From Bacteroidota bacterium (GTDB lineage: Bacteria > Bacteroidota > Bacteroidia > Cytophagales > Cyclobacteriaceae), in the NCBI GenBank assembly GCA_018267215.1, contig JAFDYX010000026.1, positions 124,001 to 188,000 on the forward strand: DNA of 64,000 bases, given 5' to 3'. A program made the translations under genes and the position numbers. Positions 1 to 64,000 of this stretch are shown piece after piece. Numbering within the stretch: position 1 is the first letter of the stretch; every line of letters starts with the position of its first letter. Below the pieces are notes generated by a model. It had not been told where the DNA came from. It saw only the letters and a list, made by a program, of their open reading frames with translations, and did not search any database.

Positions 1-3000
1 TATGGCACACAAGCTGACTTTAGGTTATTTCTGAAAGAAGCGCATGCACATGGTATGCGCGTGATTACCGAATTGATTCTGAATCACACCTCGGATCAAC
101 ATCCGTGGTTTCAAAAATCGCGCAAGGCGAGAGCTGGTTCTAAATTCAAGAATTATTACGTGTGGAGCGAAGACCCCGAAAAATACAAAGATGCCAGGCT
201 GATGTTTCCGCAAGAAGAACCTTCCAACTGGTCGTGGGATAACGAAGCAAAATCATATTACTGGCACAGGTTTTACAGGCACATGCCCGAGTTAAACTAC
301 GACAACCCGGAAGTGCAGTTGGAGATGATCAAAGTAATTGACTATTGGCTGAAGTTAGGTGTAGATGGCTTCAGACTTTCGTCTATTCCCTTTCTGTTCG
401 AAAAAGAAGGCACCAGTTGCGAGAATTTACCTGAGACGCACGAGTTTCTAAAAAAAATCAGAACGTATGTTGATAAACACTATGAAAACAAAATACTGAT
501 TGCCGAAGCTAACCTGTGGCCGGAAGATGCAGCCGAATATTTTGGCAAGGGAGATGAGTGTCACATGAGTTTCAACTACCCTTTGATGCCCAGACTTTTC
601 CTGAGCTTGCGCACGGAAGACAGCTACCCGATCATTGATATTATTGAGCAGACACCCACTACAGCCGAAACAAACCAGTGGGCACTTTTTTTACGCAACC
701 ATGATGAGATTGGCTTGGAGATGGTAACCGAAGAAGAAAAAGATTTTCTCTTCAAAGCCTATGCTACCGACCCGCACGTCAAGCACAACATCGGTATCCG
801 CAGGAGGCTGGCACCACTGCTCAATAATGACAGGCGCAAGATAGAACTTCTCTACACCCTTTTATTTTCTTTGCCGGGCACGCCCGTGCTCTACTACGGA
901 GATGAAATAGGCATGGGCGATAACATTTATTTAGGAGACCGATTTGGCGTGCGCACCCCCATGCAGTGGAATGTTAACCTCAATGCCGGTTTTTCTACGG
1001 CCAACCCTCAAAAATTATTTTTGCCCGTAATTGCCGATCCGGCTTACCGATACGAATCTATCAATGTAGCCACGCAGGAAGAAAACCACTCGTCACTACT
1101 CTGGTGGATAAGAAACGTCATGGCGATGCGCAAAAGGCTGGGTGTGTTTGGCCGAGGCGATTTAAAATTTTTGGAAAGCTCCAACGCCAAAGTGCTTTGC
1201 TTTGTGCGCACTTTTAAAAACCAGAAGGTTGCCGTAGTGGCCAACTTGTCGCAGTTTTCGCAATCTGCTACGCTTGATTTTTCTGCTTACAAAGATTGCG
1301 ATGTAACAGAAGTATTCAGCCAAAATCGTTTCAATAGCATTGACAACGGAGATTACACCATCACGCTGGGGCCTTACGGATATTTTTGGCTCCAATTGGA
1401 TGTGTCAGAAAAGAAAGAACAGGTTTCTGCATCAGGCGAGTTGCCGCTTTTCCAGTCGGATTTGTCGTGGGAGCGAACCTTTTCTAATTATGAGAATATT
1501 CGCTTTTTGGAGCGGAAGGTGCTGCAATCCTTCATAAAAAAATGCCGATGGTTTGGAGGCAAGGCGCGCACAATTTCTAAAGTAGGCATTCATAAAATGA
1601 TTCCTGTGAAGGCAGAAGGAGAGATGCACTATCTCTCGATCATGGAAGTACATTATGTACAACGCCTTCCCGAATTTTATTTTTTGCCCATCTATTTCGC
1701 TCCGTCTGATACGCTTTTCGATAAGGTGGAATTTGTGGCACAAAGTGTAATCTGCCGTGCCGACTTTCAGGGGAAAACAGGCTTTCTGGTAGATAGTAGT
1801 TACGACAAAGGCTTTCGCGATTTTCTCTTTCAGGCGATGGACAGAAAAGTGCGGATGAAGGATGAAGAGGGCACGCTGGAGTTTAATTCCAGCGTATATG
1901 TTAAACTCAATGCCGATACTGTTGATTCAAAACTTCTCAAAGCCGAGCAAAGCAACACATCCATTATTTACAACGACAAGTTTTTCTTTAAGTTTTATCG
2001 GAAAATAGAAAAGGAAATAAATCCCGATTTGGAAATCATCAGGTTCTTGTCAGAGAATACAAATTTTCGCAACTCACCAAAATATGCCGGCAGCATAGAG
2101 TACCACGATAATGATGGACAGGTAATGGTCTTTGGCTTGCTACAAGAAAAAGTGGATAACCAGGGAGACAGTTGGGCTATGACATTAGATTCTGTCGGCC
2201 GCTTTTATGAACGGGTGATGACTCGTGCAAAAAAGGAAAAGCCACCGAAGCTCAACAACAAATCGTCTGTTACTTTTGAAGAAGCACCTGAGCTGATTCA
2301 AGAACTGATCGGGCAAGGATTTTACGAGCGCGTAGTGCGTCTGGGGCAACGAACGGCAGAGATGCACCTGGCGTTGGCTTCCGATAAAACCAATCTGGCA
2401 TTTGCCCCCGAATATTTTACGGCCAACTACCAACGGTCGCTGTATTCGTCCTTGCGCAAATTGCTCCGCGACCGCCTGAAGTTACTCGAGCAATCGCTCT
2501 CCAAATTCAATGTGCAGACACAAGCGTTGGCAAAAGAAGTATTGGCAGCCGAAGAACTAATTCTTGAGTGCTTCAGTGAGATATACCAGGTGAAGATGCA
2601 GGCTATCAAAACCCGCATCCATGGCGACTACCATTTGGGGCAAGTGCTGTTTACCGGAAAAGACTTTGTCATTATTGATTTTGAAGGTGAACCTGGGTTT
2701 ACTTTCAGCGAAAGAAGATTAAAAAAGAATCCTTTAAAAGATGTAGCCGGTATGATGCGCTCATTCCATTATGCTGCTTTAGGGAAAATATTATTGAATG
2801 AAAATTACCGCGAAAAAGATCTGGAGCTTTTAGGCCAGTGGGCAGAACAGTGGCAACATTATGTCAGCCGGTTTTATATGGGTGCCTACATGGAAAAGAT
2901 GGGGCTCGGCAAAAACCTGCCGGAGGCAGAAGAAGTACTGATGCGTGTTTATCTATTGGAGAAAGCCATCTATGAATTAGGATATGAACTGAATGGCCGC

Positions 3001-3087
3001 CCCGACTGGGTGGTTATACCGCTTCGCGGAATTATGTACCAGGTAAACCGCTACCTGCTGGCCAAAGAATTAAAGAAGGGAAACTAA
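1..3087 (+). CDS. treS: Trehalose synthase / maltokinase fusion (TreS-Mak), 5' partial
   Basis: The reading frame is open from base 1, so the start lies upstream; the first internal ATG at 55 is not the true start. The N-terminal part (to about base 1420) is a GH13 TreS domain, which interconverts maltose and trehalose. It has [41 protein letters not shown] and LRNHDE. The C-terminal part (about 1440-3087) is a maltokinase, which makes maltose 1-phosphate with ATP; it has [10 protein letters not shown] (catalytic Asp codon 2626-2628) and IIDFEGEP. The acid/base Glu (505-507) and third Asp (703-705) of GH13 are present. The nucleophile position in DGFRLDAVPYL of known TreS reads [11 protein letters not shown], with Ser at codon 379-381, and the region I Asp is Glu (70-72). 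The maltokinase half looks intact; the isomerase half may be inactive. It is followed by glgB after a gap of about 10 bases. Confidence 0.93.
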
Positions 3088-3097
3088 CTGCTTGGTT

Positions 3098-5068
3098 ATG
3101 GCAAAGAAAAGTAAAACTCAATCCGCTGAAACAAAAAATACGTTTAGTTTACTAACCGATTTTGACATTCATCTTTTCCGATCGGGCAAGCACTATAAGC
3201 TTTACGAAAAACTGGGAGCGCACGAGATGAACCATAACGGAGCGCACGGAATTTATTTTGCTGTGTGGGCGCCCAATGCAACCCATGTTTCCGTCATCGG
3301 AAATTTTAATCATTGGAAAAGTAACGAACATACATTGCATGCCCGCTGGGATGAATCGGGGATATGGGAAGGTTTTTTTCCGGGGCTTACCAAAGGAGAG
3401 GCGTATAAGTTTGCTATTCAATCTAACACAGGCGAGTATTTAGAAAAGGCCGACCCTTTTGCCCGCTATGCCGAAATAGCCCCGCGCACAGCCTCTATTG
3501 TTTGGCACGAACCCTATAAGTGGCGCGATCACGCATGGTTAGAAAGACGCAAAAGCCTTACCGGAAAGCCACAACCCTATTCAGTTTACGAAGTGCACAT
3601 GGGTAGCTGGAGGCGGAAAGCTGAAGATGGAAACCGGTCGCTCAGCTATGGCGAACTGGCGGCAGAGTTGGTTTCGTATGTTAAAGAGGCGGGCTTTACA
3701 CATGTAGAATTTTTGCCCGTCATGGAGCATCCGTTTTTTGGATCATGGGGCTATCAACTGACGGGCTATTATGCGCCCACCAGCCGTTTTGGATCACCAC
3801 AGGAATTTATGGCCTTGGTAGATGCTTTTCATCAGGCAGAGATCGGGGTGATACTCGATTGGGTTCCTTCTCATTTTCCGGGAGACGCACATGGGCTTTT
3901 TAAGTTTGATGGCACACACCTGTACGAACATGCCGATCCCCGCAAGGGTTTTCACCCCGACTGGAGCAGCTACATTTATAACTATGGCAGAAACGAGGTA
4001 CGATCGTTTTTGATCAGCAACGCTTTCTTCTGGCTCGATCAGTTTCATATTGACGGCTTGCGGGTAGATGCTGTGGCCTCTATGTTGTACTTAGATTATT
4101 CGCGCAAGCAAGGAGAGTGGATACCCAACCAATATGGAGGAAACGAAAATCTGGAAGCCATTCAGTTTCTGAAGGAATTTAATGAAACTGTTTACGGTCA
4201 CTTTCCTGATGTTGTTACCATCGCAGAAGAGTCAACTGCTTGGTCGGGTGTGTCGCGTCCAACATATTTAGGCGGGCTGGGCTTTGGACAAAAATGGATG
4301 ATGGGCTGGATGCACGACACGTTGCGTTATTTTAAAGACGATCCGGTTTATCGCAAATACCATCAGAATGAAATTACGTTTAGCATCATGTATGCTTTTA
4401 CGGAGAATTTTATGCTGCCGCTGTCGCACGATGAAGTGGTACATGGCAAAGGGTCGCTGCTGGGCCGTATGCCGGGCGATGAGTGGAAACGGTTTGCCAA
4501 CCTGCGGCTGATGTATGCTTATATGTTTGCACACCCGGGCACCAAACTGCTGTTTATGGGCGGGGAGATCGGGCAATCGGGCGAGTGGAATCATGACAGC
4601 AGTATTGACTGGCATTTATTAGATCATGATCTGCACCGGGGTGTGCTGCGTCTAATACAAGACCTGAACCAATTTTATAAAAGCGAACCGGCTCTGTATC
4701 ATTTTCCTTTTTCTGATCGCGGCTTTGAGTGGGTGGATTATTCCGATCGCGAAAACAGTGTGATCGTATTCATGCGCAAAAGCGAAGATCCGGCCGAGTC
4801 GCTGTTAGTAGCCTGCAATTTTACACCCGAAGTACGCCATCAATACCGGCTGGGCGTACCTACACGCGGCTCGTGGAAAGAAGTATTTAATTCTGATGAC
4901 CTGAAATACGGAGGCAGCGGGCAACTCAATACAGGGTTGCAGTTTACTTCACCGGTAAAATATCATAACAAAGACTATTCGCTGTGCATTACACTGCCGC
5001 CATTAGCCATCTCTGTGATGAAACTCCACGAAGAAAAAAATGAATTTGAGCTTGAGGCCGGTAGTTGA
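3098..5068 (+). CDS. glgB: 1,4-alpha-glucan branching enzyme GlgB
   Basis: Transfers short alpha-1,4 chains to form alpha-1,6 branches in glycogen. An N-terminal CBM48-type domain (about residues 30-115, with [19 protein letters not shown]) precedes a GH13 barrel. The catalytic triad is visible: nucleophile Asp324 in [11 protein letters not shown] (codon 4067-4069), acid/base Glu in IAEESTAW, and Asp in [12 protein letters not shown]. The length of 656 residues is normal. A TTG at 3092 would add two residues, but the ATG at 3098 is preferred. It is co-directional with, and almost abuts, the TreS-Mak gene, consistent with a maltose-1-phosphate to glycogen route. GlgE, which would use that phosphate, is not in the window and may lie upstream. 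Confidence 0.97.
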
Positions 5069-5103
5069 TTTTGTTACGTAGGTATTATTGTTAACTTTTG
5101 TTG

Positions 5104-5211
5104 CAAGAGTCACTCTTGTGCCGAAGAAGAGCCATTGTAGGATTTTTTTAAACGCGGATTATAAAATCCGCTTTATCTGTCGTTCGACATGCCCTTCGGA
5201 ACATGTCGAAC
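5104..5211. repeat. Three consecutive hairpins between glgB and GH57 gene
   Basis: The 278-base gap holds three perfect inverted repeats in a row. They are CAAGAG/CTCTTG (5104-5109 and 5113-5118, loop 3), GCGGATT/AATCCGC (5154-5160 and 5165-5171, loop 4) and GTTCGACATG/CATGTCGAAC (5182-5191 and 5202-5211, loop 10). The second is followed by a short T-rich stretch and could terminate glgB transcription. The third resembles REP-like dispersed palindromes. Function is not shown by the sequence alone. Confidence 0.6.
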
Positions 5212-5346
5212 AGCAAAAGCTGTTTGGTTGGCGGTTTCAAAACCTGCGGTGTAGGTTTTTACTGGTTATACCTTATCAATGCTGTCATTTAACTATCTTT
5301 CGGATTCAATTTTTAGAATAACTCAGGCCATCTTTTTTAATTACAC

Positions 5347-7749
5347 ATGGCACATACCACCCATCACTATGTTTGTATTCATGGTCACTTTTATCAGCCG
5401 CCCCGCGAGAATGCCTGGCTGGAGGTAATTGAGAAGCAAGACTCGGCTCATCCATACCACGACTGGAACGAACGCATTACATCCGAATGTTACGAACCCA
5501 ACGCTACTTCGCGTATTCTGGATGAAGACAATGTAATACGCAACATCGTAAACAACTACTCAAAAATCAGTTTCAATTTCGGTCCCACATTACTTTCATG
5601 GATGGAAGTCAATGCGCGTGATACTTACGAGGCCATCTTGCAAGCCGACAAAGACAGTATAATACGTTTTGGCGGCCATGGCTCGGCCATCGCTCAAGTG
5701 TATAATCATATCATTATGCCGCTGGCCAATGCCAGAGACAAGGAAACACAAGTGATATGGGGCATCCGCGATTTTGAAACCCGCTTTGGGCGTAAGCCCG
5801 AAGGTATGTGGCTGGCAGAAACAGCCGTAGATACTGAAACGCTTGAGGTGCTGGCCAACAACGACATCAAATTTACTATTCTCGCACCCCGGCAAGCGCA
5901 GGCTGTCAGAAAAACCGGAGAAGAGAAATGGGATGAAGTAAATGACCACACACTGAACACACGGCAAGCGTACCGTTGCTCGTTGCCTTCCGGAAAATCA
6001 ATTGACTTATTTTTTTATAACGGAGATATTTCGCAGTCTATTGCCTTTAACGGTTTACTCAACGATGGCAAACGATTTGCCGAAACGCTGCTGGGTGCCA
6101 TTGACCCGCAAGATGAACAGCAGCAGTTAATACATGTAGCCACCGATGGAGAAACGTACGGGCATCACCACAAACATGGCGATATGGCGCTTGCCTTTTG
6201 CCTGGACTACATCGAAAAAAATGAAAAAGCAAAACTGACAAACTACAGTCAGTATCTATCTCTTTTTCCGCCTACTTACGAAGTACAGATCATCGAAAAA
6301 AGTTCGTGGAGTTGTGTGCATGGGGTAGAACGCTGGAGAAATAACTGTGGGTGTAATTCGGGCGGCCATGCAGAATGGAGTCAGCAATGGCGTAAACCAC
6401 TGCGCGATGCCATGGACTGGCTGCGCGACACTACGACCACGATTTTTGAGAGAGAAGCAGTATCTATTTTAACTGATCCGTGGAAGGCACGCAACGATTT
6501 TGTGAATGTGATACTCAGGCGCAACGAGCATACCATTCGTCATTTTTTAAGCCAGCATGCCAAAGAGAATGTATCGCCCGTAAAGGTGATGTACCTGATG
6601 GAAATGGAACGGAACACGATGCTGATGTACACCAGTTGCGGATGGTTTTTCGATGAAGTATCTGGCATCGAAACCACACAGGTGATGGAGTTTGCCTGCC
6701 GGGTTATTCAATTAGCCCGACAACTCGATGATACCGATATTGAACAACAATATATTCAACATCTGGAAGCAGCCCCCAGCAATGTGGCTACCTACGGCAA
6801 TGCAGCTCGGGTTTATGAAAAAATAGTGATACCCTCGTTGATCAACCTGAAACGTGTGGGTATGCATTTTGCCATGTCTTCTATTTTTGAAGACGAACCT
6901 GAAGCGCTGACGATCTTCAATTATTCTACCACGAGCGAATCTATCGTTAAAAAAGCTGCAGGAGAGCAGCGGCTGGCAGTAGGTATGATCACAGCCCGGT
7001 CACTCGTTACATTATCCGAAAGAAAATTTGCGTTTGCAGTTATTTATTTAGGCAAGCACAACATCATCGGCAATATTTCTATCGACATGGAACCCGATAA
7101 TTTTACAGGCATGCAGTTTCGTATGGTCAAAGCATTTGAAGAAGGCAGGCTGGGCGATGTAATCGGAACGATGCAGATGTATTTTGGCCCCGAGAAATAC
7201 ACGATCTGGCAACTGTTCAGCGATGAAAAACGTAAAATTTTAGAATCCATCGCCCAGGAAAGCATGGCTGAGTTAGAACAATCTTTGCGCAAAAGCTACA
7301 ATAGCGATTATCAACTCATCACCGCGTTGGCCAACAACGGCCTTCCGATTCCTAATGCCTACCGCTCTACGTTTGAGTATATTTTGAATGCTGATTTGGT
7401 AAAAAGTTTTATGGCAGAAAAAATCAACATCAAAGAAATGGAGCGTATTTCTGCTGAACTCACTCGTTGGAATCTGAAAATTGAAGATACTGAAAAGCTA
7501 TCGCGTATTGCGGGCGAGAGCATCTGGAAAGAATTGAGAAGAATTAACAGCGAACGCGAAAATGTGAAGCGGCTGCAACGACTGAACCGCCTGTTTCCAC
7601 TGCTTAAAAAATTTGCGTTAGACCCTAACTTGCACAAAAGCCAGAATCAATATTTTCAAATGTCGAAAGAAACGCACCATCAACCCACATCTGAGTGGAG
7701 CGATCAGTTTGCACTGCTGGGGATGAACTTAGGAGTTAAGGTAAGTTAG
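5347..7749 (+). CDS. GH57 family glycosidase with DUF3536 domain
   Basis: Putative alpha-amylase/alpha-mannosidase-type glycoside hydrolase of family 57, 800 residues. The N-terminal half has HGHFYQPPRENAW, GHGSAIAQVYNH, the nucleophile motif GMWLAETAVD (Glu) and the acid/base motif HVATDGETYGHHHKHGD (Asp). A conserved patch ENCGCNSG-like (NNCGCNSGGHAEW) follows near residues 335-350. The C-terminal half, about residues 480-790, matches the DUF3536 region that accompanies this subfamily. There is no signal peptide, so it is probably cytoplasmic and acts on storage alpha-glucan, in keeping with glgB and TreS-Mak upstream. Its exact substrate cannot be read from sequence. Its 3' end overlaps the convergent DAACS gene by 14 bases. 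Confidence 0.9.
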   Translation: MAHTTHHYVCIHGHFYQPPRENAWLEVIEKQDSAHPYHDWNERITSECYEPNATSRILDEDNVIRNIVNNYSKISFNFGPTLLSWMEVNARDTYEAILQADKDSIIRFGGHGSAIAQVYNHIIMPLANARDKETQVIWGIRDFETRFGRKPEGMWLAETAVDTETLEVLANNDIKFTILAPRQAQAVRKTGEEKWDEVNDHTLNTRQAYRCSLPSGKSIDLFFYNGDISQSIAFNGLLNDGKRFAETLLGAIDPQDEQQQLIHVATDGETYGHHHKHGDMALAFCLDYIEKNEKAKLTNYSQYLSLFPPTYEVQIIEKSSWSCVHGVERWRNNCGCNSGGHAEWSQQWRKPLRDAMDWLRDTTTTIFEREAVSILTDPWKARNDFVNVILRRNEHTIRHFLSQHAKENVSPVKVMYLMEMERNTMLMYTSCGWFFDEVSGIETTQVMEFACRVIQLARQLDDTDIEQQYIQHLEAAPSNVATYGNAARVYEKIVIPSLINLKRVGMHFAMSSIFEDEPEALTIFNYSTTSESIVKKAAGEQRLAVGMITARSLVTLSERKFAFAVIYLGKHNIIGNISIDMEPDNFTGMQFRMVKAFEEGRLGDVIGTMQMYFGPEKYTIWQLFSDEKRKILESIAQESMAELEQSLRKSYNSDYQLITALANNGLPIPNAYRSTFEYILNADLVKSFMAEKINIKEMERISAELTRWNLKIEDTEKLSRIAGESIWKELRRINSERENVKRLQRLNRLFPLLKKFALDPNLHKSQNQYFQMSKETHHQPTSEWSDQFALLGMNLGVKVS

Positions 7750-8941
7750 CTTCATCACCTGCTTCAAATTCTTCTTCACTTTTCGAAATGACTAATGTGG
7801 CCACTCCGTTTCCGATAATGTTGGTAATAGCGCGGGCTTCGCTCATAAATTTATCAACACCCAGTAAAAATGCCAATCCCTCTACCGGTATTTTGTGAAT
7901 AGCCGTTAGGGTAGAGGCCAATACGATAAAGCCACTTCCGGTAACACCGGCCGCTCCTTTGGAGGTAATCATCAATATTCCCAGCACAGATGCCAATTCG
8001 CCCAGCGACAATTGTATGCCGTAGAGTTGGGCGATGAATAATACTGCCATTGACAAATAGATAGACGTGCCATCTAAATTAAAAGAGTAACCTGTGGGCA
8101 CAACCAATCCTACTACCGGTTTGCTGCACCCCATGTTCTCTAACTTTTTCATCAATGAAGGCAGGGCGGCTTCTGAAGAGGAGGTGGCTAAAACGATCAG
8201 CACTTCTTCTTTGATCACTTTCAAAAAATTAATAATTTTTATGCGGTAGAAACGCAGAATAGTACCCAGCACAAAAAATATAAACAAGGCCATCGTAATA
8301 TAGACGCACACCATTAATTTGGCCAACGGCACCAGCGAGTGCCAGCCGAATTTACCAACGGCAAAAGCAATTCCGCCAAAGGCGCCCAGCGGGGCGAGGT
8401 ACATCACATAGCGAAGCAACTTGTACACGATGGCAGCAACTTTTTCAAGCCACTGCAAAATCTGCTCTCGTTTAGACAGATGGCTGATGATAACCCCCGA
8501 AATAATGGCGGCTACTAACACTTGCAAGGTGAAGTTGGCTGTGAAGAACCGGATCCAGTTGAATCCCTCGTCCGCTTTATTTTTTAGAACAGAAACATCT
8601 TGAACTGATAACCCTGCTTTGTCTATTTCTCCGGGCTTAATGATGAGCGCTACGCCTATACCGATCAGGAGTGCCAACGTGGTAACCAACTCAAAATAGA
8701 TCAACGCCTTCATACCTACTCGACCTACTTTTTTTAAATTTCCGATACCGGCTATGCCCAATGTTATGGTAAGGAATATGATGGGCCCAATAAACAGCTT
8801 TAAGATGCTGACAAACGTATTGCCTATAACTTCAGATTGAATACCGGTTGCTGGAAAATAATGACCTACAGCTATACCTGCTACAATGGCCAGCAACACT
8901 TGAAAGGCCAGATTGCTTAGAAGACTGCGTATAATCTTCAA
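7736..8941 (-). CDS. Dicarboxylate/amino acid:cation symporter (DAACS family)
   Basis: Secondary transporter for C4-dicarboxylates or acidic amino acids, driven by Na+ or H+, in the inner membrane. It has about eight hydrophobic segments, the serine-rich re-entrant loop ATSSSEAALPSL and the ion/substrate motif GYSFNLDGTSIY. The length of 401 residues is typical. The only sensible start is TTG at 8941, which overlaps the stop of the upstream desaturase as TTGA; this suggests translational coupling. Substrate specificity (glutamate, aspartate or succinate) cannot be decided. Confidence 0.92.
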   Translation of the reverse strand: MKIIRSLLSNLAFQVLLAIVAGIAVGHYFPATGIQSEVIGNTFVSILKLFIGPIIFLTITLGIAGIGNLKKVGRVGMKALIYFELVTTLALLIGIGVALIIKPGEIDKAGLSVQDVSVLKNKADEGFNWIRFFTANFTLQVLVAAIISGVIISHLSKREQILQWLEKVAAIVYKLLRYVMYLAPLGAFGGIAFAVGKFGWHSLVPLAKLMVCVYITMALFIFFVLGTILRFYRIKIINFLKVIKEEVLIVLATSSSEAALPSLMKKLENMGCSKPVVGLVVPTGYSFNLDGTSIYLSMAVLFIAQLYGIQLSLGELASVLGILMITSKGAAGVTGSGFIVLASTLTAIHKIPVEGLAFLLGVDKFMSEARAITNIIGNGVATLVISKSEEEFEAGDEANLP

Positions 8942-9939
8942 GGCAAGGCAGGGTATTCAGCGCGAAACTGTTTGAAGGTAATCATCCGGTTGTTTTCAGT
9001 ATCCCACAGTTTTAGTTGCAGGCACTTTCGTATTTCAGCCAAATTCCACGAAGTGGTTTTCACCTGATCCAATTCAGGCATGGATGCCAAGGCTTCCTTT
9101 AAACGGTAAAAAGGAATCCGTGAGTTGAGGTGGTGAACATGATGATACCCAATATTGCCGGTGAACCAATTCATGACCGGGTTCATCACCATGAAACTCG
9201 TAGAGGTAAGTGCTGCATTACCGTAAGTCCAGTCTTGGTTTTCTTTAAACTCTACACCCGGAAAATTGTGTTGACAGTAGAACAGGTAGGCGCCAATGGC
9301 AAATGCCAAAAAGAAAGGAAAAAAAATGGCGATAAAATAAGTTTGCCATCCGAAATAATACCATACCAGCCCGGAGAAAATAAAGTGTAAAAGCAACGCC
9401 ACCAATGAATCAATATGTTTGCGTGGGCTTTGCCAAAATGATTTTAAATTCAGCCAGAAAATAAACAAAGTAAAGTAGCCCAAAAAAATCGTTAGCGGAT
9501 GGCGGTTGACAAGATAAATAGTCTTTTGTTTTTTGCTCAGGTTCATAAAATAGTCCTTGCTTACAGTGGGGTAAGAGCCTATTCCGCTCATACTCAATTT
9601 AGAGTTGTTGTTGTGGTGATGCTCATGCGTGCGGCTCCAAACAGTTTCAGGTGCCAGCATGTAAAGACCTACCAAAGACATAAGGCCATGCGCTGCAGAT
9701 GAGTTTTGCAAAATAGCCCGGTGTTCATAATCATGATAGATAACAAACAGCCGCACGTAGGTAAGCCCACAGACTATGGATGAGATAATCCGTATGTACC
9801 AGGGGATAGAGCCGGTTAAATTGATGATTAGGCAAATAGCCGCCAAACAGCAGGTAATCAGTATTTCAAACCAACTGCGCAGCCGGTTTTCTTTATTGAA
9901 TAATTTACTGTGTACGATAAGTTCTTTGCTGGTGCGCAC
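8938..9939 (-). CDS. Membrane fatty acid desaturase
   Basis: Di-iron desaturase or hydroxylase of the FA_desaturase family, 333 residues, with four or more membrane segments. The three histidine boxes are visible: HDYEH (about residue 70), HEHHH (about 105) and HHVHH (about 265). It would introduce double bonds in membrane acyl chains, or possibly hydroxylate a lipid or carotenoid. The start is GTG at 9939, since an in-frame stop lies four codons upstream and no ATG is available. It is followed by the DAACS gene with a 4-base overlap and preceded by an acyltransferase, so the cluster may be about membrane lipids. Confidence 0.88.
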   Translation of the reverse strand: MRTSKELIVHSKLFNKENRLRSWFEILITCCLAAICLIINLTGSIPWYIRIISSIVCGLTYVRLFVIYHDYEHRAILQNSSAAHGLMSLVGLYMLAPETVWSRTHEHHHNNNSKLSMSGIGSYPTVSKDYFMNLSKKQKTIYLVNRHPLTIFLGYFTLFIFWLNLKSFWQSPRKHIDSLVALLLHFIFSGLVWYYFGWQTYFIAIFFPFFLAFAIGAYLFYCQHNFPGVEFKENQDWTYGNAALTSTSFMVMNPVMNWFTGNIGYHHVHHLNSRIPFYRLKEALASMPELDQVKTTSWNLAEIRKCLQLKLWDTENNRMITFKQFRAEYPALP

Positions 9940-9983
9940 GAGGTGTAGTTAAGATTAAAAGGCAAAGGTAGGCTAAAAAATCA

Positions 9984-10862
9984 TCAATCCGGCATGGTAG
10001 CAGGGCGCTTATGCTTCCATCTTCGATGAGACCACAACCATATTACAGGATCGTTGATGATGTCTTTTTCTAATCGCTTCGTGAAAACTTCAAGTATTTC
10101 GTTCTCTTTGGTTTCGTTAGGGTGGCTAAACAACAACTCGGGCGTCAGATCATAGTATCCTCGTTTTGTCCGCTGGATGTTCATATACACAACCGGGTAA
10201 TTAAATTTTACGGCCAGTTTTTCGGGACCATTGAATACGGCTGTGTCCTGATGGAGAAATGTAGTCCAGTAGGAGTTGGAGGATGTAGCCGCTTGGTCGG
10301 CAATGAAAGCTGTGGCTGTAACGCTTTTGCGATTGGCCACCATATCTCGCAAGGTTTGGTTTACCGGTGTTATTTTAGTGCCAAACTTGGTGCGCATGCG
10401 TATCAGCATCTTATCAAAATAAGGATTAGTCAACGGACGGTATATTACTACCAGTTGATAATTGGTGTGAAGACTAAAACTGGGGCCTGCCCATTCCCAA
10501 TTTCCATAATGCCCCATCACGATGATGAAGCTTTGTTTTTGTTTGTACATTTCCTCGAGCCAATCTTGCTGATGAAAAACACAACGGTCTTTGGCTTCCT
10601 GCTCAGTCATCCGCAGCGTCTTTAAAGTCTCCACAATCAAATCGCACAAGTACTTAAAATATTCATTGCACAGCAGTTGAATCTCTTGTTCTGTTTTGTA
10701 GGGAAAAGAATTTTTTAAGTTAGTATAAACTACGTCTCTTCGGTATCCGGATAATCGTAGGAGAAAGTAGAATAGGTCAGACAACCGGTACAGCCAGCTA
10801 AACGGAAGCATGGCAATCAGATAGATGAAAGGATAGGAGAGGTAAAAAGCAATGGCCTGCAT
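9984..10862 (-). CDS. Lysophospholipid/lipid A acyltransferase, LpxL-HtrB family
   Basis: Acyltransferase of 292 residues with an N-terminal membrane anchor (FYLSYPFIYLIAMLPFSWLY). The family motif HX4(D/E) appears as GHYGNWEWAG (about residue 118). Later conserved parts are VIYRPLTNPYFDKML, ADQAA and a C-terminal WLWSHRRWK. Members add a secondary acyl chain to lipid A, or acylate other lipids such as aminolipids in Bacteroidota. The desaturase gene lies 44 bases downstream, consistent with a shared role in membrane lipid composition. Confidence 0.9.
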   Translation of the reverse strand: MQAIAFYLSYPFIYLIAMLPFSWLYRLSDLFYFLLRLSGYRRDVVYTNLKNSFPYKTEQEIQLLCNEYFKYLCDLIVETLKTLRMTEQEAKDRCVFHQQDWLEEMYKQKQSFIIVMGHYGNWEWAGPSFSLHTNYQLVVIYRPLTNPYFDKMLIRMRTKFGTKITPVNQTLRDMVANRKSVTATAFIADQAATSSNSYWTTFLHQDTAVFNGPEKLAVKFNYPVVYMNIQRTKRGYYDLTPELLFSHPNETKENEILEVFTKRLEKDIINDPVIWLWSHRRWKHKRPATMPD

Positions 10863-11014
10863 GGCTCAAAAATATAAAAAGCTAATTGATAATGTGTTGT
10901 ATTTCTGTCTGTGTGGTAAGCTATTTTATTAATTTTAAAGCAATTTTCTTTTGTTGCGTAATATGGGATGGCAGAGAGGGCAAGATGAAGTAAAAAATTT
11001 TTTTTGTTATCGTT

Positions 11015-11935
11015 ATGAAAAATCATCAACACTTGTGGGGCATTGACTTGGGTGGCACAAAGGCAGAGGGCGTGGTGCTGGCGTCTGCTACTTCTCCTGA
11101 GATTCTTTTTCGCGACCGGCTTCCCACAGAAAGTTATAAAGGATATGATCATGAAGTAAACCAAGTAGGTTTGCTGGTGGAGAAAATGGAGAAAGCTATG
11201 GGTTATCGTGCTTCGCATATCGGTATAGGCACGCCCGGCATACGCGATCCGAAGACAAGACTGATGCACAATTGTAATTCTACTTGCCTCAACGGCAAAC
11301 CACTGAAAGAAGACCTCGAGCGATTGTTGAACGTGAAACTCTCCATGGCCAACGATGCCAACTGTTTTGCTTTGGCTGAAGCTACCATGGGTGTAGTGAA
11401 AGATCAGTTTGCAAAGGCAAACGTAGTGTTTGGTGTTATACTGGGAACGGGCGTGGGTGGTGGGTTGGTAGTAAATGGTAAAATCATCAACGGGCTGCAT
11501 GGTATAGGCGGAGAGTGGGGACATAATTTTTTAGATACCAGCGGGGGAGGTCCTTGTTACTGTGGTAAGATGGGCTGTGTGGAAAATGTGTTGTCGGGGC
11601 CGGCCTTAGAAAAATATTATGCATCAGCCAGTGGTGAGAAAAAATCATTGAAAGAAATTTATACTCAGGCGCAAGCAGGTCATGATGCCCATGCACTAAA
11701 GACCATGGAGCGGCTCATCCATTTTTTTGGATTGGCATTAAGTGTAGTAGTAAATATTGTTGACCCTGACGTGGTAGTTATCGGTGGTGGGGTAGGGAAT
11801 ATTGATTTGATTTATACGGAAGGCAAAGCATCGCTTCAAAAATTTATTTTCAACAACCATTGCGATACGCCCATTGTGCGCCCTAAACTGGGCGATAGTG
11901 CCGGGGTATTTGGTGCTGCCTATCTGACTATTTGA
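11015..11935 (+). CDS. ROK family sugar kinase
   Basis: ATP-dependent sugar kinase of 306 residues. It has the N-terminal phosphate loop GIDLGGTKAEGVV, a DANCFALAEA sugar-binding segment, the ROK zinc motif CYCGKMGCVENVLSG, and the adenosine motif VVIGGGVGN. The probable substrate is glucose, fructose or N-acetylglucosamine; sequence alone does not say which. The start ATG at 11015 fits the family length. It stands alone, divergent from the acyltransferase gene. Confidence 0.9.
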   Translation: MKNHQHLWGIDLGGTKAEGVVLASATSPEILFRDRLPTESYKGYDHEVNQVGLLVEKMEKAMGYRASHIGIGTPGIRDPKTRLMHNCNSTCLNGKPLKEDLERLLNVKLSMANDANCFALAEATMGVVKDQFAKANVVFGVILGTGVGGGLVVNGKIINGLHGIGGEWGHNFLDTSGGGPCYCGKMGCVENVLSGPALEKYYASASGEKKSLKEIYTQAQAGHDAHALKTMERLIHFFGLALSVVVNIVDPDVVVIGGGVGNIDLIYTEGKASLQKFIFNNHCDTPIVRPKLGDSAGVFGAAYLTI

Positions 11936-11962
11936 TTTTTTTAGGATTGGCAGGCGGCAATA

Positions 11963-12637
11963 TTATCCAAATGCTTCTTTTACTATAAAATTGTCGGCAA
12001 TTTTTAATGAGGATAATTGCTTCTCTACAGCCTGCATCATCAAGTCGGGCCCACACAGATAAAAATAGTTTTGAGTGTTTTTACCGATGTGCTGTTTAAT
12101 CAGGTCGGCAGTAACATATCCGTTTTCGTACCCAAGCCGCACTTCGTCTGAAAGTACGTTGATAAAATTACTGCCCAACAGTATTTTAAATTTATCTTCG
12201 AGGATAATATCGCCTTTGGTTTTGTTGGCAAAGATCAGTTTGTTGTTGCCGATTTTATTTTTCTTCTCAAGCTGCTTTAAGATGGCGATGAAGGGCGTTA
12301 TGCCCGATCCACCCGCAATAAAAATACCTTCGCCTTTATAGGAGATAGCGCCAAAGACATCGCCAATAAGCAGTGCATCGCCTTTGACGAGCGAGCGCAA
12401 CTGATTGGTAACCCCGTGATGAAACGGATAGGTCTTGATAGTAAACTCAAGAAAATCATCTTCCGGCAAGGAAGTGAAAGTAAACGGCCTCAGCTCTTTT
12501 TCCCAACCCGGTTTATTAATAGATACATCTACTGCTTGCCCCGGATGATAAACTAAACCGGCAGGTTTTTCGGTAACAAAACTGAGTACATCGTGCGTAA
12601 TACGTTTGATGGATGTTATTTTAACTGAATGTGCCAT
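11963..12637 (-). CDS. FAD-dependent oxidoreductase, ferredoxin-NADP+ reductase-like
   Basis: Flavoprotein with an FNR-type fold and no iron-sulfur domain. The FAD motif is RPFTFTS, the NAD(P) ribose motif is FIAGGSGITP and the C-terminal nicotinamide motif is YLCGPDLMM. ATG at 12637 is chosen over an upstream TTG (12691) because the longer form would run back into folE. At 224 residues it is a minimal FAD/NAD module, like the reductase half of flavohemoglobins. It directly follows folE (stop at 12642), so it belongs to the sigma factor-folE operon. The electron acceptor is unknown. Confidence 0.85.
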   Translation of the reverse strand: MAHSVKITSIKRITHDVLSFVTEKPAGLVYHPGQAVDVSINKPGWEKELRPFTFTSLPEDDFLEFTIKTYPFHHGVTNQLRSLVKGDALLIGDVFGAISYKGEGIFIAGGSGITPFIAILKQLEKKNKIGNNKLIFANKTKGDIILEDKFKILLGSNFINVLSDEVRLGYENGYVTADLIKQHIGKNTQNYFYLCGPDLMMQAVEKQLSSLKIADNFIVKEAFG

Positions 12638-12641
12638 AAAT

Positions 12642-13289
12642 TTATTTTTTGATATGTGATAAGAATTCTTTTTGAATGGTGATGTCTTCAAATTGCCCTG
12701 AATAACTTTCTGTAATGGTTAAACTATTGGTATCGCGAATGCCTCGGGAAGCCACGCACAGGTGGCTGGCCTCGATCACTACGGCTACGTCTGGGTGTTG
12801 CAACACCTCTTTCATGGCTTCCGCTATTTGCATGGTCAGCCTTTCCTGCACTTGCGGGCGTGCCGCATAATACTGCACTAACCTGTTTATTTTAGATAAC
12901 CCGATCACTTGATGGCTTGGCATATAGGCCACATGTACTTTGCCAATGATCGGCACAAAGTGGTGCTCACAGCACGAGTACAAAGTGATGTCTTTTTCTA
13001 CGAGCATTCTTTTATAGTTGTACTTATTCTCGAACAGGCTTATAGCTGGTTTATTTTCCGGATTTAGCCCACTGAACATTTCCTGCACGTACATTTTGGC
13101 AACCCGCCTGGGGGTGTTGCACAGGCTGTCGTCCGACAAGTCGAGGCCGAGCGTGCGCATGATGTGTGCAAAATGATACTCGATCTGGTTTATTTTTTCA
13201 TCCTCACTCAATATATCGCTTTGGCGGTATAGCAGCGTGTCTGTTGCGTATTCTCTTGGCTCGGTAGCAATGGCTTTTTGGGTCAGCAT
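12642..13289 (-). CDS. folE: GTP cyclohydrolase I
   Basis: Converts GTP to 7,8-dihydroneopterin triphosphate, the entry to folate or tetrahydrobiopterin. Zinc and active-site residues are visible in YSCCEHHFVPIIGKVHVAY and HLCVASRGI, with VQERLT and TNSLT downstream. ATG at 13289 is preferred over a TTG two codons earlier; it gives 215 residues, the usual length. It starts two bases after the stop of the sigma factor gene, so the two are surely co-transcribed. Confidence 0.97.
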   Translation of the reverse strand: MLTQKAIATEPREYATDTLLYRQSDILSEDEKINQIEYHFAHIMRTLGLDLSDDSLCNTPRRVAKMYVQEMFSGLNPENKPAISLFENKYNYKRMLVEKDITLYSCCEHHFVPIIGKVHVAYMPSHQVIGLSKINRLVQYYAARPQVQERLTMQIAEAMKEVLQHPDVAVVIEASHLCVASRGIRDTNSLTITESYSGQFEDITIQKEFLSHIKK

Positions 13290-13291
13290 AA

Positions 13292-13942
13292 TCAAAGGGT
13301 ATTAATGGTTTTCATTACGTTTTCCACCATGGCGTTGCAGTAGATCAGGTTAAACTCAAACAGTTCGTCTGCCGAATACGATTTTTCTATTTCATTTCTC
13401 AACATAGACTTAGCCCGTGTCAGCCTCACCTTTACATTAGCTTCGCTGATGGCTAACACTTCGGCAGTTTCGGCTATGTTGAGTCCGTTTATTTCACGCA
13501 GCGAGAAAACCAGCCGGTAGTCTTCAGGCAATTGAGAGAGTGATTTCTCTATGATGCGCCCCAATTCTTGTGTTTGAATAGTTTTGAGTACATCGTTGTT
13601 TGAGTGGGCATACATGGGTCTTGCATTTTCGTTCATCGTATCAGCGGCATGTTCATTTTTAAAACTGGATTTTTCTTTTTTTCGATAACAATTATTGAGC
13701 ATGATGCGGATCATCCAGGTTTTAAAATTGGCACGTTGTTCAAACTGGGCTAAATTTTTAAAGGCATCTATAAACGTGTCCTGCATTAAATCCTGCGTGT
13801 CTTCATGGTTGTAGTTGTACGACCGGCCTATTTTGTACAGGTAGGGGTTAAATCGCCTGACGATGATTTCGTACAAAGGTCTTTCTCCCTTTAAAATGCG
13901 ATTGATAATCTCCGCTTCCGTTAGTTTTTCGTGTTGGTTCAT
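13292..13942 (-). CDS. ECF-type RNA polymerase sigma factor
   Basis: Sigma-70 family protein of 216 residues. Region 2 has EDTQDLMQDTFIDAFKNL and FKTWMIRIMLNNCYR; region 4 has LPEDYRLVFSLREINGLNIA and AISEANVKVRLTRAKSML. No anti-sigma gene is adjacent. It leads an operon with folE and a flavin reductase, so its regulon may involve pterin or redox metabolism; this is inference. The inverted repeat GTTTAC/GTAAAC (13947-13952 and 13972-13977) lies just upstream of the ATG and could be a control site. Confidence 0.93.
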   Translation of the reverse strand: MNQHEKLTEAEIINRILKGERPLYEIIVRRFNPYLYKIGRSYNYNHEDTQDLMQDTFIDAFKNLAQFEQRANFKTWMIRIMLNNCYRKKEKSSFKNEHAADTMNENARPMYAHSNNDVLKTIQTQELGRIIEKSLSQLPEDYRLVFSLREINGLNIAETAEVLAISEANVKVRLTRAKSMLRNEIEKSYSADELFEFNLIYCNAMVENVMKTINTL

Positions 13943-14315
13943 ACTTGTTTACCTCAATTTATCTCATTAGAGTAAACGAAGATCGAAAAGGTTACAAAAT
14001 TTTAATAAACAGAGAGGATAAGCTGCTTAAAACACAATAAACCTGTTTTTAAACAGAATAAGGTTTTTAGAATGGAACTCACGTGAATGCGTTCTTCATT
14101 CCTTTGTTTCATTCTGATTTTAATTAGCCGGGCAGATGATTTTTGTTAGTTTTTTATTTTTCTATTCTGCATAATTAGCATAGGTAAGCAATCTATGTAT
14201 CATTTTTTGTTGCCCGATAAACAACAGAGATAGAGCGAGAAGGTTTAATGTTTAGTAGCAAAAACACATACGTTTTCTTTTTAAATTAGAGTCAGGATAT
14301 GCAGAGCCGGATTTT
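13943..14315. other. Intergenic region, divergent promoters
   Basis: This 373-base AT-rich gap separates the sigma factor gene (minus) from the transglutaminase-like gene (plus), so it must hold two promoters. It contains the inverted repeat GTTTAC-N19-GTAAAC at 13947-13977 and a CTGTTT-TT-AAACAG palindrome near 14053. No RNA gene or ORF of note was seen. Confidence 0.5.
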
Positions 14316-14918
14316 ATGAAACTACACATGGAGTCAAACAGGACGGAAGACTACTTGAAAGAGATACCACCTGTCATTCAGTTTTCGTCACCATTAATTC
14401 AACAGCAAATCAAATCAATAGAATCAAGTGCTTTCACTCAGATGGAAAAAGCAAAAAATGCTTTTGAACTGGTGCGCGATAAGATTTCGCATTCTTTCGA
14501 TACACATAGCAAAACAGTTACCATCAGTGCCGATGAAACCCTGAAGACTGGAGAAGGAATTTGTTTTGCCAAAGCTCACTTGCTGGCATCGCTATTGCGA
14601 GGCATGGGTATTCCTGCCGGCTTTTGTTATCAGCGTGTGTTGCGAAAAGGAACTGTTGACTCCGGATATGCGCTGCATGGTTTAAATGCTGCATACATAG
14701 ATGGAAAATGGTTTCGCATAGACCCCAGAGGAAATAAGCCCGGTGTGGATTCTCAGTTTTCTGTGGATGTGGAAAAACTGGCTTACCCTATTCGGGAACA
14801 TCTCGGTGAAGTGGATTATCCGGATGTATTGGTAGCTCCGTTGCCATCAGTAATAACTGCCATGCGTGAGTCGAAGGACTGTCAGGAGTTATTTTTTAAA
14901 CGCCCGGAAGCACTGTAA
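14316..14918 (+). CDS. Transglutaminase-like cysteine protease-fold protein
   Basis: Soluble protein of 200 residues with a transglutaminase core. The Cys-His-Asp triad is seen as GEGICFAKAHLLASLLR (Cys about residue 89), ALHGLNAAYI (His about 130) and WFRIDPRGN (Asp about 144). Proteins of this type act as peptidases or amide-bond hydrolases or transferases; no substrate can be assigned. No signal peptide is seen. It lies upstream of an uncharacterised gene with only about 50 bases between them. Confidence 0.85.
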   Translation: MKLHMESNRTEDYLKEIPPVIQFSSPLIQQQIKSIESSAFTQMEKAKNAFELVRDKISHSFDTHSKTVTISADETLKTGEGICFAKAHLLASLLRGMGIPAGFCYQRVLRKGTVDSGYALHGLNAAYIDGKWFRIDPRGNKPGVDSQFSVDVEKLAYPIREHLGEVDYPDVLVAPLPSVITAMRESKDCQELFFKRPEAL

Positions 14919-14969
14919 TGATAGTGCTTGTAATTATAAATATTGTTTGTCGCTTTTACACTCAATAAA

Positions 14970-15452
14970 ATGAATCAGGAGATAACAGCAAAACTTAAAG
15001 GACAGAAGCTGATAGATCATGAAATGATTAAAGCCGCTTTTGTTTTTTGGTTTTCAGATGGCGACCACCTGCGCTCACCGTTCCCGCTGTACATTCGCGA
15101 AAGGTTGCAGTTCGAAGCTATTAATAAATTTCTGGATTGGGGTAGCAGAATTTCAGATAAAGCCAAAAAGGAAATTAACGATGAGATACTCGTAGAAAAA
15201 TTTGAAGAAATAATTTTTGAACTGGCTTCTGACATGGTGGAGACCGAAGATGAAAAACTAACCATTCGTTATCCATTTATGCCACGCATAGGCGATGCCA
15301 TACACAACAAAGAAAATATGGCAGAGCAATCTGAAAGCAAGATTACCCAAAGATCGTATTATAAAAAAGATGATACTGCCTTTATGAAAGTTAAGTTGAT
15401 TAACACGGTTTCTCAAGAAGAATGGGAAACTCAATTTGAATTACCTGAATAA
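14970..15452 (+). CDS. Uncharacterised protein
   Basis: This 160-residue soluble protein is not recognised. It is rich in charged residues, with an aromatic patch FVFWFSDGDH near residue 20 and a proline-containing IRYPFMPRIGDAIHN near residue 105. The C-terminal third is lysine- and glutamate-rich. ATG at 14970 is preferred over an upstream TTG at 14943. It sits between the transglutaminase-like gene and the molybdopterin-domain lipoprotein gene, all co-directional, which is the only hint of role. Confidence 0.65.
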   Translation: MNQEITAKLKGQKLIDHEMIKAAFVFWFSDGDHLRSPFPLYIRERLQFEAINKFLDWGSRISDKAKKEINDEILVEKFEEIIFELASDMVETEDEKLTIRYPFMPRIGDAIHNKENMAEQSESKITQRSYYKKDDTAFMKVKLINTVSQEEWETQFELPE

Positions 15453-15484
15453 GATGGATGACTCAATATTTTAAATAATTTATT

Positions 15485-16099
15485 ATGAAAACTAATTTTA
15501 CCATTGTATCCATTTTTTTAATAACTTTTTTTCTGAGCGGATGCACGAACACCTCCGGCAACAAACAGTCAAAGGAATCGGCTGCAGATTCTTCAAAGGC
15601 TGTATCGGCCAGCGATCACCCCGATGTGCTATCTGTTGGGGCAGGAGACACTGCCAAATTTATCAGTAAACAATTAGTTGTGAAGGGTGATGTTGAACAT
15701 CCTTTAACATTAACGGTTGACTCATTAAAAAATATGAAGGTTTCTGTAATGCACGACATGAATGTAGTTTGCCAAAGTGGGGCTACCGTCAACACGATCA
15801 ATCAATCTAAAGGTGTTCTTTTGAAAGAGATATTGAACAAAGCAAAGCTTAAACAATCCAATCATAAGGATCGCAACTTCTATGTTGTAGCACGAGCTAC
15901 CGATAACTACAAAGCCACTTTTTCTTGGGGCGAAATTTTCAATAATCCGGCCGGAGATAATGTCTATGTTCTGTTTGAGGAAAATGGAAAGCCGATCAGC
16001 CAGCGTGGGTCAATGGTACTCTTCTCTTTAAGCGACACTAAGACAGGGCCACGCCACGTTAGATGGCTGAGCAGCATTGAGGTGAATAAAGTGAACTGA
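15485..16099 (+). CDS. Sulfite oxidase-fold (molybdopterin-binding domain) lipoprotein
   Basis: This 204-residue lipoprotein has an N-terminal hydrophobic segment ending in the lipobox LSGC (Cys about 20). The rest (about residues 55-200) resembles the oxidoreductase molybdopterin-binding domain of the sulfite oxidase family. It has VVCQSGATV (a cysteine that could ligate Mo), FYVVARATDNYKATFSWGEI and TGPRHVRWLSSIEV. The molybdenum cofactor genes begin about 500 bases away on the other strand, which supports a Mo-MPT role. Some members of this small-domain group lack cofactor, so catalysis is not certain. Confidence 0.72.
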   Translation: MKTNFTIVSIFLITFFLSGCTNTSGNKQSKESAADSSKAVSASDHPDVLSVGAGDTAKFISKQLVVKGDVEHPLTLTVDSLKNMKVSVMHDMNVVCQSGATVNTINQSKGVLLKEILNKAKLKQSNHKDRNFYVVARATDNYKATFSWGEIFNNPAGDNVYVLFEENGKPISQRGSMVLFSLSDTKTGPRHVRWLSSIEVNKVN

Positions 16100-16126
16100 G
16101 AAAACTACGATAACAACTCTTCAGTT

Positions 16127-16549
16127 TTATTTGGCCGTACCGTCTGTGGTGTAATGTGTAGTATGAACTAACTGGTCATCTTTATACACACCCTCGCTTT
16201 CTATTTTTCCATTGGAATACCAACGGACAAACGCTCCATTCAATTTGTCGTTTTCGTAATGGTTCTCACTTATTTTATTTCCTGTGGAATCCCAGATAGT
16301 CCAAACGCCAAATCGCTTGCCATGCAAAAATTCGCCCTGCATTTGTTTTTTCCCATTTTGATAAAACCACGTCCACGTTCCTTCATCTTTCCCGTTTATG
16401 TGTTGCCCGTTTATTTTGGGCTGGCCGTTGCTGTAACTCCAATTGCCCGAACTGAATTCGTATTGAATCCAGATGTAGCCCAGCACAACAGCATAAATGA
16501 TTAGTCTGAGGTACCTGAGGTTTTTTTTAATTGCAGTACGGTCAGCCAT
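16127..16549 (-). CDS. MORN-variant (YwqK-like) repeat protein with N-terminal membrane anchor
   Basis: This 140-residue protein has one N-terminal membrane segment (LRLIIYAVVLGYIWIQY). About four repeats of the pattern G-x-W-x-x-(Y/W)-x-x-N/G-G-K follow, for example GTWTWFYQNGKKQMQGEF and GVWTIWDSTGNKISENHY. Such repeats define the YwqK/MORN-2 family, often labelled antitoxin-like, though they are mostly of unknown function. It is co-directional with moaCB but separated from it, and convergent to the lipoprotein gene. Confidence 0.78.
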   Translation of the reverse strand: MADRTAIKKNLRYLRLIIYAVVLGYIWIQYEFSSGNWSYSNGQPKINGQHINGKDEGTWTWFYQNGKKQMQGEFLHGKRFGVWTIWDSTGNKISENHYENDKLNGAFVRWYSNGKIESEGVYKDDQLVHTTHYTTDGTAK

Positions 16550-16580
16550 TTTGATAAAAAATTATTTACCCATTTTCTCT

Positions 16581-17492
16581 TTAGTCATGCCTGCCACCAC
16601 CTATAATTTTAAACACATGAAGGATAAAAGGAAACAACGCATCCATTGATTCGGCAGCGCCTTTGGTAGAGCCTGGCAATGTCAGAATCAATGTCTTATC
16701 TTTTACACCAGCAATACCACGCGAAAGCATCGAATACGGAGTTCGTTCTTGCCCATAGTTTCTGGCAGCCTCCATAATCCCCGGAATTTCTTTGTCCAGC
16801 AAGGGGCGAATGGCTTCCGGTGTTGTGTCGCGGGGAGAAAGACCTGTACCTCCGGTGAGGATAATCATATCATTTCCTTTTGAACAAAGTTCATGAATTA
16901 TTTTTTGAATACGGACCGGCTCATCAGGAATAATAGAATAATCGGTGACAGCGACATGGCATGTTTTTAATTTATCTATAATTGCCTTGCCTGCTTTGTC
17001 TTCTTTTTTTCCTTCGGATATGCTATCAGAGCACACTACGACTGCTGCTTTCAGGTCTTTTCTGAATTTATCTGTAAAGTCAGATTTACCACCTTTCTTT
17101 TCCAGTAATTTAATAGAGTGGATTTCAATTCCTTTGTCAATGGGCTTCAGCATGTCGTACATCGTTAAAGCTGTAACGGAAGCAGCGTGCATGGCTTCAA
17201 CCTCCACACCGGTTTTGTAAATAGTGTGAATTTCTGTTTCGATAAAAATTTCCAACCCTTCGGTACGAAATCTGGTTTGCATAAACTCAATAGGCAGCGG
17301 ATGACAATCGGGAATTACATCGCTGGTACGTTTGGCGGCAAACAACCCGGCTGTCTTGGCCATTTCAAACACATCTCCTTTTGGCACTCGTTTTTCGAGA
17401 ATTGCCTGCATGGTTTCGTGGGCGCTGACTTTTACAATTGCTTGAGCCGTGGCTTTGCGAAGCGTTGTTGGCTTATGTGTTACGTTTACCAT
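16581..17492 (-). CDS. moaC: Bifunctional MoaC-MoaB/MogA molybdenum cofactor protein
   Basis: Fusion of two Moco enzymes, 303 residues. The N-terminal MoaC half (about 1-145), cyclic pyranopterin monophosphate synthase, has [13 protein letters not shown] and [19 protein letters not shown]. The C-terminal half (about 150-303) is the MoaB/MogA molybdopterin adenylyltransferase fold, with VVVCSDSIS and [21 protein letters not shown] at 17492 is preferred to an upstream in-frame GTG (17516) that lies inside moaE; it begins three bases after the moaE stop. This is the last gene of the Moco run. MoaC-MoaB fusions are known in Bacteroidota. Confidence 0.95.
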
Positions 17493-17494
17493 TT

Positions 17495-17938
17495 TCAGAT
17501 ATTGTTTTCTTTCCACGAAGATTCGCTTTCACTGATAATTTCTTTTCCCCACACCGGTAATTCTTTTTTTATTCTCTCTACAATTTCTGTACAAGCATCT
17601 ATGGCTGCTTTCCGGTGTTTGGAAGAGACAAACACAAACAAGCATATCTCACCGGCTTCTACTTTTCCCAGACTATGATAAATATGCATGCAGATAAGAG
17701 GGTATTTCGCAAACGCATCTTCGCGAATTTCGTGTGCTTTCTCTAAGGCCATTTCTTCATAGGCACTGTATTCTATGGCATTCACTTTTCCGGATGGCTT
17801 TTCATCAGCCCGTACTTGTCCTAAAAAAATACCATGCCCTCCAATAGTTGTTTTCCGACTGTGCTGCGAAATGCTTTCAGCAATTTTCTGTGCGCTGATG
17901 GCACCATGTATAAATATGTTTTTATATTCAGGCTTCAT
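17495..17938 (-). CDS. moaE: Molybdopterin synthase catalytic subunit MoaE
   Basis: Large subunit of molybdopterin synthase, 147 residues; transfers sulfur from thiocarboxylated MoaD to cyclic pyranopterin monophosphate. Family motifs are [32 protein letters not shown] and LPVWGKE with its catalytic lysine. The start overlaps the end of the MoeB-rhodanese gene by 11 bases, so translation is probably coupled. Confidence 0.96.
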
Positions 17939-19040
17939 GCCATATTTTTTTGATGGGCGAATGATTGTCCATGATTCCTCCTTTTATAGAAAAGATATTT
18001 TTTTCCGGAAATATTTTTTTCAAAATGCCGACAGCTTTCGCACTTCTGATTCCGTGCTGACAAAAGACAAAGAGGCTCTGCTGATCTACAAAGTACTTAG
18101 TTCCTTCCGAAAGTTGGGAAAGGGGTAAGTGAATGTAAGGAATGTGCTCAGCCTTCGGCAATTCGCCCGACTCTCTGACATCAACAAATATGCTCTGACG
18201 GGAATCGTGATTAAAAATAGAATGAGCTTTATCCCATTCAATCGTTTCAACGGCTGAACATGAAAGCGAATAATCGAAGTTTCTAAATGCCAATTCTGTT
18301 TGTGGCATGTGCCGATAAGCTTCCGGATGGGGCGAAATATTCAATTCGTAAAACTGTTGGTGTGCCAGATTGTAATGCAACACTCTTCCCGATAGAAGCG
18401 TGCCGACTCCGGCCAGAAACTTAATGACTTCGGCAGCCTGAATGTTTCCGATAATTCCCGGAAGCACACCCAGCACGCCCGTGTCATCGCAGTTAGGAAT
18501 TTGAGAAGGATCGGGCGGCACAGGAAAAAGATCACGATAGTTACAGGCAATACCATGATCGTGACAAACATTGAACAGGCTCACTTGCCCTTCGTACTCA
18601 TAAATAGCGCCATAGACAAAAGGTTTGTTCAACAACACGCAAGCATCATTTACCAGATAGCGGGTAGAAAAATTATCGGTGCAGTCCATGATCACATCAA
18701 ACTTCGACAGTATATCGATGGCGTTGTTGTTGTCAATGTATTTTGAAAAAACATTTACTTCTATGTCACTGTATTTGTGGCTGAGGATTGCACCGGCTAC
18801 AACGGCTTTCTTTTTGTCTTCATCGCTTTCGCTATATAAAATCTGGCGGTTTAAATTTGATAGGCAAATAGTATCACCATCGGCAATTCCTATTTTGCCT
18901 ACACCGGCAGCGGCCAGATAGAGCAAAGCCGGACATCCCAGTCCTCCGGCTCCAATGACCAACACGGATGATTGTCTCAACTTTCTTTGTCCTTCGGTTC
19001 CAAAGCCCCGAAGATTTATCTGCCGTTCATAACGGTTCAT
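17928..19040 (-). CDS. moeB: MoeB/ThiF-type adenylyltransferase fused to rhodanese domain
   Basis: Activates the C-terminus of MoaD by adenylation; the fused rhodanese can supply sulfur, so one 370-residue protein may prepare MoaD thiocarboxylate. The E1-like domain (about 1-245) has VIGAGGLGCPALLYLA, NLNRQILY and DCTDNF. The usual zinc-binding CXXC of MoeB is altered: the segment reads ACNYRDLFPVPP, so the second Cys is Asp. The rhodanese (about 265-370) keeps the active-site loop FCQHGIRSAKAV. It lies 10 bases after moaD. A ThiF or HesA-like role is possible, but the neighbours favour Moco. Confidence 0.93.
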   Translation of the reverse strand: MNRYERQINLRGFGTEGQRKLRQSSVLVIGAGGLGCPALLYLAAAGVGKIGIADGDTICLSNLNRQILYSESDEDKKKAVVAGAILSHKYSDIEVNVFSKYIDNNNAIDILSKFDVIMDCTDNFSTRYLVNDACVLLNKPFVYGAIYEYEGQVSLFNVCHDHGIACNYRDLFPVPPDPSQIPNCDDTGVLGVLPGIIGNIQAAEVIKFLAGVGTLLSGRVLHYNLAHQQFYELNISPHPEAYRHMPQTELAFRNFDYSLSCSAVETIEWDKAHSIFNHDSRQSIFVDVRESGELPKAEHIPYIHLPLSQLSEGTKYFVDQQSLFVFCQHGIRSAKAVGILKKIFPEKNIFSIKGGIMDNHSPIKKIWHEA

Positions 19041-19050
19041 ATTTTTATTT

Positions 19051-19278
19051 TTATCCTCCCGAAAATGGCGGCAATAAAGCTACTTCTGCGTCTTCCGAGA
19101 GATCAATATCTGTTTGAATAATTTTTTTATTGACTGCAATAGATATGTTTAAGCCTTTCAATTCAGGATAGTGTTGATTTAACCACACTCTGAGTTCGGC
19201 AGAGTGATGAATATTTTCTGCCATCACACAAGAGCTTTTCATTTTGTCGGCTGCAATGCCAAAAGCAAAAATTTTCAT
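19051..19278 (-). CDS. moaD: Molybdopterin synthase sulfur carrier MoaD
   Basis: Ubiquitin-like sulfur carrier of 75 residues ending in the required Gly-Gly (LLPPFSGG). The terminal glycine becomes a thiocarboxylate after activation by MoeB. It sits between mobA (gap of one base) and moeB. The small size, terminal di-glycine and position make the call secure despite low sequence conservation in the family. Confidence 0.94.
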   Translation of the reverse strand: MKIFAFGIAADKMKSSCVMAENIHHSAELRVWLNQHYPELKGLNISIAVNKKIIQTDIDLSEDAEVALLPPFSGG

Positions 19279-19279
19279 T

Positions 19280-19873
19280 TTATTCTTTTTGTTGGCTTTC
19301 TATTTCTGCTATATCCTTAGGTTCATTGATGTTGGTAAGGCTAGCAGGAAACTCTTGCACCAAGTCGTCCATGTTAACAAAATGGTGAGTTGACTGTAAA
19401 ATTAATTTCTGCATTTTCAATTTGTTTTCTGCAATATGATCTGCCACTTTATCTTGAATCGAAACAGGATACACCGCATGCAGCGGTTGGATTGTTGCAC
19501 CTACCTGCGCTACGGCTACGCTTTTTCTTTTTGCGTTTGCTAACAATCTGTTCACTGCTTTTGCCGGAAAGAAAGGGGAGTCGCACCCAAGCAGCAATAC
19601 AAAATCTTTTTTTGTATAATGAAAGGCTGTATGCAGCGCACCCATCGGGCCTTTTTCGCAGATTATATCGGGAACGACTTTGAAGTTCGAATTTTTGTAT
19701 TCGTCTGAATTGGCAATAACAGTAAAGGGGTAATTATCCTCAGCTAACATATCAGTCAGGTAGTATAACATGGGCTTACCCAAGATCATCATCATTCCTT
19801 TATCTCTGCCCATGCGCGAACTTTTGCCACCGGCAGTAATGAAAATATCAATATCATGTTTGTATGATATCAT
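19280..19873 (-). CDS. mobA: Molybdenum cofactor guanylyltransferase MobA
   Basis: Adds GMP to Mo-molybdopterin, giving the MGD cofactor that nitrate reductase needs. The nucleotide-binding motif ITAGGKSSRMGRDKGMM is at the N-terminus, with GPMGALHTAF and LLGCDSPFF downstream. The length of 197 residues is typical. It overlaps the upstream permease gene by four bases. Its presence with narG fits the bis-MGD requirement of that enzyme. Confidence 0.95.
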   Translation of the reverse strand: MISYKHDIDIFITAGGKSSRMGRDKGMMMILGKPMLYYLTDMLAEDNYPFTVIANSDEYKNSNFKVVPDIICEKGPMGALHTAFHYTKKDFVLLLGCDSPFFPAKAVNRLLANAKRKSVAVAQVGATIQPLHAVYPVSIQDKVADHIAENKLKMQKLILQSTHHFVNMDDLVQEFPASLTNINEPKDIAEIESQQKE

Positions 19874-20607
19874 AATAAAAATTTTACGGAAGCCACTGTC
19901 AGCACTGTGGCCAGCGCGTATTTCATTGCCGGAGCGCTATATCTGTTAGCCCCATAGTATCCACCCGCAATACCGCCCGCAACCGTGAGAGGCAAGAGTA
20001 TTTCAAAATGAGAGGGCCAGACAAGGCCTGATAATCCCGAACCGATAAGCCCTGATATTGAATTTAGGAAAATAAATAATGAACTGATGGCAGCAGTTTG
20101 CTTCAGGTTAGCCCAGCCTAGAAGTATTAAAACAGGGGAAAGCAAGATGCCACCGCCAATTCCGACCAGCCCCGATACAAACCCGATGGCAAGCCCCCAG
20201 GCAGGTGCCATCCAAAACTTGCGCTCCACAGGTTTTGATTCCTTCAATTTAAAAATATTGAACAGCCTTGATATGGGCAGCAGCAAAAGCAATCCTAAAA
20301 TTTTTCTGTAAATTTTTTCATCCAATAAAAATGTGCCTCCGATAAATGATGCCGGTATAGAAAAAAGAATGAGCGATAAAAAAAGTTCTTTGGGGAAACT
20401 ACAAGTTTTGCGGAAGGTGAGAAATGAAATAGCCGAAACGGCAATATTCAACAGCAGCGCGGCCGGCCTTACTTCGGCAGGAGCAAAACCAAATAAGGTA
20501 AGCAACACGATATAGCTGCTGGCTCCTCCATGTCCAACAGACGAATAAAGGAAAGCAGCCAAGGGCATGAGCAGCATCAATAATATCATCGGATAATTTA
20601 TCGTCAT
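19870..20607 (-). CDS. TauE/SafE-family permease
   Basis: Polytopic membrane protein of 245 residues with about eight hydrophobic segments. It has the N-terminal SSVGHGGASSYI motif and the internal FVSGLVGIGGGILLSPVLIL motif characteristic of the TauE/SafE (sulfite exporter) family. It is embedded in the Moco operon, three bases after moeA and overlapping mobA by four. Family members move sulfite, sulfonates and related anions. Here it could carry an oxyanion linked to Moco or nitrate metabolism, but that is inference. Confidence 0.88.
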   Translation of the reverse strand: MTINYPMILLMLLMPLAAFLYSSVGHGGASSYIVLLTLFGFAPAEVRPAALLLNIAVSAISFLTFRKTCSFPKELFLSLILFSIPASFIGGTFLLDEKIYRKILGLLLLLPISRLFNIFKLKESKPVERKFWMAPAWGLAIGFVSGLVGIGGGILLSPVLILLGWANLKQTAAISSLFIFLNSISGLIGSGLSGLVWPSHFEILLPLTVAGGIAGGYYGANRYSAPAMKYALATVLTVASVKFLL

Positions 20608-20610
20608 ATT

Positions 20611-21792
20611 CTACCAATAATAAATTTCGATAAGATCTCCCTTGTTCTTCTTTGTATCTTCTTCATACAATAGAGCAAAAGCATTGACGCTGACAAATGG
20701 TTGAAGGTTGAAAGAATCTTGTCCACTCAGAATAGTTACTTCTCCATTTTTTACTTCGGCTTTCAGAATATTGGCCAAAGGAGTTTTTTTTACCCAATCG
20801 TGGGCAAGCGGCAATAGAACTGAATAAGAGAATGGCTTGCCGTTGCCAGCCATAAAACTCAGGCAAGGTTTTACATATTGATTAAAGCAGATGATGACAG
20901 CGGCCGGATTACCAGGCAAAGCAAAAATGAAAGTGTTATCTTTTTTTCCTGCATACAATGGCTTGCCCGGCTTCTGCCTTACTTTGTAGAATAAAGGTTG
21001 TACTCCTTCTTCTTCCAAAACCCGATACACAAAATCATATTCGCCTGATGAAATACCTCCCGATAAAATAAGCACATCGCAAGCCTTCAGCGCTTCTTGC
21101 ACGCGGCTCCGTAATTCTTCATAGTTGTCTTTAACATGAACAAACTGAGCGTCAGTAATACCGGATAACTTCAGATAGGCTGAAATAGACAATCGGTTTG
21201 AATTATAAATCTCGCCATGCCGTAACAGCACTCCCGGCTCTACCAACTCATTTCCGGTGATGATTACTTTCACTTTAGGATATCGGACAACACTGATATG
21301 GCCTAAGCCAATGGAACTAAGCAGTGCGGCCACTCCCGGTGTAATGCAGGTGCCTTGTTTCATGATGGTTTCGCCTACCTTGCATTGTGCTCCACATAGC
21401 CGAATGTTATCTCCAACTTGTACGCTTGCCTTATCGAAGGAAATAATGTCATTGATTACGGTGACTAATTCTTGTTGTATTACAGTGTCTGCGCCTTTGG
21501 GTATGGGCGCACCGGTGAAGATGCGGGCGGCCTCACCTTTTTTTAAAGAGTAGGTTGCGGTATCACCTGCCTGAATATTGGCCGCTATCCGGTAGTTTGT
21601 TTTGTTGGGTTCATGGCAGAATGCAAACCCATCCATGGCAGAGTTATCGAATGGAGGAACATCTATCGGAGAAAAAATTTCTTTAGAAATAAATCTACCG
21701 AGCGCATCTGAAACAGGGATCATTTCATCCGGTAACTGCCGGATGTTTCTGGCAAGAATCTTTTTCGCTTCGCGTACACCGATCATTTCCAT
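20611..21792 (-). CDS. moeA: Molybdopterin molybdotransferase MoeA
   Basis: Inserts molybdate into adenylylated molybdopterin, releasing AMP. The length of 393 residues fits. Visible motifs are PPFDNSAMDGFAF, ARIFTGAPIPKGADTVI, VIITGNELVEPG, LILSGGISSGEYDFV and FALPGNPAAVI. It starts four bases after moaA and is followed three bases later by the permease gene. Confidence 0.96.
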   Translation of the reverse strand: MEMIGVREAKKILARNIRQLPDEMIPVSDALGRFISKEIFSPIDVPPFDNSAMDGFAFCHEPNKTNYRIAANIQAGDTATYSLKKGEAARIFTGAPIPKGADTVIQQELVTVINDIISFDKASVQVGDNIRLCGAQCKVGETIMKQGTCITPGVAALLSSIGLGHISVVRYPKVKVIITGNELVEPGVLLRHGEIYNSNRLSISAYLKLSGITDAQFVHVKDNYEELRSRVQEALKACDVLILSGGISSGEYDFVYRVLEEEGVQPLFYKVRQKPGKPLYAGKKDNTFIFALPGNPAAVIICFNQYVKPCLSFMAGNGKPFSYSVLLPLAHDWVKKTPLANILKAEVKNGEVTILSGQDSFNLQPFVSVNAFALLYEEDTKKNKGDLIEIYYW

Positions 21793-21796
21793 TTCT

Positions 21797-22783
21797 TTAT
21801 CCGCCTATGCCCACCATACTTCGGTTGATAACCTGATTGGCTTCTGTTTGTTGATAGCCATTATCAAACTGCCCACCCATGGCAGCCTTTTTATTACGAA
21901 CTGATTTGAGTACTAATTCGGTGATGTCGTCATTGTTTCGTAATGAACTTAACAGATCAATTTCTTCTTTGTCGAATAAACAATTTTTCATTTTTCCATC
22001 TGCCGTCAGCCGCAGGCGGTTGCAATCACCGCAAAATGGCCGGCTCATCGTTGTAATAATTCCGAAGGTGCCTGCATAGCCATTCACCTTGAAATTTTTT
22101 GATGTACTGTGAACAGGGTCATTCAGTTTTGTATATGAAAATACAGAGCCAATCGTACTCAGTATTTCATCGTATGTAAAAACCTGATTTTTATGCCAGC
22201 CGTTTCCCAGGAAGGGCATATATTCAATGAACCTGATATGAAGAGCCAGATCTTTAGTTAATGAAACAAAATTTACAATCTCTTGCTCATTTATGCCCCG
22301 CATCACTACGGTGTTAATTTTTACTTCGAAATTATTTTTTAAGAGCAAATGAATGTTTGAGAGTACCCTTTCCTGTTCATTTCTTTTGGTGATGCTTGAA
22401 AATGTTTCGGCCTGAAGAGAATCTAAACTTATATTGACAGATTTGATTTTTGCCTGTTGCAAGTCTTCCATAAAGTCATCAATCAAAACGCCATTGCTGG
22501 ACAGGGCAAGTTCAACCGGAAGTTGGGCGAGTAACTGAATAATTTTTCTGAACTCTTTGCGCATCAATGGCTCACCACCAGTAATACGAATTTTTTTAAT
22601 GCCGAACCCGACAAACGTTTTTGCTATAGAATAGATTTCATCGGCAGTCATACGTTTAATGTTTGCATAATACCCGTGAGGCAAATCGTAGGGCATGCAA
22701 TAAGAGCAGCGCAAGTTGCATTTGTCTGTTATAGAAATGCGTAGGTAATCATGAACTCTTCCGAATAAATCTGTCAGCATCAT
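21797..22783 (-). CDS. moaA: GTP 3',8-cyclase MoaA (radical SAM)
   Basis: First committed step of Moco synthesis, acting on GTP. The N-terminal radical SAM cluster motif is CNLRCSYCMP. The C-terminal cluster motif is FCGDCNRLRLTADGKMKNC, and the protein ends in the conserved Gly-Gly (GIGG). The length of 328 residues is standard. It follows the channel gene after 62 bases, a gap that contains a palindrome at 22815-22830 and may hold its own promoter. Confidence 0.97.
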   Translation of the reverse strand: MMLTDLFGRVHDYLRISITDKCNLRCSYCMPYDLPHGYYANIKRMTADEIYSIAKTFVGFGIKKIRITGGEPLMRKEFRKIIQLLAQLPVELALSSNGVLIDDFMEDLQQAKIKSVNISLDSLQAETFSSITKRNEQERVLSNIHLLLKNNFEVKINTVVMRGINEQEIVNFVSLTKDLALHIRFIEYMPFLGNGWHKNQVFTYDEILSTIGSVFSYTKLNDPVHSTSKNFKVNGYAGTFGIITTMSRPFCGDCNRLRLTADGKMKNCLFDKEEIDLLSSLRNNDDITELVLKSVRNKKAAMGGQFDNGYQQTEANQVINRSMVGIGG

Positions 22784-22814
22784 AACAAATTAAATAAAGT
22801 AGCTTTTTATAAAA

Positions 22815-22830
22815 TATGATGTAGATCATA
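22815..22830. promoter_or_regulatory. Candidate Fnr/Crp-type operator upstream of moaA
   Basis: A perfect 16-base palindrome, TATGAT-GTAG-ATCATA, has the 5-4-5 geometry of Fnr/Crp sites (consensus of Fnr is TTGAT-N4-ATCAA). Its centre is about 40 bases upstream of the moaA start. An Fnr-like regulator gene lies at 34312-35034 in the same island. Binding is inferred, not shown. Confidence 0.45.
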
Positions 22831-22845
22831 CAAAACAAGAGACAA

Positions 22846-23904
<1,059 letters not shown>

Positions 23905-23951
23905 CAATGATACATAGTTGTTTCGACTAAATACAATCTTATTCGTTGTCG

Positions 23952-25427
23952 TTATTGTGTATTACTTTTTGTTGGTGACAGATTGCGCAACCAGACAATA
24001 CAAACCAGAGCCACGAGAAAAAGAAAAATCCAACAAGTTGTCCATACACCTGTTACGTTGAGCAGATACCCAAAAAAAATAGGTTCAAAAAAACCGCCCA
24101 GCCCACCTAGCACGCCTACTATGCCGCCAACTGCACCAATATCGTTGGGAAAGTGATTTGAGATGTGTTTAAACACGGCAGCTCCGCCTATCCCCATCAT
24201 AGTGCCGATAAAAAATACCAGCGTGGAGAATATCCATTGATTAGCCTGAAAATAAATTTGGGTAACTCCTTTGGCTAAAAGCTGACCTTTGCTGATTTTA
24301 TCTCCAACTTTTATTTGTGGCTCTTGCCACACCCTTGTAGAAGGAAGCGGCAAAAACCCTTCCTGATTATGGTGGATGCCAAAGCGGATGGTGATGTGGT
24401 CTTCCTTGTTTTGAAGAGGATAAATTATTTTTTCTGTTGCATTCGGATTGCCGATGATGACAATTTCATTTTCACTGATAGATTGAACAGTACCGGCTTG
24501 CGAAGCCATGATGCCTTGCCCGGGAGTTTGAATTTCTACACGCGGAGGAAAGAGAAAAAACAGACAGACAATACAAATACCAAAAACCCACGATAATAGA
24601 ATCCGTGCTCCGAATTTATCTGCCATGATGCCGCCCACAATTCTGATTAATCCGGAAGGCAAATTGAAAGCCGAAGTCATGAAGCCGGCTGTTATGATTG
24701 ACATGGAATAAACATTTACATAATACGGTATTAACCACTGTGATAAGGCAACAAAACTTCCGAACACAAAAAAATAGAATATGCCTAACCGCCACACCTC
24801 AATCTTCTTTAACGGAGCGAACCGTTGACTAAAAGACTTTACAACTTCCGGTTTTTTGTTTTCGGTAAATACAAGAAAGATAATAGCCACAACTATCAGG
24901 AGTGCGGCATAGATCTGGGGTAATATACGCCAGGCTTCTAATTCGGTATTGTGACGAGTAAGTTGACTTAAAAGATTAGGAGCAAGTAAAGTAGTTAGCG
25001 CTGCTCCTGCATTTCCCGCGCCAAAAATACCTAAAGCCGTGCCTTGTTTTTCTTTCGGGTACCATTGAGAAATGTAAGCAACGCCTGCGGCAAACGAACT
25101 TCCTGAGATTCCAAACCCAAAACTCAGTAATAAAAATGTTCCGTAACTATTGGCATGCGATAAAAAGTACATGGGCAACGCACTTAAAAATAAAATTGCA
25201 CTCATCACCCACTTACCACCCCACTTGTCGGTCAGCATGCCTACCGGCAAGCGCAGCACAGATCCTACTAAAACAGGCACACCAAGCAACCAGCCGGTTT
25301 GCAGCGCGTTCCATTTAAAAAGACCATTGCTTGTCAGAAAGGTTACCAGCACCCCATTAACCATCCATGCTGCAAAACAAACAGTGAAGGCAAGAAAACT
25401 GAAGAATAGTATGCGGTGCGACTTCAC
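23952..25427 (-). CDS. narK: NarK-type nitrate/nitrite MFS transporter with soluble insertion
   Basis: Major facilitator protein of 491 residues that would import nitrate and/or export nitrite. The nitrate signature FGAGNAGAALTTLLAP (about 135-150) and its second-half counterpart GVLGGLGGFFEPIFFG (about 438-453) are visible. GTG at 25427 is the start, since the codon before it is a stop. Residues about 296-396 (24240-24542) form a hydrophilic insertion between the eighth and ninth membrane segments, ending in KVGDKISKGQLLAKG. That segment resembles barrel-sandwich/lipoyl-like domains. The remaining 390 residues match a normal NarK. Confidence 0.92.
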   Translation of the reverse strand: MKSHRILFFSFLAFTVCFAAWMVNGVLVTFLTSNGLFKWNALQTGWLLGVPVLVGSVLRLPVGMLTDKWGGKWVMSAILFLSALPMYFLSHANSYGTFLLLSFGFGISGSSFAAGVAYISQWYPKEKQGTALGIFGAGNAGAALTTLLAPNLLSQLTRHNTELEAWRILPQIYAALLIVVAIIFLVFTENKKPEVVKSFSQRFAPLKKIEVWRLGIFYFFVFGSFVALSQWLIPYYVNVYSMSIITAGFMTSAFNLPSGLIRIVGGIMADKFGARILLSWVFGICIVCLFFLFPPRVEIQTPGQGIMASQAGTVQSISENEIVIIGNPNATEKIIYPLQNKEDHITIRFGIHHNQEGFLPLPSTRVWQEPQIKVGDKISKGQLLAKGVTQIYFQANQWIFSTLVFFIGTMMGIGGAAVFKHISNHFPNDIGAVGGIVGVLGGLGGFFEPIFFGYLLNVTGVWTTCWIFLFLVALVCIVWLRNLSPTKSNTQ

Positions 25428-25554
25428 TTAAAAAATAGTTTATCTTCTAAAAAAGTTGAAGTAAAAAATCTTTAGGTATCATGAACACGGGCAATGCTGA
25501 ATTTCTTGTTGCCTACCCGGATCGACTCAACATCTCAGTTTCTTCATTAGATTT

Positions 25555-26223
25555 TTATCGATATCTCAACATTTTATTTTCTATGCTCTCAAACTCATCA
25601 CAGCTCAATAACCGCTGAGCCAACGGAAAGAGGGTGTGGTCTTCCCGGTAGATGTGCAGCTTCAGTAACTCTATTAGCTCTCGGCCGTTTTCGTAGGCTG
25701 TATCTAAAACAAATAGTTGCGAGGTTCTGTCTTTCAGGCGTGCAGCCAGCCCGAGAAGGTTGAATGTTAATGTGCCGAGTTGAATAAATTTTACATGGTC
25801 GTCTTCCATCACATCAATAGCTGTTTTAGGATTTGTTCCAATGCCATGCTCTCCTGTTTCGATTAATTTTTGATGCAGCACAGGGAAAAGCATTTTTTCT
25901 TCTTTGCTGTTATGAGGGAATAATTCATTGTCGAGAAAACTGAAAAAATCTTTCAATGCCGTATTGATCGTTGAGTCGAGTTGGTATCCGTTTGCTTTGA
26001 ATTGCAGAAATGCCTGCTCGAATTTTTCTGTTTTCTGCAAAGCGTTTTGATGTTCTTCCATCAGTATCTGTAGTGGCTTCCGGAGATTTTCGAAATCTGC
26101 AGGTGGCGAACCCAGCGGGTATGCTGCCGGTGGCTCCATCGGAGTATTCTCGGTTTGCTCCAGTCCTTTCTCTACGTGGCGCTTGATCGGATCAGTTTTT
26201 GCTATTGTTTTTAAATCTATCAC
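25555..26223 (-). CDS. Hemerythrin HHE domain protein
   Basis: Predicted di-iron four-helix protein of 222 residues. The iron-binding motifs are visible as MEEHQNAL, ELFPHNSKEEKMLFPVLH, VMEDDHVKF and LHIYREDHTLFP. A proline-rich segment of about 50 residues precedes the domain. GTG at 26223 is the start, as no ATG lies nearby upstream. Hemerythrin-like proteins bind O2 or NO or help repair iron centres. Here, between narI and narK, protection against NO or oxygen is a reasonable inference. Confidence 0.87.
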   Translation of the reverse strand: MIDLKTIAKTDPIKRHVEKGLEQTENTPMEPPAAYPLGSPPADFENLRKPLQILMEEHQNALQKTEKFEQAFLQFKANGYQLDSTINTALKDFFSFLDNELFPHNSKEEKMLFPVLHQKLIETGEHGIGTNPKTAIDVMEDDHVKFIQLGTLTFNLLGLAARLKDRTSQLFVLDTAYENGRELIELLKLHIYREDHTLFPLAQRLLSCDEFESIENKMLRYR

Positions 26224-26252
26224 GATAGTATATTTAATTTAGTGGTGCTTTT

Positions 26253-26621
26253 TTATGGCTTGAATTGTATGGCCCAGATAATTCCCATCAACGCGGTGAG
26301 CAGCAACAAAACACTAACCGCCTTACCATTATTAGCCAGTGTTCTGAAAAGAGGATAGGTGAATACGATATCTCTTCCGTTTTCGCGCAAAATTCTAACA
26401 GCCCTTTGTACTACGTAAATGAATACTAAAAAAATTACTCCCAATGCAGCCAATAAATATTTCAGTATGGGCTGAAGGGAAGTTTCTGCGGATGAGTTTT
26501 GAGCGTGAGCTATTCCAATAGAAAAGAATAAGAACAAAAGTAGAACTGAAAATTTTAGCGCATATCTTTTTTTAAAATTTTGCTGTGCACTTCTCTTGGT
26601 ATTATAGCTCTTCGGTTTCAT
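26253..26621 (-). CDS. Small membrane protein of the nar operon, unknown function
   Basis: This 122-residue protein is not recognised. It starts with a basic segment and a hydrophobic signal-like stretch (SVLLLFLFFSIGIAHAQ). Two membrane helices follow (about residues 52-72 and 98-118), with a short loop containing RILRENGRDIVFTYPLFR. It lies between narI and the hemerythrin gene, all in the same direction with short gaps, so it is probably part of the nitrate reductase operon. A role in assembly or anchoring is possible. Confidence 0.7.
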   Translation of the reverse strand: MKPKSYNTKRSAQQNFKKRYALKFSVLLLFLFFSIGIAHAQNSSAETSLQPILKYLLAALGVIFLVFIYVVQRAVRILRENGRDIVFTYPLFRTLANNGKAVSVLLLLTALMGIIWAIQFKP

Positions 26622-26689
26622 ACAAGTTTTTTGTTTTATGATTTCATTCTTTTGATGCGTTCGTTATTGATTGTTTCTGTTCTTATCCA

Positions 26690-27415
26690 TCAGTTGTTAG
26701 TGGACTGACGACCTTCTGAATGCGAGCGCGAAGTGCGGATGTGCTTTCTGTTCCACGACCAGATTACCTGCTGATAACTTCTCCATAAATAATCCAAGGG
26801 GTAAACCAAAAAGTGCATAAACCGCGTGAAGGGGATAATCCCGATGATCGTAAAGGCGGAAACAACATGGATTTTTAGCGACAGCGAATTGACACTGGCA
26901 ATACCTTCTATTTGCGGATCGAAAACAAACAGGGAACGCAGATAAGGTGTGATAAACGCGGCAAACCAGGAAGAGCCCCAGCGGTTGTGATAGGCCACCA
27001 ATAATCCTGAAATGATCTGCACCAGCAACACCACAAAGACGACAACATCCATCTTGCTGGTAACAATCTGCACTCTTCTGTTGATGAGCCGCCTGTTGAC
27101 GAGGAGAATGACACCAATGAAAGTACTCAGTCCAAAAGTAAAAGCGGTAATCTCCAATATCAGCAGCCGCACCGGTTGTCCATTCCAGGCCAGCACCGCT
27201 TTAGGAAACAGAAAGGCAATGAGGTGACCAAAGAAGAGAAAAAATAAACCCCAGTGAAAAGGCTGGCTGCCCCAAAATAATTTTCTTCCTTCCAGAAACT
27301 CAGAAGAAATGGAAGACACACTAAATTCTCTGCTCCGGTAGCGGTAGATGGAGCCAATGAGAAATATGCCAAGCGACAAATAGGGTAGGGCAACGAATAG
27401 TAGATAGTTTGTCAT
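26690..27415 (-). CDS. narI: Respiratory nitrate reductase gamma subunit (cytochrome b)
   Basis: Membrane cytochrome b of 241 residues that takes electrons from quinol to NarH. Five hydrophobic segments are visible. Candidate heme-b histidines are in PFHWGLFFLFFGHLIAF and in IHVVSAFTIIGIIPFTRFMH. The start is ATG at 27415, two bases after the narJ stop. Length and order after narJ are canonical. Confidence 0.95.
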   Translation of the reverse strand: MTNYLLFVALPYLSLGIFLIGSIYRYRSREFSVSSISSEFLEGRKLFWGSQPFHWGLFFLFFGHLIAFLFPKAVLAWNGQPVRLLILEITAFTFGLSTFIGVILLVNRRLINRRVQIVTSKMDVVVFVVLLVQIISGLLVAYHNRWGSSWFAAFITPYLRSLFVFDPQIEGIASVNSLSLKIHVVSAFTIIGIIPFTRFMHFLVYPLDYLWRSYQQVIWSWNRKHIRTSRSHSEGRQSTNN

Positions 27416-27417
27416 GT

Positions 27418-28152
27418 CTAATCGAGTTTATAGTTATTAACCAAATTATTTATCTCAACAGCATTTTTTTGCTGATTGATTATCTCTGTGTACACGCTTT
27501 GCTTAGAAAAAAATGATTGATGGCGCTGCAGATCCGTGATGGAACCTGCAGGTTTTTCAAAACGGATATTCTCAAAATCTTTTTCCAGTATACGCAAGAG
27601 CGATAAAAACACATGGCGATAAACATTGCCGTTATTTAATTCTTCCTGTATGATAGCCCGGTGGAGTTTTTTAAGCACCTTCGTTTTCAATTCTACTCGT
27701 GCCTGAGCAAATTCGGCAATCATCTTCTTTACTCCCGGAATCAGAATTTTTACAACCAGTTCATTCATCAATTGTTGGTCTCGGGTTTTATGAAAGAGGG
27801 TAAGCATATTGCATAGATTGTCTGCCAGGTCTGTGCCGCAGTCGTTACAGGCCTTTTGCTGTTCGTGCTGCATGTGAAGCAAGAAAACACCTCTCTTGTA
27901 ATCTTCACCAAAGAGCACATAACCGAGATCCAGATAACAGATGGGTTGCACATCGAAAGTTTTAGTGTACAACTCTTCTCGTTCATCTGCCGTATGCGAG
28001 TTGATATAGTCAGCGAATACGTCAATGTCCTGCACGGCCTCCGGATATTGTTCTTGCATAATCTGTCGGCAATGGGCTACTACGTCCGGATAATTGTTTC
28101 CGGGGTACCGAAACAGGTCAGCTAAAACAGTATAGTGATAGTACGGCATCAT
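27418..28152 (-). CDS. narJ: Nitrate reductase assembly chaperone
   Basis: Cytoplasmic chaperone of the NarJ/TorD family that helps insert the Mo cofactor into NarG; 244 residues. The opening YYHYTVLADLFRYPGNNYPD and the central YLDLGYVLFGEDYKRG match the family. ATG at 28152 is preferred over a TTG at 28188 that lies inside narH; it begins right after the narH stop codon. No catalytic residues are expected. Confidence 0.94.
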   Translation of the reverse strand: MMPYYHYTVLADLFRYPGNNYPDVVAHCRQIMQEQYPEAVQDIDVFADYINSHTADEREELYTKTFDVQPICYLDLGYVLFGEDYKRGVFLLHMQHEQQKACNDCGTDLADNLCNMLTLFHKTRDQQLMNELVVKILIPGVKKMIAEFAQARVELKTKVLKKLHRAIIQEELNNGNVYRHVFLSLLRILEKDFENIRFEKPAGSITDLQRHQSFFSKQSVYTEIINQQKNAVEINNLVNNYKLD

Positions 28153-28153
28153 A

Positions 28154-29644
28154 TTACAATCCTCTTGCAGGTTTTTCTTTAAACCCAAAGCCGGTGTTGC
28201 CTTTTACATCGGCTGTGCTTTCAAGTATTTCAATAGACTCTTCACGATGAGCAGGCGGAATAACAAAGCGCTCGTCAAACGTGGCCAATGAGGTGAGCCT
28301 GAAAATAGCATCGGCTGTCTCCGCATCAACTCCGGCTTCATTCATGGCAGAAGAAATTTCTGAGCTATTCAAATCGCCAACAGTTACTCCTCTCCGGTGT
28401 ATCCGTACGGCCATCAACCGCTTCATTACTTCAACAATTTTGTCTGTGTTGCCCGCAGAAAAAAGAGACGCGAGATATTTCATGGGCAAACGGTTACGCT
28501 CAATTCCATTCCAAAGCGACTGGCTGGTAGAGTTGTAAACGCCACTGCTGACTGTTGCCATGGTAGGAAGCAGGGCGGGCACATAAAATAAATTAGGAAG
28601 TGTTCTAAATTCGGGATGGAGCGGTAAAGCCAGTTTCCATACTTTGACAAACTTATAAACCGGAGATTTTTGTGCGGCTTCAATGGTGGAATCGGCAATG
28701 CCATTGAGTTGTGCCTGCCGGATTACTTCCGGATCGAATGGATCGAGATAGATATCCATTTGCGCATCTACCAACTGATCTTCCGGCACGGAGGCAACAT
28801 TTTCAATTTTATCGGCATCGTACAGCATCACACCCAAATAGCGGATTCTTCCCACACAAGAGTGGAAGCAGGCAGGCGCTTGCCCTGACTCCAGACGAGG
28901 ATAGCACAGCACACATTTTTCTGATTTTCCGGTGTGCCAGTTGTAATAGCTTTTTTTGTAAGGGCAGGCAGTAACACACATTCTCCAAGCACGGCATCGT
29001 TCCTGATTGATTAATACAATACCGTCTTCACCTCTTTTGTAAATGGCTCCCGATGGGCAAGAAGCAACGCAGGCAGGGTTCAGACAGTGGTTGCATATTC
29101 TTGGCAGATAAAAGAAAGTCATACGTTCCAATTGAAACATAGCTTCCTGTTCAGCGGCACTCAACTGATTCATGTTTACATCTTGCCTGGCATAATCAGG
29201 AGAGCCGCCCAAATCATCATCCCAGTTGGGGCCTGCCTGCACATCCATGTGCTCGCCAGTTACCAGCGAAACGGGGCGTGCTGTTGGCTGGTCATCTCCT
29301 TCGGGCGCAGTGAACAAGTCTTGGTATTTATATGTCCACGGTTCGTAGTAGTCGTCCAGCACGGGAAGGTGAGGATTGTGAAAAATATTTTTTAATCCTT
29401 TCAGTTTTCCTGCTCCTTTGAGCGATACAGAATCTCCATTTTTCTCCCATCCGCCTTTGTAGATGTCTTGGTCTTCCCACTTGGTGGGATAGCCTGTGCC
29501 GGGTTTGGTTTCAACATTATTCCACCACATATATTCTGCTCCTTTACGGTCAGTCCATATATTTTTACAAGCGATAGAACAGGTGTGGCACCCGATACAT
29601 TTATCGAGATGAAAAACCATTGACACTTGCGATCTTATATCCAT
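28154..29644 (-). CDS. narH: Respiratory nitrate reductase beta subunit (iron-sulfur)
   Basis: Electron-transfer subunit of 496 residues with four cysteine groups. The first is CIGCHTCSIACKN (about 16-28). The others are CNHCLNPACVASCPSG, CRAWRMCVTACPYKK (where Trp replaces a Cys, giving the [3Fe-4S] cluster as in known NarH) and CVLCYPRLESGQAPACFHSC. The C-terminal NarH-specific region is present. It lies 20 bases downstream of narG. Confidence 0.97.
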   Translation of the reverse strand: MDIRSQVSMVFHLDKCIGCHTCSIACKNIWTDRKGAEYMWWNNVETKPGTGYPTKWEDQDIYKGGWEKNGDSVSLKGAGKLKGLKNIFHNPHLPVLDDYYEPWTYKYQDLFTAPEGDDQPTARPVSLVTGEHMDVQAGPNWDDDLGGSPDYARQDVNMNQLSAAEQEAMFQLERMTFFYLPRICNHCLNPACVASCPSGAIYKRGEDGIVLINQERCRAWRMCVTACPYKKSYYNWHTGKSEKCVLCYPRLESGQAPACFHSCVGRIRYLGVMLYDADKIENVASVPEDQLVDAQMDIYLDPFDPEVIRQAQLNGIADSTIEAAQKSPVYKFVKVWKLALPLHPEFRTLPNLFYVPALLPTMATVSSGVYNSTSQSLWNGIERNRLPMKYLASLFSAGNTDKIVEVMKRLMAVRIHRRGVTVGDLNSSEISSAMNEAGVDAETADAIFRLTSLATFDERFVIPPAHREESIEILESTADVKGNTGFGFKEKPARGL

Positions 29645-29664
29645 AATTATTTTTTTTTTAATTA

Positions 29665-32600
29665 TTAGAATTTCACTTTATCCATTCGTCTGACTAACAC
29701 GTGGGTATCTCGATTCGGGCCTACCGGCCCCCAATAGTTGAAGTGGTAGGAAAACTGTCCGTATCCGCCTGTCATCAGATTGGGTTTTAAATGAACGCGG
29801 GTAAAACTGTTATGCCCACCGGCACGCCTGTTGCCCCTTACTTGCGACTTAGGAATAGTATAGGTTCGTTCTGGAGAGTGGTAAACAATACAAACGCCCT
29901 TGGGTATTCTGGCACTTACACAAGCGCGTGTGCAGTAAACACCGTGATCGTTGTACACCTCTACCCAATCATTATCTTTTACCCCGATGGCCACAGCATC
30001 TTCTTCACTCATCCAACAGGGTTCGATACCCCGCGACAATGTTAGCATCCTCAGCGTATCTCCGTAGGTAGAGTGGATATGCCACTTGCCATGAGGTGTA
30101 AGCACATTCAACATTCTGGCTTTTCCATCATTGATTGTTTTGCGCAGGTCGCCATATACTTGCGGTGTAGGCGAAGGTTTGTAGGTTACCAGATGCTCAC
30201 CGAAGGCGAGGTATCCGTCATGATCCAGATAAAAATGCTGGCGGCCTGTCAGTGTTCTCCAGGGCACTAATCTATCTACGTTGTAAGTGTAGGCACAATA
30301 AGCGCGGCCATCATTCATCAACCCCGACCATAAAGGCGAGTTATTGTATCGCCTTGGCTGAGCTTGCAAGTCCTTATAATCAAGTCGCACATCTTTGCTT
30401 CCTTCTCCGAGGTCTGCCAATATCAGGCCTGTTTTCTTTTCCATGTTTTTGTAAGCCCTGTCTGTGAGTCTGCCATTGGTAAGTGTGGAGAGCGTGAGTA
30501 CGGCATTGACTGCTTCGATATCTTCTTTTACAGAAGGATATTCTTTGCCATTTATTTTTTGCACATGGCGTTTGTCTTGCAACATCTCGTTATACACATC
30601 TTCGGCCATGTAAGACACACCATGCGCACCCAATGGGCTGGTGTGTAAATTAGGACCGAGCGAAATGTATTTGTTATAAATCTGGGTATAGTCTCTTTCT
30701 ACAAAAACAAGTTTGTGCATGGTCTTCCCGGGTACAGGCTCGCAGTCGCCTTTACCCCAATCGAGCATGCGTGGCTGTGTAATCTCATCAGCCGAGTCAT
30801 GAGATAAAGGCGCATTGATAACATCCTTCACCGGATCTGGCAGATAGGTGGTTGCTAATTCACTCACTCGTTTGGCGATAGCCTGAAATATCTGCCAATC
30901 GCTTTTTGATTCCCACACAGGTGCTACGGCAGCAGATAGTGGATGAATAAAAGAGTGCAGGTCAGTTGAATTGATGTCTGCTTTCTCATACCACGAAGCA
31001 GTGGGCAGCACGATATCGGAATAAAGGGCAGAGGTATCCATTCTGAAATTAATGTCCACCACTAAGTCCATCTTTCCTTTAGGCGCTTCGCGCCAGATGA
31101 TTTCATGCACGTGTGGCTGAGCTACTTCATCTGCAATTTTATTGTGGTGTGTGCCTAAGTAATGGTCAAGCATATATTCATGCCCTTTGGCACTCGACAT
31201 CAGCGCATTGCCGCGCCAGATAAACCAATTGCGGGGGAAGTTGATATCATCGTCAGGATCAGCCACGGAGTGTATCAATTCTTTTGTTTTCAGTTTATCA
31301 ACAATATACTTTCGGATACCATCATCGTCTTTAGCACCTGCGGCTACTGCATCTTTCACTACATCGAGGTTGCTCTTGTTGTATTGCGGATAGAATGGCA
31401 TCCAGCCGTTGCGCACGGACATGACAGTCCAATCGGCTGAATGCATCTGTGAATATTTGTTGTCTTTAGGCACACTGTTGTAGTCCATTTGGTTGTTATC
31501 ATACCTCCATTGATCGGAGTTGATATAGTGCCAGATAGGACCTTGTTGAAGCCTGTTGGCCGGTATCCAGTCTTTAGCGGCCATGATAGTTCCCCATGAA
31601 TCTACCGGTGCCAGTTTTTCCTGACCTACATAGTGGTTCATGCCACCACCATTTACGCCATTGCAACCCGTCAGCATCTGTGCTGCGATAGCGGCCCGAT
31701 ACATCAGGTTTCCGTGAAACCAGTGGTTAATGGCAGCGCCCACAATGACCATGCACTTACCTTTGGTGATCTCGGCAGTACTAGCCCACTCATGCGCAAA
31801 CTTGATAACCGTTTGCCTGCCCACACCGGTAAATATTTCTTGCCAGGCCGGAGTGTAAGCCTGCTTTTCGTCATCGTAAGAGGAAGGATATTCGCCTTTC
31901 AATCCACGACCTACACCGTACTGACCCATGGTAAGATCATAAATGGTAGCCACTACCACTTTTTCGCCAGTGGTTGTTTCAACTATTTTTACAGGTACTC
32001 CTCTTAACGCTGTTTTACTTAATCCATATTCAACAAACTCAACCTGATAAACATCATCGCCTTTATTCAACAATGTCAGCGTGGGGTCGTAAGCTGTGTT
32101 GTCGAGGAAGTCTTCATATTTTAAATTCCAGTTTCCTGCCTTTTCTTTTGCCCAACGGCTGCCCATACTTCCTTTGGGGCAAATCAGTTTTCCGGAAGTG
32201 GCATCTATGTTGAGAAACTGCCAGTCGCCATTTTCCAAGTCTTTGTATTTTGCAATCCTGTTAGCTCGTAACATTCTGCCTGGCTTAAAGTGATCTCCAG
32301 TCTTTTCAAGTTCTACAAGAAATGGGCAATCGGTATATCGTTTTGCATACTCAATAAAATAGGGCACTTGCCTGTCTGCGTGATATTCTTTTAGAATAAC
32401 GTGCGTTACACCCATCCAAAAGGCTCCGTCAGAGCCGGCATGGCAGGGAATCCATTGGTCTGCATGTTTTGCCACCATGCTGAAATCGGGCGACATCACC
32501 ACGGTTTTTGTGCCGTTGTGTTTTGATTCAGAGAAGAAGTGAATATCAGGTGTGCGGGTCATGCCTAAGTTGGCGCCCATGGAAACACAAAACTTGGCAT

Positions 32601-33288
32601 TGTACCAGTCAGCGCTTTCGCATACGTCTGTCTGCTCGCCCCACACTTCCGGAAATGCAGGGGGAAGATCGCAGTACCAATCATAAAAACTCAGGTTTAC
32701 GCCACCCATCAGTTGCAGGTAGCGAGCACCGGAAGCATAACTGAGCATTGACATAGCCGGAATAGGAGAGAAGCCGATGATCCGGTCGGGTCCGTATTTT
32801 TTTACTGTATAAATATTGGCTGCAGCAATGAGTTCTAATACCTCGTCCCATTTGGCGCGCCTGAACCCGCCCTTACCTCTTGCCCATTGGTATCTTTTTC
32901 TTTTTTCCGGATTGCTTTGAAGATTCTCCCATGCCTTCACAGGGTCTCCGCCTGCGGCTTTCTTTTCACTATTGAAAAGATCCATCAGCGCCCCGCGCAT
33001 GAGCGGATATTTTACACGGATGGGGCTGTATAAATACCATGAATAAGAAATGCCGCGCTGGCATCCTCTGGGCTCATAGGGTGGGAGTGTATTTTCTAAA
33101 AGCGGATAATCCAGTGCCTGTGTCTCCCACACTACAATACCATCTTTGACGTGGATATTCCAAGAACATCCACCCGTACAATTGACGCCATGCGTGCTGC
33201 GTACAACTTTATCATACTGCCAGCGGTTGCGATAAAATTCTTCCCATTTTCTGGTCTGAGGCGAAATGATATCTTCTATCCAGCTCAT
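29665..33288 (-). CDS. narG: Respiratory nitrate reductase alpha subunit (Mo-bisMGD)
   Basis: Catalytic subunit, 1207 residues, reducing nitrate to nitrite. The N-terminal [4Fe-4S] ligands are in [11 protein letters not shown] and PRGCQRG. The Mo-ligand aspartate is in [19 protein letters not shown], as in known NarG. The C-terminal molybdopterin dinucleotide domain ([20 protein letters not shown]) is complete. There is no twin-arginine signal, so the active site should face the cytoplasm, consistent with a need for the NarK transporter. It follows the cytochrome c gene by 20 bases. Confidence 0.98.
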
Positions 33289-33308
33289 ATTATTTTATTT
33301 TGTTCGTA

Positions 33309-34166
33309 TTAAATAGACTTGACTTGCCTGATGTAGATTTCTCTTTTTACTGTGAATCGCTTTCTTCCGTACCATAACAGATAGATGAGAATAAATAACC
33401 CACACACACCGGCTACACCTCCATAAAGAAGCGGATCAGTGGTCGGCACTTGTTGGTTGGTTTTGTCTTTATCAATCTTATTTAAGAAGGCGATGATGTC
33501 GGCTATTTCTTTTTCTGTGATGGGGCTGTATTTGTAAGCTTGTGTCATAGCAGGAAATGGAGGTGCTCCCAAAATTCCTTGCAGGCCGGCATCGCCACCC
33601 ATGCGGCTGAATACGTCTGTTAAATCTTTTGCCAACAACCCTCCGGGAATAACACCCTTGTAGCTAACGTTGTGACAAGAAATACAGGCAGGCCCGCCAT
33701 TGGTTAAGGCTTGCGATCCGACAAAAATGTTTTCGCCTTTTGCAATACTTTCGGGCGAGGCATTGTCGGAAGCATTAGAAACTACTGCTGTCGTTGCACC
33801 GGATGCTGGCGCTGCACCTTTGCTGGAAATAGAAGTGAAGATAGATTTTATCTCTGCGTCAGACAGGGGTTGGTCGGGCATTGTAATTCCACCGAACTCA
33901 TCATAAATAGCTTTGGCATCAGCATCGCCACTTTTAATAAGCGACTGAGAAGCCTTTGTCCATTTCAGCAGCCAGGCCTCAGGGCGTTTAGTGGTTATGC
34001 CGAGTAAGTCAGGTCCTACCAAACGACCTTTTCCCACCGTATGGCAAGCACTGCAGTTTTGTTTAAAAAGAGCTTCTCCATCTTGCGCGTAGATTTCCAG
34101 TACACAGCAGACTATGATGCCAATGGTAAAAAAGATGAATCGCCTGATAACTTTTTGTGTGTTCAT
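33309..34166 (-). CDS. narC: Membrane-anchored diheme cytochrome c of the nar operon
   Basis: Protein of 285 residues with two heme c sites, CSACH (38-42) and CISCH (161-165). It has an N-terminal signal or anchor (about 10-27) and a C-terminal membrane helix (about 247-266). Candidate axial methionines are in GGITMPDQPL and FPAMTQAY. It is the first gene of a narC-G-H-J-I array, an order that recalls the Thermus narCGHJIK operon, where NarC is a diheme cytochrome. It may pass electrons to or from the Nar complex on the outer face of the membrane. The symbol is by analogy of position and heme count. Confidence 0.85.
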   Translation of the reverse strand: MNTQKVIRRFIFFTIGIIVCCVLEIYAQDGEALFKQNCSACHTVGKGRLVGPDLLGITTKRPEAWLLKWTKASQSLIKSGDADAKAIYDEFGGITMPDQPLSDAEIKSIFTSISSKGAAPASGATTAVVSNASDNASPESIAKGENIFVGSQALTNGGPACISCHNVSYKGVIPGGLLAKDLTDVFSRMGGDAGLQGILGAPPFPAMTQAYKYSPITEKEIADIIAFLNKIDKDKTNQQVPTTDPLLYGGVAGVCGLFILIYLLWYGRKRFTVKREIYIRQVKSI

Positions 34167-34273
34167 ATCTGAATATTTTATTTGCCAATAAGTATTCGCG
34201 TGCCCTTCGTTTATAAAGGTAGCATTGACAAAATGTTGAGGATGGTAAAGTCTCAGATAAATGTGCGAGAAAT

Positions 34274-34285
34274 TACGATTTCGTA
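34274..34285. promoter_or_regulatory. Palindrome upstream of the nar operon
   Basis: TACGA-TT-TCGTA lies about 108 bases upstream of the cytochrome c start, between it and the Fnr-like regulator gene. Read with a four-base spacer it is TACG-ATTT-CGTA. It could be an operator of the nar operon; the match to any known consensus is weak. Confidence 0.25.
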
Positions 34286-34311
34286 TTTTTTAATCTCGGG
34301 GAATAGTTGAG

Positions 34312-35034
34312 TCAAGACCCCTCTCTTGATAACGGATGGTTTTCAGAAATAACACGTAATGAGTTGATATGGAGGTAGCTGAATTTTTTTGCGGTGCACC
34401 TGATCAATTTTTCTTTTTCAAAATCTTTGAGCGTTTTAGAAACTTGTTCTTTGGTAGTGCCGGCCAGGTCAGCTATATCTTGTCGGCAAAAGCAGATACG
34501 AAAACTTTGCCTCTTCTGTTCGTATTCATAAACATCTGCAATCAACAATAATGCGGCAGCAATTTTTTCTCTTACAGTTTTGTGCGCCAAATTGATAACT
34601 TTTTTTTCTACTAAATCCAGTTCGTTAAGAATCTGGTTGAGGATTTGTTGTTTCAGTACGGAACTATTGCAAACAATATCTATGAATGCCTGACTGGGTA
34701 TGTAGCAATATTGTACACCTGTAACTGCAACGGCCGAGGTGGTGTGGCAAGAATGGCTCAGGTTAGTGCGATGGCCAAACATCGTACCCTTTCCGGCAAA
34801 CTGTAGAACTAAAGGCCTGCCATGCTTCCCGTTAAGTTCTACTTTCAGAAAACCACTCTTAATAAAATAGACGCCCTTCACGGGGTCGCCTTCAGAAAAA
34901 AGTTTTTCGCCTTTGATGAGCGAGCCCGGAATCTTGTATGTACTGATGGTAGCAAGCGTGTGGGTGTCGCAATGGCAGAGAATGGAGCAGCCCCTCACCT
35001 TGCAGGTAATACAATCATGCCGGATGGATGACAT
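34312..35034 (-). CDS. Crp/Fnr-family regulator with cysteine-rich N-terminus
   Basis: Transcription factor of 240 residues. A cyclic-nucleotide-type sensor domain (about 25-145) precedes a helix-turn-helix (about 182-205, CRQDIADLAGTTKEQVSKTL). The N-terminus has Cys8, Cys11, Cys16, Cys20 and Cys22, and later cysteines occur at 96, 110 and 122. That pattern resembles the oxygen-sensing [4Fe-4S] cluster of Fnr. It lies just upstream of the nar operon and is probably its regulator. Confidence 0.9.
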   Translation of the reverse strand: MSSIRHDCITCKVRGCSILCHCDTHTLATISTYKIPGSLIKGEKLFSEGDPVKGVYFIKSGFLKVELNGKHGRPLVLQFAGKGTMFGHRTNLSHSCHTTSAVAVTGVQYCYIPSQAFIDIVCNSSVLKQQILNQILNELDLVEKKVINLAHKTVREKIAAALLLIADVYEYEQKRQSFRICFCRQDIADLAGTTKEQVSKTLKDFEKEKLIRCTAKKFSYLHINSLRVISENHPLSREGS

Positions 35035-35280
35035 AGAAAGGCATTAGCAGTTGGTACAAAAAAGAAAATACCAGCCGTTAAGGTTGATTATTTTCTAAAC
35101 TTCTATTATGATTTTAATTAGGAAGAAATATGATTTCTGTTACCTTTTTATGAAGCAGACAATATTCTGCTCTTAGGTGTTAAGGATGTGGAAGCCAGTA
35201 ACAGCGTTGTTAGTATTGCGGGCACATTCTACTATAATTAAAATTTAAGGAGTCCCTCGGTGTAGGCCTTCTGTTATTTT

Positions 35281-36156
35281 CTATTCATTCGGTTCCACAT
35301 GAATTAAAACATGACCTAACTGCGGTATTTGGTTTCGTAATGTGTCTTTGAGTTGGTGAGCAATTTTGTGCCCTTGCTTTACGGTAATGTTAGCGTCCAC
35401 CGTGGCGTGCAAGTCCACGTGATATTTCATTCCCGCTTTTCTGATGAAACATTTTTCTGTTCCTACAATACCATCAACAGTTAATGATACTTTTCTGATG
35501 TTACCGATCAGGTCATCAAATAAATGTTCATCCATTATTTCTCCGAGCGCAGGTCTGAAAATTTTATAGCTGTTATAAAATATGAAGCCCGAGGCAAATA
35601 GCGCTGCCCAATCGTCTGCTGTTTCGTAACCCTTGCCAAAATATAAAGCAATGGAAATGCCGATTAAGGCCGCCACCGAAGTAATAGCATCGCTTCGATG
35701 GTGCCAGGCATCGGCTTTTAGCGATGAACTGTTAGCTTCTTTGGCTTTTTTCATTACCAGTTGAAACGAAATTTCTTTCCAAATAATTAATGGGATCAGT
35801 ACAAATAAGGTCCAAAATTCTGGCAGCTCGTGCGGTGTGCCGATGTTTAGGATACTTTCATAGGCAATGATGGTAGCGGATGTAATGAGAAAACCAACAA
35901 CTAAAAATGTAATTAAAGGTTCTGCCCGTCCATGTCCGTAAGGATGGTTTTTGTCGGCTGGCCTGTTGGCATATTTCAGTCCGAACAAAACCAGAAGAGA
36001 AGAAAAAATATCTGTTGTAGATTCTATGGCGTCTGCCGTGAGCGCATAAGAGTTCCCAAAAAATCCGGCAAGCCCTTTTACTACTGCCAGACAGGCGTTT
36101 CCAATGATACTGAAATAGGTTGCTTTTATTGCTGTCTGCTCGTGTGTTGTTGCCAT
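35281..36156 (-). CDS. Cation diffusion facilitator family transporter
   Basis: CDF-type divalent metal efflux protein (Zn2+, Fe2+ or Mn2+), 291 residues with about six membrane segments. Metal-site motifs appear as TADAIESTTD in the second helix and WHHRSDAITS in the fifth. The N-terminal NHPYGHGRAEP loop and a C-terminal cytoplasmic domain with KYHVDLHATVD are typical. The metal cannot be assigned. The 246-base gap to the Fnr-like gene shows no further feature. Confidence 0.93.
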   Translation of the reverse strand: MATTHEQTAIKATYFSIIGNACLAVVKGLAGFFGNSYALTADAIESTTDIFSSLLVLFGLKYANRPADKNHPYGHGRAEPLITFLVVGFLITSATIIAYESILNIGTPHELPEFWTLFVLIPLIIWKEISFQLVMKKAKEANSSSLKADAWHHRSDAITSVAALIGISIALYFGKGYETADDWAALFASGFIFYNSYKIFRPALGEIMDEHLFDDLIGNIRKVSLTVDGIVGTEKCFIRKAGMKYHVDLHATVDANITVKQGHKIAHQLKDTLRNQIPQLGHVLIHVEPNE

Positions 36157-36507
36157 CCTTTATTTTACGATTGTCTTTTTATGAATTGTAAGCAGTACTG
36201 ATGGTAGAAGCTAAATTTTTTTCTGTGCGAAGGTAATTAAATGCGATTTACATTTTGGGTCTGTCTGATTTTGTTATGCACGTTTATGAGCCACGGCCTG
36301 TATCTCATTGACTATCTGATAAAACAATAACTTTTTCTGTATCGTAATACCGGATCAATTAATAGCAAACAACATAACTTTTATGGCATAGCTGAATACT
36401 CAGCAACCACGGCCGGTCGTTTTTTCTTTACCAAAAGATAATTGTTTATTTACCACCTGACGAGTTATGCCATTAATACTTAAATTTAAAGCCATTTAGT
36501 TTTCAAA
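36157..36507. other. Intergenic region, divergent promoters
   Basis: This 351-base AT-rich gap separates the CDF gene (minus) and the T9SS cargo gene (plus). It has a 29-codon hydrophobic ORF at 36241-36330 that is not supported by any other sign. No hairpin terminator or RNA gene was recognised. Confidence 0.4.
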
Positions 36508-39477
36508 ATGAAGCATCGTGTTGTCAGGTTTCTGCTTTTTGTCTTGTTCTGGGCTGTTTCAGCCTCTCAATTATGGGCTACTCACTTGCGCGCAGGCGAT
36601 ATCACTATATCGCGCCCCAGTTGCAGTAGCCGGCAAATTATCGCCACAATCAATGTTTATACACGCGATTTTCCGGGATCTGTAAAATTCGGCACAGGCG
36701 GTATGGACGTTATCAATTGGGGAGATGGAACCACTACCATCGTCAACCCCGTAACCAATCCGCCAATCATAGCTTATGTGGATAATGGTGCTGTAGGAAA
36801 AGTTTCTGTAACGTATTCTCATACCTATAGTTTTCCGGGCAGATACACCATTTCATATAATGAAGCTAACCGCAATTATGGGATATTAAATATCAGCAAT
36901 TCGGTGAACGTGCCATTTTACATTCAAACGCAGATAACCATTGATGCCGGTGTCTATTGTGATAATAGTCCGGTGCTGAGTGTTGACCCGATAGATGAAG
37001 GTTGCATAGGTGTGAAGTGGGAACATAACCCCGGTGCTTATGATCCGGATGGAGATAGTTTGTCTTTTTCTCTGTTCGTACCCAAGTCGTCTGCCACATA
37101 TAATTCAGACGGAAGTTACCTCAGCGCACAGGATGTTCCGGGATATAAGTTGCCCAACGATTGCAGTTTTTATTCTGCTGCCGGCATCAGTTGCTCTACG
37201 GCCAACGAAAACCACAATGGGCCGCCTACGTTTTCAATAGACCCTGTTAAAGGAACTTTGACATGGGATGCGCCCGGTGAGGCAGGCGAATACAACGTGG
37301 CTTTTGTAATTACCGAATGGCGGAAACTCTATGGCCGCTATTACCCCATCGGTTTTGTGGAAAGAGATATGCAGATCATTATTAAAGACTGCAATAACAT
37401 CAGGCCGGTGTTATACATTCCGAAAGACACTTGCATTTTGGCCGGCACTACACTCAATGCTTTTGCTTATGCTACCGACCCCGATGGCAGCCCGAGCGGA
37501 GGAGCCAAAGGGCTGGGCGACAGCGTAAAAATCCAGGCGTTCTCTCAATTGTTTGGTATCAACCCCAACCCGGCCACCGACTCGCTCGATGGCAATTGGC
37601 AGCCAACCTTTACGGCTACACAGCAGGCAAAAGTTAAATTCAAATGGAAAACAAGTTGCGACCATGTGCGCGAGCAGCCTTATCAAGTTGTCTTTAAAGC
37701 AACTGATAACGGGGCGCCCCCGTTGGCAACTTTTGCCGTGTGGAATATAAAAGTAGTGGCACCTGCACCGGTTTTGGTGACAGCCATACTCAATGCCCCG
37801 CAGCGGTCGGCAACGTTAACCTGGCAGACCTATGCACTGCAATGCGCGTTGGCAAATGCCCCAGGCCAAACCAATGCTGTCTCTATGCAGATATGGAGAA
37901 AGGTGGACACAGCACCTTTTACACCTACTACCTGTATCACCGGTATGCCCTCGTTCTTGGGTTACACGTTGATGGCCACCGTGCCCATCGGAAACCTTAA
38001 CTATGTTGATAAAGCCTTGGCTGCCGGTGCAAAATACTGTTACCGGTTGGTAGCTGTTTTTCCCACCTCAACGGGAAGCGCCAATAGCTTGGTATCTAAT
38101 GAAATGTGTATTCCACCTCTACAGGTAACCGCACCTATCATCACTAACGTAACGGTGGATGTGACAAGTACTACAAATGGACAAGTAACCATAAAGTGGC
38201 GGTCGCCTTTCGGAGTTGATAAAACTAATTTTCCACCACCCTATTCTTTTGTATTAAAAAGAGCCGAAGGGGTGAGCGGCAGCCTGAACTTAACCACGGT
38301 TAATCCCGGTAAAATACCAGACTCAACCTATACCGACACACCTCTTAATACAGCACAAAAATTTTATAACTACCGTGTATCTGCTTATGCCAGCAACGGT
38401 GCGTTTGTCGATTCTTCGGCCACAGCCTCTACCGTTGGATTAGTATTAACGCCTTCATTGAAGCAAATAGAACTGAACTGGAGTGCCATCGTGCCGTGGT
38501 CTAATCGTGTGAGCCAATATCCATACCATCGTATTTATCGGGGCACGTCCGCAGCCACTACAATTAGTGGCCTTACATTAATAGATAGTGTAAATGTCAA
38601 TCAATATGGGTTTCTCTATCTTGATTCAGGGCAGTATAACCACACACCGTTGGTGCAGACGCAAACCTACTGGTATGCTGTGATGACAAGAGGCTCGTAT
38701 GGCAATCCGCTCATTTCTGCCCCGCTAAAAAACTTCTCGCAAATTGCTTCTTCTAATCCTGATGATAAGAAAAAACCTTGTGCTCCCGTTATTGTAGCCA
38801 CCGGTATAGATTGCAGTTCGTTTGCATTGTGTCAAACAGAATTGGGCTTAGTAACCAATGTCATCAGTTGGAAAAAACCTGCCAACGACACGTGCCGTAA
38901 ACAGATAAAACTCTATAATGTATATGGCTCTCCATCTCTGGGTCAGCCCTATGTATTGATCGGCCAAACATCTGATACGGTTTATAATCACACCAATCTC
39001 CCTTCGTATGCTTATTGCTATAAGGTTTCTGCTGTTGATCTGGCCGGCAATGAAAGCGCCCTGAGTGCTCCTTTTTGTTTTGATAATTGTCCTTATTACG
39101 AATTGCCTAACGTGTTTACACCTAACGGAGATAAATGCAACGATGTATTTAGCGCATACAGTATCCGCACATTGGGTGAAAATAATAAAACGCCTTGCAC
39201 CACCATGACTAACGACCAAGTAGCGGTGTGGCGTACAAAATGTGCCCGGTTTGTGCAAAGTGTTACGTTTACGGTGTTCAACCGGTGGGGCAGGGAAGTG
39301 TACAACTACCAGTCGGGAAATGAAAACAGTATTTACATTGATTGGAACGGTAAAGACAATGCTGGCCAAGAGTTAGAGGCAGGTGTCTATTACTACATAG
39401 CCAACGTGGTTTTTGATGTAGTTGATCCTAAGAAAAAAAATAGAAACATTAAAGGATGGGTTCACCTGATCCGATAA
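36508..39477 (+). CDS. Large secreted protein with T9SS type B C-terminal sorting domain
   Basis: Protein of 989 residues with an N-terminal signal peptide (FLLFVLFWAVSASQLWA). A PKD-like or beta-sandwich region follows, then several fibronectin III-like repeats (about 430-890), and a C-terminal gliding-motility-associated domain (about 905-989). That domain has LPNVFTPNGDKCNDVF, FTVFNRWGREVYNY and WNGKDNAGQELEAGVYYY, the type B signal for secretion by the type IX system. It probably ends up on the cell surface or outside the cell. No catalytic domain was recognised; adhesion is likely. Its end overlaps the DCC gene by 22 bases. Confidence 0.92.
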   Translation: MKHRVVRFLLFVLFWAVSASQLWATHLRAGDITISRPSCSSRQIIATINVYTRDFPGSVKFGTGGMDVINWGDGTTTIVNPVTNPPIIAYVDNGAVGKVSVTYSHTYSFPGRYTISYNEANRNYGILNISNSVNVPFYIQTQITIDAGVYCDNSPVLSVDPIDEGCIGVKWEHNPGAYDPDGDSLSFSLFVPKSSATYNSDGSYLSAQDVPGYKLPNDCSFYSAAGISCSTANENHNGPPTFSIDPVKGTLTWDAPGEAGEYNVAFVITEWRKLYGRYYPIGFVERDMQIIIKDCNNIRPVLYIPKDTCILAGTTLNAFAYATDPDGSPSGGAKGLGDSVKIQAFSQLFGINPNPATDSLDGNWQPTFTATQQAKVKFKWKTSCDHVREQPYQVVFKATDNGAPPLATFAVWNIKVVAPAPVLVTAILNAPQRSATLTWQTYALQCALANAPGQTNAVSMQIWRKVDTAPFTPTTCITGMPSFLGYTLMATVPIGNLNYVDKALAAGAKYCYRLVAVFPTSTGSANSLVSNEMCIPPLQVTAPIITNVTVDVTSTTNGQVTIKWRSPFGVDKTNFPPPYSFVLKRAEGVSGSLNLTTVNPGKIPDSTYTDTPLNTAQKFYNYRVSAYASNGAFVDSSATASTVGLVLTPSLKQIELNWSAIVPWSNRVSQYPYHRIYRGTSAATTISGLTLIDSVNVNQYGFLYLDSGQYNHTPLVQTQTYWYAVMTRGSYGNPLISAPLKNFSQIASSNPDDKKKPCAPVIVATGIDCSSFALCQTELGLVTNVISWKKPANDTCRKQIKLYNVYGSPSLGQPYVLIGQTSDTVYNHTNLPSYAYCYKVSAVDLAGNESALSAPFCFDNCPYYELPNVFTPNGDKCNDVFSAYSIRTLGENNKTPCTTMTNDQVAVWRTKCARFVQSVTFTVFNRWGREVYNYQSGNENSIYIDWNGKDNAGQELEAGVYYYIANVVFDVVDPKKKNRNIKGWVHLIR

Positions 39478-39866
39478 GGAAGATTGTTTTATTTGATGGA
39501 GCTTGTATTTTTTGTCTGGCTTCCGTCCACTTTCTTTTGCGACATAATGAAAAAGGAAACCTCAGATTTGCTACACAGCAGCCAAAGTATAGCGAATCAC
39601 AAGACGCTTTATTTTCAAATATTCATAGAGGAGATACTATTGTTTATGTAAGTGGGGAAGATGTGTTCGTTCGCAGCGATGCTGTTTTAGAAATTTGCCG
39701 AGAACTGAACGGGTTTTATCCGGCTTTGTATGTTTTAAAAATTATTCCCAGACCGGTTCGTAATTGGGTATATGACTTTATTGCCCGCCATCGCTATGCG
39801 TGGTTTGGTAAAAAAGAAAAATGTTTGTTGCCCACTGCTGAATTGGCTTTGCGGTTTATAGATTAG
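39456..39866 (+). CDS. DCC-family thiol-disulfide oxidoreductase-like protein (DUF393)
   Basis: Small protein of 136 residues with the N-terminal motif VLFDGACIFC, a variant of the D-x-x-C-x-x-C pattern after which the family is named. The rest is consistent with a thioredoxin-like fold: LRFATQQ, DAVLEICRELNG and NWVYDFIARHRYAWFGK. The redox partner is unknown. The ATG start lies within the last codons of the upstream T9SS cargo gene, so the two may be translated together. Confidence 0.9.
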   Translation: MGSPDPIRKIVLFDGACIFCLASVHFLLRHNEKGNLRFATQQPKYSESQDALFSNIHRGDTIVYVSGEDVFVRSDAVLEICRELNGFYPALYVLKIIPRPVRNWVYDFIARHRYAWFGKKEKCLLPTAELALRFID

Positions 39867-39914
39867 TAGCGACAGTTGATTTTGAATTTTATTTTTTGAA
39901 CCTTGAACCACAAT

Positions 39915-40790
39915 ATGAAAGCATTTATTTTCCCCGGGCAAGGTGCCCAGTTTACCGGCATGGGCAAAGAGCTTTATGCCGCCAACGAAAAAGCGAAGGC
40001 ACTATTTGAAACTGCAAATAAAATTCTGGGCTTCACTATTACCGACATCATGTTTACCGGATCGGCTGACGAGCTAAAACAAACCCGCGTAACCCAGCCT
40101 GCCGTTTTCATTCACTCGGTTATCGTAGCTGTAAGCAATATGTCGGAAAAGCCCGACATGGTAGCCGGCCATTCCTTGGGCGAGTTTTCATCTTTAGTAG
40201 TCAACGGTGCACTTTCATTTGAAGATGGTTTGAAGTTGGTAGCGGCACGGGCACAGGCCATGCAAAAAGCTTGCGAGCAAAACCCATCAACGATGGCGGC
40301 CATTTTAGGATTAGACGATAAAATAGTAGAAGAGATTTGTGCCAGCATCAAAGAGGAGGTGGTTGTTGCGGCCAATTTTAATTGCCCCGGTCAGTTGGTA
40401 ATATCGGGTTCGCTGAAGGGAATAGATATAGCATGCGAAAAAATGAAAGCAGCCGGAGCCAAGCGTGCTTTACCGCTGCAGGTGGGTGGAGCGTTTCATT
40501 CCCCGCTGATGGAGCCGGCTCGCGAAGAACTGGCGAAAGCAATACAGTCAACAAATTTTCAAAAACCTTTTTGCCCTGTCTATCAAAATGTAAATGCGTT
40601 GCCAAACAGTGAAGTGGCGGCCATCAAAGATAATCTGATTGCGCAGCTTACTGCCCCTGTTCGCTGGACACAGTCAGTACAAAAAATGGTAGCCGATGGA
40701 GCAACCACCTTTGTAGAATGTGGCCCCGGAAAAGTATTGCAAGGGCTGGTGAAAAAAATAGCACCCGCTGCGAACGCAGTCAGTTTGTAA
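39915..40790 (+). CDS. fabD: Malonyl-CoA:ACP transacylase
   Basis: Loads malonyl groups on acyl carrier protein for fatty acid synthesis; 291 residues. It has FIFPGQGAQFTGMG at the N-terminus, the catalytic serine in AGHSLGEFSSLV (about residue 89) and the catalytic histidine in GGAFHSPLM (about 197). ATG at 39915 is preferred over a TTG four codons earlier. Its 3' end overlaps the convergent folK gene by 11 bases. Confidence 0.96.
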   Translation: MKAFIFPGQGAQFTGMGKELYAANEKAKALFETANKILGFTITDIMFTGSADELKQTRVTQPAVFIHSVIVAVSNMSEKPDMVAGHSLGEFSSLVVNGALSFEDGLKLVAARAQAMQKACEQNPSTMAAILGLDDKIVEEICASIKEEVVVAANFNCPGQLVISGSLKGIDIACEKMKAAGAKRALPLQVGGAFHSPLMEPAREELAKAIQSTNFQKPFCPVYQNVNALPNSEVAAIKDNLIAQLTAPVRWTQSVQKMVADGATTFVECGPGKVLQGLVKKIAPAANAVSL

Positions 40791-41271
40791 AAAGCCTTAC
40801 CTCGGATTGATCTTTACATCTACTGAGAAGCTCTGCATTGCTAAGTTGGAGGAGCGGATGAATAAAGTCAGGATTGATTTCTGCCAAAGGAACTAATACA
40901 AACTTTCTTTCTGCCAGATAGGGGTGTGGCACGATAAGTTCTGAGTGGCTGCTGATTTCGTTTTTAAAATACAACACATCAATATCTATCGTTCGAGCTT
41001 CCCATTTTTTATTTCTTTCTCTACCCATCCTTTTTTCTGTTTCCTGTATGGTGTGCAATAGCTGAAGAGGAGTCAGCCTTGTGGCTACTTCAATAACGAT
41101 ATTTAAAAAATCGGGTTGATCGGTTTTTCCCCAGGCAGCCGTTTCATAGACAGACGATTTTTTTTTGATCGCACAAACAGGTGCAAGCAACTCCACGGCA
41201 AGCCGGAGGTTTTCCATCCGGTCGCCCAGATTACTTCCCAGTGAGAGGAACACAGGCTCAAAAGAATCCAT
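40780..41271 (-). CDS. folK: 6-hydroxymethyl-7,8-dihydropterin pyrophosphokinase
   Basis: Folate biosynthesis enzyme that transfers pyrophosphate from ATP to hydroxymethyldihydropterin; 163 residues. Motifs are VFLSLGSNLGDRMENL at the N-terminus and KKWEARTIDIDVLYF with the Mg-binding aspartates, followed by VPHPYLAERKFVLVPLAEI. ATG at 41271 is preferred to a TTG two codons upstream. The folE gene of the same pathway is about 27 kb away, so the genes are not clustered. Confidence 0.96.
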   Translation of the reverse strand: MDSFEPVFLSLGSNLGDRMENLRLAVELLAPVCAIKKKSSVYETAAWGKTDQPDFLNIVIEVATRLTPLQLLHTIQETEKRMGRERNKKWEARTIDIDVLYFKNEISSHSELIVPHPYLAERKFVLVPLAEINPDFIHPLLQLSNAELLSRCKDQSEVRLFTN

Positions 41272-41367
41272 TTCCAAAAATAATGAGTAGCGCCCACATC
41301 GGTAAAGGCAACCTTTGTCTTTCTTTCACGTATCGTTTTATTATTTTTGCCGACTAATCTTTTCACC

Positions 41368-43134
41368 ATGAATTTTTTTAAAACATTTTTAGCTTCCTGC
41401 CTGGGGTCGCTGGTAGCATTGATCGTGTTATCCGTTTTGCTGATTTCCCTTTTGTCTGCTATGGTGGCGGGTTTTAGTGATAAAGATCGGACAACCAGTG
41501 TATCTGATAACTCCGTTCTCAACCTGAAACTGGATGGGAACATTACCGAATTAGATGTAGATAACCCGCTGGAAGGCTTGCCCATTCCCGGTGCGGAAGA
41601 AGCAAGCATCGGATTGCTGCCGTTGAAACAGGCAATTGCGCATGCCAAAACCGATCCTGCCATCAAAGGTATTTATTTGGAAGTGTCTGTGTTTAGTGGT
41701 GGTTATGCTGTAGCCAAGGAGATCAGGGAGTCGCTGCTCGATTTTAAAAGTTCCGGAAAATGGATCGTTGCCTATAGCGAGGGGATGACAGAACCATCGT
41801 ACTACCTGGCTTCAACAGCAGATAAAATTTATCTCCATCCACAAGGAGAGGTTGAGTTCAACGGACTTGCCCTCGAGATTTCATTCTTCAAAAAAATGTT
41901 TGATAAACTGGAGATCAAGCCTGAGATTTTCCGTGTGGGCGATTTTAAGAGCGCAGTCGAACCGTTTTTCCTGACTCAAATGAGCGAGGCCAACCGCCTG
42001 CAGATGAGTGAGTGGATCAAAGGTATCAACCAAACGTTACTGCACGATGTGGCCGAGAGCCGCAAGATCAACGAAGCAGAACTGAAAAACATTTCTGATA
42101 AGATGTTAATCACAAGCCCTCAGGAAGCGATCAAATATCATTTGATTGATTCTCTTTTTTATTTCGATCAGGTGCAGGCTGAGATGCGCTCGCGGTTAAG
42201 TTTGTCCAAAAACGCAAAAATCAGTTTGGTAAAATATGGCAAGTATAAACGCAGCTTTACCAATACCTCTACTTCTAAAAATGAAATTGCCGTGATCGTA
42301 GCCGATGGTGACATCATGCCGGGCAAGGCCAAAGAAGGAACCATCGGGTCGGACACATTTACAGAAGAGTTGCGCAAGGCTCGCACCAACGAAAAAGTGA
42401 AAGCCATTGTGCTGCGCATCAACTCGCCAGGAGGAAGTGCGCTGGCTTCGGATGCCATGTGGCGCGAAGTAACGTTAGCGTCAAAAGAAAAACCGATCAT
42501 TGCCTCCATGAGCAACTATGCTGCCTCGGGCGGTTACTATCTGGCTATGGGTTGCGATTCCATTGTAGCCGAGCCCAATACGATCACCGGCTCTATCGGT
42601 GTGTTCAGTGTGCTGTTCGATCTCAGTAGTTTTCTCGACAAGAAAATTGGAATCACATTCGATGAAACCAAAACAGGTGAGGTGGGCAACATGACTACGT
42701 TTACCCGGCCGCTAACCGATATGGAGAAAACCATCTGGCAGAAAAAGACTAACGCTATTTACGAAGTCTTCACCGGCAAAGCAGCCCAAGGCAGAAGAAT
42801 GCCGGTAGAAAAATTGTTGAAGATTGCTTCCGGACGTGTGTGGATCGGAACGCAGGCAAAAGAAAATGGACTGGTAGATGTATTGGGAGGCTTCAATGAT
42901 GCCGTAGCTATTGCAGCCAAAAAAGCAGGAGTGGAAAAAGATTATAAACTCAGATTTTATCCGCACCAAAAATCATTCTTTGCACAATGGTTGCAGGATA
43001 TGGAAGACAATGCCCGGACTAAAATTTTAGAGCACGAACTTGGTGATAGCTATCAGACTTTTCAACAGGTAAAAAAAGTAAAAGACTATGCTGGTGTGCA
43101 AGCCCGTTTGCCATTTTCTCTTGAGTGGAAATAG
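41368..43134 (+). CDS. sppA: Signal peptide peptidase SppA, 67K type
   Basis: Membrane-anchored serine protease that degrades cleaved signal peptides; 588 residues with one N-terminal membrane segment. It has the two tandem S49 domains of the long form. The N-terminal one carries the catalytic lysine (in YLASTADKIYLHPQGEVEF). The C-terminal one carries the nucleophile serine (in YAASGGYYLAMGCD). The ATG at 41368 is preferred over a TTG seven codons upstream. It is divergent from folK. Confidence 0.95.
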   Translation: MNFFKTFLASCLGSLVALIVLSVLLISLLSAMVAGFSDKDRTTSVSDNSVLNLKLDGNITELDVDNPLEGLPIPGAEEASIGLLPLKQAIAHAKTDPAIKGIYLEVSVFSGGYAVAKEIRESLLDFKSSGKWIVAYSEGMTEPSYYLASTADKIYLHPQGEVEFNGLALEISFFKKMFDKLEIKPEIFRVGDFKSAVEPFFLTQMSEANRLQMSEWIKGINQTLLHDVAESRKINEAELKNISDKMLITSPQEAIKYHLIDSLFYFDQVQAEMRSRLSLSKNAKISLVKYGKYKRSFTNTSTSKNEIAVIVADGDIMPGKAKEGTIGSDTFTEELRKARTNEKVKAIVLRINSPGGSALASDAMWREVTLASKEKPIIASMSNYAASGGYYLAMGCDSIVAEPNTITGSIGVFSVLFDLSSFLDKKIGITFDETKTGEVGNMTTFTRPLTDMEKTIWQKKTNAIYEVFTGKAAQGRRMPVEKLLKIASGRVWIGTQAKENGLVDVLGGFNDAVAIAAKKAGVEKDYKLRFYPHQKSFFAQWLQDMEDNARTKILEHELGDSYQTFQQVKKVKDYAGVQARLPFSLEWK

Positions 43135-43673
43135 CCCAAAAAAAGTACCTACAAGCCACAGATCTCAACCTAAAATAAGGAGTTATTTGCCTTAAAATTT
43201 GGGTGTGAGATCAGGCTGAAAATGTAAAAAAATGGTGAAAAAGTAGCGTAATGTTTATGCCATAATTTTAACATTTTTACACTAATACTCTAATTTCCTG
43301 AAGATATGGTACATGACTTTTTGAGGTCAATTTTTATATCATCATCAGTCTTTACGGTAAAACTTTGTTAGCGATGTGTGGTTTTTCTTTGCTTTCTGTA
43401 CGGTTGTAATCTGCGAAGCATCGACATACAAAACCAGATGTAGGCGAATAGATGTTTTGTGCAAATCGCCATCCTTTCAAAACATAAAAGTTCGATGTAT
43501 TACATGAAATTTTGAGCTATAACTTGCTCTTTGTTTAGATAGTGTGCCCTATTGAGTGCGATAATATCTGTTTATCAGGAGCCTTAGAATTAACTTATTC
43601 CCTTGTTGATAGAGTAATGATGAGCAGAGTTCGGCAGTATCTTTTGATGCTTTTTTGAAATGGAAATAAAACA
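43135..43673. other. Long intergenic region with possible decayed ORF
   Basis: No intact gene is seen in this 539-base stretch. On the minus strand, 43345-43476 is open for 43 codons (ending TSLTKFYRKD and stop) but is preceded directly by a stop in frame and has no start codon, so it may be the remnant of a gene. Its family was not recognised. The rest is AT-rich without clear structure. Confidence 0.35.
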
Positions 43674-43703
43674 AAAAAGCCGCCTCGTTATGAAGCGGCT
43701 TTT
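43674..43703 (-). terminator. Intrinsic terminator of the small-peptide cluster
   Basis: The stem AAAAGCCGC / GCGGCTTTT (43675-43683 and 43695-43703, loop 11) is followed on the minus strand by a run of six T. It lies 26 bases after the stop of the last minus-strand small gene, which supports transcription of that cluster from right to left. Confidence 0.8.
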
Positions 43704-43729
43704 ATCCCATTTGTGAGATGAGGCCAGGT

Positions 43730-43879
43730 TTAGAATTGGTTGGTATCCTGTAGGGTAAACCCGTTTGAGGTGCTCTCCACTTTTGCTGATTGTTTGTTTT
43801 CTGTTTTATGGGCAGAGGCCAACGTAAACGAAAGCAAAGTAATGGCAGCAAGGGCAATGATGATAATTTTTGTTTTCAT
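43730..43879 (-). CDS. Small secreted peptide, 49 residues
   Basis: This short gene codes for a peptide with a basic start (MKTK), a hydrophobic core (IIIIALAAITLLSFTLA) and a likely signal peptidase I site after ASA. The mature part would be about 28 residues, polar, ending in LQDTNQF. It is not recognised. It follows two tandem 41-residue lipoprotein genes on the same strand with a 24-base gap, and an intrinsic terminator closes the group. Confidence 0.6.
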   Translation of the reverse strand: MKTKIIIIALAAITLLSFTLASAHKTENKQSAKVESTSNGFTLQDTNQF

Positions 43880-43903
43880 GGCTCTATGTGGTTTAAGATT
43901 TAT

Positions 43904-44029
43904 TTATTCTTTCATCCCAACTCCTATAGGGGAGTTATCTGTTTTGGGTTTCACTACTTCTTCTGTGCAAGAAGAGAAGGAGAGGCAAACAACAAAGGCA
44001 AGCAGGGCGATGTAGATAAATTTTTTCAT
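43904..44029 (-). CDS. 41-residue lipoprotein, tandem copy B
   Basis: Tiny lipoprotein with signal sequence and lipobox FSSC (Cys at residue 21). The mature part is 21 residues, CTEEVVKPKTDNSPIGVGM then KE. It is 39/41 identical to the neighbouring copy at 44083-44208, differing only at residues 4 (F/L) and 9 (L/M). Of 15 base differences, 13 are synonymous, which argues strongly that both copies are translated and under purifying selection. Function is unknown. Confidence 0.75.
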   Translation of the reverse strand: MKKFIYIALLAFVVCLSFSSCTEEVVKPKTDNSPIGVGMKE

Positions 44030-44082
44030 GATATTTTTAAGTTAGATGATTTTAAAGTTTTATTATTTTGAGATTTAAATTA

Positions 44083-44208
44083 TTATTCTTTCATTCCAAC
44101 TCCAATGGGGGAGTTGTCAGTTTTAGGTTTTACCACTTCTTCTGTGCAAGAAGAAAATGAAAGACAAACAACAAAGGCAAGCATAGCGATGTAGATAAGT
44201 TTTTTCAT
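44083..44208 (-). CDS. 41-residue lipoprotein, tandem copy A
   Basis: First of the tandem pair in transcription order, with the same lipobox FSSC and a mature part identical to copy B. The two starts are 179 bases apart and the gap of 53 bases between the genes is not conserved with the flanks. The protein would sit in a membrane as a lipidated 21-residue peptide. No family was recognised. It is divergent from the sensor kinase gene at 44324. Confidence 0.75.
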   Translation of the reverse strand: MKKLIYIAMLAFVVCLSFSSCTEEVVKPKTDNSPIGVGMKE

Positions 44209-44323
44209 AACTTTTTTAGATTTAGGTTTTGGTTGGTTTATAATTAATTATATTTCGTGCTTGGTAGCGAGATCAAAGGTCTGATCATTTTTTTTTCTAC
44301 ATTTACAAAACATTTTTTTAAAC

Positions 44324-46492
44324 TTGCGCCCGTACCTCTTTTTACAATTACTGACCGTTAGTTTTTTACTTACGATCAACAACCTGCCGGCTCAGGTAGA
44401 AAGCCGGATAGACTCTGCTAAAAAAATCCTTCAGTACGCCAAAGGCGATGAGCGATTTATGGTTTTGAACAAACTTTTTAAGTTGAGCAATACAAGCAAC
44501 TACGCGGAAGCCCTGCAATATGCCGAAGCGTATTATCAGTTAGCACTCTCGCATGGAGACAGCGCCAAGATTATTCAGGGTGGCCGCATGTGTGCTTACT
44601 CACTCATAGATTTAACGCGGTATGAAGAGGCATCTAAAATATTAACGTCCATTCTGGAAATTGCTGTGCGAAACCAGAACTCTAATCCTGAAATAAAGAA
44701 CCAGATCAAATTTATTTTAAACAATGCAGGGTTGGTAAATACCTATATAGGTAATTACGACAAGGCATTGGAGTATCATTTCAAGTCATTGGAAATAAGA
44801 GAAAAAGAAGGAGATAAAAGAGCTATAAGATATGCCTTAAATAATATTGGATTAGTTTACCACAACATAACTGATGATGAAAATGCTATCGTTTATTATT
44901 TAAAAGTGATTGCGTTATGCAAAGAACTTAAAGATTATACAAACATGGAAGGGGCTTATGTCAATATAGGTCTTTCATATAATCAAGTAGGTAAATTTCA
45001 GGATGCTATCAAATCATTTGATGAAGGGTTCAGGATATGTGGAGGCAAGTGCAGTGACAATATTATTAAAGAAGGATATGTGGGGCTGGGGTTTGCGTAT
45101 CTATCAAATGGGCAAAATGATTTGGCTAAAGAAAAATTTCTCAAGTCATTAGAAATTTCAAAAAAACAAAATGACGCCAGATACATTTGCGAGAACCTCT
45201 CATACTTAGGAAAAATCAGTTTGAATTTAAAAGAAGAAGATCATGCCGAGGCTTATTTTGCTGAAGCCCTCAAACTGGCCGAGGCGCACCATATTACTAA
45301 AGTGAAGATTACAGTTTATAAAGAGCTCTCAGAATATTATCGAAGCAAGAAAGACTATCAAAAATCTTTAGCCTATCAGAATAAGTACTCAATATTAAAA
45401 GATTCCGTATTTCGGGAAGGGTTAATTAAGAATATCGCCAGGGTGCAGACTAACTATGCAGAAAGAGAAAATATTAAGACCATTGCCGAGAAGAATCAAA
45501 CGGTAGCACTACAGAAAGAAGTTATTACAAGACAGCAGCGCCAATACTATTTTATTTTTGCCATAACCTGCCTGATCGTTTTGCTGGCAGCTTTACTGCT
45601 ATATTTTACCAAACGGCAACAAAAGATTAATCAAGAACTTTCTTTGGCAAAAAATATTATTGAAGATCAAAACCGCAAGCTGGAAGAAAAAGTAGTAGCT
45701 CGAACACAAGACCTGATCCGGTCTAATCAGGCTTTGCTGCAATCGAACGAAGATTTAGATTATTTTATTTACAAAACTTCGCACGACATACGCGGCCCGC
45801 TTGTAACAATGAAAGGCATGTGCAACATTGCCCACATGGATTTAAAAGACCAACTGGCTCTGAGCTATTTTTCAAAATTAGATTTAACTGTCGATCGCCT
45901 CAATATTATTTTAACTCGGCTGCAGATGGTAAACAACATCAATACTTCGATGTTAAAGGCCATACCCATTAATTTTAACATCATAATAGATGAAATCCAA
46001 TCATTCGAACAGAAAAAAGGATTACCGCCCCGCTTTCAATTCAGTTATGAAATCAAGCCTGAGTGTAAAGTGACATCTGATTATCTGTTGATAAAAACCT
46101 TATTAGAGAATTTGATTGACAACGCCATTAAATTTCATAATAATTCTGAACGGGTTGATCCTTTTGTAAAAATTTTGATTACCAGAGCAGGAGAAAATAC
46201 CAGAATTATTGTAGAGGATAATGGTATTGGTATAGACATACCCGACACCAAGGATATTTTTAAAATGTTTGTCAGGGCATCCGAGCGTTCAGAGATTGGC
46301 GGCTTAGGCCTATATCTGTCTAAATTGGCAACTGAAAAATTGGGTGGCACGATTACGTTGCAAAAAACTGATTCTAAAGGCTCAACATTTGAAGTCGTAT
46401 TTCCTTCAGTTTTACCACCTCACATTTCAATTGGGATAGCTCACAATAAATACCACACACAGCCCGATCAATCAGCTCCCTCGATTTTGTGA
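44324..46492 (+). CDS. TPR-repeat sensor histidine kinase
   Basis: Membrane sensor kinase of 722 residues. It has a signal peptide, about six tetratricopeptide repeats in the presumed periplasmic part (about 35-370), one membrane helix (about 405-427), a coiled coil and the kinase core. The H-box is KTSHDIRGPLVTM. The N-box is LLENLIDNAIKFHN, G1 is VEDNGIGIDIP and G2 is EIGGLGLYLSKLA. The start is TTG at 44324, immediately before the signal peptide; no ATG is available nearby. No response regulator gene is adjacent, so its partner is elsewhere. Confidence 0.92.
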   Translation: MRPYLFLQLLTVSFLLTINNLPAQVESRIDSAKKILQYAKGDERFMVLNKLFKLSNTSNYAEALQYAEAYYQLALSHGDSAKIIQGGRMCAYSLIDLTRYEEASKILTSILEIAVRNQNSNPEIKNQIKFILNNAGLVNTYIGNYDKALEYHFKSLEIREKEGDKRAIRYALNNIGLVYHNITDDENAIVYYLKVIALCKELKDYTNMEGAYVNIGLSYNQVGKFQDAIKSFDEGFRICGGKCSDNIIKEGYVGLGFAYLSNGQNDLAKEKFLKSLEISKKQNDARYICENLSYLGKISLNLKEEDHAEAYFAEALKLAEAHHITKVKITVYKELSEYYRSKKDYQKSLAYQNKYSILKDSVFREGLIKNIARVQTNYAERENIKTIAEKNQTVALQKEVITRQQRQYYFIFAITCLIVLLAALLLYFTKRQQKINQELSLAKNIIEDQNRKLEEKVVARTQDLIRSNQALLQSNEDLDYFIYKTSHDIRGPLVTMKGMCNIAHMDLKDQLALSYFSKLDLTVDRLNIILTRLQMVNNINTSMLKAIPINFNIIIDEIQSFEQKKGLPPRFQFSYEIKPECKVTSDYLLIKTLLENLIDNAIKFHNNSERVDPFVKILITRAGENTRIIVEDNGIGIDIPDTKDIFKMFVRASERSEIGGLGLYLSKLATEKLGGTITLQKTDSKGSTFEVVFPSVLPPHISIGIAHNKYHTQPDQSAPSIL

Positions 46493-46528
46493 TTTTCATT
46501 TCACATCTTTGCGTTTCTTTTAAACTAA

Positions 46529-48634
46529 ATGACTACAGATTACAAACGATATATGGTAACGGCAGCTTTGCCGTATGCTAACGGCCCCAAGCATGTTGGC
46601 CACCTGGCCGGGGCTTACTTGCCGGCAGATGTGTATGTTAGATACTTGAGACAGCAAGGCAAGAACGTCATTTTTGTGAGTGGCAGCGATGAGCATGGCA
46701 CAGCCATCCCTAATCAGGCGTTGAAAGAAAATACTACCCCTCAAACAATCATTGATAAATACCATGTGCTGATACGTGATTGCTTAGCTAAACTCGGTGT
46801 GTCGTTCGACATATACCACCGCACCAGCGAGCCAATCCATCATCAAACATCGCAAGAAATATTTTTAACGCTTTACAAAAAAGGATTGCTAACAGAAGAA
46901 ACTTCTGAGCAATACTTTGATGAGGAGGCTAACGCTTTTTTGGCAGACCGGTACATTATTGGCACATGCCCCAAGTGTGGCCACACAAATGCTTATGGAG
47001 ATCAATGCGAAAAATGTGGCTCAACACTAAGTCCCAAGGAATTGATCAACCCCCGTTCAACGCTGTCGGGGAAGCCACCCGTACTCAAGCCGACTAAACA
47101 CTGGTATTTGCCATTGCAACAATACGAACCTTGGTTGAAAGAGTGGATTTTAGAATCACATAAAAACGACTGGAAGCCCAACGTTTATGGCCAATGCAAA
47201 TCGTGGATAGATGCCGGGCTACAGCCTCGTGCTATGACACGCGACTTAGACTGGGGAATAAAAGTGCCACTGCCACATACCGAAGGAAAAGTACTTTACG
47301 TTTGGTTCGATGCACCGATTGGTTACATCTCAGCAACGCGTGCCTTGTTTAAAGAATTGAGTGAAGGAAAAAAAGAATTTGCAACTCCTCGGTCAGCTTT
47401 CAGTAACCCTCAAGTGGATGATTGGAAACCGTACTGGCAACACACTGATACCAAACTTGTACACTTTATCGGTAAGGACAATATTGTTTTCCATTGCCTT
47501 ATTTTTCCGATTATGCTTCATGCCTCGGGTGAATATATCGTGCCTGCCAATGTACCTGCCAATGAGTTTATGAATTTGGAAGGCGATAAAATGAGCACCA
47601 GTCGCGGATGGTCAATTGAAATGCATGAGTATTTGGAAGACTTCCCTACCAAGCCGGACGAACTGCGATATACCCTGCTCACTAACTTACCCGAAACCAA
47701 AGACAGCGAGTTTACCTGGAAAGATTTTCAGGCCAAGAACAACAATGAGTTGGTAGCCATTTTTGGCAATTTTGTAAACCGAGCGTTAGTGTTGACACAA
47801 AAACACTTTGAAAACCGAGTACCGGTTGCAGACACATGGCAAGAGGTTGACCGGAAAGTAATTGACGAATTAAAATTATTTCCGGAACGTATAGCTGAGT
47901 CAATTAAAGCCTATCGCTTTCGTGAAGCAACAGCATACTTGATTGACTTGGCCCGTTTGGGAAACAAATACCTAACCGAAACCGAACCGTGGAAATTAGC
48001 AAAAACCGATTTACCCAGGGTGGGCGCAGTTTTAAATCTGGCCTTGCAGATTGCGGCAAATCTTTCCATTGTTGCTGAACCTTTCTTGCCCTTCACCTCA
48101 AAAAAATTAAGTGAGGTGTTGAATTTCTCTTCAAAGAATTGGAGCGATGCGGGAAACCCTTCGTTACTAAAAGCTAATCATCAATTAGGTGAGGCAAAAC
48201 TGCTTTTTGAAAAAATGGAAGACGAGGTAATTGAAAATCAATTAAAAAAACTGAATGATAAAAAGAAGGGAATGGAACTTGCCGCTACACCTGCTGAACC
48301 TGCCAAGCCCGAAGTGTCGTTCGATGAATTTTCTAAAATGGATATCCGCATAGCTAAAATTTTGAAAGCAGAGCGCGTAGAAAAATCAAAAAAGCTTTTA
48401 AAACTTCAAGTGGACACCGGCATGGATGTGCGCACGGTGATGAGCGGCATTGCCGAGTATTTTACTCCCGAAGAAATGATTGGCAAGCAAGTAACCATTT
48501 TGGTAAATCTTGCTCCAAGAAAAATAATGGGCGTGGAATCGCAAGGAATGATTTTAATGGCATCTGATAAAGATGGGAAATTGAGAATGTTGCAGCCCTC
48601 GGAAGCAGTTGCGCAAGGATCGAAAGTAAGTTAG
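46529..48634 (+). CDS. metG: Methionyl-tRNA synthetase
   Basis: Class I synthetase of 701 residues. The HIGH-type motif is KHVGHLAGAYLPAD and the KMSKS-type motif is GDKMSTSRG. A zinc knuckle has CPKCGHTNAYGDQCEKCG. The C-terminal region (about 590-701) is the tRNA-binding domain with MDIRIAKILKAERVEKSKKL. The fused C-terminal domain makes it the long bacterial form. Confidence 0.98.
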   Translation: MTTDYKRYMVTAALPYANGPKHVGHLAGAYLPADVYVRYLRQQGKNVIFVSGSDEHGTAIPNQALKENTTPQTIIDKYHVLIRDCLAKLGVSFDIYHRTSEPIHHQTSQEIFLTLYKKGLLTEETSEQYFDEEANAFLADRYIIGTCPKCGHTNAYGDQCEKCGSTLSPKELINPRSTLSGKPPVLKPTKHWYLPLQQYEPWLKEWILESHKNDWKPNVYGQCKSWIDAGLQPRAMTRDLDWGIKVPLPHTEGKVLYVWFDAPIGYISATRALFKELSEGKKEFATPRSAFSNPQVDDWKPYWQHTDTKLVHFIGKDNIVFHCLIFPIMLHASGEYIVPANVPANEFMNLEGDKMSTSRGWSIEMHEYLEDFPTKPDELRYTLLTNLPETKDSEFTWKDFQAKNNNELVAIFGNFVNRALVLTQKHFENRVPVADTWQEVDRKVIDELKLFPERIAESIKAYRFREATAYLIDLARLGNKYLTETEPWKLAKTDLPRVGAVLNLALQIAANLSIVAEPFLPFTSKKLSEVLNFSSKNWSDAGNPSLLKANHQLGEAKLLFEKMEDEVIENQLKKLNDKKKGMELAATPAEPAKPEVSFDEFSKMDIRIAKILKAERVEKSKKLLKLQVDTGMDVRTVMSGIAEYFTPEEMIGKQVTILVNLAPRKIMGVESQGMILMASDKDGKLRMLQPSEAVAQGSKVS

Positions 48635-48693
48635 AAGGAATAATAGACGAATAATAGAATACAACTAAGTTCAATCATTGAATAGTTAAGAGA

Positions 48694-50634
48694 ATGAATA
48701 TTAAAATTACATTTCCAGATGGCTCCATCAAAGAATTTCCATCAGGCATAAAAGGAATTGAAATAGCTCAAAGCATCAGCGAAGGTTTAATGCGCAATGC
48801 GTTGGCCATTGAAGTAAACGGTGAAATTTGGGATTTGTCCAGACCAATCACTAAAGATGCTTCCATCAAAATATTTACGTGGAACGATAAAGGTGGCAAG
48901 TATGCGTTTTGGCACTCCTCGGCTCACTTATTTGCCGAAGCTTTAGAGGCACTTTACCCCGGTGTGAAATTCGGTATCGGCCCTCCAATAGAAAATGGTT
49001 TTTATTATGATGTAGATTTAGAAGGGAGGCCATTTGGCGATGAAGAACTAGCTGCTGTTGAGAAAAAGATGAGCGAGTTAGCCAAACAAAACAGTGTGTT
49101 TGTCCGCAAAGATGTGTCTAAGGCAGAAGCAATTGATTATTTCACGAAGAAGGGCGATCAATACAAATTAGAACTGATAGATGGGTTGCAAGATGGCTCC
49201 ATCACCTTTTACCAACAAGGAAATTTTGTTGACTTGTGCAGAGGCCCGCACATTCCCTCTACAGCACCTATCAAGGCGGTGAAATTGCTGAACGTGGCCG
49301 GTGCTTATTGGCGAGGTGATGAAAAAAACAAAATGCTCACCCGTGTGTATGGAATCACTTTTCCTAAACAAAAAGAACTGGATGAGTATTTGCACATGCT
49401 GGAAGAAGCCAAGAAGCGCGACCACCGCAAACTCGGTAAAGAATTAGAATTATTTGCTTTCTCCGAAAAGGTAGGGATGGGCCTGCCGCTGTGGTTGCCC
49501 AAAGGAACAATTTTGCGCGAGCGGTTAGAGCAATTTATGCGCAAGGCTCAGGTCAAAGCAGGCTATGACCCGGTCGTGACGCCACATATTGGCAGCAAGC
49601 AATTGTATGTTACCTCCGGGCATTATGAAAAATATGGCAAGGATTCCTTCCAACCTATTCACACACCCGATGAAAGCGAAGAATTTTTGCTCAAGCCGAT
49701 GAATTGCCCACACCACTGTGAGATTTATAAAACAAAACCAAGGTCGTATAAAGAACTTCCTGTGCGCTTGGCAGAGTTTGGAACGGTATATCGCTATGAA
49801 CAAAGTGGTGAGTTGCATGGCTTAACCCGTGTGCGCGGATTTACACAAGATGATGCGCATATTTTTTGTCGTCCCGACCAAGTGAAAGAAGAGTTTGTGA
49901 AAGTAATTGACTTGGTACTTTTGGTTTTCAAATCGTTGGGATTCGAAAACTATACTGCACAAGTTTCGTTGCGCGACCCGAACAACAAAGCAAAATACAT
50001 TGGTGAAGATGCATTGTGGGATAAAGCCGAAAGAGAAATTCAAGAAGCTGCCGATGAGCGGGGCTTAAAAACAGTGGCTGTTTTAGGTGAAGCTGCATTT
50101 TATGGCCCCAAGCTTGACTTTATGGTGCGCGATGCTTTGGGTAGAAGCTGGCAGTTGGGTACTATTCAAGTAGATTACCAGTTACCGCAACGATTTGAGT
50201 TGGAGTACGTAGGTTCTGATAACCAAAAGCATAGGCCTGTTATGATCCACCGCGCTCCGTTTGGTTCATTAGAACGCTTCATAGCAGTATTGATCGAACA
50301 TTGTGCGGGCAACTTCCCGCTATGGCTGGCACCCGAGCAATTTGCTGTGCTGCCCATCTCTGAGAAGTTTAATGGTTATGCCCAACAGGTAGTTGATAAG
50401 TTAAAAGAAAGCGATATACGTGGCTTTCTGGATGACCGCGATGAAAAAATCGGGCGTAAGATTCGTGATTCGGAAGTAAAGAAAGTACCGTTTATGCTGA
50501 TCGTAGGAGAGAAGGAAGCCATAGAAGGCAAGGTAGCTGTGCGTAAACATGGCGAAGGCGACAAGGGCGCAATGGATTTGAGTGAGTTTGTAGAAAAATT
50601 TCAGTCAGATTTTAAAATGCCTGTAGTTGATTAG
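48694..50634 (+). CDS. thrS: Threonyl-tRNA synthetase
   Basis: Class II synthetase of 646 residues. An N-terminal TGS domain (1-60) is followed by an editing domain with [11 protein letters not shown], then the catalytic core. The zinc-binding cysteine is in [13 protein letters not shown], and motif 3 is in [12 protein letters not shown]. The anticodon-binding domain is at the C-terminus. It is 59 bases after metG and 107 bases before infC, in the common thrS-infC-rpmI-rplT order. Confidence 0.98.
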
Positions 50635-50741
50635 CGAGATACTTCTACCGCGATTCAGGGAGAACTATCATTTTGAAAAACCAAAAAAAAGGCGATATTT
50701 GCAGCCTGTTTTATAAAAAAGTAAGAATTTAAACCAAACGA

Positions 50742-51338
50742 GTGGCAGGAAATCCAGGTTACAACAGGCCTTTTAGCGGCAATAGACCATTAATCAAGAG
50801 AGGGGTAGGCTTCAGGCAACGTGTAGTAGAAGAGCCCTACCGTATTAACGAAAGAATTACCGCACAGCGTGTGCGGGTAGTCGGTGAAAATATTAAAGTA
50901 GATGTTTACCCGATTGCTGTGGCCATTAAATTGGCGCAAGAGCAAGGGTTGGATCTGGTAGAAATTTCTCCTAAAGCTGATCCTCCAGTTTGCAAAGTTG
51001 TTGACTACTCGAAGTTTAAGTACGAACAGAAAAAGAAACAGAAGGAGATCAAGGCCAACGCGCAGAAGTCGGTTTTAAAAGAAATCCGTTTCGGCCCTAA
51101 TACCGATGACCATGATTTTAATTTTAAGGTAAAGCATGCCGAGAACTTTCTGAAAGAAGGCGCTAAGGTAAAAGCCTATGTGCATTTCGCAGGAAGATCC
51201 ATCGTGTATAAAGAGAGGGGAGAAATATTGTTACTGAAGTTTGCGCAGTCGCTTGAATCGCTCGGCAAAGTAGAACAGATGCCGCAGTTAGAAGGTAAGC
51301 GTATGTATTTGTTAATGACACCTAAAGGAAAGAAGTAA
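50742..51338 (+). CDS. infC: Translation initiation factor IF-3
   Basis: Initiation factor of 198 residues. It has the N-domain opening [18 protein letters not shown], the linker [16 protein letters not shown] and a C-domain with [20 protein letters not shown]. The start is GTG at 50742, giving a basic N-terminal extension of about 35 residues before the family core. Non-ATG starts are a known part of IF-3 self-control. The gene is followed 12 bases later by rpmI. Confidence 0.95.
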
Positions 51339-51350
51339 GTTTAAATTGAT

Positions 51351-51551
51351 ATGCCAAAATTAAAGACGAAATCAGGAGCCAAAAAACGTTTTAAAGTTAC
51401 CGGTAGCGGTAAGATCAAACGCAAAAGGGCATTTAAAAACCATATCTTAACCAAGAAGACTACGAAGCAGAAAAGAAATCTTGGCCATAAGGTAACGGTA
51501 AACAAAGCAGATGAGTCCAACATCAAACCGATGTTGCCTTATTTAGTGTAG
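51351..51551 (+). CDS. rpmI: Ribosomal protein L35
   Basis: Basic protein of 66 residues with the family start [20 protein letters not shown] and [13 protein letters not shown] near the middle. It is part of the large ribosomal subunit and sits in the standard order between infC and rplT. Confidence 0.98.
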
Positions 51552-51591
51552 CTCTTTGCCATAGCGCAAAAGCTGGTTTTATGTTTAACCC

Positions 51592-51635
51592 GGCCGATGG
51601 CATGAAGATTCCGAAGTTTCGGAACGCCTCCGGCC
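51592..51635 (+). promoter_or_regulatory. Two-tier RNA hairpin between rpmI and rplT
   Basis: An outer stem GGCCGATGGC / GCCTCCGGCC (51592-51601 and 51626-51635, two mismatches) encloses an inner perfect stem TTCCGAA / TTCGGAA (51609-51615 and 51618-51624). It ends 15 bases before the rplT start and is followed by AAAAA then AT-rich sequence, not by a T run, so it is unlikely to be a terminator. Control of rplT by L20 through an mRNA structure is known in other bacteria. This element could play that role. Confidence 0.5.
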
Positions 51636-51650
51636 AAAAATCTAAATTTT

Positions 51651-51995
51651 ATGCCACGTTCAGTAAACAATGTCGCATCGCGCAAAAGACGCAAACGCAC
51701 CCTCGAGCTTGCCAAAGGCTATTGGGGAAGGGGTAAAAATGTTTGGACAGTAGCCAAAAACAAAGTAGAGAAGGGTCTTGCTTATGCCTACCGCGATCGC
51801 AAAGCTAAGAAAAGAGACTACCGCTCACTTTGGATCAGCCGGATCAATGCCGGTGCCCGCCTGCATGGAATGTCTTACTCAGAATTTATGGGTAAAATTA
51901 AAACTGCAGGTATTGAGTTAAACCGTAAAGCATTAGCCGACTTGGCTGCTAACCACCCTGCAGCTTTTGAGGCTATTGTGAAGCAGTTAAAGTAA
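51651..51995 (+). CDS. rplT: Ribosomal protein L20
   Basis: Large-subunit protein of 114 residues with the typical [20 protein letters not shown] opening, [11 protein letters not shown] and [20 protein letters not shown]. It is the last gene of the infC operon; a strong terminator follows at 52028. Confidence 0.98.
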
Positions 51996-52027
51996 GCGTA
52001 AGAAAGACAATACTAATTAGAAAATGA

Positions 52028-52049
52028 GGCTACTCCGGTAGCCTTTTTT
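52028..52049 (+). terminator. Intrinsic terminator after rplT
   Basis: The perfect stem GGCTAC / GTAGCC (52028-52033 and 52038-52043) has loop TCCG and is followed by six T. It closes the thrS/infC/rpmI/rplT transcript. Confidence 0.9.
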
Positions 52050-52089
52050 GTGTTTTGCAAACAGTAAAATATTTGCTGTATTTTTCGGC

Positions 52090-53517
52090 ATGGGTTTCGC
52101 TATCTTTAAAACAAAATTGTTTAACTCAGTGAGATCAATCTTTATTTTAGCCGTAGTGGTTTTGTTCAGTTGCTCTCCGGCAGCCACACAAACCAAATCC
52201 AAAAAGAAGGGCAAAAAAAATGAAAACCCACAACCGACTTGGTTAAGCGATAAGCCAGATGACACTTTTTACTACATCGGCATTGGCCATGCCACCAAAG
52301 ACGGGCAGAGTAATTACGTTCAGGAAGCTAAAAAAAGTGCGCTAGAGGATTTAGTGTCTGGCATCAAGGTAAATGTTTCCTCTACTTCGGTGCTCAACCA
52401 GTTGGATGACGGCAAGGGATTTTCTGAAAAATATCAGCAGATGATCCAGACTACAGCGACAGATGACATTGAAGAGTACGAGCAAGTAGATGTATGGCAG
52501 GATGAAAAAAACTATTGGGTTTATTTTCGCTTATCAAAACAACGGTACAAGGAAATCAAAGACGAACAAAAGCGAAATGCCGTTGCGCTGGGTCTTGATT
52601 TCTTTACCAAGGCCAGGCAGTCAGAAAAAAATAATGATCCCGTCATAGCATTAGGATTTTATTACCAGGGTTTTCGTGCTGTTGAAAAATATTTGGCAGA
52701 ACCTTTGCGCATACAGTTTGAAGGAAATGACATTCTTCTTACCAACGAAATTATTGCAGACATGCAACTGCTGTTGGATAAAATGGAACTGAAGGTAAAG
52801 CCCAACCAAATTACCGTAAACCGGATTGTAGCGCAGAGCGGGCAGACCATCATGGCGAAAGTAGTAGATAAGTCATCTAAAAAACCAATTGCCGGACTGC
52901 CCTTAGTGGCTTCGTTTGAGAAAGGATCGGGCGATGTGTTTCCAGATTACAAAACAGACGACAACGGCACCGCCAAGATATTGCTGAATAAAATCGGCTC
53001 GCGCGATTTAGAGCAGACCGTTGCCGTGAAAGTTAATTTGTTAAAATTCGCTGGCGACAATCCGTCCACTATCTATACGCTGGTTTCAGAAAAAATCATT
53101 TCACCTAAAGACGTTGTTATTATGAATGTACTACGCCCATTGGTGTATGTTTCTATCGTAGAAAAAAGTCTTGGAGTTGATAAGGCTAATCAGCAAGTAG
53201 CCAATAAAATTAAAAACTATCTGGCAGTATCAGGTTTTGAATTTACCAATGATAAAAGCAAAGCTGAATTGGCAATAGATGTCAATTCTACTTCTGAGAA
53301 AGGCGCTGTATCCGGAAGTATTTATATTACCTATGCCACTTCTGTTATCCGTGTATCTACTGTGAAGGACAACAAAGAAATTTATGCTACCACCCTCGAT
53401 CGGATTAAAGGATACAGCCTCGACTATGACCGCAGCAGCCAGGATGCCTATAGCCGGCTACTACAGAATTTAGATTCAAGTACTTTGCCAGATATGCTCA
53501 ACGCCATTTTGCAATAA
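52090..53517 (+). CDS. LPP20-type lipoprotein, large
   Basis: Predicted lipoprotein of 475 residues with a signal sequence ending in the lipobox LFSC. The N-terminal region, with WLSDKPDDTFYYIGIGHA and VYFRLSKQRYKEI, resembles the LPP20 lipoprotein domain. The middle (about 240-340) looks like a beta-sandwich with QSGQTIMAKVVDKSSKKPIA. ATG at 52090 is chosen because the TTG at 52048 lies within the rplT terminator. A second LPP20-like gene follows after 95 bases; they may act together in the outer membrane. Confidence 0.8.
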   Translation: MGFAIFKTKLFNSVRSIFILAVVVLFSCSPAATQTKSKKKGKKNENPQPTWLSDKPDDTFYYIGIGHATKDGQSNYVQEAKKSALEDLVSGIKVNVSSTSVLNQLDDGKGFSEKYQQMIQTTATDDIEEYEQVDVWQDEKNYWVYFRLSKQRYKEIKDEQKRNAVALGLDFFTKARQSEKNNDPVIALGFYYQGFRAVEKYLAEPLRIQFEGNDILLTNEIIADMQLLLDKMELKVKPNQITVNRIVAQSGQTIMAKVVDKSSKKPIAGLPLVASFEKGSGDVFPDYKTDDNGTAKILLNKIGSRDLEQTVAVKVNLLKFAGDNPSTIYTLVSEKIISPKDVVIMNVLRPLVYVSIVEKSLGVDKANQQVANKIKNYLAVSGFEFTNDKSKAELAIDVNSTSEKGAVSGSIYITYATSVIRVSTVKDNKEIYATTLDRIKGYSLDYDRSSQDAYSRLLQNLDSSTLPDMLNAILQ

Positions 53518-53612
53518 AATTTAAACCAAAGACGGGGTTAAGAATCTAAATTGAAAAATTCGGCATTAAACTTGTTTTATTGTAACTTGTAAACCAAAAT
53601 AAACCAATAAAT

Positions 53613-54194
53613 ATGAAAAAGATCGGTGTCTATTCCATAGTTGCAGTTGCGTTTGCTGCCGCATTGATTGGCGGATGCAAATCCAAGCAAAAAATGCCTG
53701 ATGGCGAAAAAGAAATTGTAGTGCCTTGTTCAGGCCCAGATTTTTTCACCACGAATAAAGTGTTCCGCGCCAATTCGATCGGTGAAAGTATGGATCAGGT
53801 TACTTCCAAAAAGAAAGCCTTAACCAACGCCCGCAATGAGTTGGCTCAAGCGATCCAGACCACAGTAAAAACCGTTACCGATAACTACACCAACTCTACT
53901 TCGATGGATAAAAAAGAGCAGTTGGAGCAGAAGTTTGAAAGCCTGAACCGCGAAGTAGTTGATCAAACTCTTCAGGGAGTTCGCACGATTTGCGAAAAAC
54001 TGGTGCAGACCAAAGATGGAAATTATAAAACGTATGTTGCCATTGAACTTTCAGCTGATGACTTGGTGAAAGAATACAACAACCGTCTGTCGCAAGACGA
54101 TAAGCTGAAAGTGGATTATGATTATGAGAAATTTAAAGACACTTTCAATAAAGAAATGGATAAGATGTCATCGCAAAGACGTGGTGGCAATTAA
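53613..54194 (+). CDS. LPP20-like small lipoprotein
   Basis: Lipoprotein of 193 residues. The signal sequence ends in the lipobox IGGC (Cys at 22). The mature part has a domain with FFTTNKVFRANSIGES, KKKALTNARNELAQAI and YKTYVAIELSADDLVKEY, which fits the LPP20 lipoprotein family. The C-terminus is charged and ends in RRGGN. Function is unknown. It pairs with the larger LPP20-type gene upstream. Confidence 0.82.
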   Translation: MKKIGVYSIVAVAFAAALIGGCKSKQKMPDGEKEIVVPCSGPDFFTTNKVFRANSIGESMDQVTSKKKALTNARNELAQAIQTTVKTVTDNYTNSTSMDKKEQLEQKFESLNREVVDQTLQGVRTICEKLVQTKDGNYKTYVAIELSADDLVKEYNNRLSQDDKLKVDYDYEKFKDTFNKEMDKMSSQRRGGN

Positions 54195-54210
54195 ACTGAG
54201 CCGGTAACTA

Positions 54211-54248
54211 AAGAAGGCTGCCTCCACTTGGGGCAGCCTTCTTTTTTT
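54211..54248 (+). terminator. Intrinsic terminator after LPP20-like gene
   Basis: A perfect 12-base stem AAGAAGGCTGCC / GGCAGCCTTCTT (54211-54222 and 54232-54243) with a nine-base loop is followed by a T run. With A-rich sequence on the other side it could also serve the convergent phosphohexomutase gene. Confidence 0.92.
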
Positions 54249-54282
54249 GGTATTGGGTCAGTAAGTAATTTTGTCTGTCGTA

Positions 54283-56004
54283 TTATCCAGCAATTTCTTT
54301 TGTAATAGAATTGATTTTACTATTCAATTGTTCATCAGCAGAAGGAAAATCTGTTATTGAGCTTAGCTTAGTCCTTACACTGATGTAAAATTTTATTTTT
54401 GGCTCCGTGCCGGATGGCCGGACGGATATTTTGGATCCGCCATCAGTATAAAACTGAAGTACATCAGATTTTGGAAATGATAGAGGCTGGGTGATTGTAT
54501 CAACCAAATTTTTCTCCGTGCTCGTTTTATAATCGAGCATGCGCACTACCTTTTCGCCTGCTATTGTTTGAGGTGGATCATTTCTGAATTTTTCCATCAT
54601 AGTTTTAATCTCTTGCTCGCCAGCAGCCCCCTTCCGCACCAAGTTGATGAGACCTTCTTTGTAAAATCCATTTTCTACATACATCTGCAGCAGCCATTGG
54701 TAAAGAGTTTTTCCTTCATCTTTAGCGGCAGCAGCCATAGCAGCAAAAAAGGCACAAGCGCTTACGGCATCTTTATCGCGTACAAAATCGCCTACCATAT
54801 ACCCATAACTTTCTTCACCGGCAGCAATAAATTTTTTATTGCCTTCCAGTTGGCTCATCAGCTCGGCAATGTATTTAAAACCGGTAAGTGTATTGTGGCA
54901 TTCTACTCCCAAGTTACGAGCCATATCATCTACCAACTCCGTAGTAACAATCGTCTTGGCGATGTAAGCATTTTTCTTGTCTTTCAAATTTTTCAAAATG
55001 AACCACATCATCAGGCTAAACGATTGGTTGCCGTTGAGAAGAAAAAACTCACCTTGCTCATTCTGTATTCCTAAACCCACCCGGTCGGTGTCGGGGTCGG
55101 TGGCCATTACCAGTTCGGCTCGTAATGTGTTGGCTTTTTCGAGCGCCATCTGCATGGCAGATTGCTCTTCCGGGTTGGGTGACTGCACGGTAGGGAAGTT
55201 CCCATCCGGTATTTTTTGTTCTTCAATGATGTGAAGGTTTGTAAAACCAAGTCGCTTCAGGCATTCGGGCACCATGGTTATACCTGCACCGTGAAGACTG
55301 GTATAAACCAATGAAATATTTTTTTGTTTAAGGATGCTTTCTTTTTTTGGAATACGGCCGATCACTTCGTTGTAATAAGCATCTTCCACTTCTTTGCCTA
55401 TTATTTTTATTTTTGATGGATCAGCTTTGAATTGAATCTGCTCAAAAGAGGTGATGGCATTTACTTCACTGATAACATTTTTATCGTGTGGGGGCACCAA
55501 TTGAGCGCCTTCATTCCAATAAGCTTTATAGCCATTGTATTCTTTTGGATTATGTGATGCCGTAATGACTACGCCCGAATCACATTTTAAGTAACGAATG
55601 GCAAAAGACAAGAGAGGAGTGGGGCGCAGCTCTTCAAATAAGTGAACGATGATACCGTTAGCTGAAAATACGCCTGCTGTGATCTCGGCAAATAAACGGC
55701 TGTTGTTCCGGCTATCGTAAGCAATGGCTACATTGATTTCTTTGGCTGGAAACGATTTTTTTAAATAATTGGAAAGACCTTGTGTGGCTGCCCCGATGGT
55801 GTATTGGTTTATGCAGTTAGAACCGACTCCCATCACACCACGCAGCCCACCTGTTCCAAATTCAAGGTCTTTGTAAAAGCTGTCAATCAATGTTTTTTGA
55901 TCGGACGATGATAACAATTTTCTGATTTCAGCCTTGCTGGCTTCGTCAATAGAACTATTGAGCCAATGGTTAGCTTTGGCAATGGCGACTTCTAAAAGTG
56001 ACAT
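54283..56004 (-). CDS. Phosphohexomutase (phosphoglucomutase/phosphomannomutase family)
   Basis: Interconverts hexose 1- and 6-phosphates (glucose or mannose). The length of 573 residues fits the PGM2-like subgroup. The phosphoserine loop is VITASHNPKEYNG, the Mg loop is ATDPDTDRVGLG, the sugar-binding loop is AAGEESYGY and the phosphate-binding loop is RPSGTEPKIKFY. It is followed upstream by the HPPD gene, five bases away in the same direction, which is not an obvious functional pair. Confidence 0.95.
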   Translation of the reverse strand: MSLLEVAIAKANHWLNSSIDEASKAEIRKLLSSSDQKTLIDSFYKDLEFGTGGLRGVMGVGSNCINQYTIGAATQGLSNYLKKSFPAKEINVAIAYDSRNNSRLFAEITAGVFSANGIIVHLFEELRPTPLLSFAIRYLKCDSGVVITASHNPKEYNGYKAYWNEGAQLVPPHDKNVISEVNAITSFEQIQFKADPSKIKIIGKEVEDAYYNEVIGRIPKKESILKQKNISLVYTSLHGAGITMVPECLKRLGFTNLHIIEEQKIPDGNFPTVQSPNPEEQSAMQMALEKANTLRAELVMATDPDTDRVGLGIQNEQGEFFLLNGNQSFSLMMWFILKNLKDKKNAYIAKTIVTTELVDDMARNLGVECHNTLTGFKYIAELMSQLEGNKKFIAAGEESYGYMVGDFVRDKDAVSACAFFAAMAAAAKDEGKTLYQWLLQMYVENGFYKEGLINLVRKGAAGEQEIKTMMEKFRNDPPQTIAGEKVVRMLDYKTSTEKNLVDTITQPLSFPKSDVLQFYTDGGSKISVRPSGTEPKIKFYISVRTKLSSITDFPSADEQLNSKINSITKEIAG

Positions 56005-56009
56005 GTACT

Positions 56010-57104
56010 TTACAGGTTTCCCCTCAATGCTTGTTCCCGTTCGATGGATTCAAATAAGGCTTTAAAATTTCCTTTGCCAAAAGACTTAGCTCCATTCCGT
56101 TCTATGATTTCGAAGAACAATGTAGGGCGGTCTTGCACGGGCTTGGAAAAAATTTGCAAGAGATAACCTTCTTCATCGCGGTCAATAAGGATATTTAATT
56201 TTTTAAGCTCCTCCAGGCTTTCGTTGATATGCCCCACCCGCTGCATCACATCTTCATAATAGGCGTCAGGCACACGCAGGAACTCAACACCTCGTTTGCG
56301 AAGTTCGCTAACCGTATGGATAATATCATCGGTGGCTACCGCAATATGTTGCACGCCAGCTCCATGGTAAAAATCGAGGTATTCTTCTATTTGCGATTTC
56401 TTTTTCCCTTGTGCCGGTTCGTTGATGGGGAATTTGATGTAACCGTTTCCGTTTGATACCACCTTGCTCATCAGGGCACTATATTCAGTCGAAATATCCT
56501 CGTCATCAAATGTGATCAGCAATTTAAAGCCCATCACATCTTCATAAAATTTCACCCACTTGTTCATCTGTCCCAATTCCACATTGCCTACGCAGTGATC
56601 AACATGTTTCAGCCCGATGGGGCTTATCTGAAATTGACTCTTGGCTGCTTTGTAGCCAGGTAGAAATGCACCTTTATAATTTTTGCGTTCTACGAATTTG
56701 TGAACTGTTTCTCCGTAGGTTTGAATGGCCGAAATAGTTACTTCCCCAAACTCATCGGAAGATTTTTGAGGCTCTTGCACGGCCACAGCACCGCGCAGCA
56801 GGGTTTCTTGAAAAGACTTAGTGGCGTCATCTACCCACAATGCCAAAACCTTTACGCCATCGCCATGTTTGTTTACATGTTGGTTGATTTCGGAGTCGGG
56901 GACAAGGGAAGAAGTAAGTACCAGACGAATTTTATGCTGCTGCACCACGTACGAAGCCCTGTCGCGTATGCCTGTTTCGGGGCCGGCATAGGCCACCAAT
57001 TCAAATCCAAAGCAATGCTGATAATACAATGCTGCCTGTTTGGCGTTGCCTACATAAAATTCAATGTGGTCTGTGCCATTCAACGGAAGAAAGTCGGTAG
57101 TCAT
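56010..57104 (-). CDS. hppD: 4-hydroxyphenylpyruvate dioxygenase
   Basis: Non-heme iron enzyme of tyrosine breakdown that forms homogentisate; 364 residues with two vicinal-oxygen-chelate halves. Iron ligands are visible as His in LKHVDHCVGNV, His in GAGVQHIAVATDDI and Glu in LFFEIIERNGA. The start is ATG at 57104. Other steps of the homogentisate route are not in the window. Confidence 0.96.
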   Translation of the reverse strand: MTTDFLPLNGTDHIEFYVGNAKQAALYYQHCFGFELVAYAGPETGIRDRASYVVQQHKIRLVLTSSLVPDSEINQHVNKHGDGVKVLALWVDDATKSFQETLLRGAVAVQEPQKSSDEFGEVTISAIQTYGETVHKFVERKNYKGAFLPGYKAAKSQFQISPIGLKHVDHCVGNVELGQMNKWVKFYEDVMGFKLLITFDDEDISTEYSALMSKVVSNGNGYIKFPINEPAQGKKKSQIEEYLDFYHGAGVQHIAVATDDIIHTVSELRKRGVEFLRVPDAYYEDVMQRVGHINESLEELKKLNILIDRDEEGYLLQIFSKPVQDRPTLFFEIIERNGAKSFGKGNFKALFESIEREQALRGNL

Positions 57105-57197
57105 AACATTTGAAAATTAGTGTGGTAAAGATAATCAATCCATTTTTTAAATTTTTAAAATCGAACTCATTTCTCTAATCTTGAAGAAAATTTTAAT

Positions 57198-57602
57198 ATG
57201 GATATTAAGGCATTGGACAAGGCTATTCAGGAAATTGCTTTCAAGCGCACTGAATTGAAAAAGATAGATTACAACAACCCGCAGTACGATGACATGGAAG
57301 AAGCACTACATGATTTGGAAGATGTGCTTCATGAAAACTATGGCGACTATTTAGAAGAAGTACTGCAAGAGGTACACGATAAACTATCGCCCGATACCGA
57401 TATTTTGCTTCCTATCGCTTACTTGGCTAAAAGTTATTCTATTTCTGGCAAGAATGAATTTTCGGTGGCTCATACGGAGGGCGTGTATGTAGAAGTAGAT
57501 TCCATGCCCGGCAAAGAAACGAAGTTGGTGATTGTGCCCAACCCTTTGCGTATCCTACTTAATACAAAAGAAAAGCAACAAGAAGTTTGGCGCTCGAAAT
57601 AG
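57198..57602 (+). CDS. Conserved-looking uncharacterised protein
   Basis: Acidic soluble protein of 134 residues, not recognised. The N-terminal half is helical and charged (MDIKALDKAIQEIAF, then DDMEEALHDLEDVL). The C-terminal half is more beta-like, with HTEGVYVEVDSMPGKETKLV and VPNPLRILL. The ATG start is 93 bases from the divergent HPPD gene. Codon use looks like its neighbours, so it is probably a real gene of unknown role. Confidence 0.75.
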   Translation: MDIKALDKAIQEIAFKRTELKKIDYNNPQYDDMEEALHDLEDVLHENYGDYLEEVLQEVHDKLSPDTDILLPIAYLAKSYSISGKNEFSVAHTEGVYVEVDSMPGKETKLVIVPNPLRILLNTKEKQQEVWRSK

Positions 57603-57606
57603 GAGG

Positions 57607-58293
57607 TCAGATGTATTGAACAATTTCCGACAAGGGTTTTCTGGTTAATTTGGGTACGAACGTTTCGTCTGCACCATAACCCACGGGGATTAATAAAAAT
57701 GGGCGTTCATTTTCAGGCCGTTTTAAAATTTTAGTAAGAAAATTCATCGGGCTGGGTGTATGGGTAAGGGCAACCAACCCAGCATGGTGAATGGCTGCCA
57801 GCAAAAAGCCGCATGCAATACCCAGCGATTCATTCACATAATAATTATTTCGCTTGCTTCCATCGTGGCGGATGTCGTAAGCTTTTTTGAAGACTACGAT
57901 CAGATAAGGGGCAGTTTCCAAAAACTCTTTTGTCCAGTCGGTTTGCAGTGGTTTTAAATCTTCAATCCATTCGTCAGACATACGGCCATGGTAGCTGTCG
58001 TATTCTTCTTTTTCGGCTGCTTCTCGAATTTGTTTTTTCACAGCAGCATCAGTTACCACAACAAAAGTCCAGGGTTGCTTGTGAGCGCCCGATGGGGCGG
58101 TGGAGGCCGCTAAAATAATTTGATTTATCACATCAACCGGAACAGGCCGGTTCGAAAAATCGCGAACCGTTCTGCGTTGGTTAAGCCACTGATAAAATTC
58201 CTGAGAGCGATGGCGCATCTGTTCAGTTGTGTATTCTTCATGTCGGTAGGATTCAAAAGGAAAGCCATTGATTTCTTTGGTAGTTGATTTCAT
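57607..58293 (-). CDS. Nitroreductase-family flavoprotein (iodotyrosine deiodinase-like)
   Basis: FMN-dependent oxidoreductase of 228 residues. The family opening RRTVRDFSNRPVP and STAPSGAHKQPWTFVVV are clear, and NYYVNESLGIACGFLLAAIH contributes to the FMN site. The arrangement resembles the iodotyrosine-deiodinase branch of the superfamily; the actual substrate is not known. Its ATG shares one base with the trpS stop, so the two genes are coupled. Confidence 0.88.
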   Translation of the reverse strand: MKSTTKEINGFPFESYRHEEYTTEQMRHRSQEFYQWLNQRRTVRDFSNRPVPVDVINQIILAASTAPSGAHKQPWTFVVVTDAAVKKQIREAAEKEEYDSYHGRMSDEWIEDLKPLQTDWTKEFLETAPYLIVVFKKAYDIRHDGSKRNNYYVNESLGIACGFLLAAIHHAGLVALTHTPSPMNFLTKILKRPENERPFLLIPVGYGADETFVPKLTRKPLSEIVQYI

Positions 58294-59258
58294 CAGAAGC
58301 CTATTTTTTTACGCACTCTTTCTATGACGGTTTCGGCAATGGCAGTTGCTTTTGCTTCGCAGCGGCTCAGGGTTTCATCCAGTTCGTTGCTATTTATAAA
58401 ATGATTGAACGCTTCCCGCTCATTTTTAAATTTCGTCAGGATCAATTCAAACAATTCCTGTTTGGCATGGCCATAACCAAAATTCCCGGCAAGGTATTTC
58501 TGCCGCAACGTTTCTGTTTGCTCGTGGGTGGCAACCAACCGATAAATGGCAAATACATTATCGCCCTCCGGGTTTTTCGGAGCCTCCATCGGGGTGCTGT
58601 CGGTAACGATGCTCATCACTTGTTTGCGCAATTCTTTTTCCGGTAAGAAGACATCAATGATGTTGCCATACGATTTACTCATCTTTTGTCCATCCGTTCC
58701 CGGGATGGTCATCACCTGTTCTTCAATTTTAGCTTCGGGTACTACAAATGTTTCCCCGTAGAGGTTATTAAAAATGGTGGCAATATCGCGGGCAATTTCG
58801 AGGTGTTGCCTTTGGTCTTTGCCGACCGGTACATAATGGGCATCGTACAAAATGATATCGGCCGTCATCAGCACCGGGTAGGTAAACAGCCCTGCATTAA
58901 CGTCTGCCAGCCGCTCCGATTTTTCCTTGAAGGAGTGTGAGTTGGCAAGCATCGGGTAAGGAGTGAAACAGTTTAAGTACCAGGTTAGCTCAGTAACCAC
59001 CGGTATTTTGCTCTGACGGTATAACAGGTTTTTCTGAGTATCAAAACCGAACGCAAGCCAGGCTGCAGCTACTGCCCGTACATTTTCGAGGCGTGTTTTA
59101 GCATCTTTTATATTGATCAGCGAGTGCAGGTCGGCTATGAAAAAAAATGATTCATTGCCCGACTGCTTGGAAAGCTGAATGGCAGGGATGATCGCGCCCA
59201 GCAAGTTCCCCAGATGAGGGCGTCCGCTGCTTTGTATTCCGGTTAGTATTCTTGACAT
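58293..59258 (-). CDS. trpS: Tryptophanyl-tRNA synthetase
   Basis: Class I synthetase of 321 residues. The HIGH-type motif is SSGRPHLGNLLGAI, and the KMSKS motif is intact in TDGQKMSKSYGN. Also visible is VPVGKDQRQHLEIARDIA. The divergent DUF1573 gene starts 82 bases away. Confidence 0.97.
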   Translation of the reverse strand: MSRILTGIQSSGRPHLGNLLGAIIPAIQLSKQSGNESFFFIADLHSLINIKDAKTRLENVRAVAAAWLAFGFDTQKNLLYRQSKIPVVTELTWYLNCFTPYPMLANSHSFKEKSERLADVNAGLFTYPVLMTADIILYDAHYVPVGKDQRQHLEIARDIATIFNNLYGETFVVPEAKIEEQVMTIPGTDGQKMSKSYGNIIDVFLPEKELRKQVMSIVTDSTPMEAPKNPEGDNVFAIYRLVATHEQTETLRQKYLAGNFGYGHAKQELFELILTKFKNEREAFNHFINSNELDETLSRCEAKATAIAETVIERVRKKIGF

Positions 59259-59340
59259 GGTGCAAATATAAATGTTATGATTTTAGTTTTAGATTTGTGC
59301 TTTGAGATTAGATTTTTGATAGAGCGGTTATTGAAAGCAG

Positions 59341-60414
59341 ATGAAAAAAATATTTTTTGCACTTTTTGTTTTTATACACATCAACGGACAAGCCCAACTG
59401 GTTGACCCGATTACCTTCAGTGAGAAGACACATGATTTTGGAATTGTGAAAGAAGCAAACGGTTCGGTTGCTTTTGATTTTACGGTCACCAATAAATCTA
59501 CCAGAGCAATTAAGATTTTGAAAGTACAACCCTCCTGCGGCTGCACCACACCCGACTGGACAAAAGAAGCCATTGCTGCCGGGGGCACCGGTTTTGTTCG
59601 TGCCAGTTTCGACCCGAAAGGAAGACCCGGTTATTTTAACAAGTCGCTGACTGTTACCACCGATTGGGACGGCAACCCTGTTGTTTTACAGATCAAAGGC
59701 AATGTGGTGAATGAAGTATCGGAAAAAGACCCATCTACTTTTACCGTAGAGCGGGGAAGTCTGAAGTTTAAAAGCAATTCATTTAATCTTGAAAAGGTTT
59801 TTATCAATCGTGAACCTGAGCCAATTTCGGTGATGTGTTACAACCCGACCCAAGACACCATACACTTCCAAGGGTTTGTAGGGCCGCGCTACATCCGCAT
59901 GATGCTGCCCAAGTTTGTGGCGCCCCATTCTGTGGCAACCCTAAAAATTTTATTCGATGCCCAAGCAAAGGGGCAATATGGATTTGTAATTGAAAGCATT
60001 GACATTAATACTGATGATCGGCACATGCTTCAAAAAACTTTTTCAGTATATGCTACGGTGGAAGAATATTTTCCCAAACTTTCCAATGAAGAATTGGCTA
60101 ATGCACCCGCATTGTCATTGTCGGCCAACATGGTTCGTTTTGGCAATGTAAAAGCCGGTGTCATTTTAGAACGCGAGGTAAAACTGATTAACACCGGAAA
60201 GAAAGAATTAATTATCCGCCATGCTCAGTCGAATTGTTCTTGTCTGGAGGTAACACCGGGCTTGCGGGTGCTAAAACCCGGACAGGAAACTTCTATCAAG
60301 ATTAAATTAAAAACCGAGGGGCGGGTAGGGCCTCAAAACAAATCTGTTACTATTTATTCTACAGATCCTAAAAACCCCGTACAGAGAATTACTTTTTCGG
60401 CAGGGGTGATTTAG
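59341..60414 (+). CDS. DUF1573-domain exported protein
   Basis: Protein of 357 residues with a signal peptide (IFFALFVFIHINGQAQ). Repeats of the DUF1573 / ASH-like beta-sandwich type follow. The first repeat has KTHDFGIVKEANGSVAFDF and VQPSCGCTTPDW. Another near residues 255-357 has VRFGNVKAGVILEREVKL and AQSNCSCLEVTPGL. The paired-cysteine S-C-G/S-C-T motif is typical. The role is unknown; such proteins are abundant in Bacteroidota. Confidence 0.88.
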   Translation: MKKIFFALFVFIHINGQAQLVDPITFSEKTHDFGIVKEANGSVAFDFTVTNKSTRAIKILKVQPSCGCTTPDWTKEAIAAGGTGFVRASFDPKGRPGYFNKSLTVTTDWDGNPVVLQIKGNVVNEVSEKDPSTFTVERGSLKFKSNSFNLEKVFINREPEPISVMCYNPTQDTIHFQGFVGPRYIRMMLPKFVAPHSVATLKILFDAQAKGQYGFVIESIDINTDDRHMLQKTFSVYATVEEYFPKLSNEELANAPALSLSANMVRFGNVKAGVILEREVKLINTGKKELIIRHAQSNCSCLEVTPGLRVLKPGQETSIKIKLKTEGRVGPQNKSVTIYSTDPKNPVQRITFSAGVI

Positions 60415-60421
60415 TTTTTAG

Positions 60422-61639
60422 CTACACAAAAGCCGGCAGCCCTGTAATATGATTTCCTAAAATCAGCAAGTGTATATCGTGGGTGCCTTCATAAGTTACC
60501 ACGCTTTCTAAATTCATCATGTGGCGCATAATCGGGTACTCGCCCGTGATGCCCATGCCTCCGTGTATCTGCCGCGCTTCTCTCGCTATTTCCAGGGCAG
60601 TATGCACATTGTTTCTTTTGGCCAAAGAAATCTGGGCTGTGGTGGCTTTGCCTTCGTTCATCAGCATACCCAATCGCCAATTAAGTAATTGCGCCTTTGT
60701 GATCTCGGTAAGCATCTCGGCCAATTTTTTTTGCACGAGTTGAAACGAGGCAATCGGTTTGCCAAACTGAATACGCTCAGCCGCATAGCGTCTGGCAGAG
60801 TCGTAACAATCCATGGCTGCGCCAATAGTGCCCCAGGCAATACCATAACGTGCGGAATCTAAACACATCATAGGGGCGCCTAATCCGTTTTTGCCGGGCA
60901 GTAAGTTTTCTTTCGGCACTTTTACATCATGGAAGACGAGTTCGCCTGTGGTACTGGCGCGCAGGCTCCACTTGCCATGTGTTTCGGGTGTGCTGAAACC
61001 CGGCATACCGCGCTCTACAATCAGCCCATGTATTCTGCCTTCTTCATTCTTTGCCCACACTACGGCCACATCGGCTTTGGGCGAATTGGATATCCACATC
61101 TTGGCGCCATTCAATAAGTAATGGTCGCCCATGTCTTTAAAATTTGTTACCATCCCCGAAGGGTTAGAGCCGTGGTCGGGCTCTGTCAAACCAAAGCAAC
61201 CCAGCCACTCGCCACTGGCCAGCTTGGGCAAATATTTTTTCCGTTGGGCTTCGCTCCCGAATTTATAGATGGGGTACATCACCAGCGAGCCTTGCACCGA
61301 TGCCGTGGAGCGCATGCCTGAATCGCCACGCTCTATTTCCTGCATTAAAATTCCGTATGAAATATAATCGAGGCCGCCACCGCCATATTGTTGCGGCACG
61401 GTAGGCCCAAATGCACCGATCTCGCCAAACTTGCGTACAATTTCATAAGGAAAATGAGCGCGCTGAGCCCAGTCTTCGATGTAGGGCGAAATTTCTTTCT
61501 TAACAAATTCGCGGATAGAACTGCGGATTAGTTTGTGTTCCTCAGTCAGCAGATCATCAATATTATAAAAGTCGGGTTGTTCATACAGGTCTTGCTTCAT
61601 TGATTTTTTTACGGATGATGCGGCAGGGGTTGAACTCAT
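60422..61639 (-). CDS. gcdH: Acyl-CoA dehydrogenase, glutaryl-CoA dehydrogenase type
   Basis: FAD flavoenzyme of 405 residues. It has FGLTEPDHGSNPSGM, WISNSPKADVAVVWAK, RQIHGGMGITGEYP and the catalytic glutamate in VVTYEGTHDIHLLILG. The pattern of the last motif and of the SGMRSTASVQGSLVM region matches glutaryl-CoA dehydrogenase, which oxidises and decarboxylates glutaryl-CoA to crotonyl-CoA in lysine and tryptophan breakdown. A general short-chain acyl-CoA dehydrogenase is the alternative. Confidence 0.88.
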   Translation of the reverse strand: MSSTPAASSVKKSMKQDLYEQPDFYNIDDLLTEEHKLIRSSIREFVKKEISPYIEDWAQRAHFPYEIVRKFGEIGAFGPTVPQQYGGGGLDYISYGILMQEIERGDSGMRSTASVQGSLVMYPIYKFGSEAQRKKYLPKLASGEWLGCFGLTEPDHGSNPSGMVTNFKDMGDHYLLNGAKMWISNSPKADVAVVWAKNEEGRIHGLIVERGMPGFSTPETHGKWSLRASTTGELVFHDVKVPKENLLPGKNGLGAPMMCLDSARYGIAWGTIGAAMDCYDSARRYAAERIQFGKPIASFQLVQKKLAEMLTEITKAQLLNWRLGMLMNEGKATTAQISLAKRNNVHTALEIAREARQIHGGMGITGEYPIMRHMMNLESVVTYEGTHDIHLLILGNHITGLPAFV

Positions 61640-61698
61640 GGTTTGATTATTTTATTTGAAGATACAAATTTAAGCAACAGAGGGGCAAGCACAAATAA

Positions 61699-62742
61699 TT
61701 AATCTTGCAATACGTTGCTCAGAAAGCTCGATTTTAATGCCAGCCAGATTACAAATAAAATCATAGCCCATTGCAGGTAGATAAAATAAAAATCTGACGT
61801 ATCTTTAAAACGGCTCTCTTTGATTTCGGCCTTTTCGTATTTATCAATACGTTCGAAAACATTTTTTAATGCTTCATTGTCAGCTACCCTGAAAAACTCT
61901 CCGGAGCCAATGTTGGCAATTTTGCGCATGGTGGTTTCGTCAATGGTATTTTCTACCATTTGAGGGCGGCCAAAAAAATCTTTGCCAAATGGAACTAACC
62001 CTTCTTTCCCTACTACGATGGTATAGATTTTAATACCGTAGGCAGCAGCCAACTCAGCAGATGTAATAGGGTCAATGTTTCCGGCAGTATTGTCGCCATC
62101 GCTGATGAGGATACACACTTTCGATTTTGATTCTGATTCGCGCATGCGGTTGGTTACCACAGCCAAGGCTGAACCGATGGCTGTGCCACGCGATTCAATC
62201 ATATCAAAATTGATGTCGTTAAGATAGGAGTAGAGCAAATTATAGTCGGTGGTGAGTGGCGCGAGTGAAAAAGCATCTCCCGAAAAAACGACCAAGCCGA
62301 TGCGGTCTTGCAGGCGGCCTTTAATAAAATCGTGAGCCACCTTTTTGGCTGCCTGCAGCCGGTTGGGTTCAAAGTCTTCAATCTGCATGGACTGAGAAAT
62401 ATCCAGTGCGATCATGATGTCAATACCCTCTGTCCACTGTTCTACTTTTTCGTTGCTGCGCTGCGGCCTGGCCAATGCTACTAATATCAAGGCGGCTACG
62501 CCCATCAGCAATATTTCCGGTAGCAGGCGTACCCATTGAACAGGAGAACTTTTGAGGTCGCTCTTGATCAGCGCTACCGGCAGTTTTTGATTCATGTAAT
62601 AGCGGATGAGCCACCGGCCCATAAACAAAAGAGGAATGGCCGGGATAAAGTATAGAAACAGATTGTGCTCCCATGTCAGCGAACTGAACGTAGAGGGCAT
62701 AAACCAATCTGGCGAATACCAAGGTGAGTTGAGCTTATCCAT
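61699..62742 (-). CDS. BatA-like von Willebrand factor A membrane protein
   Basis: Membrane protein of 347 residues with two hydrophobic segments near the N-terminus and one at the C-terminus, flanking a VWA domain. The metal site is intact: MIALDISQSMQ (DxSxS), with SRGTAIGSAL and LISDGDNTAG downstream. Such proteins occur in Bat (Bacteroides aerotolerance) operons with MoxR ATPases and DUF58 proteins. The upstream gene overlaps by eight bases. Confidence 0.92.
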   Translation of the reverse strand: MDKLNSPWYSPDWFMPSTFSSLTWEHNLFLYFIPAIPLLFMGRWLIRYYMNQKLPVALIKSDLKSSPVQWVRLLPEILLMGVAALILVALARPQRSNEKVEQWTEGIDIMIALDISQSMQIEDFEPNRLQAAKKVAHDFIKGRLQDRIGLVVFSGDAFSLAPLTTDYNLLYSYLNDINFDMIESRGTAIGSALAVVTNRMRESESKSKVCILISDGDNTAGNIDPITSAELAAAYGIKIYTIVVGKEGLVPFGKDFFGRPQMVENTIDETTMRKIANIGSGEFFRVADNEALKNVFERIDKYEKAEIKESRFKDTSDFYFIYLQWAMILFVIWLALKSSFLSNVLQD

Positions 62743-63709
62743 TCGCTATCTCTGCTTTTCTTTTTTCGTATTGCTCTTGCACATAATCTTTCAGCGAGTC
62801 GAACGGAGTGCGGAAGTTTTCGTGCATCCCGCCATAAATCATCCGGTCTATGGCACTCAGCGAGTCGCCCAGCTTTTCATTTTGTTCAATGACCCTGATT
62901 TCTTTTGAGGTAAATTTTGTGTAGGGTTTGTTGAGCAGCGATTCAAGATATTTTTTCCAGATCACTAAACTGCCCTCGGCATGAACAGCAGAAAACTCTC
63001 TTTGAAGATTATCCACGGCATTTTCATATTGCTGCAAAAAAGCATGATACCCTGATGTCAACCTCCTGATACGGAAATATTTTCTGATTCGTTTCCCGAA
63101 AAAAATCCAAATCAAAATCAAGACAGCAATTAAAATACCTCCTACAATGACCATCAAAAAATAATTAAAATTGCCCGGCACATTCAGATAATTAGTGTTG
63201 GCTTTAAGAGGAAGCTGATTAGCAGGCACTGAATCAGGAATAGACTTCACAAGGTGCTTCAGGTAAACGGTATCCGCGTTGGAAAATACCTGTGTACTGT
63301 CTCGCCCGCTCACAATAAACACGGGCAGTTTCAATCGCTGAATGCTGTCTATTTCAAAAGTGGTCAGAAAGTAGATTGCACTATCTACACTTACTCCATT
63401 TTTAGTTTTCGTAGTAAAAAATTTCTTCTTCTGAAATTCGAAAGGTGAAAAAGAAAAACTGGAATCAGGAAAAAGAATTTGAGTATGAACGGGGTGATGA
63501 GCCGACAAATAATACTCAATGGGCTTCCCAATTTCTACTGAGTCGGCACTGAATTTTGCGGCAACCTTTACGTCTTGTGCGCTACACGGAAGAGAATTGA
63601 GGATGAAGAACAAAGAATGAAGAATGAAGAATACAGAATAGAAAATATTTCTGCGTTGCAGTATTTTAAAATTTAAAATGTTTGCTTTCAAATATTGAAT
63701 GATCCTCAC
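62735..63709 (-). CDS. Bat-operon membrane protein, uncharacterised
   Basis: Protein of 324 residues with an N-terminal signal (FFILHSLFFILNSLPCSAQ), a beta-rich exported part, one membrane helix (about 178-200) and a charged cytoplasmic tail. The family was not named from sequence, but position between DUF58 and VWA genes is typical of Bat/MoxR operons. The start is GTG at 63709, overlapping the stop of the DUF58 gene as GTGA. Confidence 0.8.
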   Translation of the reverse strand: MRIIQYLKANILNFKILQRRNIFYSVFFILHSLFFILNSLPCSAQDVKVAAKFSADSVEIGKPIEYYLSAHHPVHTQILFPDSSFSFSPFEFQKKKFFTTKTKNGVSVDSAIYFLTTFEIDSIQRLKLPVFIVSGRDSTQVFSNADTVYLKHLVKSIPDSVPANQLPLKANTNYLNVPGNFNYFLMVIVGGILIAVLILIWIFFGKRIRKYFRIRRLTSGYHAFLQQYENAVDNLQREFSAVHAEGSLVIWKKYLESLLNKPYTKFTSKEIRVIEQNEKLGDSLSAIDRMIYGGMHENFRTPFDSLKDYVQEQYEKRKAEIANG

Positions 63710-64000
63710 GCAGCCTTAAACGTTTTATTCCTCACCTTAAACAACTTCAATAACTTAGGCACATAATCTTCAGCCGTATCAATGGAGATAAAGTTAATTT
63801 GATGTCTGCGGCTGAAGTCGGCCAGTTCCTGCTGGCGCAGGGTATTGTTGGTAGCAATTTTTTCGCGGAATCCGCCAAACGAACTATTTACCCAAAGCGT
63901 TTTTTTAGATTCTTTATCCAATACCGGAATAATGCCCAGCTTGGGCAAGCTTGTTTCGCGCCTGTCGGTAATACGGATGATTACCAGGTCGTGTTTGCGC
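63706..64000 (-). CDS. DUF58-domain protein, C-terminal end (5' partial)
   Basis: The reading frame is open to the right edge, so the N-terminal part lies outside. The visible 97 residues include DLVIIRITDRRETSLPKLGI and a segment VLDKESKKTLWVNSSF, typical of the end of DUF58 (VWA-like) proteins, which partner with MoxR ATPases. It is the first gene seen of the Bat-type operon on this strand. Confidence 0.85.
   Translation of the reverse strand, partial: RKHDLVIIRITDRRETSLPKLGIIPVLDKESKKTLWVNSSFGGFREKIATNNTLRQQELADFSRRHQINFISIDTAEDYVPKLLKLFKVRNKTFKAA

Follow-up and report, generated by a model that had tools for sequence, protein, structure and literature searches.

Loss of the GH13 nucleophile in the trehalose synthase half of a trehalose synthase-maltokinase fusion shared across a Cyclobacteriaceae clade

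Retaining GH13 enzymes need an aspartate for the covalent intermediate, and GH13-related domains also occur as non-catalytic partners in the SLC3 heavy chains rBAT and 4F2hc. Trehalose synthase (TreS) and maltokinase (Mak/Pep2) have been described both as fused and as separate proteins. In P. aeruginosa, as far as described in the available part of PMC8084333, maltose made by MalQ feeds the TreS/Pep2 kinase without trehalose, and maltohexaose together with ATP gives maltose 1-phosphate. For the mycobacterial TreS:Pep2 complex, the portion of PMC6509496 used here describes an effect of TreS on the kinase that differs between M. tuberculosis and M. smegmatis. The M. tuberculosis variant TreS-D238A was built as an inactive enzyme; according to the available text of PMC11019547, the crystal structure without ligand agrees with that of the wild type, and binding of a trehalose analogue is accompanied by loop movement. 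Residue roles for the subsites were taken from the accessible part of a study of the Deinococcus enzyme DrTS (PMC4257617), where activity was not detected in Y213A, E320A and E324A, and roles of the maltokinase HGD and DFE aspartates from excerpts of PMC4306142. A GH57 protein in a Pontibacter locus was suggested to have 4-alpha-glucanotransferase activity (PMC11206854, in part). No earlier account of a nucleophile-less TreS, or of the clade described below, was found in the parts of the open-licence PMC literature searched.

The window analyzed here, a stretch of 64,000 nucleotides from a Cyclobacteriaceae genome, begins inside a gene for such a fusion. The whole gene (L003:11761-15087 of the full assembly) encodes a TreS-maltokinase protein of 1108 residues, the last 1028 of which are given by window ORF 1-3087; the gene starts upstream of the window, and the assembly supplied the first 80 residues. 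The N-terminal half scores above the curated cut-off of the TreS family (GH13_16, TIGR02456, EC 5.4.99.16), yet its Asp-Glu-Asp triad is incomplete. Codon 379-381 is TCG, encoding serine at residue 127 of the window ORF and residue 207 of the full protein, and this position aligns with the nucleophile aspartate of the solved TreS proteins 5x7u and 5h2t in two PDB alignments. The serine noticed in the first-pass annotation is thereby confirmed, and the acid/base glutamate, the third aspartate and the kinase motifs HGDYH and DFEGEP lie where it had placed them (Table 1). The C-terminal half scores above the Mak/Pep2 cut-off (TIGR02457, EC 2.7.1.175), with HGD, DFE and the phosphate-binding lysine all present. 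The predicted structure of the protein, with a mean pLDDT of 75.7 and a pTM of 0.54, is of low confidence in the TreS active-site loops and too weak for judging the pocket.

Table 1. Features of the fusion gene and of the genes 3' of it, in window positions.
Feature	Position	Strand	Evidence
TreS-like GH13 domain without the nucleophile; residues 81-546 of the full protein	1..1398	+	TIGR02456 treS_nterm 690 bits vs cut-off 678.35; PDB TreS 5x7u E 2.6e-194
Ser codon, residue 207, GH13 nucleophile position	379..381	+	Asp in 145/145 other TreS domains, 0/175 listed D-less relatives
Ser 208, +1 subsite position	382..384	+	Ala in 145/145 canonical; Ser 144, Asn 31 in the clade; subsite from PMC4257617 (DrTS Ala210)
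Phe 211, +1 subsite position	391..393	+	Tyr in 142/145 canonical; Phe in 172/175 of the clade
Glu 249, general acid/base, retained	505..507	+	174/175 listed D-less rows; Asp in L235
Asp 315, third catalytic Asp, retained	703..705	+	175/175 listed D-less rows
Arg 394, -1 subsite, retained	940..942	+	175/175 listed D-less rows
Maltokinase (Mak/Pep2) domain	1441..3078	+	TIGR02457 441.7 bits vs cut-off 375.05; mycobacterial maltokinases 4o7o, 4u94
Mak P-loop QSNTS	1948..1962	+	Motif roles from PMC4306142 (excerpts)
Mak catalytic loop HGDYH	2620..2634	+	Asp kept in 174/174 readable D-less rows
Mak Mg-binding motif DFEGEP	2677..2694	+	First Asp kept in 174/174 readable D-less rows
GlgB, glycogen branching enzyme	3092..5068	+	PRK05402 976.5 bits vs cut-off 741
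GH57/DUF3536 protein, 3' of glgB in the conserved cluster	5347..7749	+	PF12055, PF03065; downstream of glgB in 18/18 D-less loci examined

Copies without this aspartate (D-less) were compared with canonical ones. The D-less set comprises 175 rows, namely 55 loci and the best 120 of 7998 scored protein matches, the two sources overlapping; the comparison set comprises 145 other TreS domains, of which 33 are TreS-only or partial and 112 are full-length canonical fusions. In the joint alignment, position 207 is occupied by proline (99), alanine (48), serine (25) or glycine (3) in the 175 listed D-less rows, versus aspartate in 145/145 other TreS. Within the window's genus, 47 of the 58 genomes searched carry the fusion, and aspartate occurs at 207 in none of the 45 whose N-terminal half could be read (G005, with internal stops, is unread, and G013 gives the C-terminal part alone). 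The copy of this clade also occurs in ten genomes belonging to other genera of the family, and all ten lack the aspartate as well. The same holds for all of the best 120 of 7998 proteins (proline 72, alanine 33, serine 14, glycine 1), which keep the glutamate and the third aspartate in 120/120 cases. The aspartate-less relatives across the genus, the family and the protein matches rule out a sequencing error or a shifted alignment as the cause of Ser207. The loss of the nucleophile is real and shared clade-wide within the TreS-maltokinase fusion.

A quick tree was built from 52 D-less fusions and 65 canonical ones thinned from 112, with columns 200-215 left out. In it, one branch with an SH-aLRT of 100 parts the two kinds, the D-less side being a clade only if the root falls on the other side of the tree. 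Parsimony on this tree gives 14 changes of residue 207 within the D-less rows, and the closest relatives of the window's copy, G001 and G032, have alanine. The first-pass annotation had asked whether the aspartate-to-serine change is a clade trait: the loss of aspartate is, while serine itself varies with proline, alanine and glycine. This shifting makes serine very unlikely as a substitute nucleophile, the near relatives having alanine and most rows proline, and four residues with 14 changes indicate that no single chemistry is selected at this position.

Searches of the order and the phylum found no match of at least 60% identity outside the own family, save a TreS fragment at 63% (G730, residue 207 unread). 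One wider search matched 100 of 395 genomes; reading residue 207 in 31 of these gave four D-less copies and 27 with aspartate. Among at least 80 loci from named genome records, four are D-less (L090, L091, L092 and L127), two of them labeled Cyclobacteriaceae bacterium, one Bacteroidetes bacterium and one Chryseolinea sp. Among the matches listed, the clade proteins with a source name are called maltose alpha-D-glucosyltransferase, so that many entries are probably misnamed.

The residues of the -1 subsite (DrTS Asp63, His106, Glu251 and Arg398) are kept in 174-175 of the 175 listed D-less rows. Residues D66, H109, R205, H314, D315 and R394, as well as the gate residues R146 and N251, are kept in 175/175, and E249 in 174/175. 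The +1 subsite differs: the equivalent of DrTS Ile150 is methionine in 142/175, that of Ala210 is serine or asparagine in 175/175, and that of Tyr213 is phenylalanine in 172/175 of these rows, while the equivalent of Glu320 is kept in 174/175 and that of Glu324 is glutamate in 126 and aspartate in 49. Other positions changed in the listed D-less rows are residue 177 (glutamate in 173/175 versus aspartate in 144/145 canonical), residue 69 (phenylalanine in 135/175 versus tyrosine in 145/145), residue 317 (isoleucine in 162/175, leucine in 145/145 canonical) and residue 318 (threonine replaced by glycine or alanine in 175/175). Full-length canonical fusions have 180 invariant (97%) TreS positions, and at 139 of these the residue is unchanged in 97% or more of the clade. 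With the -1 residues kept and the +1 residues changed, the pocket is conserved yet altered, its nucleophile gone, and by alignment the +1 subsite is remodeled in the D-less clade.

The maltokinase half keeps the catalytic aspartate of HGD, the Mg-binding aspartate of DFE and the phosphate-binding lysine in 174/174 readable D-less rows, and all 19 positions invariant in the Mak half of canonical fusions retain their residue in 97% or more of the clade, in line with the earlier remark that the motifs of the fused kinase are intact. Relative to the GlgE fragment beside each gene, a yardstick whose own rates may differ between groups, the Mak half changes more slowly in the clade (1.14, 1.02 and 0.87 in three divergence bins) than in canonical Bacteroidota fusions (1.75, 1.85 and 1.49). 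The TreS half, measured in the same way, gives 0.93, 0.78 and 0.69 in the clade versus 0.51, 0.55 and 0.67, being faster in two bins and about equal in the third. With GlgB as the yardstick the direction is the same in all three bins, two cells having as few as 6 and 8 pairs. The ratio of TreS to Mak distances is 0.72-0.82 in the clade versus 0.27-0.31 in canonical fusions (Mak distances 0.02-0.4). Omega values of 0.025 and 0.038 would point to strong purifying selection on the TreS half, but they come from two unsaturated D-less pairs and carry little weight; canonical dN/dS was set aside because saturation seemed to distort its value (574 pairs). Judging from the yardstick comparison, the emphasis of selection in the D-less clade seems to have shifted away from the isomerase and toward the kinase.

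The genes glgE, fusion, glgB and GH57/DUF3536 follow each other in 18/18 D-less loci examined (L198-L215), with one extra ORF between glgB and the GH57 gene in L204. The presence of glgE, which the first-pass annotation had proposed to look for, is evident: it adjoins the fusion gene in the window's genome, and GlgE was found in 31/31 searched genomes with a D-less copy. The GlgE of the window's genome, read by eye, keeps FRVDNP and SEAFTR, which we take to be functional GlgE motifs. A GH13 gene resembling the one upstream of the window genome's glgE is present in 17 of the 18 D-less loci examined, and the lipobox pattern is matched by 14 of 16 of its copies with a readable N-terminus. A second, amylase-like GH13 gene occurs in 7/18; one copy of it (L202) has alpha-amylase A and SusG as its best PDB matches. 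The GH57/DUF3536 protein is a possible 4-alpha-glucanotransferase, and in the canonical genome G069 a GH57 49% identical to it sits between TreY and TreZ.

Trehalose and glycogen genes were compared in 47 chosen genomes: 27 with D-less copies only (21 from the window's genus), four with both kinds, 10 with canonical copies only and six members of the genus without the fusion, the D-less-only status resting in part on searches in which the best six or three candidates per genome were scored. In these four groups, in that order, OtsA exceeds its cut-off in 3/27, 4/4, 10/10 and 1/6 genomes, TreY is found in 0/27, 4/4, 10/10 and 0/6, and MalQ exceeds its cut-off in 0/27, 3/4, 10/10 and 0/6, the copy in G153 being broken up. 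GlgE is found in 27/27, 4/4, 9/10 and 0/6. GlgC exceeds its cut-off in 4/27, 0/4, 0/10 and 0/6, and GlgA in 0/47, with a partial match below the cut-off in 46/47. The D-less copy goes with the absence of trehalose-making genes when the 27 D-less-only genomes are set against the 10 canonical-only ones, and OtsA, TreY, MalQ, GlgA and GlgC are all below their cut-offs in 21 of the 27, the window's genome included. OtsA and TreY were not found in the window's genome, where glgE and glgB are adjacent and trehalose as the source of maltose lacks support. A second treS was also looked for in its assembly (96% complete) and not found; the other match (C12:228985) is a distant GH13 with 26% identity, so a second active TreS was rejected. 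MalQ as a maltose source, as in P. aeruginosa, is unsupported given its absence from the D-less-only genomes, and the classical GlgC-GlgA route was rejected on the counts above. A GlgA-like gene lies beside GlgC in three of the four GlgC-bearing D-less-only genomes, possibly forming another route to maltose 1-phosphate or glycogen. The presence of OtsA in three D-less-only genomes means that trehalose may exist there.

Fisher tests on these counts gave small p-values, which were given no weight because the genomes are related and the six fusion-less members of the genus also lack TreY and MalQ. Since, in addition, 21 of the 27 belong to one genus, the missing genes may be a lineage trait, neither consequence nor cause of the nucleophile loss. 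The best control for the comparison is the four genomes with both kinds of copy. They have TreY and OtsA, a single GlgE beside the D-less copy in 4/4, and a canonical fusion that keeps both kinase aspartates and is near TreY in G130 alone.

The converse loss was also observed. The kinase aspartate of HGD or DFE is lost in 14 of the 112 full-length canonical fusions. In seven searched genomes with such a broken-kinase fusion, GlgE was not found in five (G061, G135, G139, G189 and G321) and is present but apart from the broken copy in two (G142 and G282), in G142 beside a second copy. For fusions with both aspartates and the usual P-loop in one search set, GlgE is in the genome in 18/18 cases, among them G238, with a non-adjacent and broken GlgE, and G278, with GlgE on another contig. 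Misfits are G060, G122 and G345, which keep both kinase aspartates, yet gave no GlgE match, and G200, G229, G269 and G317, in which both aspartates are kept, the P-loop is altered, DFG stands in place of DFE, and GlgE lies elsewhere in the genome. Depending on pathway context, it seems, one half or the other may become inactive without the fused chain being broken up. In nine genomes of the same order a maltokinase-like protein is encoded on its own, with no TreS half attached; DFE is intact in 9/9, and HGDYH was recognized in 8/9, the ninth having perhaps escaped the simple pattern used. The fetched stretches around these genes, some of which are short, contain no ORF of at least 200 codons resembling TreS or GlgE, and in L242 glgB adjoins the gene. 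The existence of such proteins indicates that the kinase fold does not always need the TreS half.

Taken together, the fusion is probably a maltokinase joined to a pseudo-trehalose synthase, acting in a GlgE pathway whose maltose has a source other than trehalose. An essential catalytic residue is gone through the lineage and the sequence is otherwise conserved, as in a pseudo-enzyme; the suggestion of the first-pass annotation that the TreS half is one thus finds support in the nucleophile loss across the clade and in gene content. Since the aspartate is missing, we infer that trehalose-maltose isomerization is beyond the GH13 domain, which would be unable to form the covalent glycosyl-enzyme intermediate that this reaction requires. 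With this nucleophile lost and the kinase half looking intact, these bacteria probably build glycogen from maltose not derived from trehalose, and the change that the first-pass annotation expected in the flow from trehalose through maltose to maltose 1-phosphate appears likely from sequence and from the scarcity of TreY and OtsA. The dead TreS-like half would persist in folded form and keep the fused kinase together, and its conserved -1 pocket may still bind a sugar. The kinase half would phosphorylate maltose of non-trehalose origin. This maltose would presumably be released by the putative lipoprotein amylases of the cluster from starch or maltodextrin outside the cell, and rearrangement of glucan inside the cell by the GH57 protein may contribute as well. 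The adjacent GlgE and GlgB would then convert maltose 1-phosphate into glycogen. By analogy, the natural alanine variants at 207 should behave like M. tuberculosis TreS-D238A. The retained -1 subsite, acid/base glutamate and third aspartate seem more than a pure spacer needs, which counts against this explanation.

One special form of the pseudo-enzyme explanation we regard as a tentative possibility: the dead pocket would bind maltose or trehalose, and loop closure would switch the kinase on or off. The conserved -1 subsite and the invariant gate residues are consistent with it, as is the ligand-induced loop movement in TreS-D238A (PMC11019547, in part). Pep2 activity is raised by TreS in M. 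tuberculosis, as told in the available part of PMC6509496, but that paper found no such effect for the M. smegmatis pair. The remodeled +1 subsite also speaks against such gating, as does residue 317, by alignment the leucine that leaves the pocket in M. tuberculosis TreS, which is isoleucine in most of the clade.

The pseudo-enzyme explanation could also take a form in which the TreS half has no role beyond the fusion and is kept because partial loss would misfold the protein; this is rather unlikely. It agrees with the raised TreS/Mak distance ratio and with the stand-alone maltokinase-like proteins of the order, but the clade still shares most of the canonical-invariant TreS positions, and the pocket is better preserved than a remnant requires. 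Partial copies lend it no help, since all three among the 55 D-less loci (G014, G021 and G050) start at a contig end.

A neofunctionalized active site, in which the kept glutamate and aspartate do chemistry without a covalent intermediate, for example inverting with phosphate or water, or acting on another substrate, is improbable. The near-invariant catalytic and -1 residues would fit it, and so would the clade-specific pocket changes at 208 (alanine to serine or asparagine), 211 (tyrosine to phenylalanine), 177, 317 and 318. Set against these are the shifting of residue 207, where proline is commonest, the replacement by phenylalanine of a tyrosine whose DrTS counterpart is needed for activity, as the Y213A variant indicates, and the aspartate that L235 has for the acid/base glutamate; near the active site, moreover, the conservative D177E is the one clade-fixed acidic change in the comparison with canonical TreS. 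Its more specific version is less probable still: phosphate or water would enter the cavity left by the aspartate as an external nucleophile and, with the kept residues and the remodeled +1 site, give an inverting phosphorylase or glycosynthase-like activity. If true, a family of retaining enzymes would include an inverting one, whose product would pass to the fused kinase or GlgE. Residual isomerase activity with another nucleophile, either Ser207 or a carboxylate such as Glu177 in what we take to be GH13 conserved region V, is the least credible reading. D177E, nearly fixed in the clade, would speak for it, but Glu177 replaces an aspartate already present in canonical TreS, and position 207 is alanine in the closest relatives and proline in most rows.

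The D-less clade offers a large natural set of nucleophile-less TreS domains, together with sister fusions that keep the nucleophile and genomes with both kinds. The contribution of TreS to maltokinase beyond making maltose thus becomes directly testable, and this is the point where the M. tuberculosis and M. smegmatis results disagree. The known TreS-maltokinase fusions, that of P. aeruginosa among them, likewise have an N-terminal TreS and a C-terminal maltokinase in one chain, with glgE and glgB in the cluster; in both, however, the TreS half is reported active (low in P. aeruginosa), whereas the whole D-less clade lacks the nucleophile and its genomes mostly lack trehalose-making genes. 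The mycobacterial TreS:Pep2 complex consists of the same two families and, in the part of PMC6509496 considered, has TreS as a platform for the kinase, but its members are separate proteins and wild-type TreS is an active isomerase. Engineered TreS-D238A carries the same substitution as the natural alanine variants and, going by the portion of its description used here, is man-made, whereas the loss in the clade is natural and shared. The SLC3 heavy chain rBAT, which is among the PDB matches, likewise has a GH13-related domain as a partner domain, although SLC3 heavy chains are subunits of animal membrane transporters with an unrelated partner and role. Within the same phylum, the GlgE-type locus of Pontibacter sp. 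SGAir0037, likened here by its description in the available part of PMC11206854, combines amylases, GlgE, TreS, GlgB and GH57 in one locus, but unlike the D-less genomes it keeps GH13_10, GH13_26 and GH77, predicted there as TreZ, TreY and 4-alpha-glucanotransferase.

Within the Cyclobacteriaceae clade of TreS-maltokinase fusions that lack the Asp nucleophile at residue 207, two members carry additional substitutions in the TreS half. In one (locus L235, genome G039), Asp replaces the acid/base Glu at position 249, and in the other (protein-search match P0008), Ala replaces the Glu at residue 316, immediately after the third catalytic Asp. Judged from the sequences, these changes point to an active site that is decaying further.

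Sequence comparison also revealed the converse loss. In 14 of the 112 canonical fusions, which retain the TreS nucleophile, the Asp of the maltokinase HGD or DFE motif is missing (loci L058, L062, L063, L081, L083, L086, L221, L112-L114, L120, L121, L125, and L137). Among the seven searched genomes holding such fusions, GlgE was not found in five and was present but not adjoining the fusion in two. Maltokinase-like proteins without a TreS half are encoded at loci L238-L246, from the same order as the window's organism.

A partial GlgA-like protein, roughly 270 residues long, aligns with GlgA solely over the N-terminal region and scores below the cut-off. It has equivalents in 46 of the 47 genomes searched, and occurs also in genomes without GlgE.

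Features discussed, with their positions
Feature	Location	Strand	Closest match
GH57 protein with DUF3536	window 5347-7749		
Dicarboxylate/amino acid:cation symporter-like gene	window 7736-8941	-	DctA, score below cut-off
Partial GlgA-like protein	G000:C12:16095-16760		

The symporter-like gene directly follows the cluster of glgE, fusion, glgB and GH57/DUF3536 genes, is convergent with it and overlaps its end by 14 bases. An NCBIfam search with the window's GH57 protein returned no model above its cut-off. The GH57/DUF3536 gene lies downstream of glgB at all 18 nucleophile-lacking loci examined, and in one canonical genome (locus L216) it adjoins TreY and TreZ.
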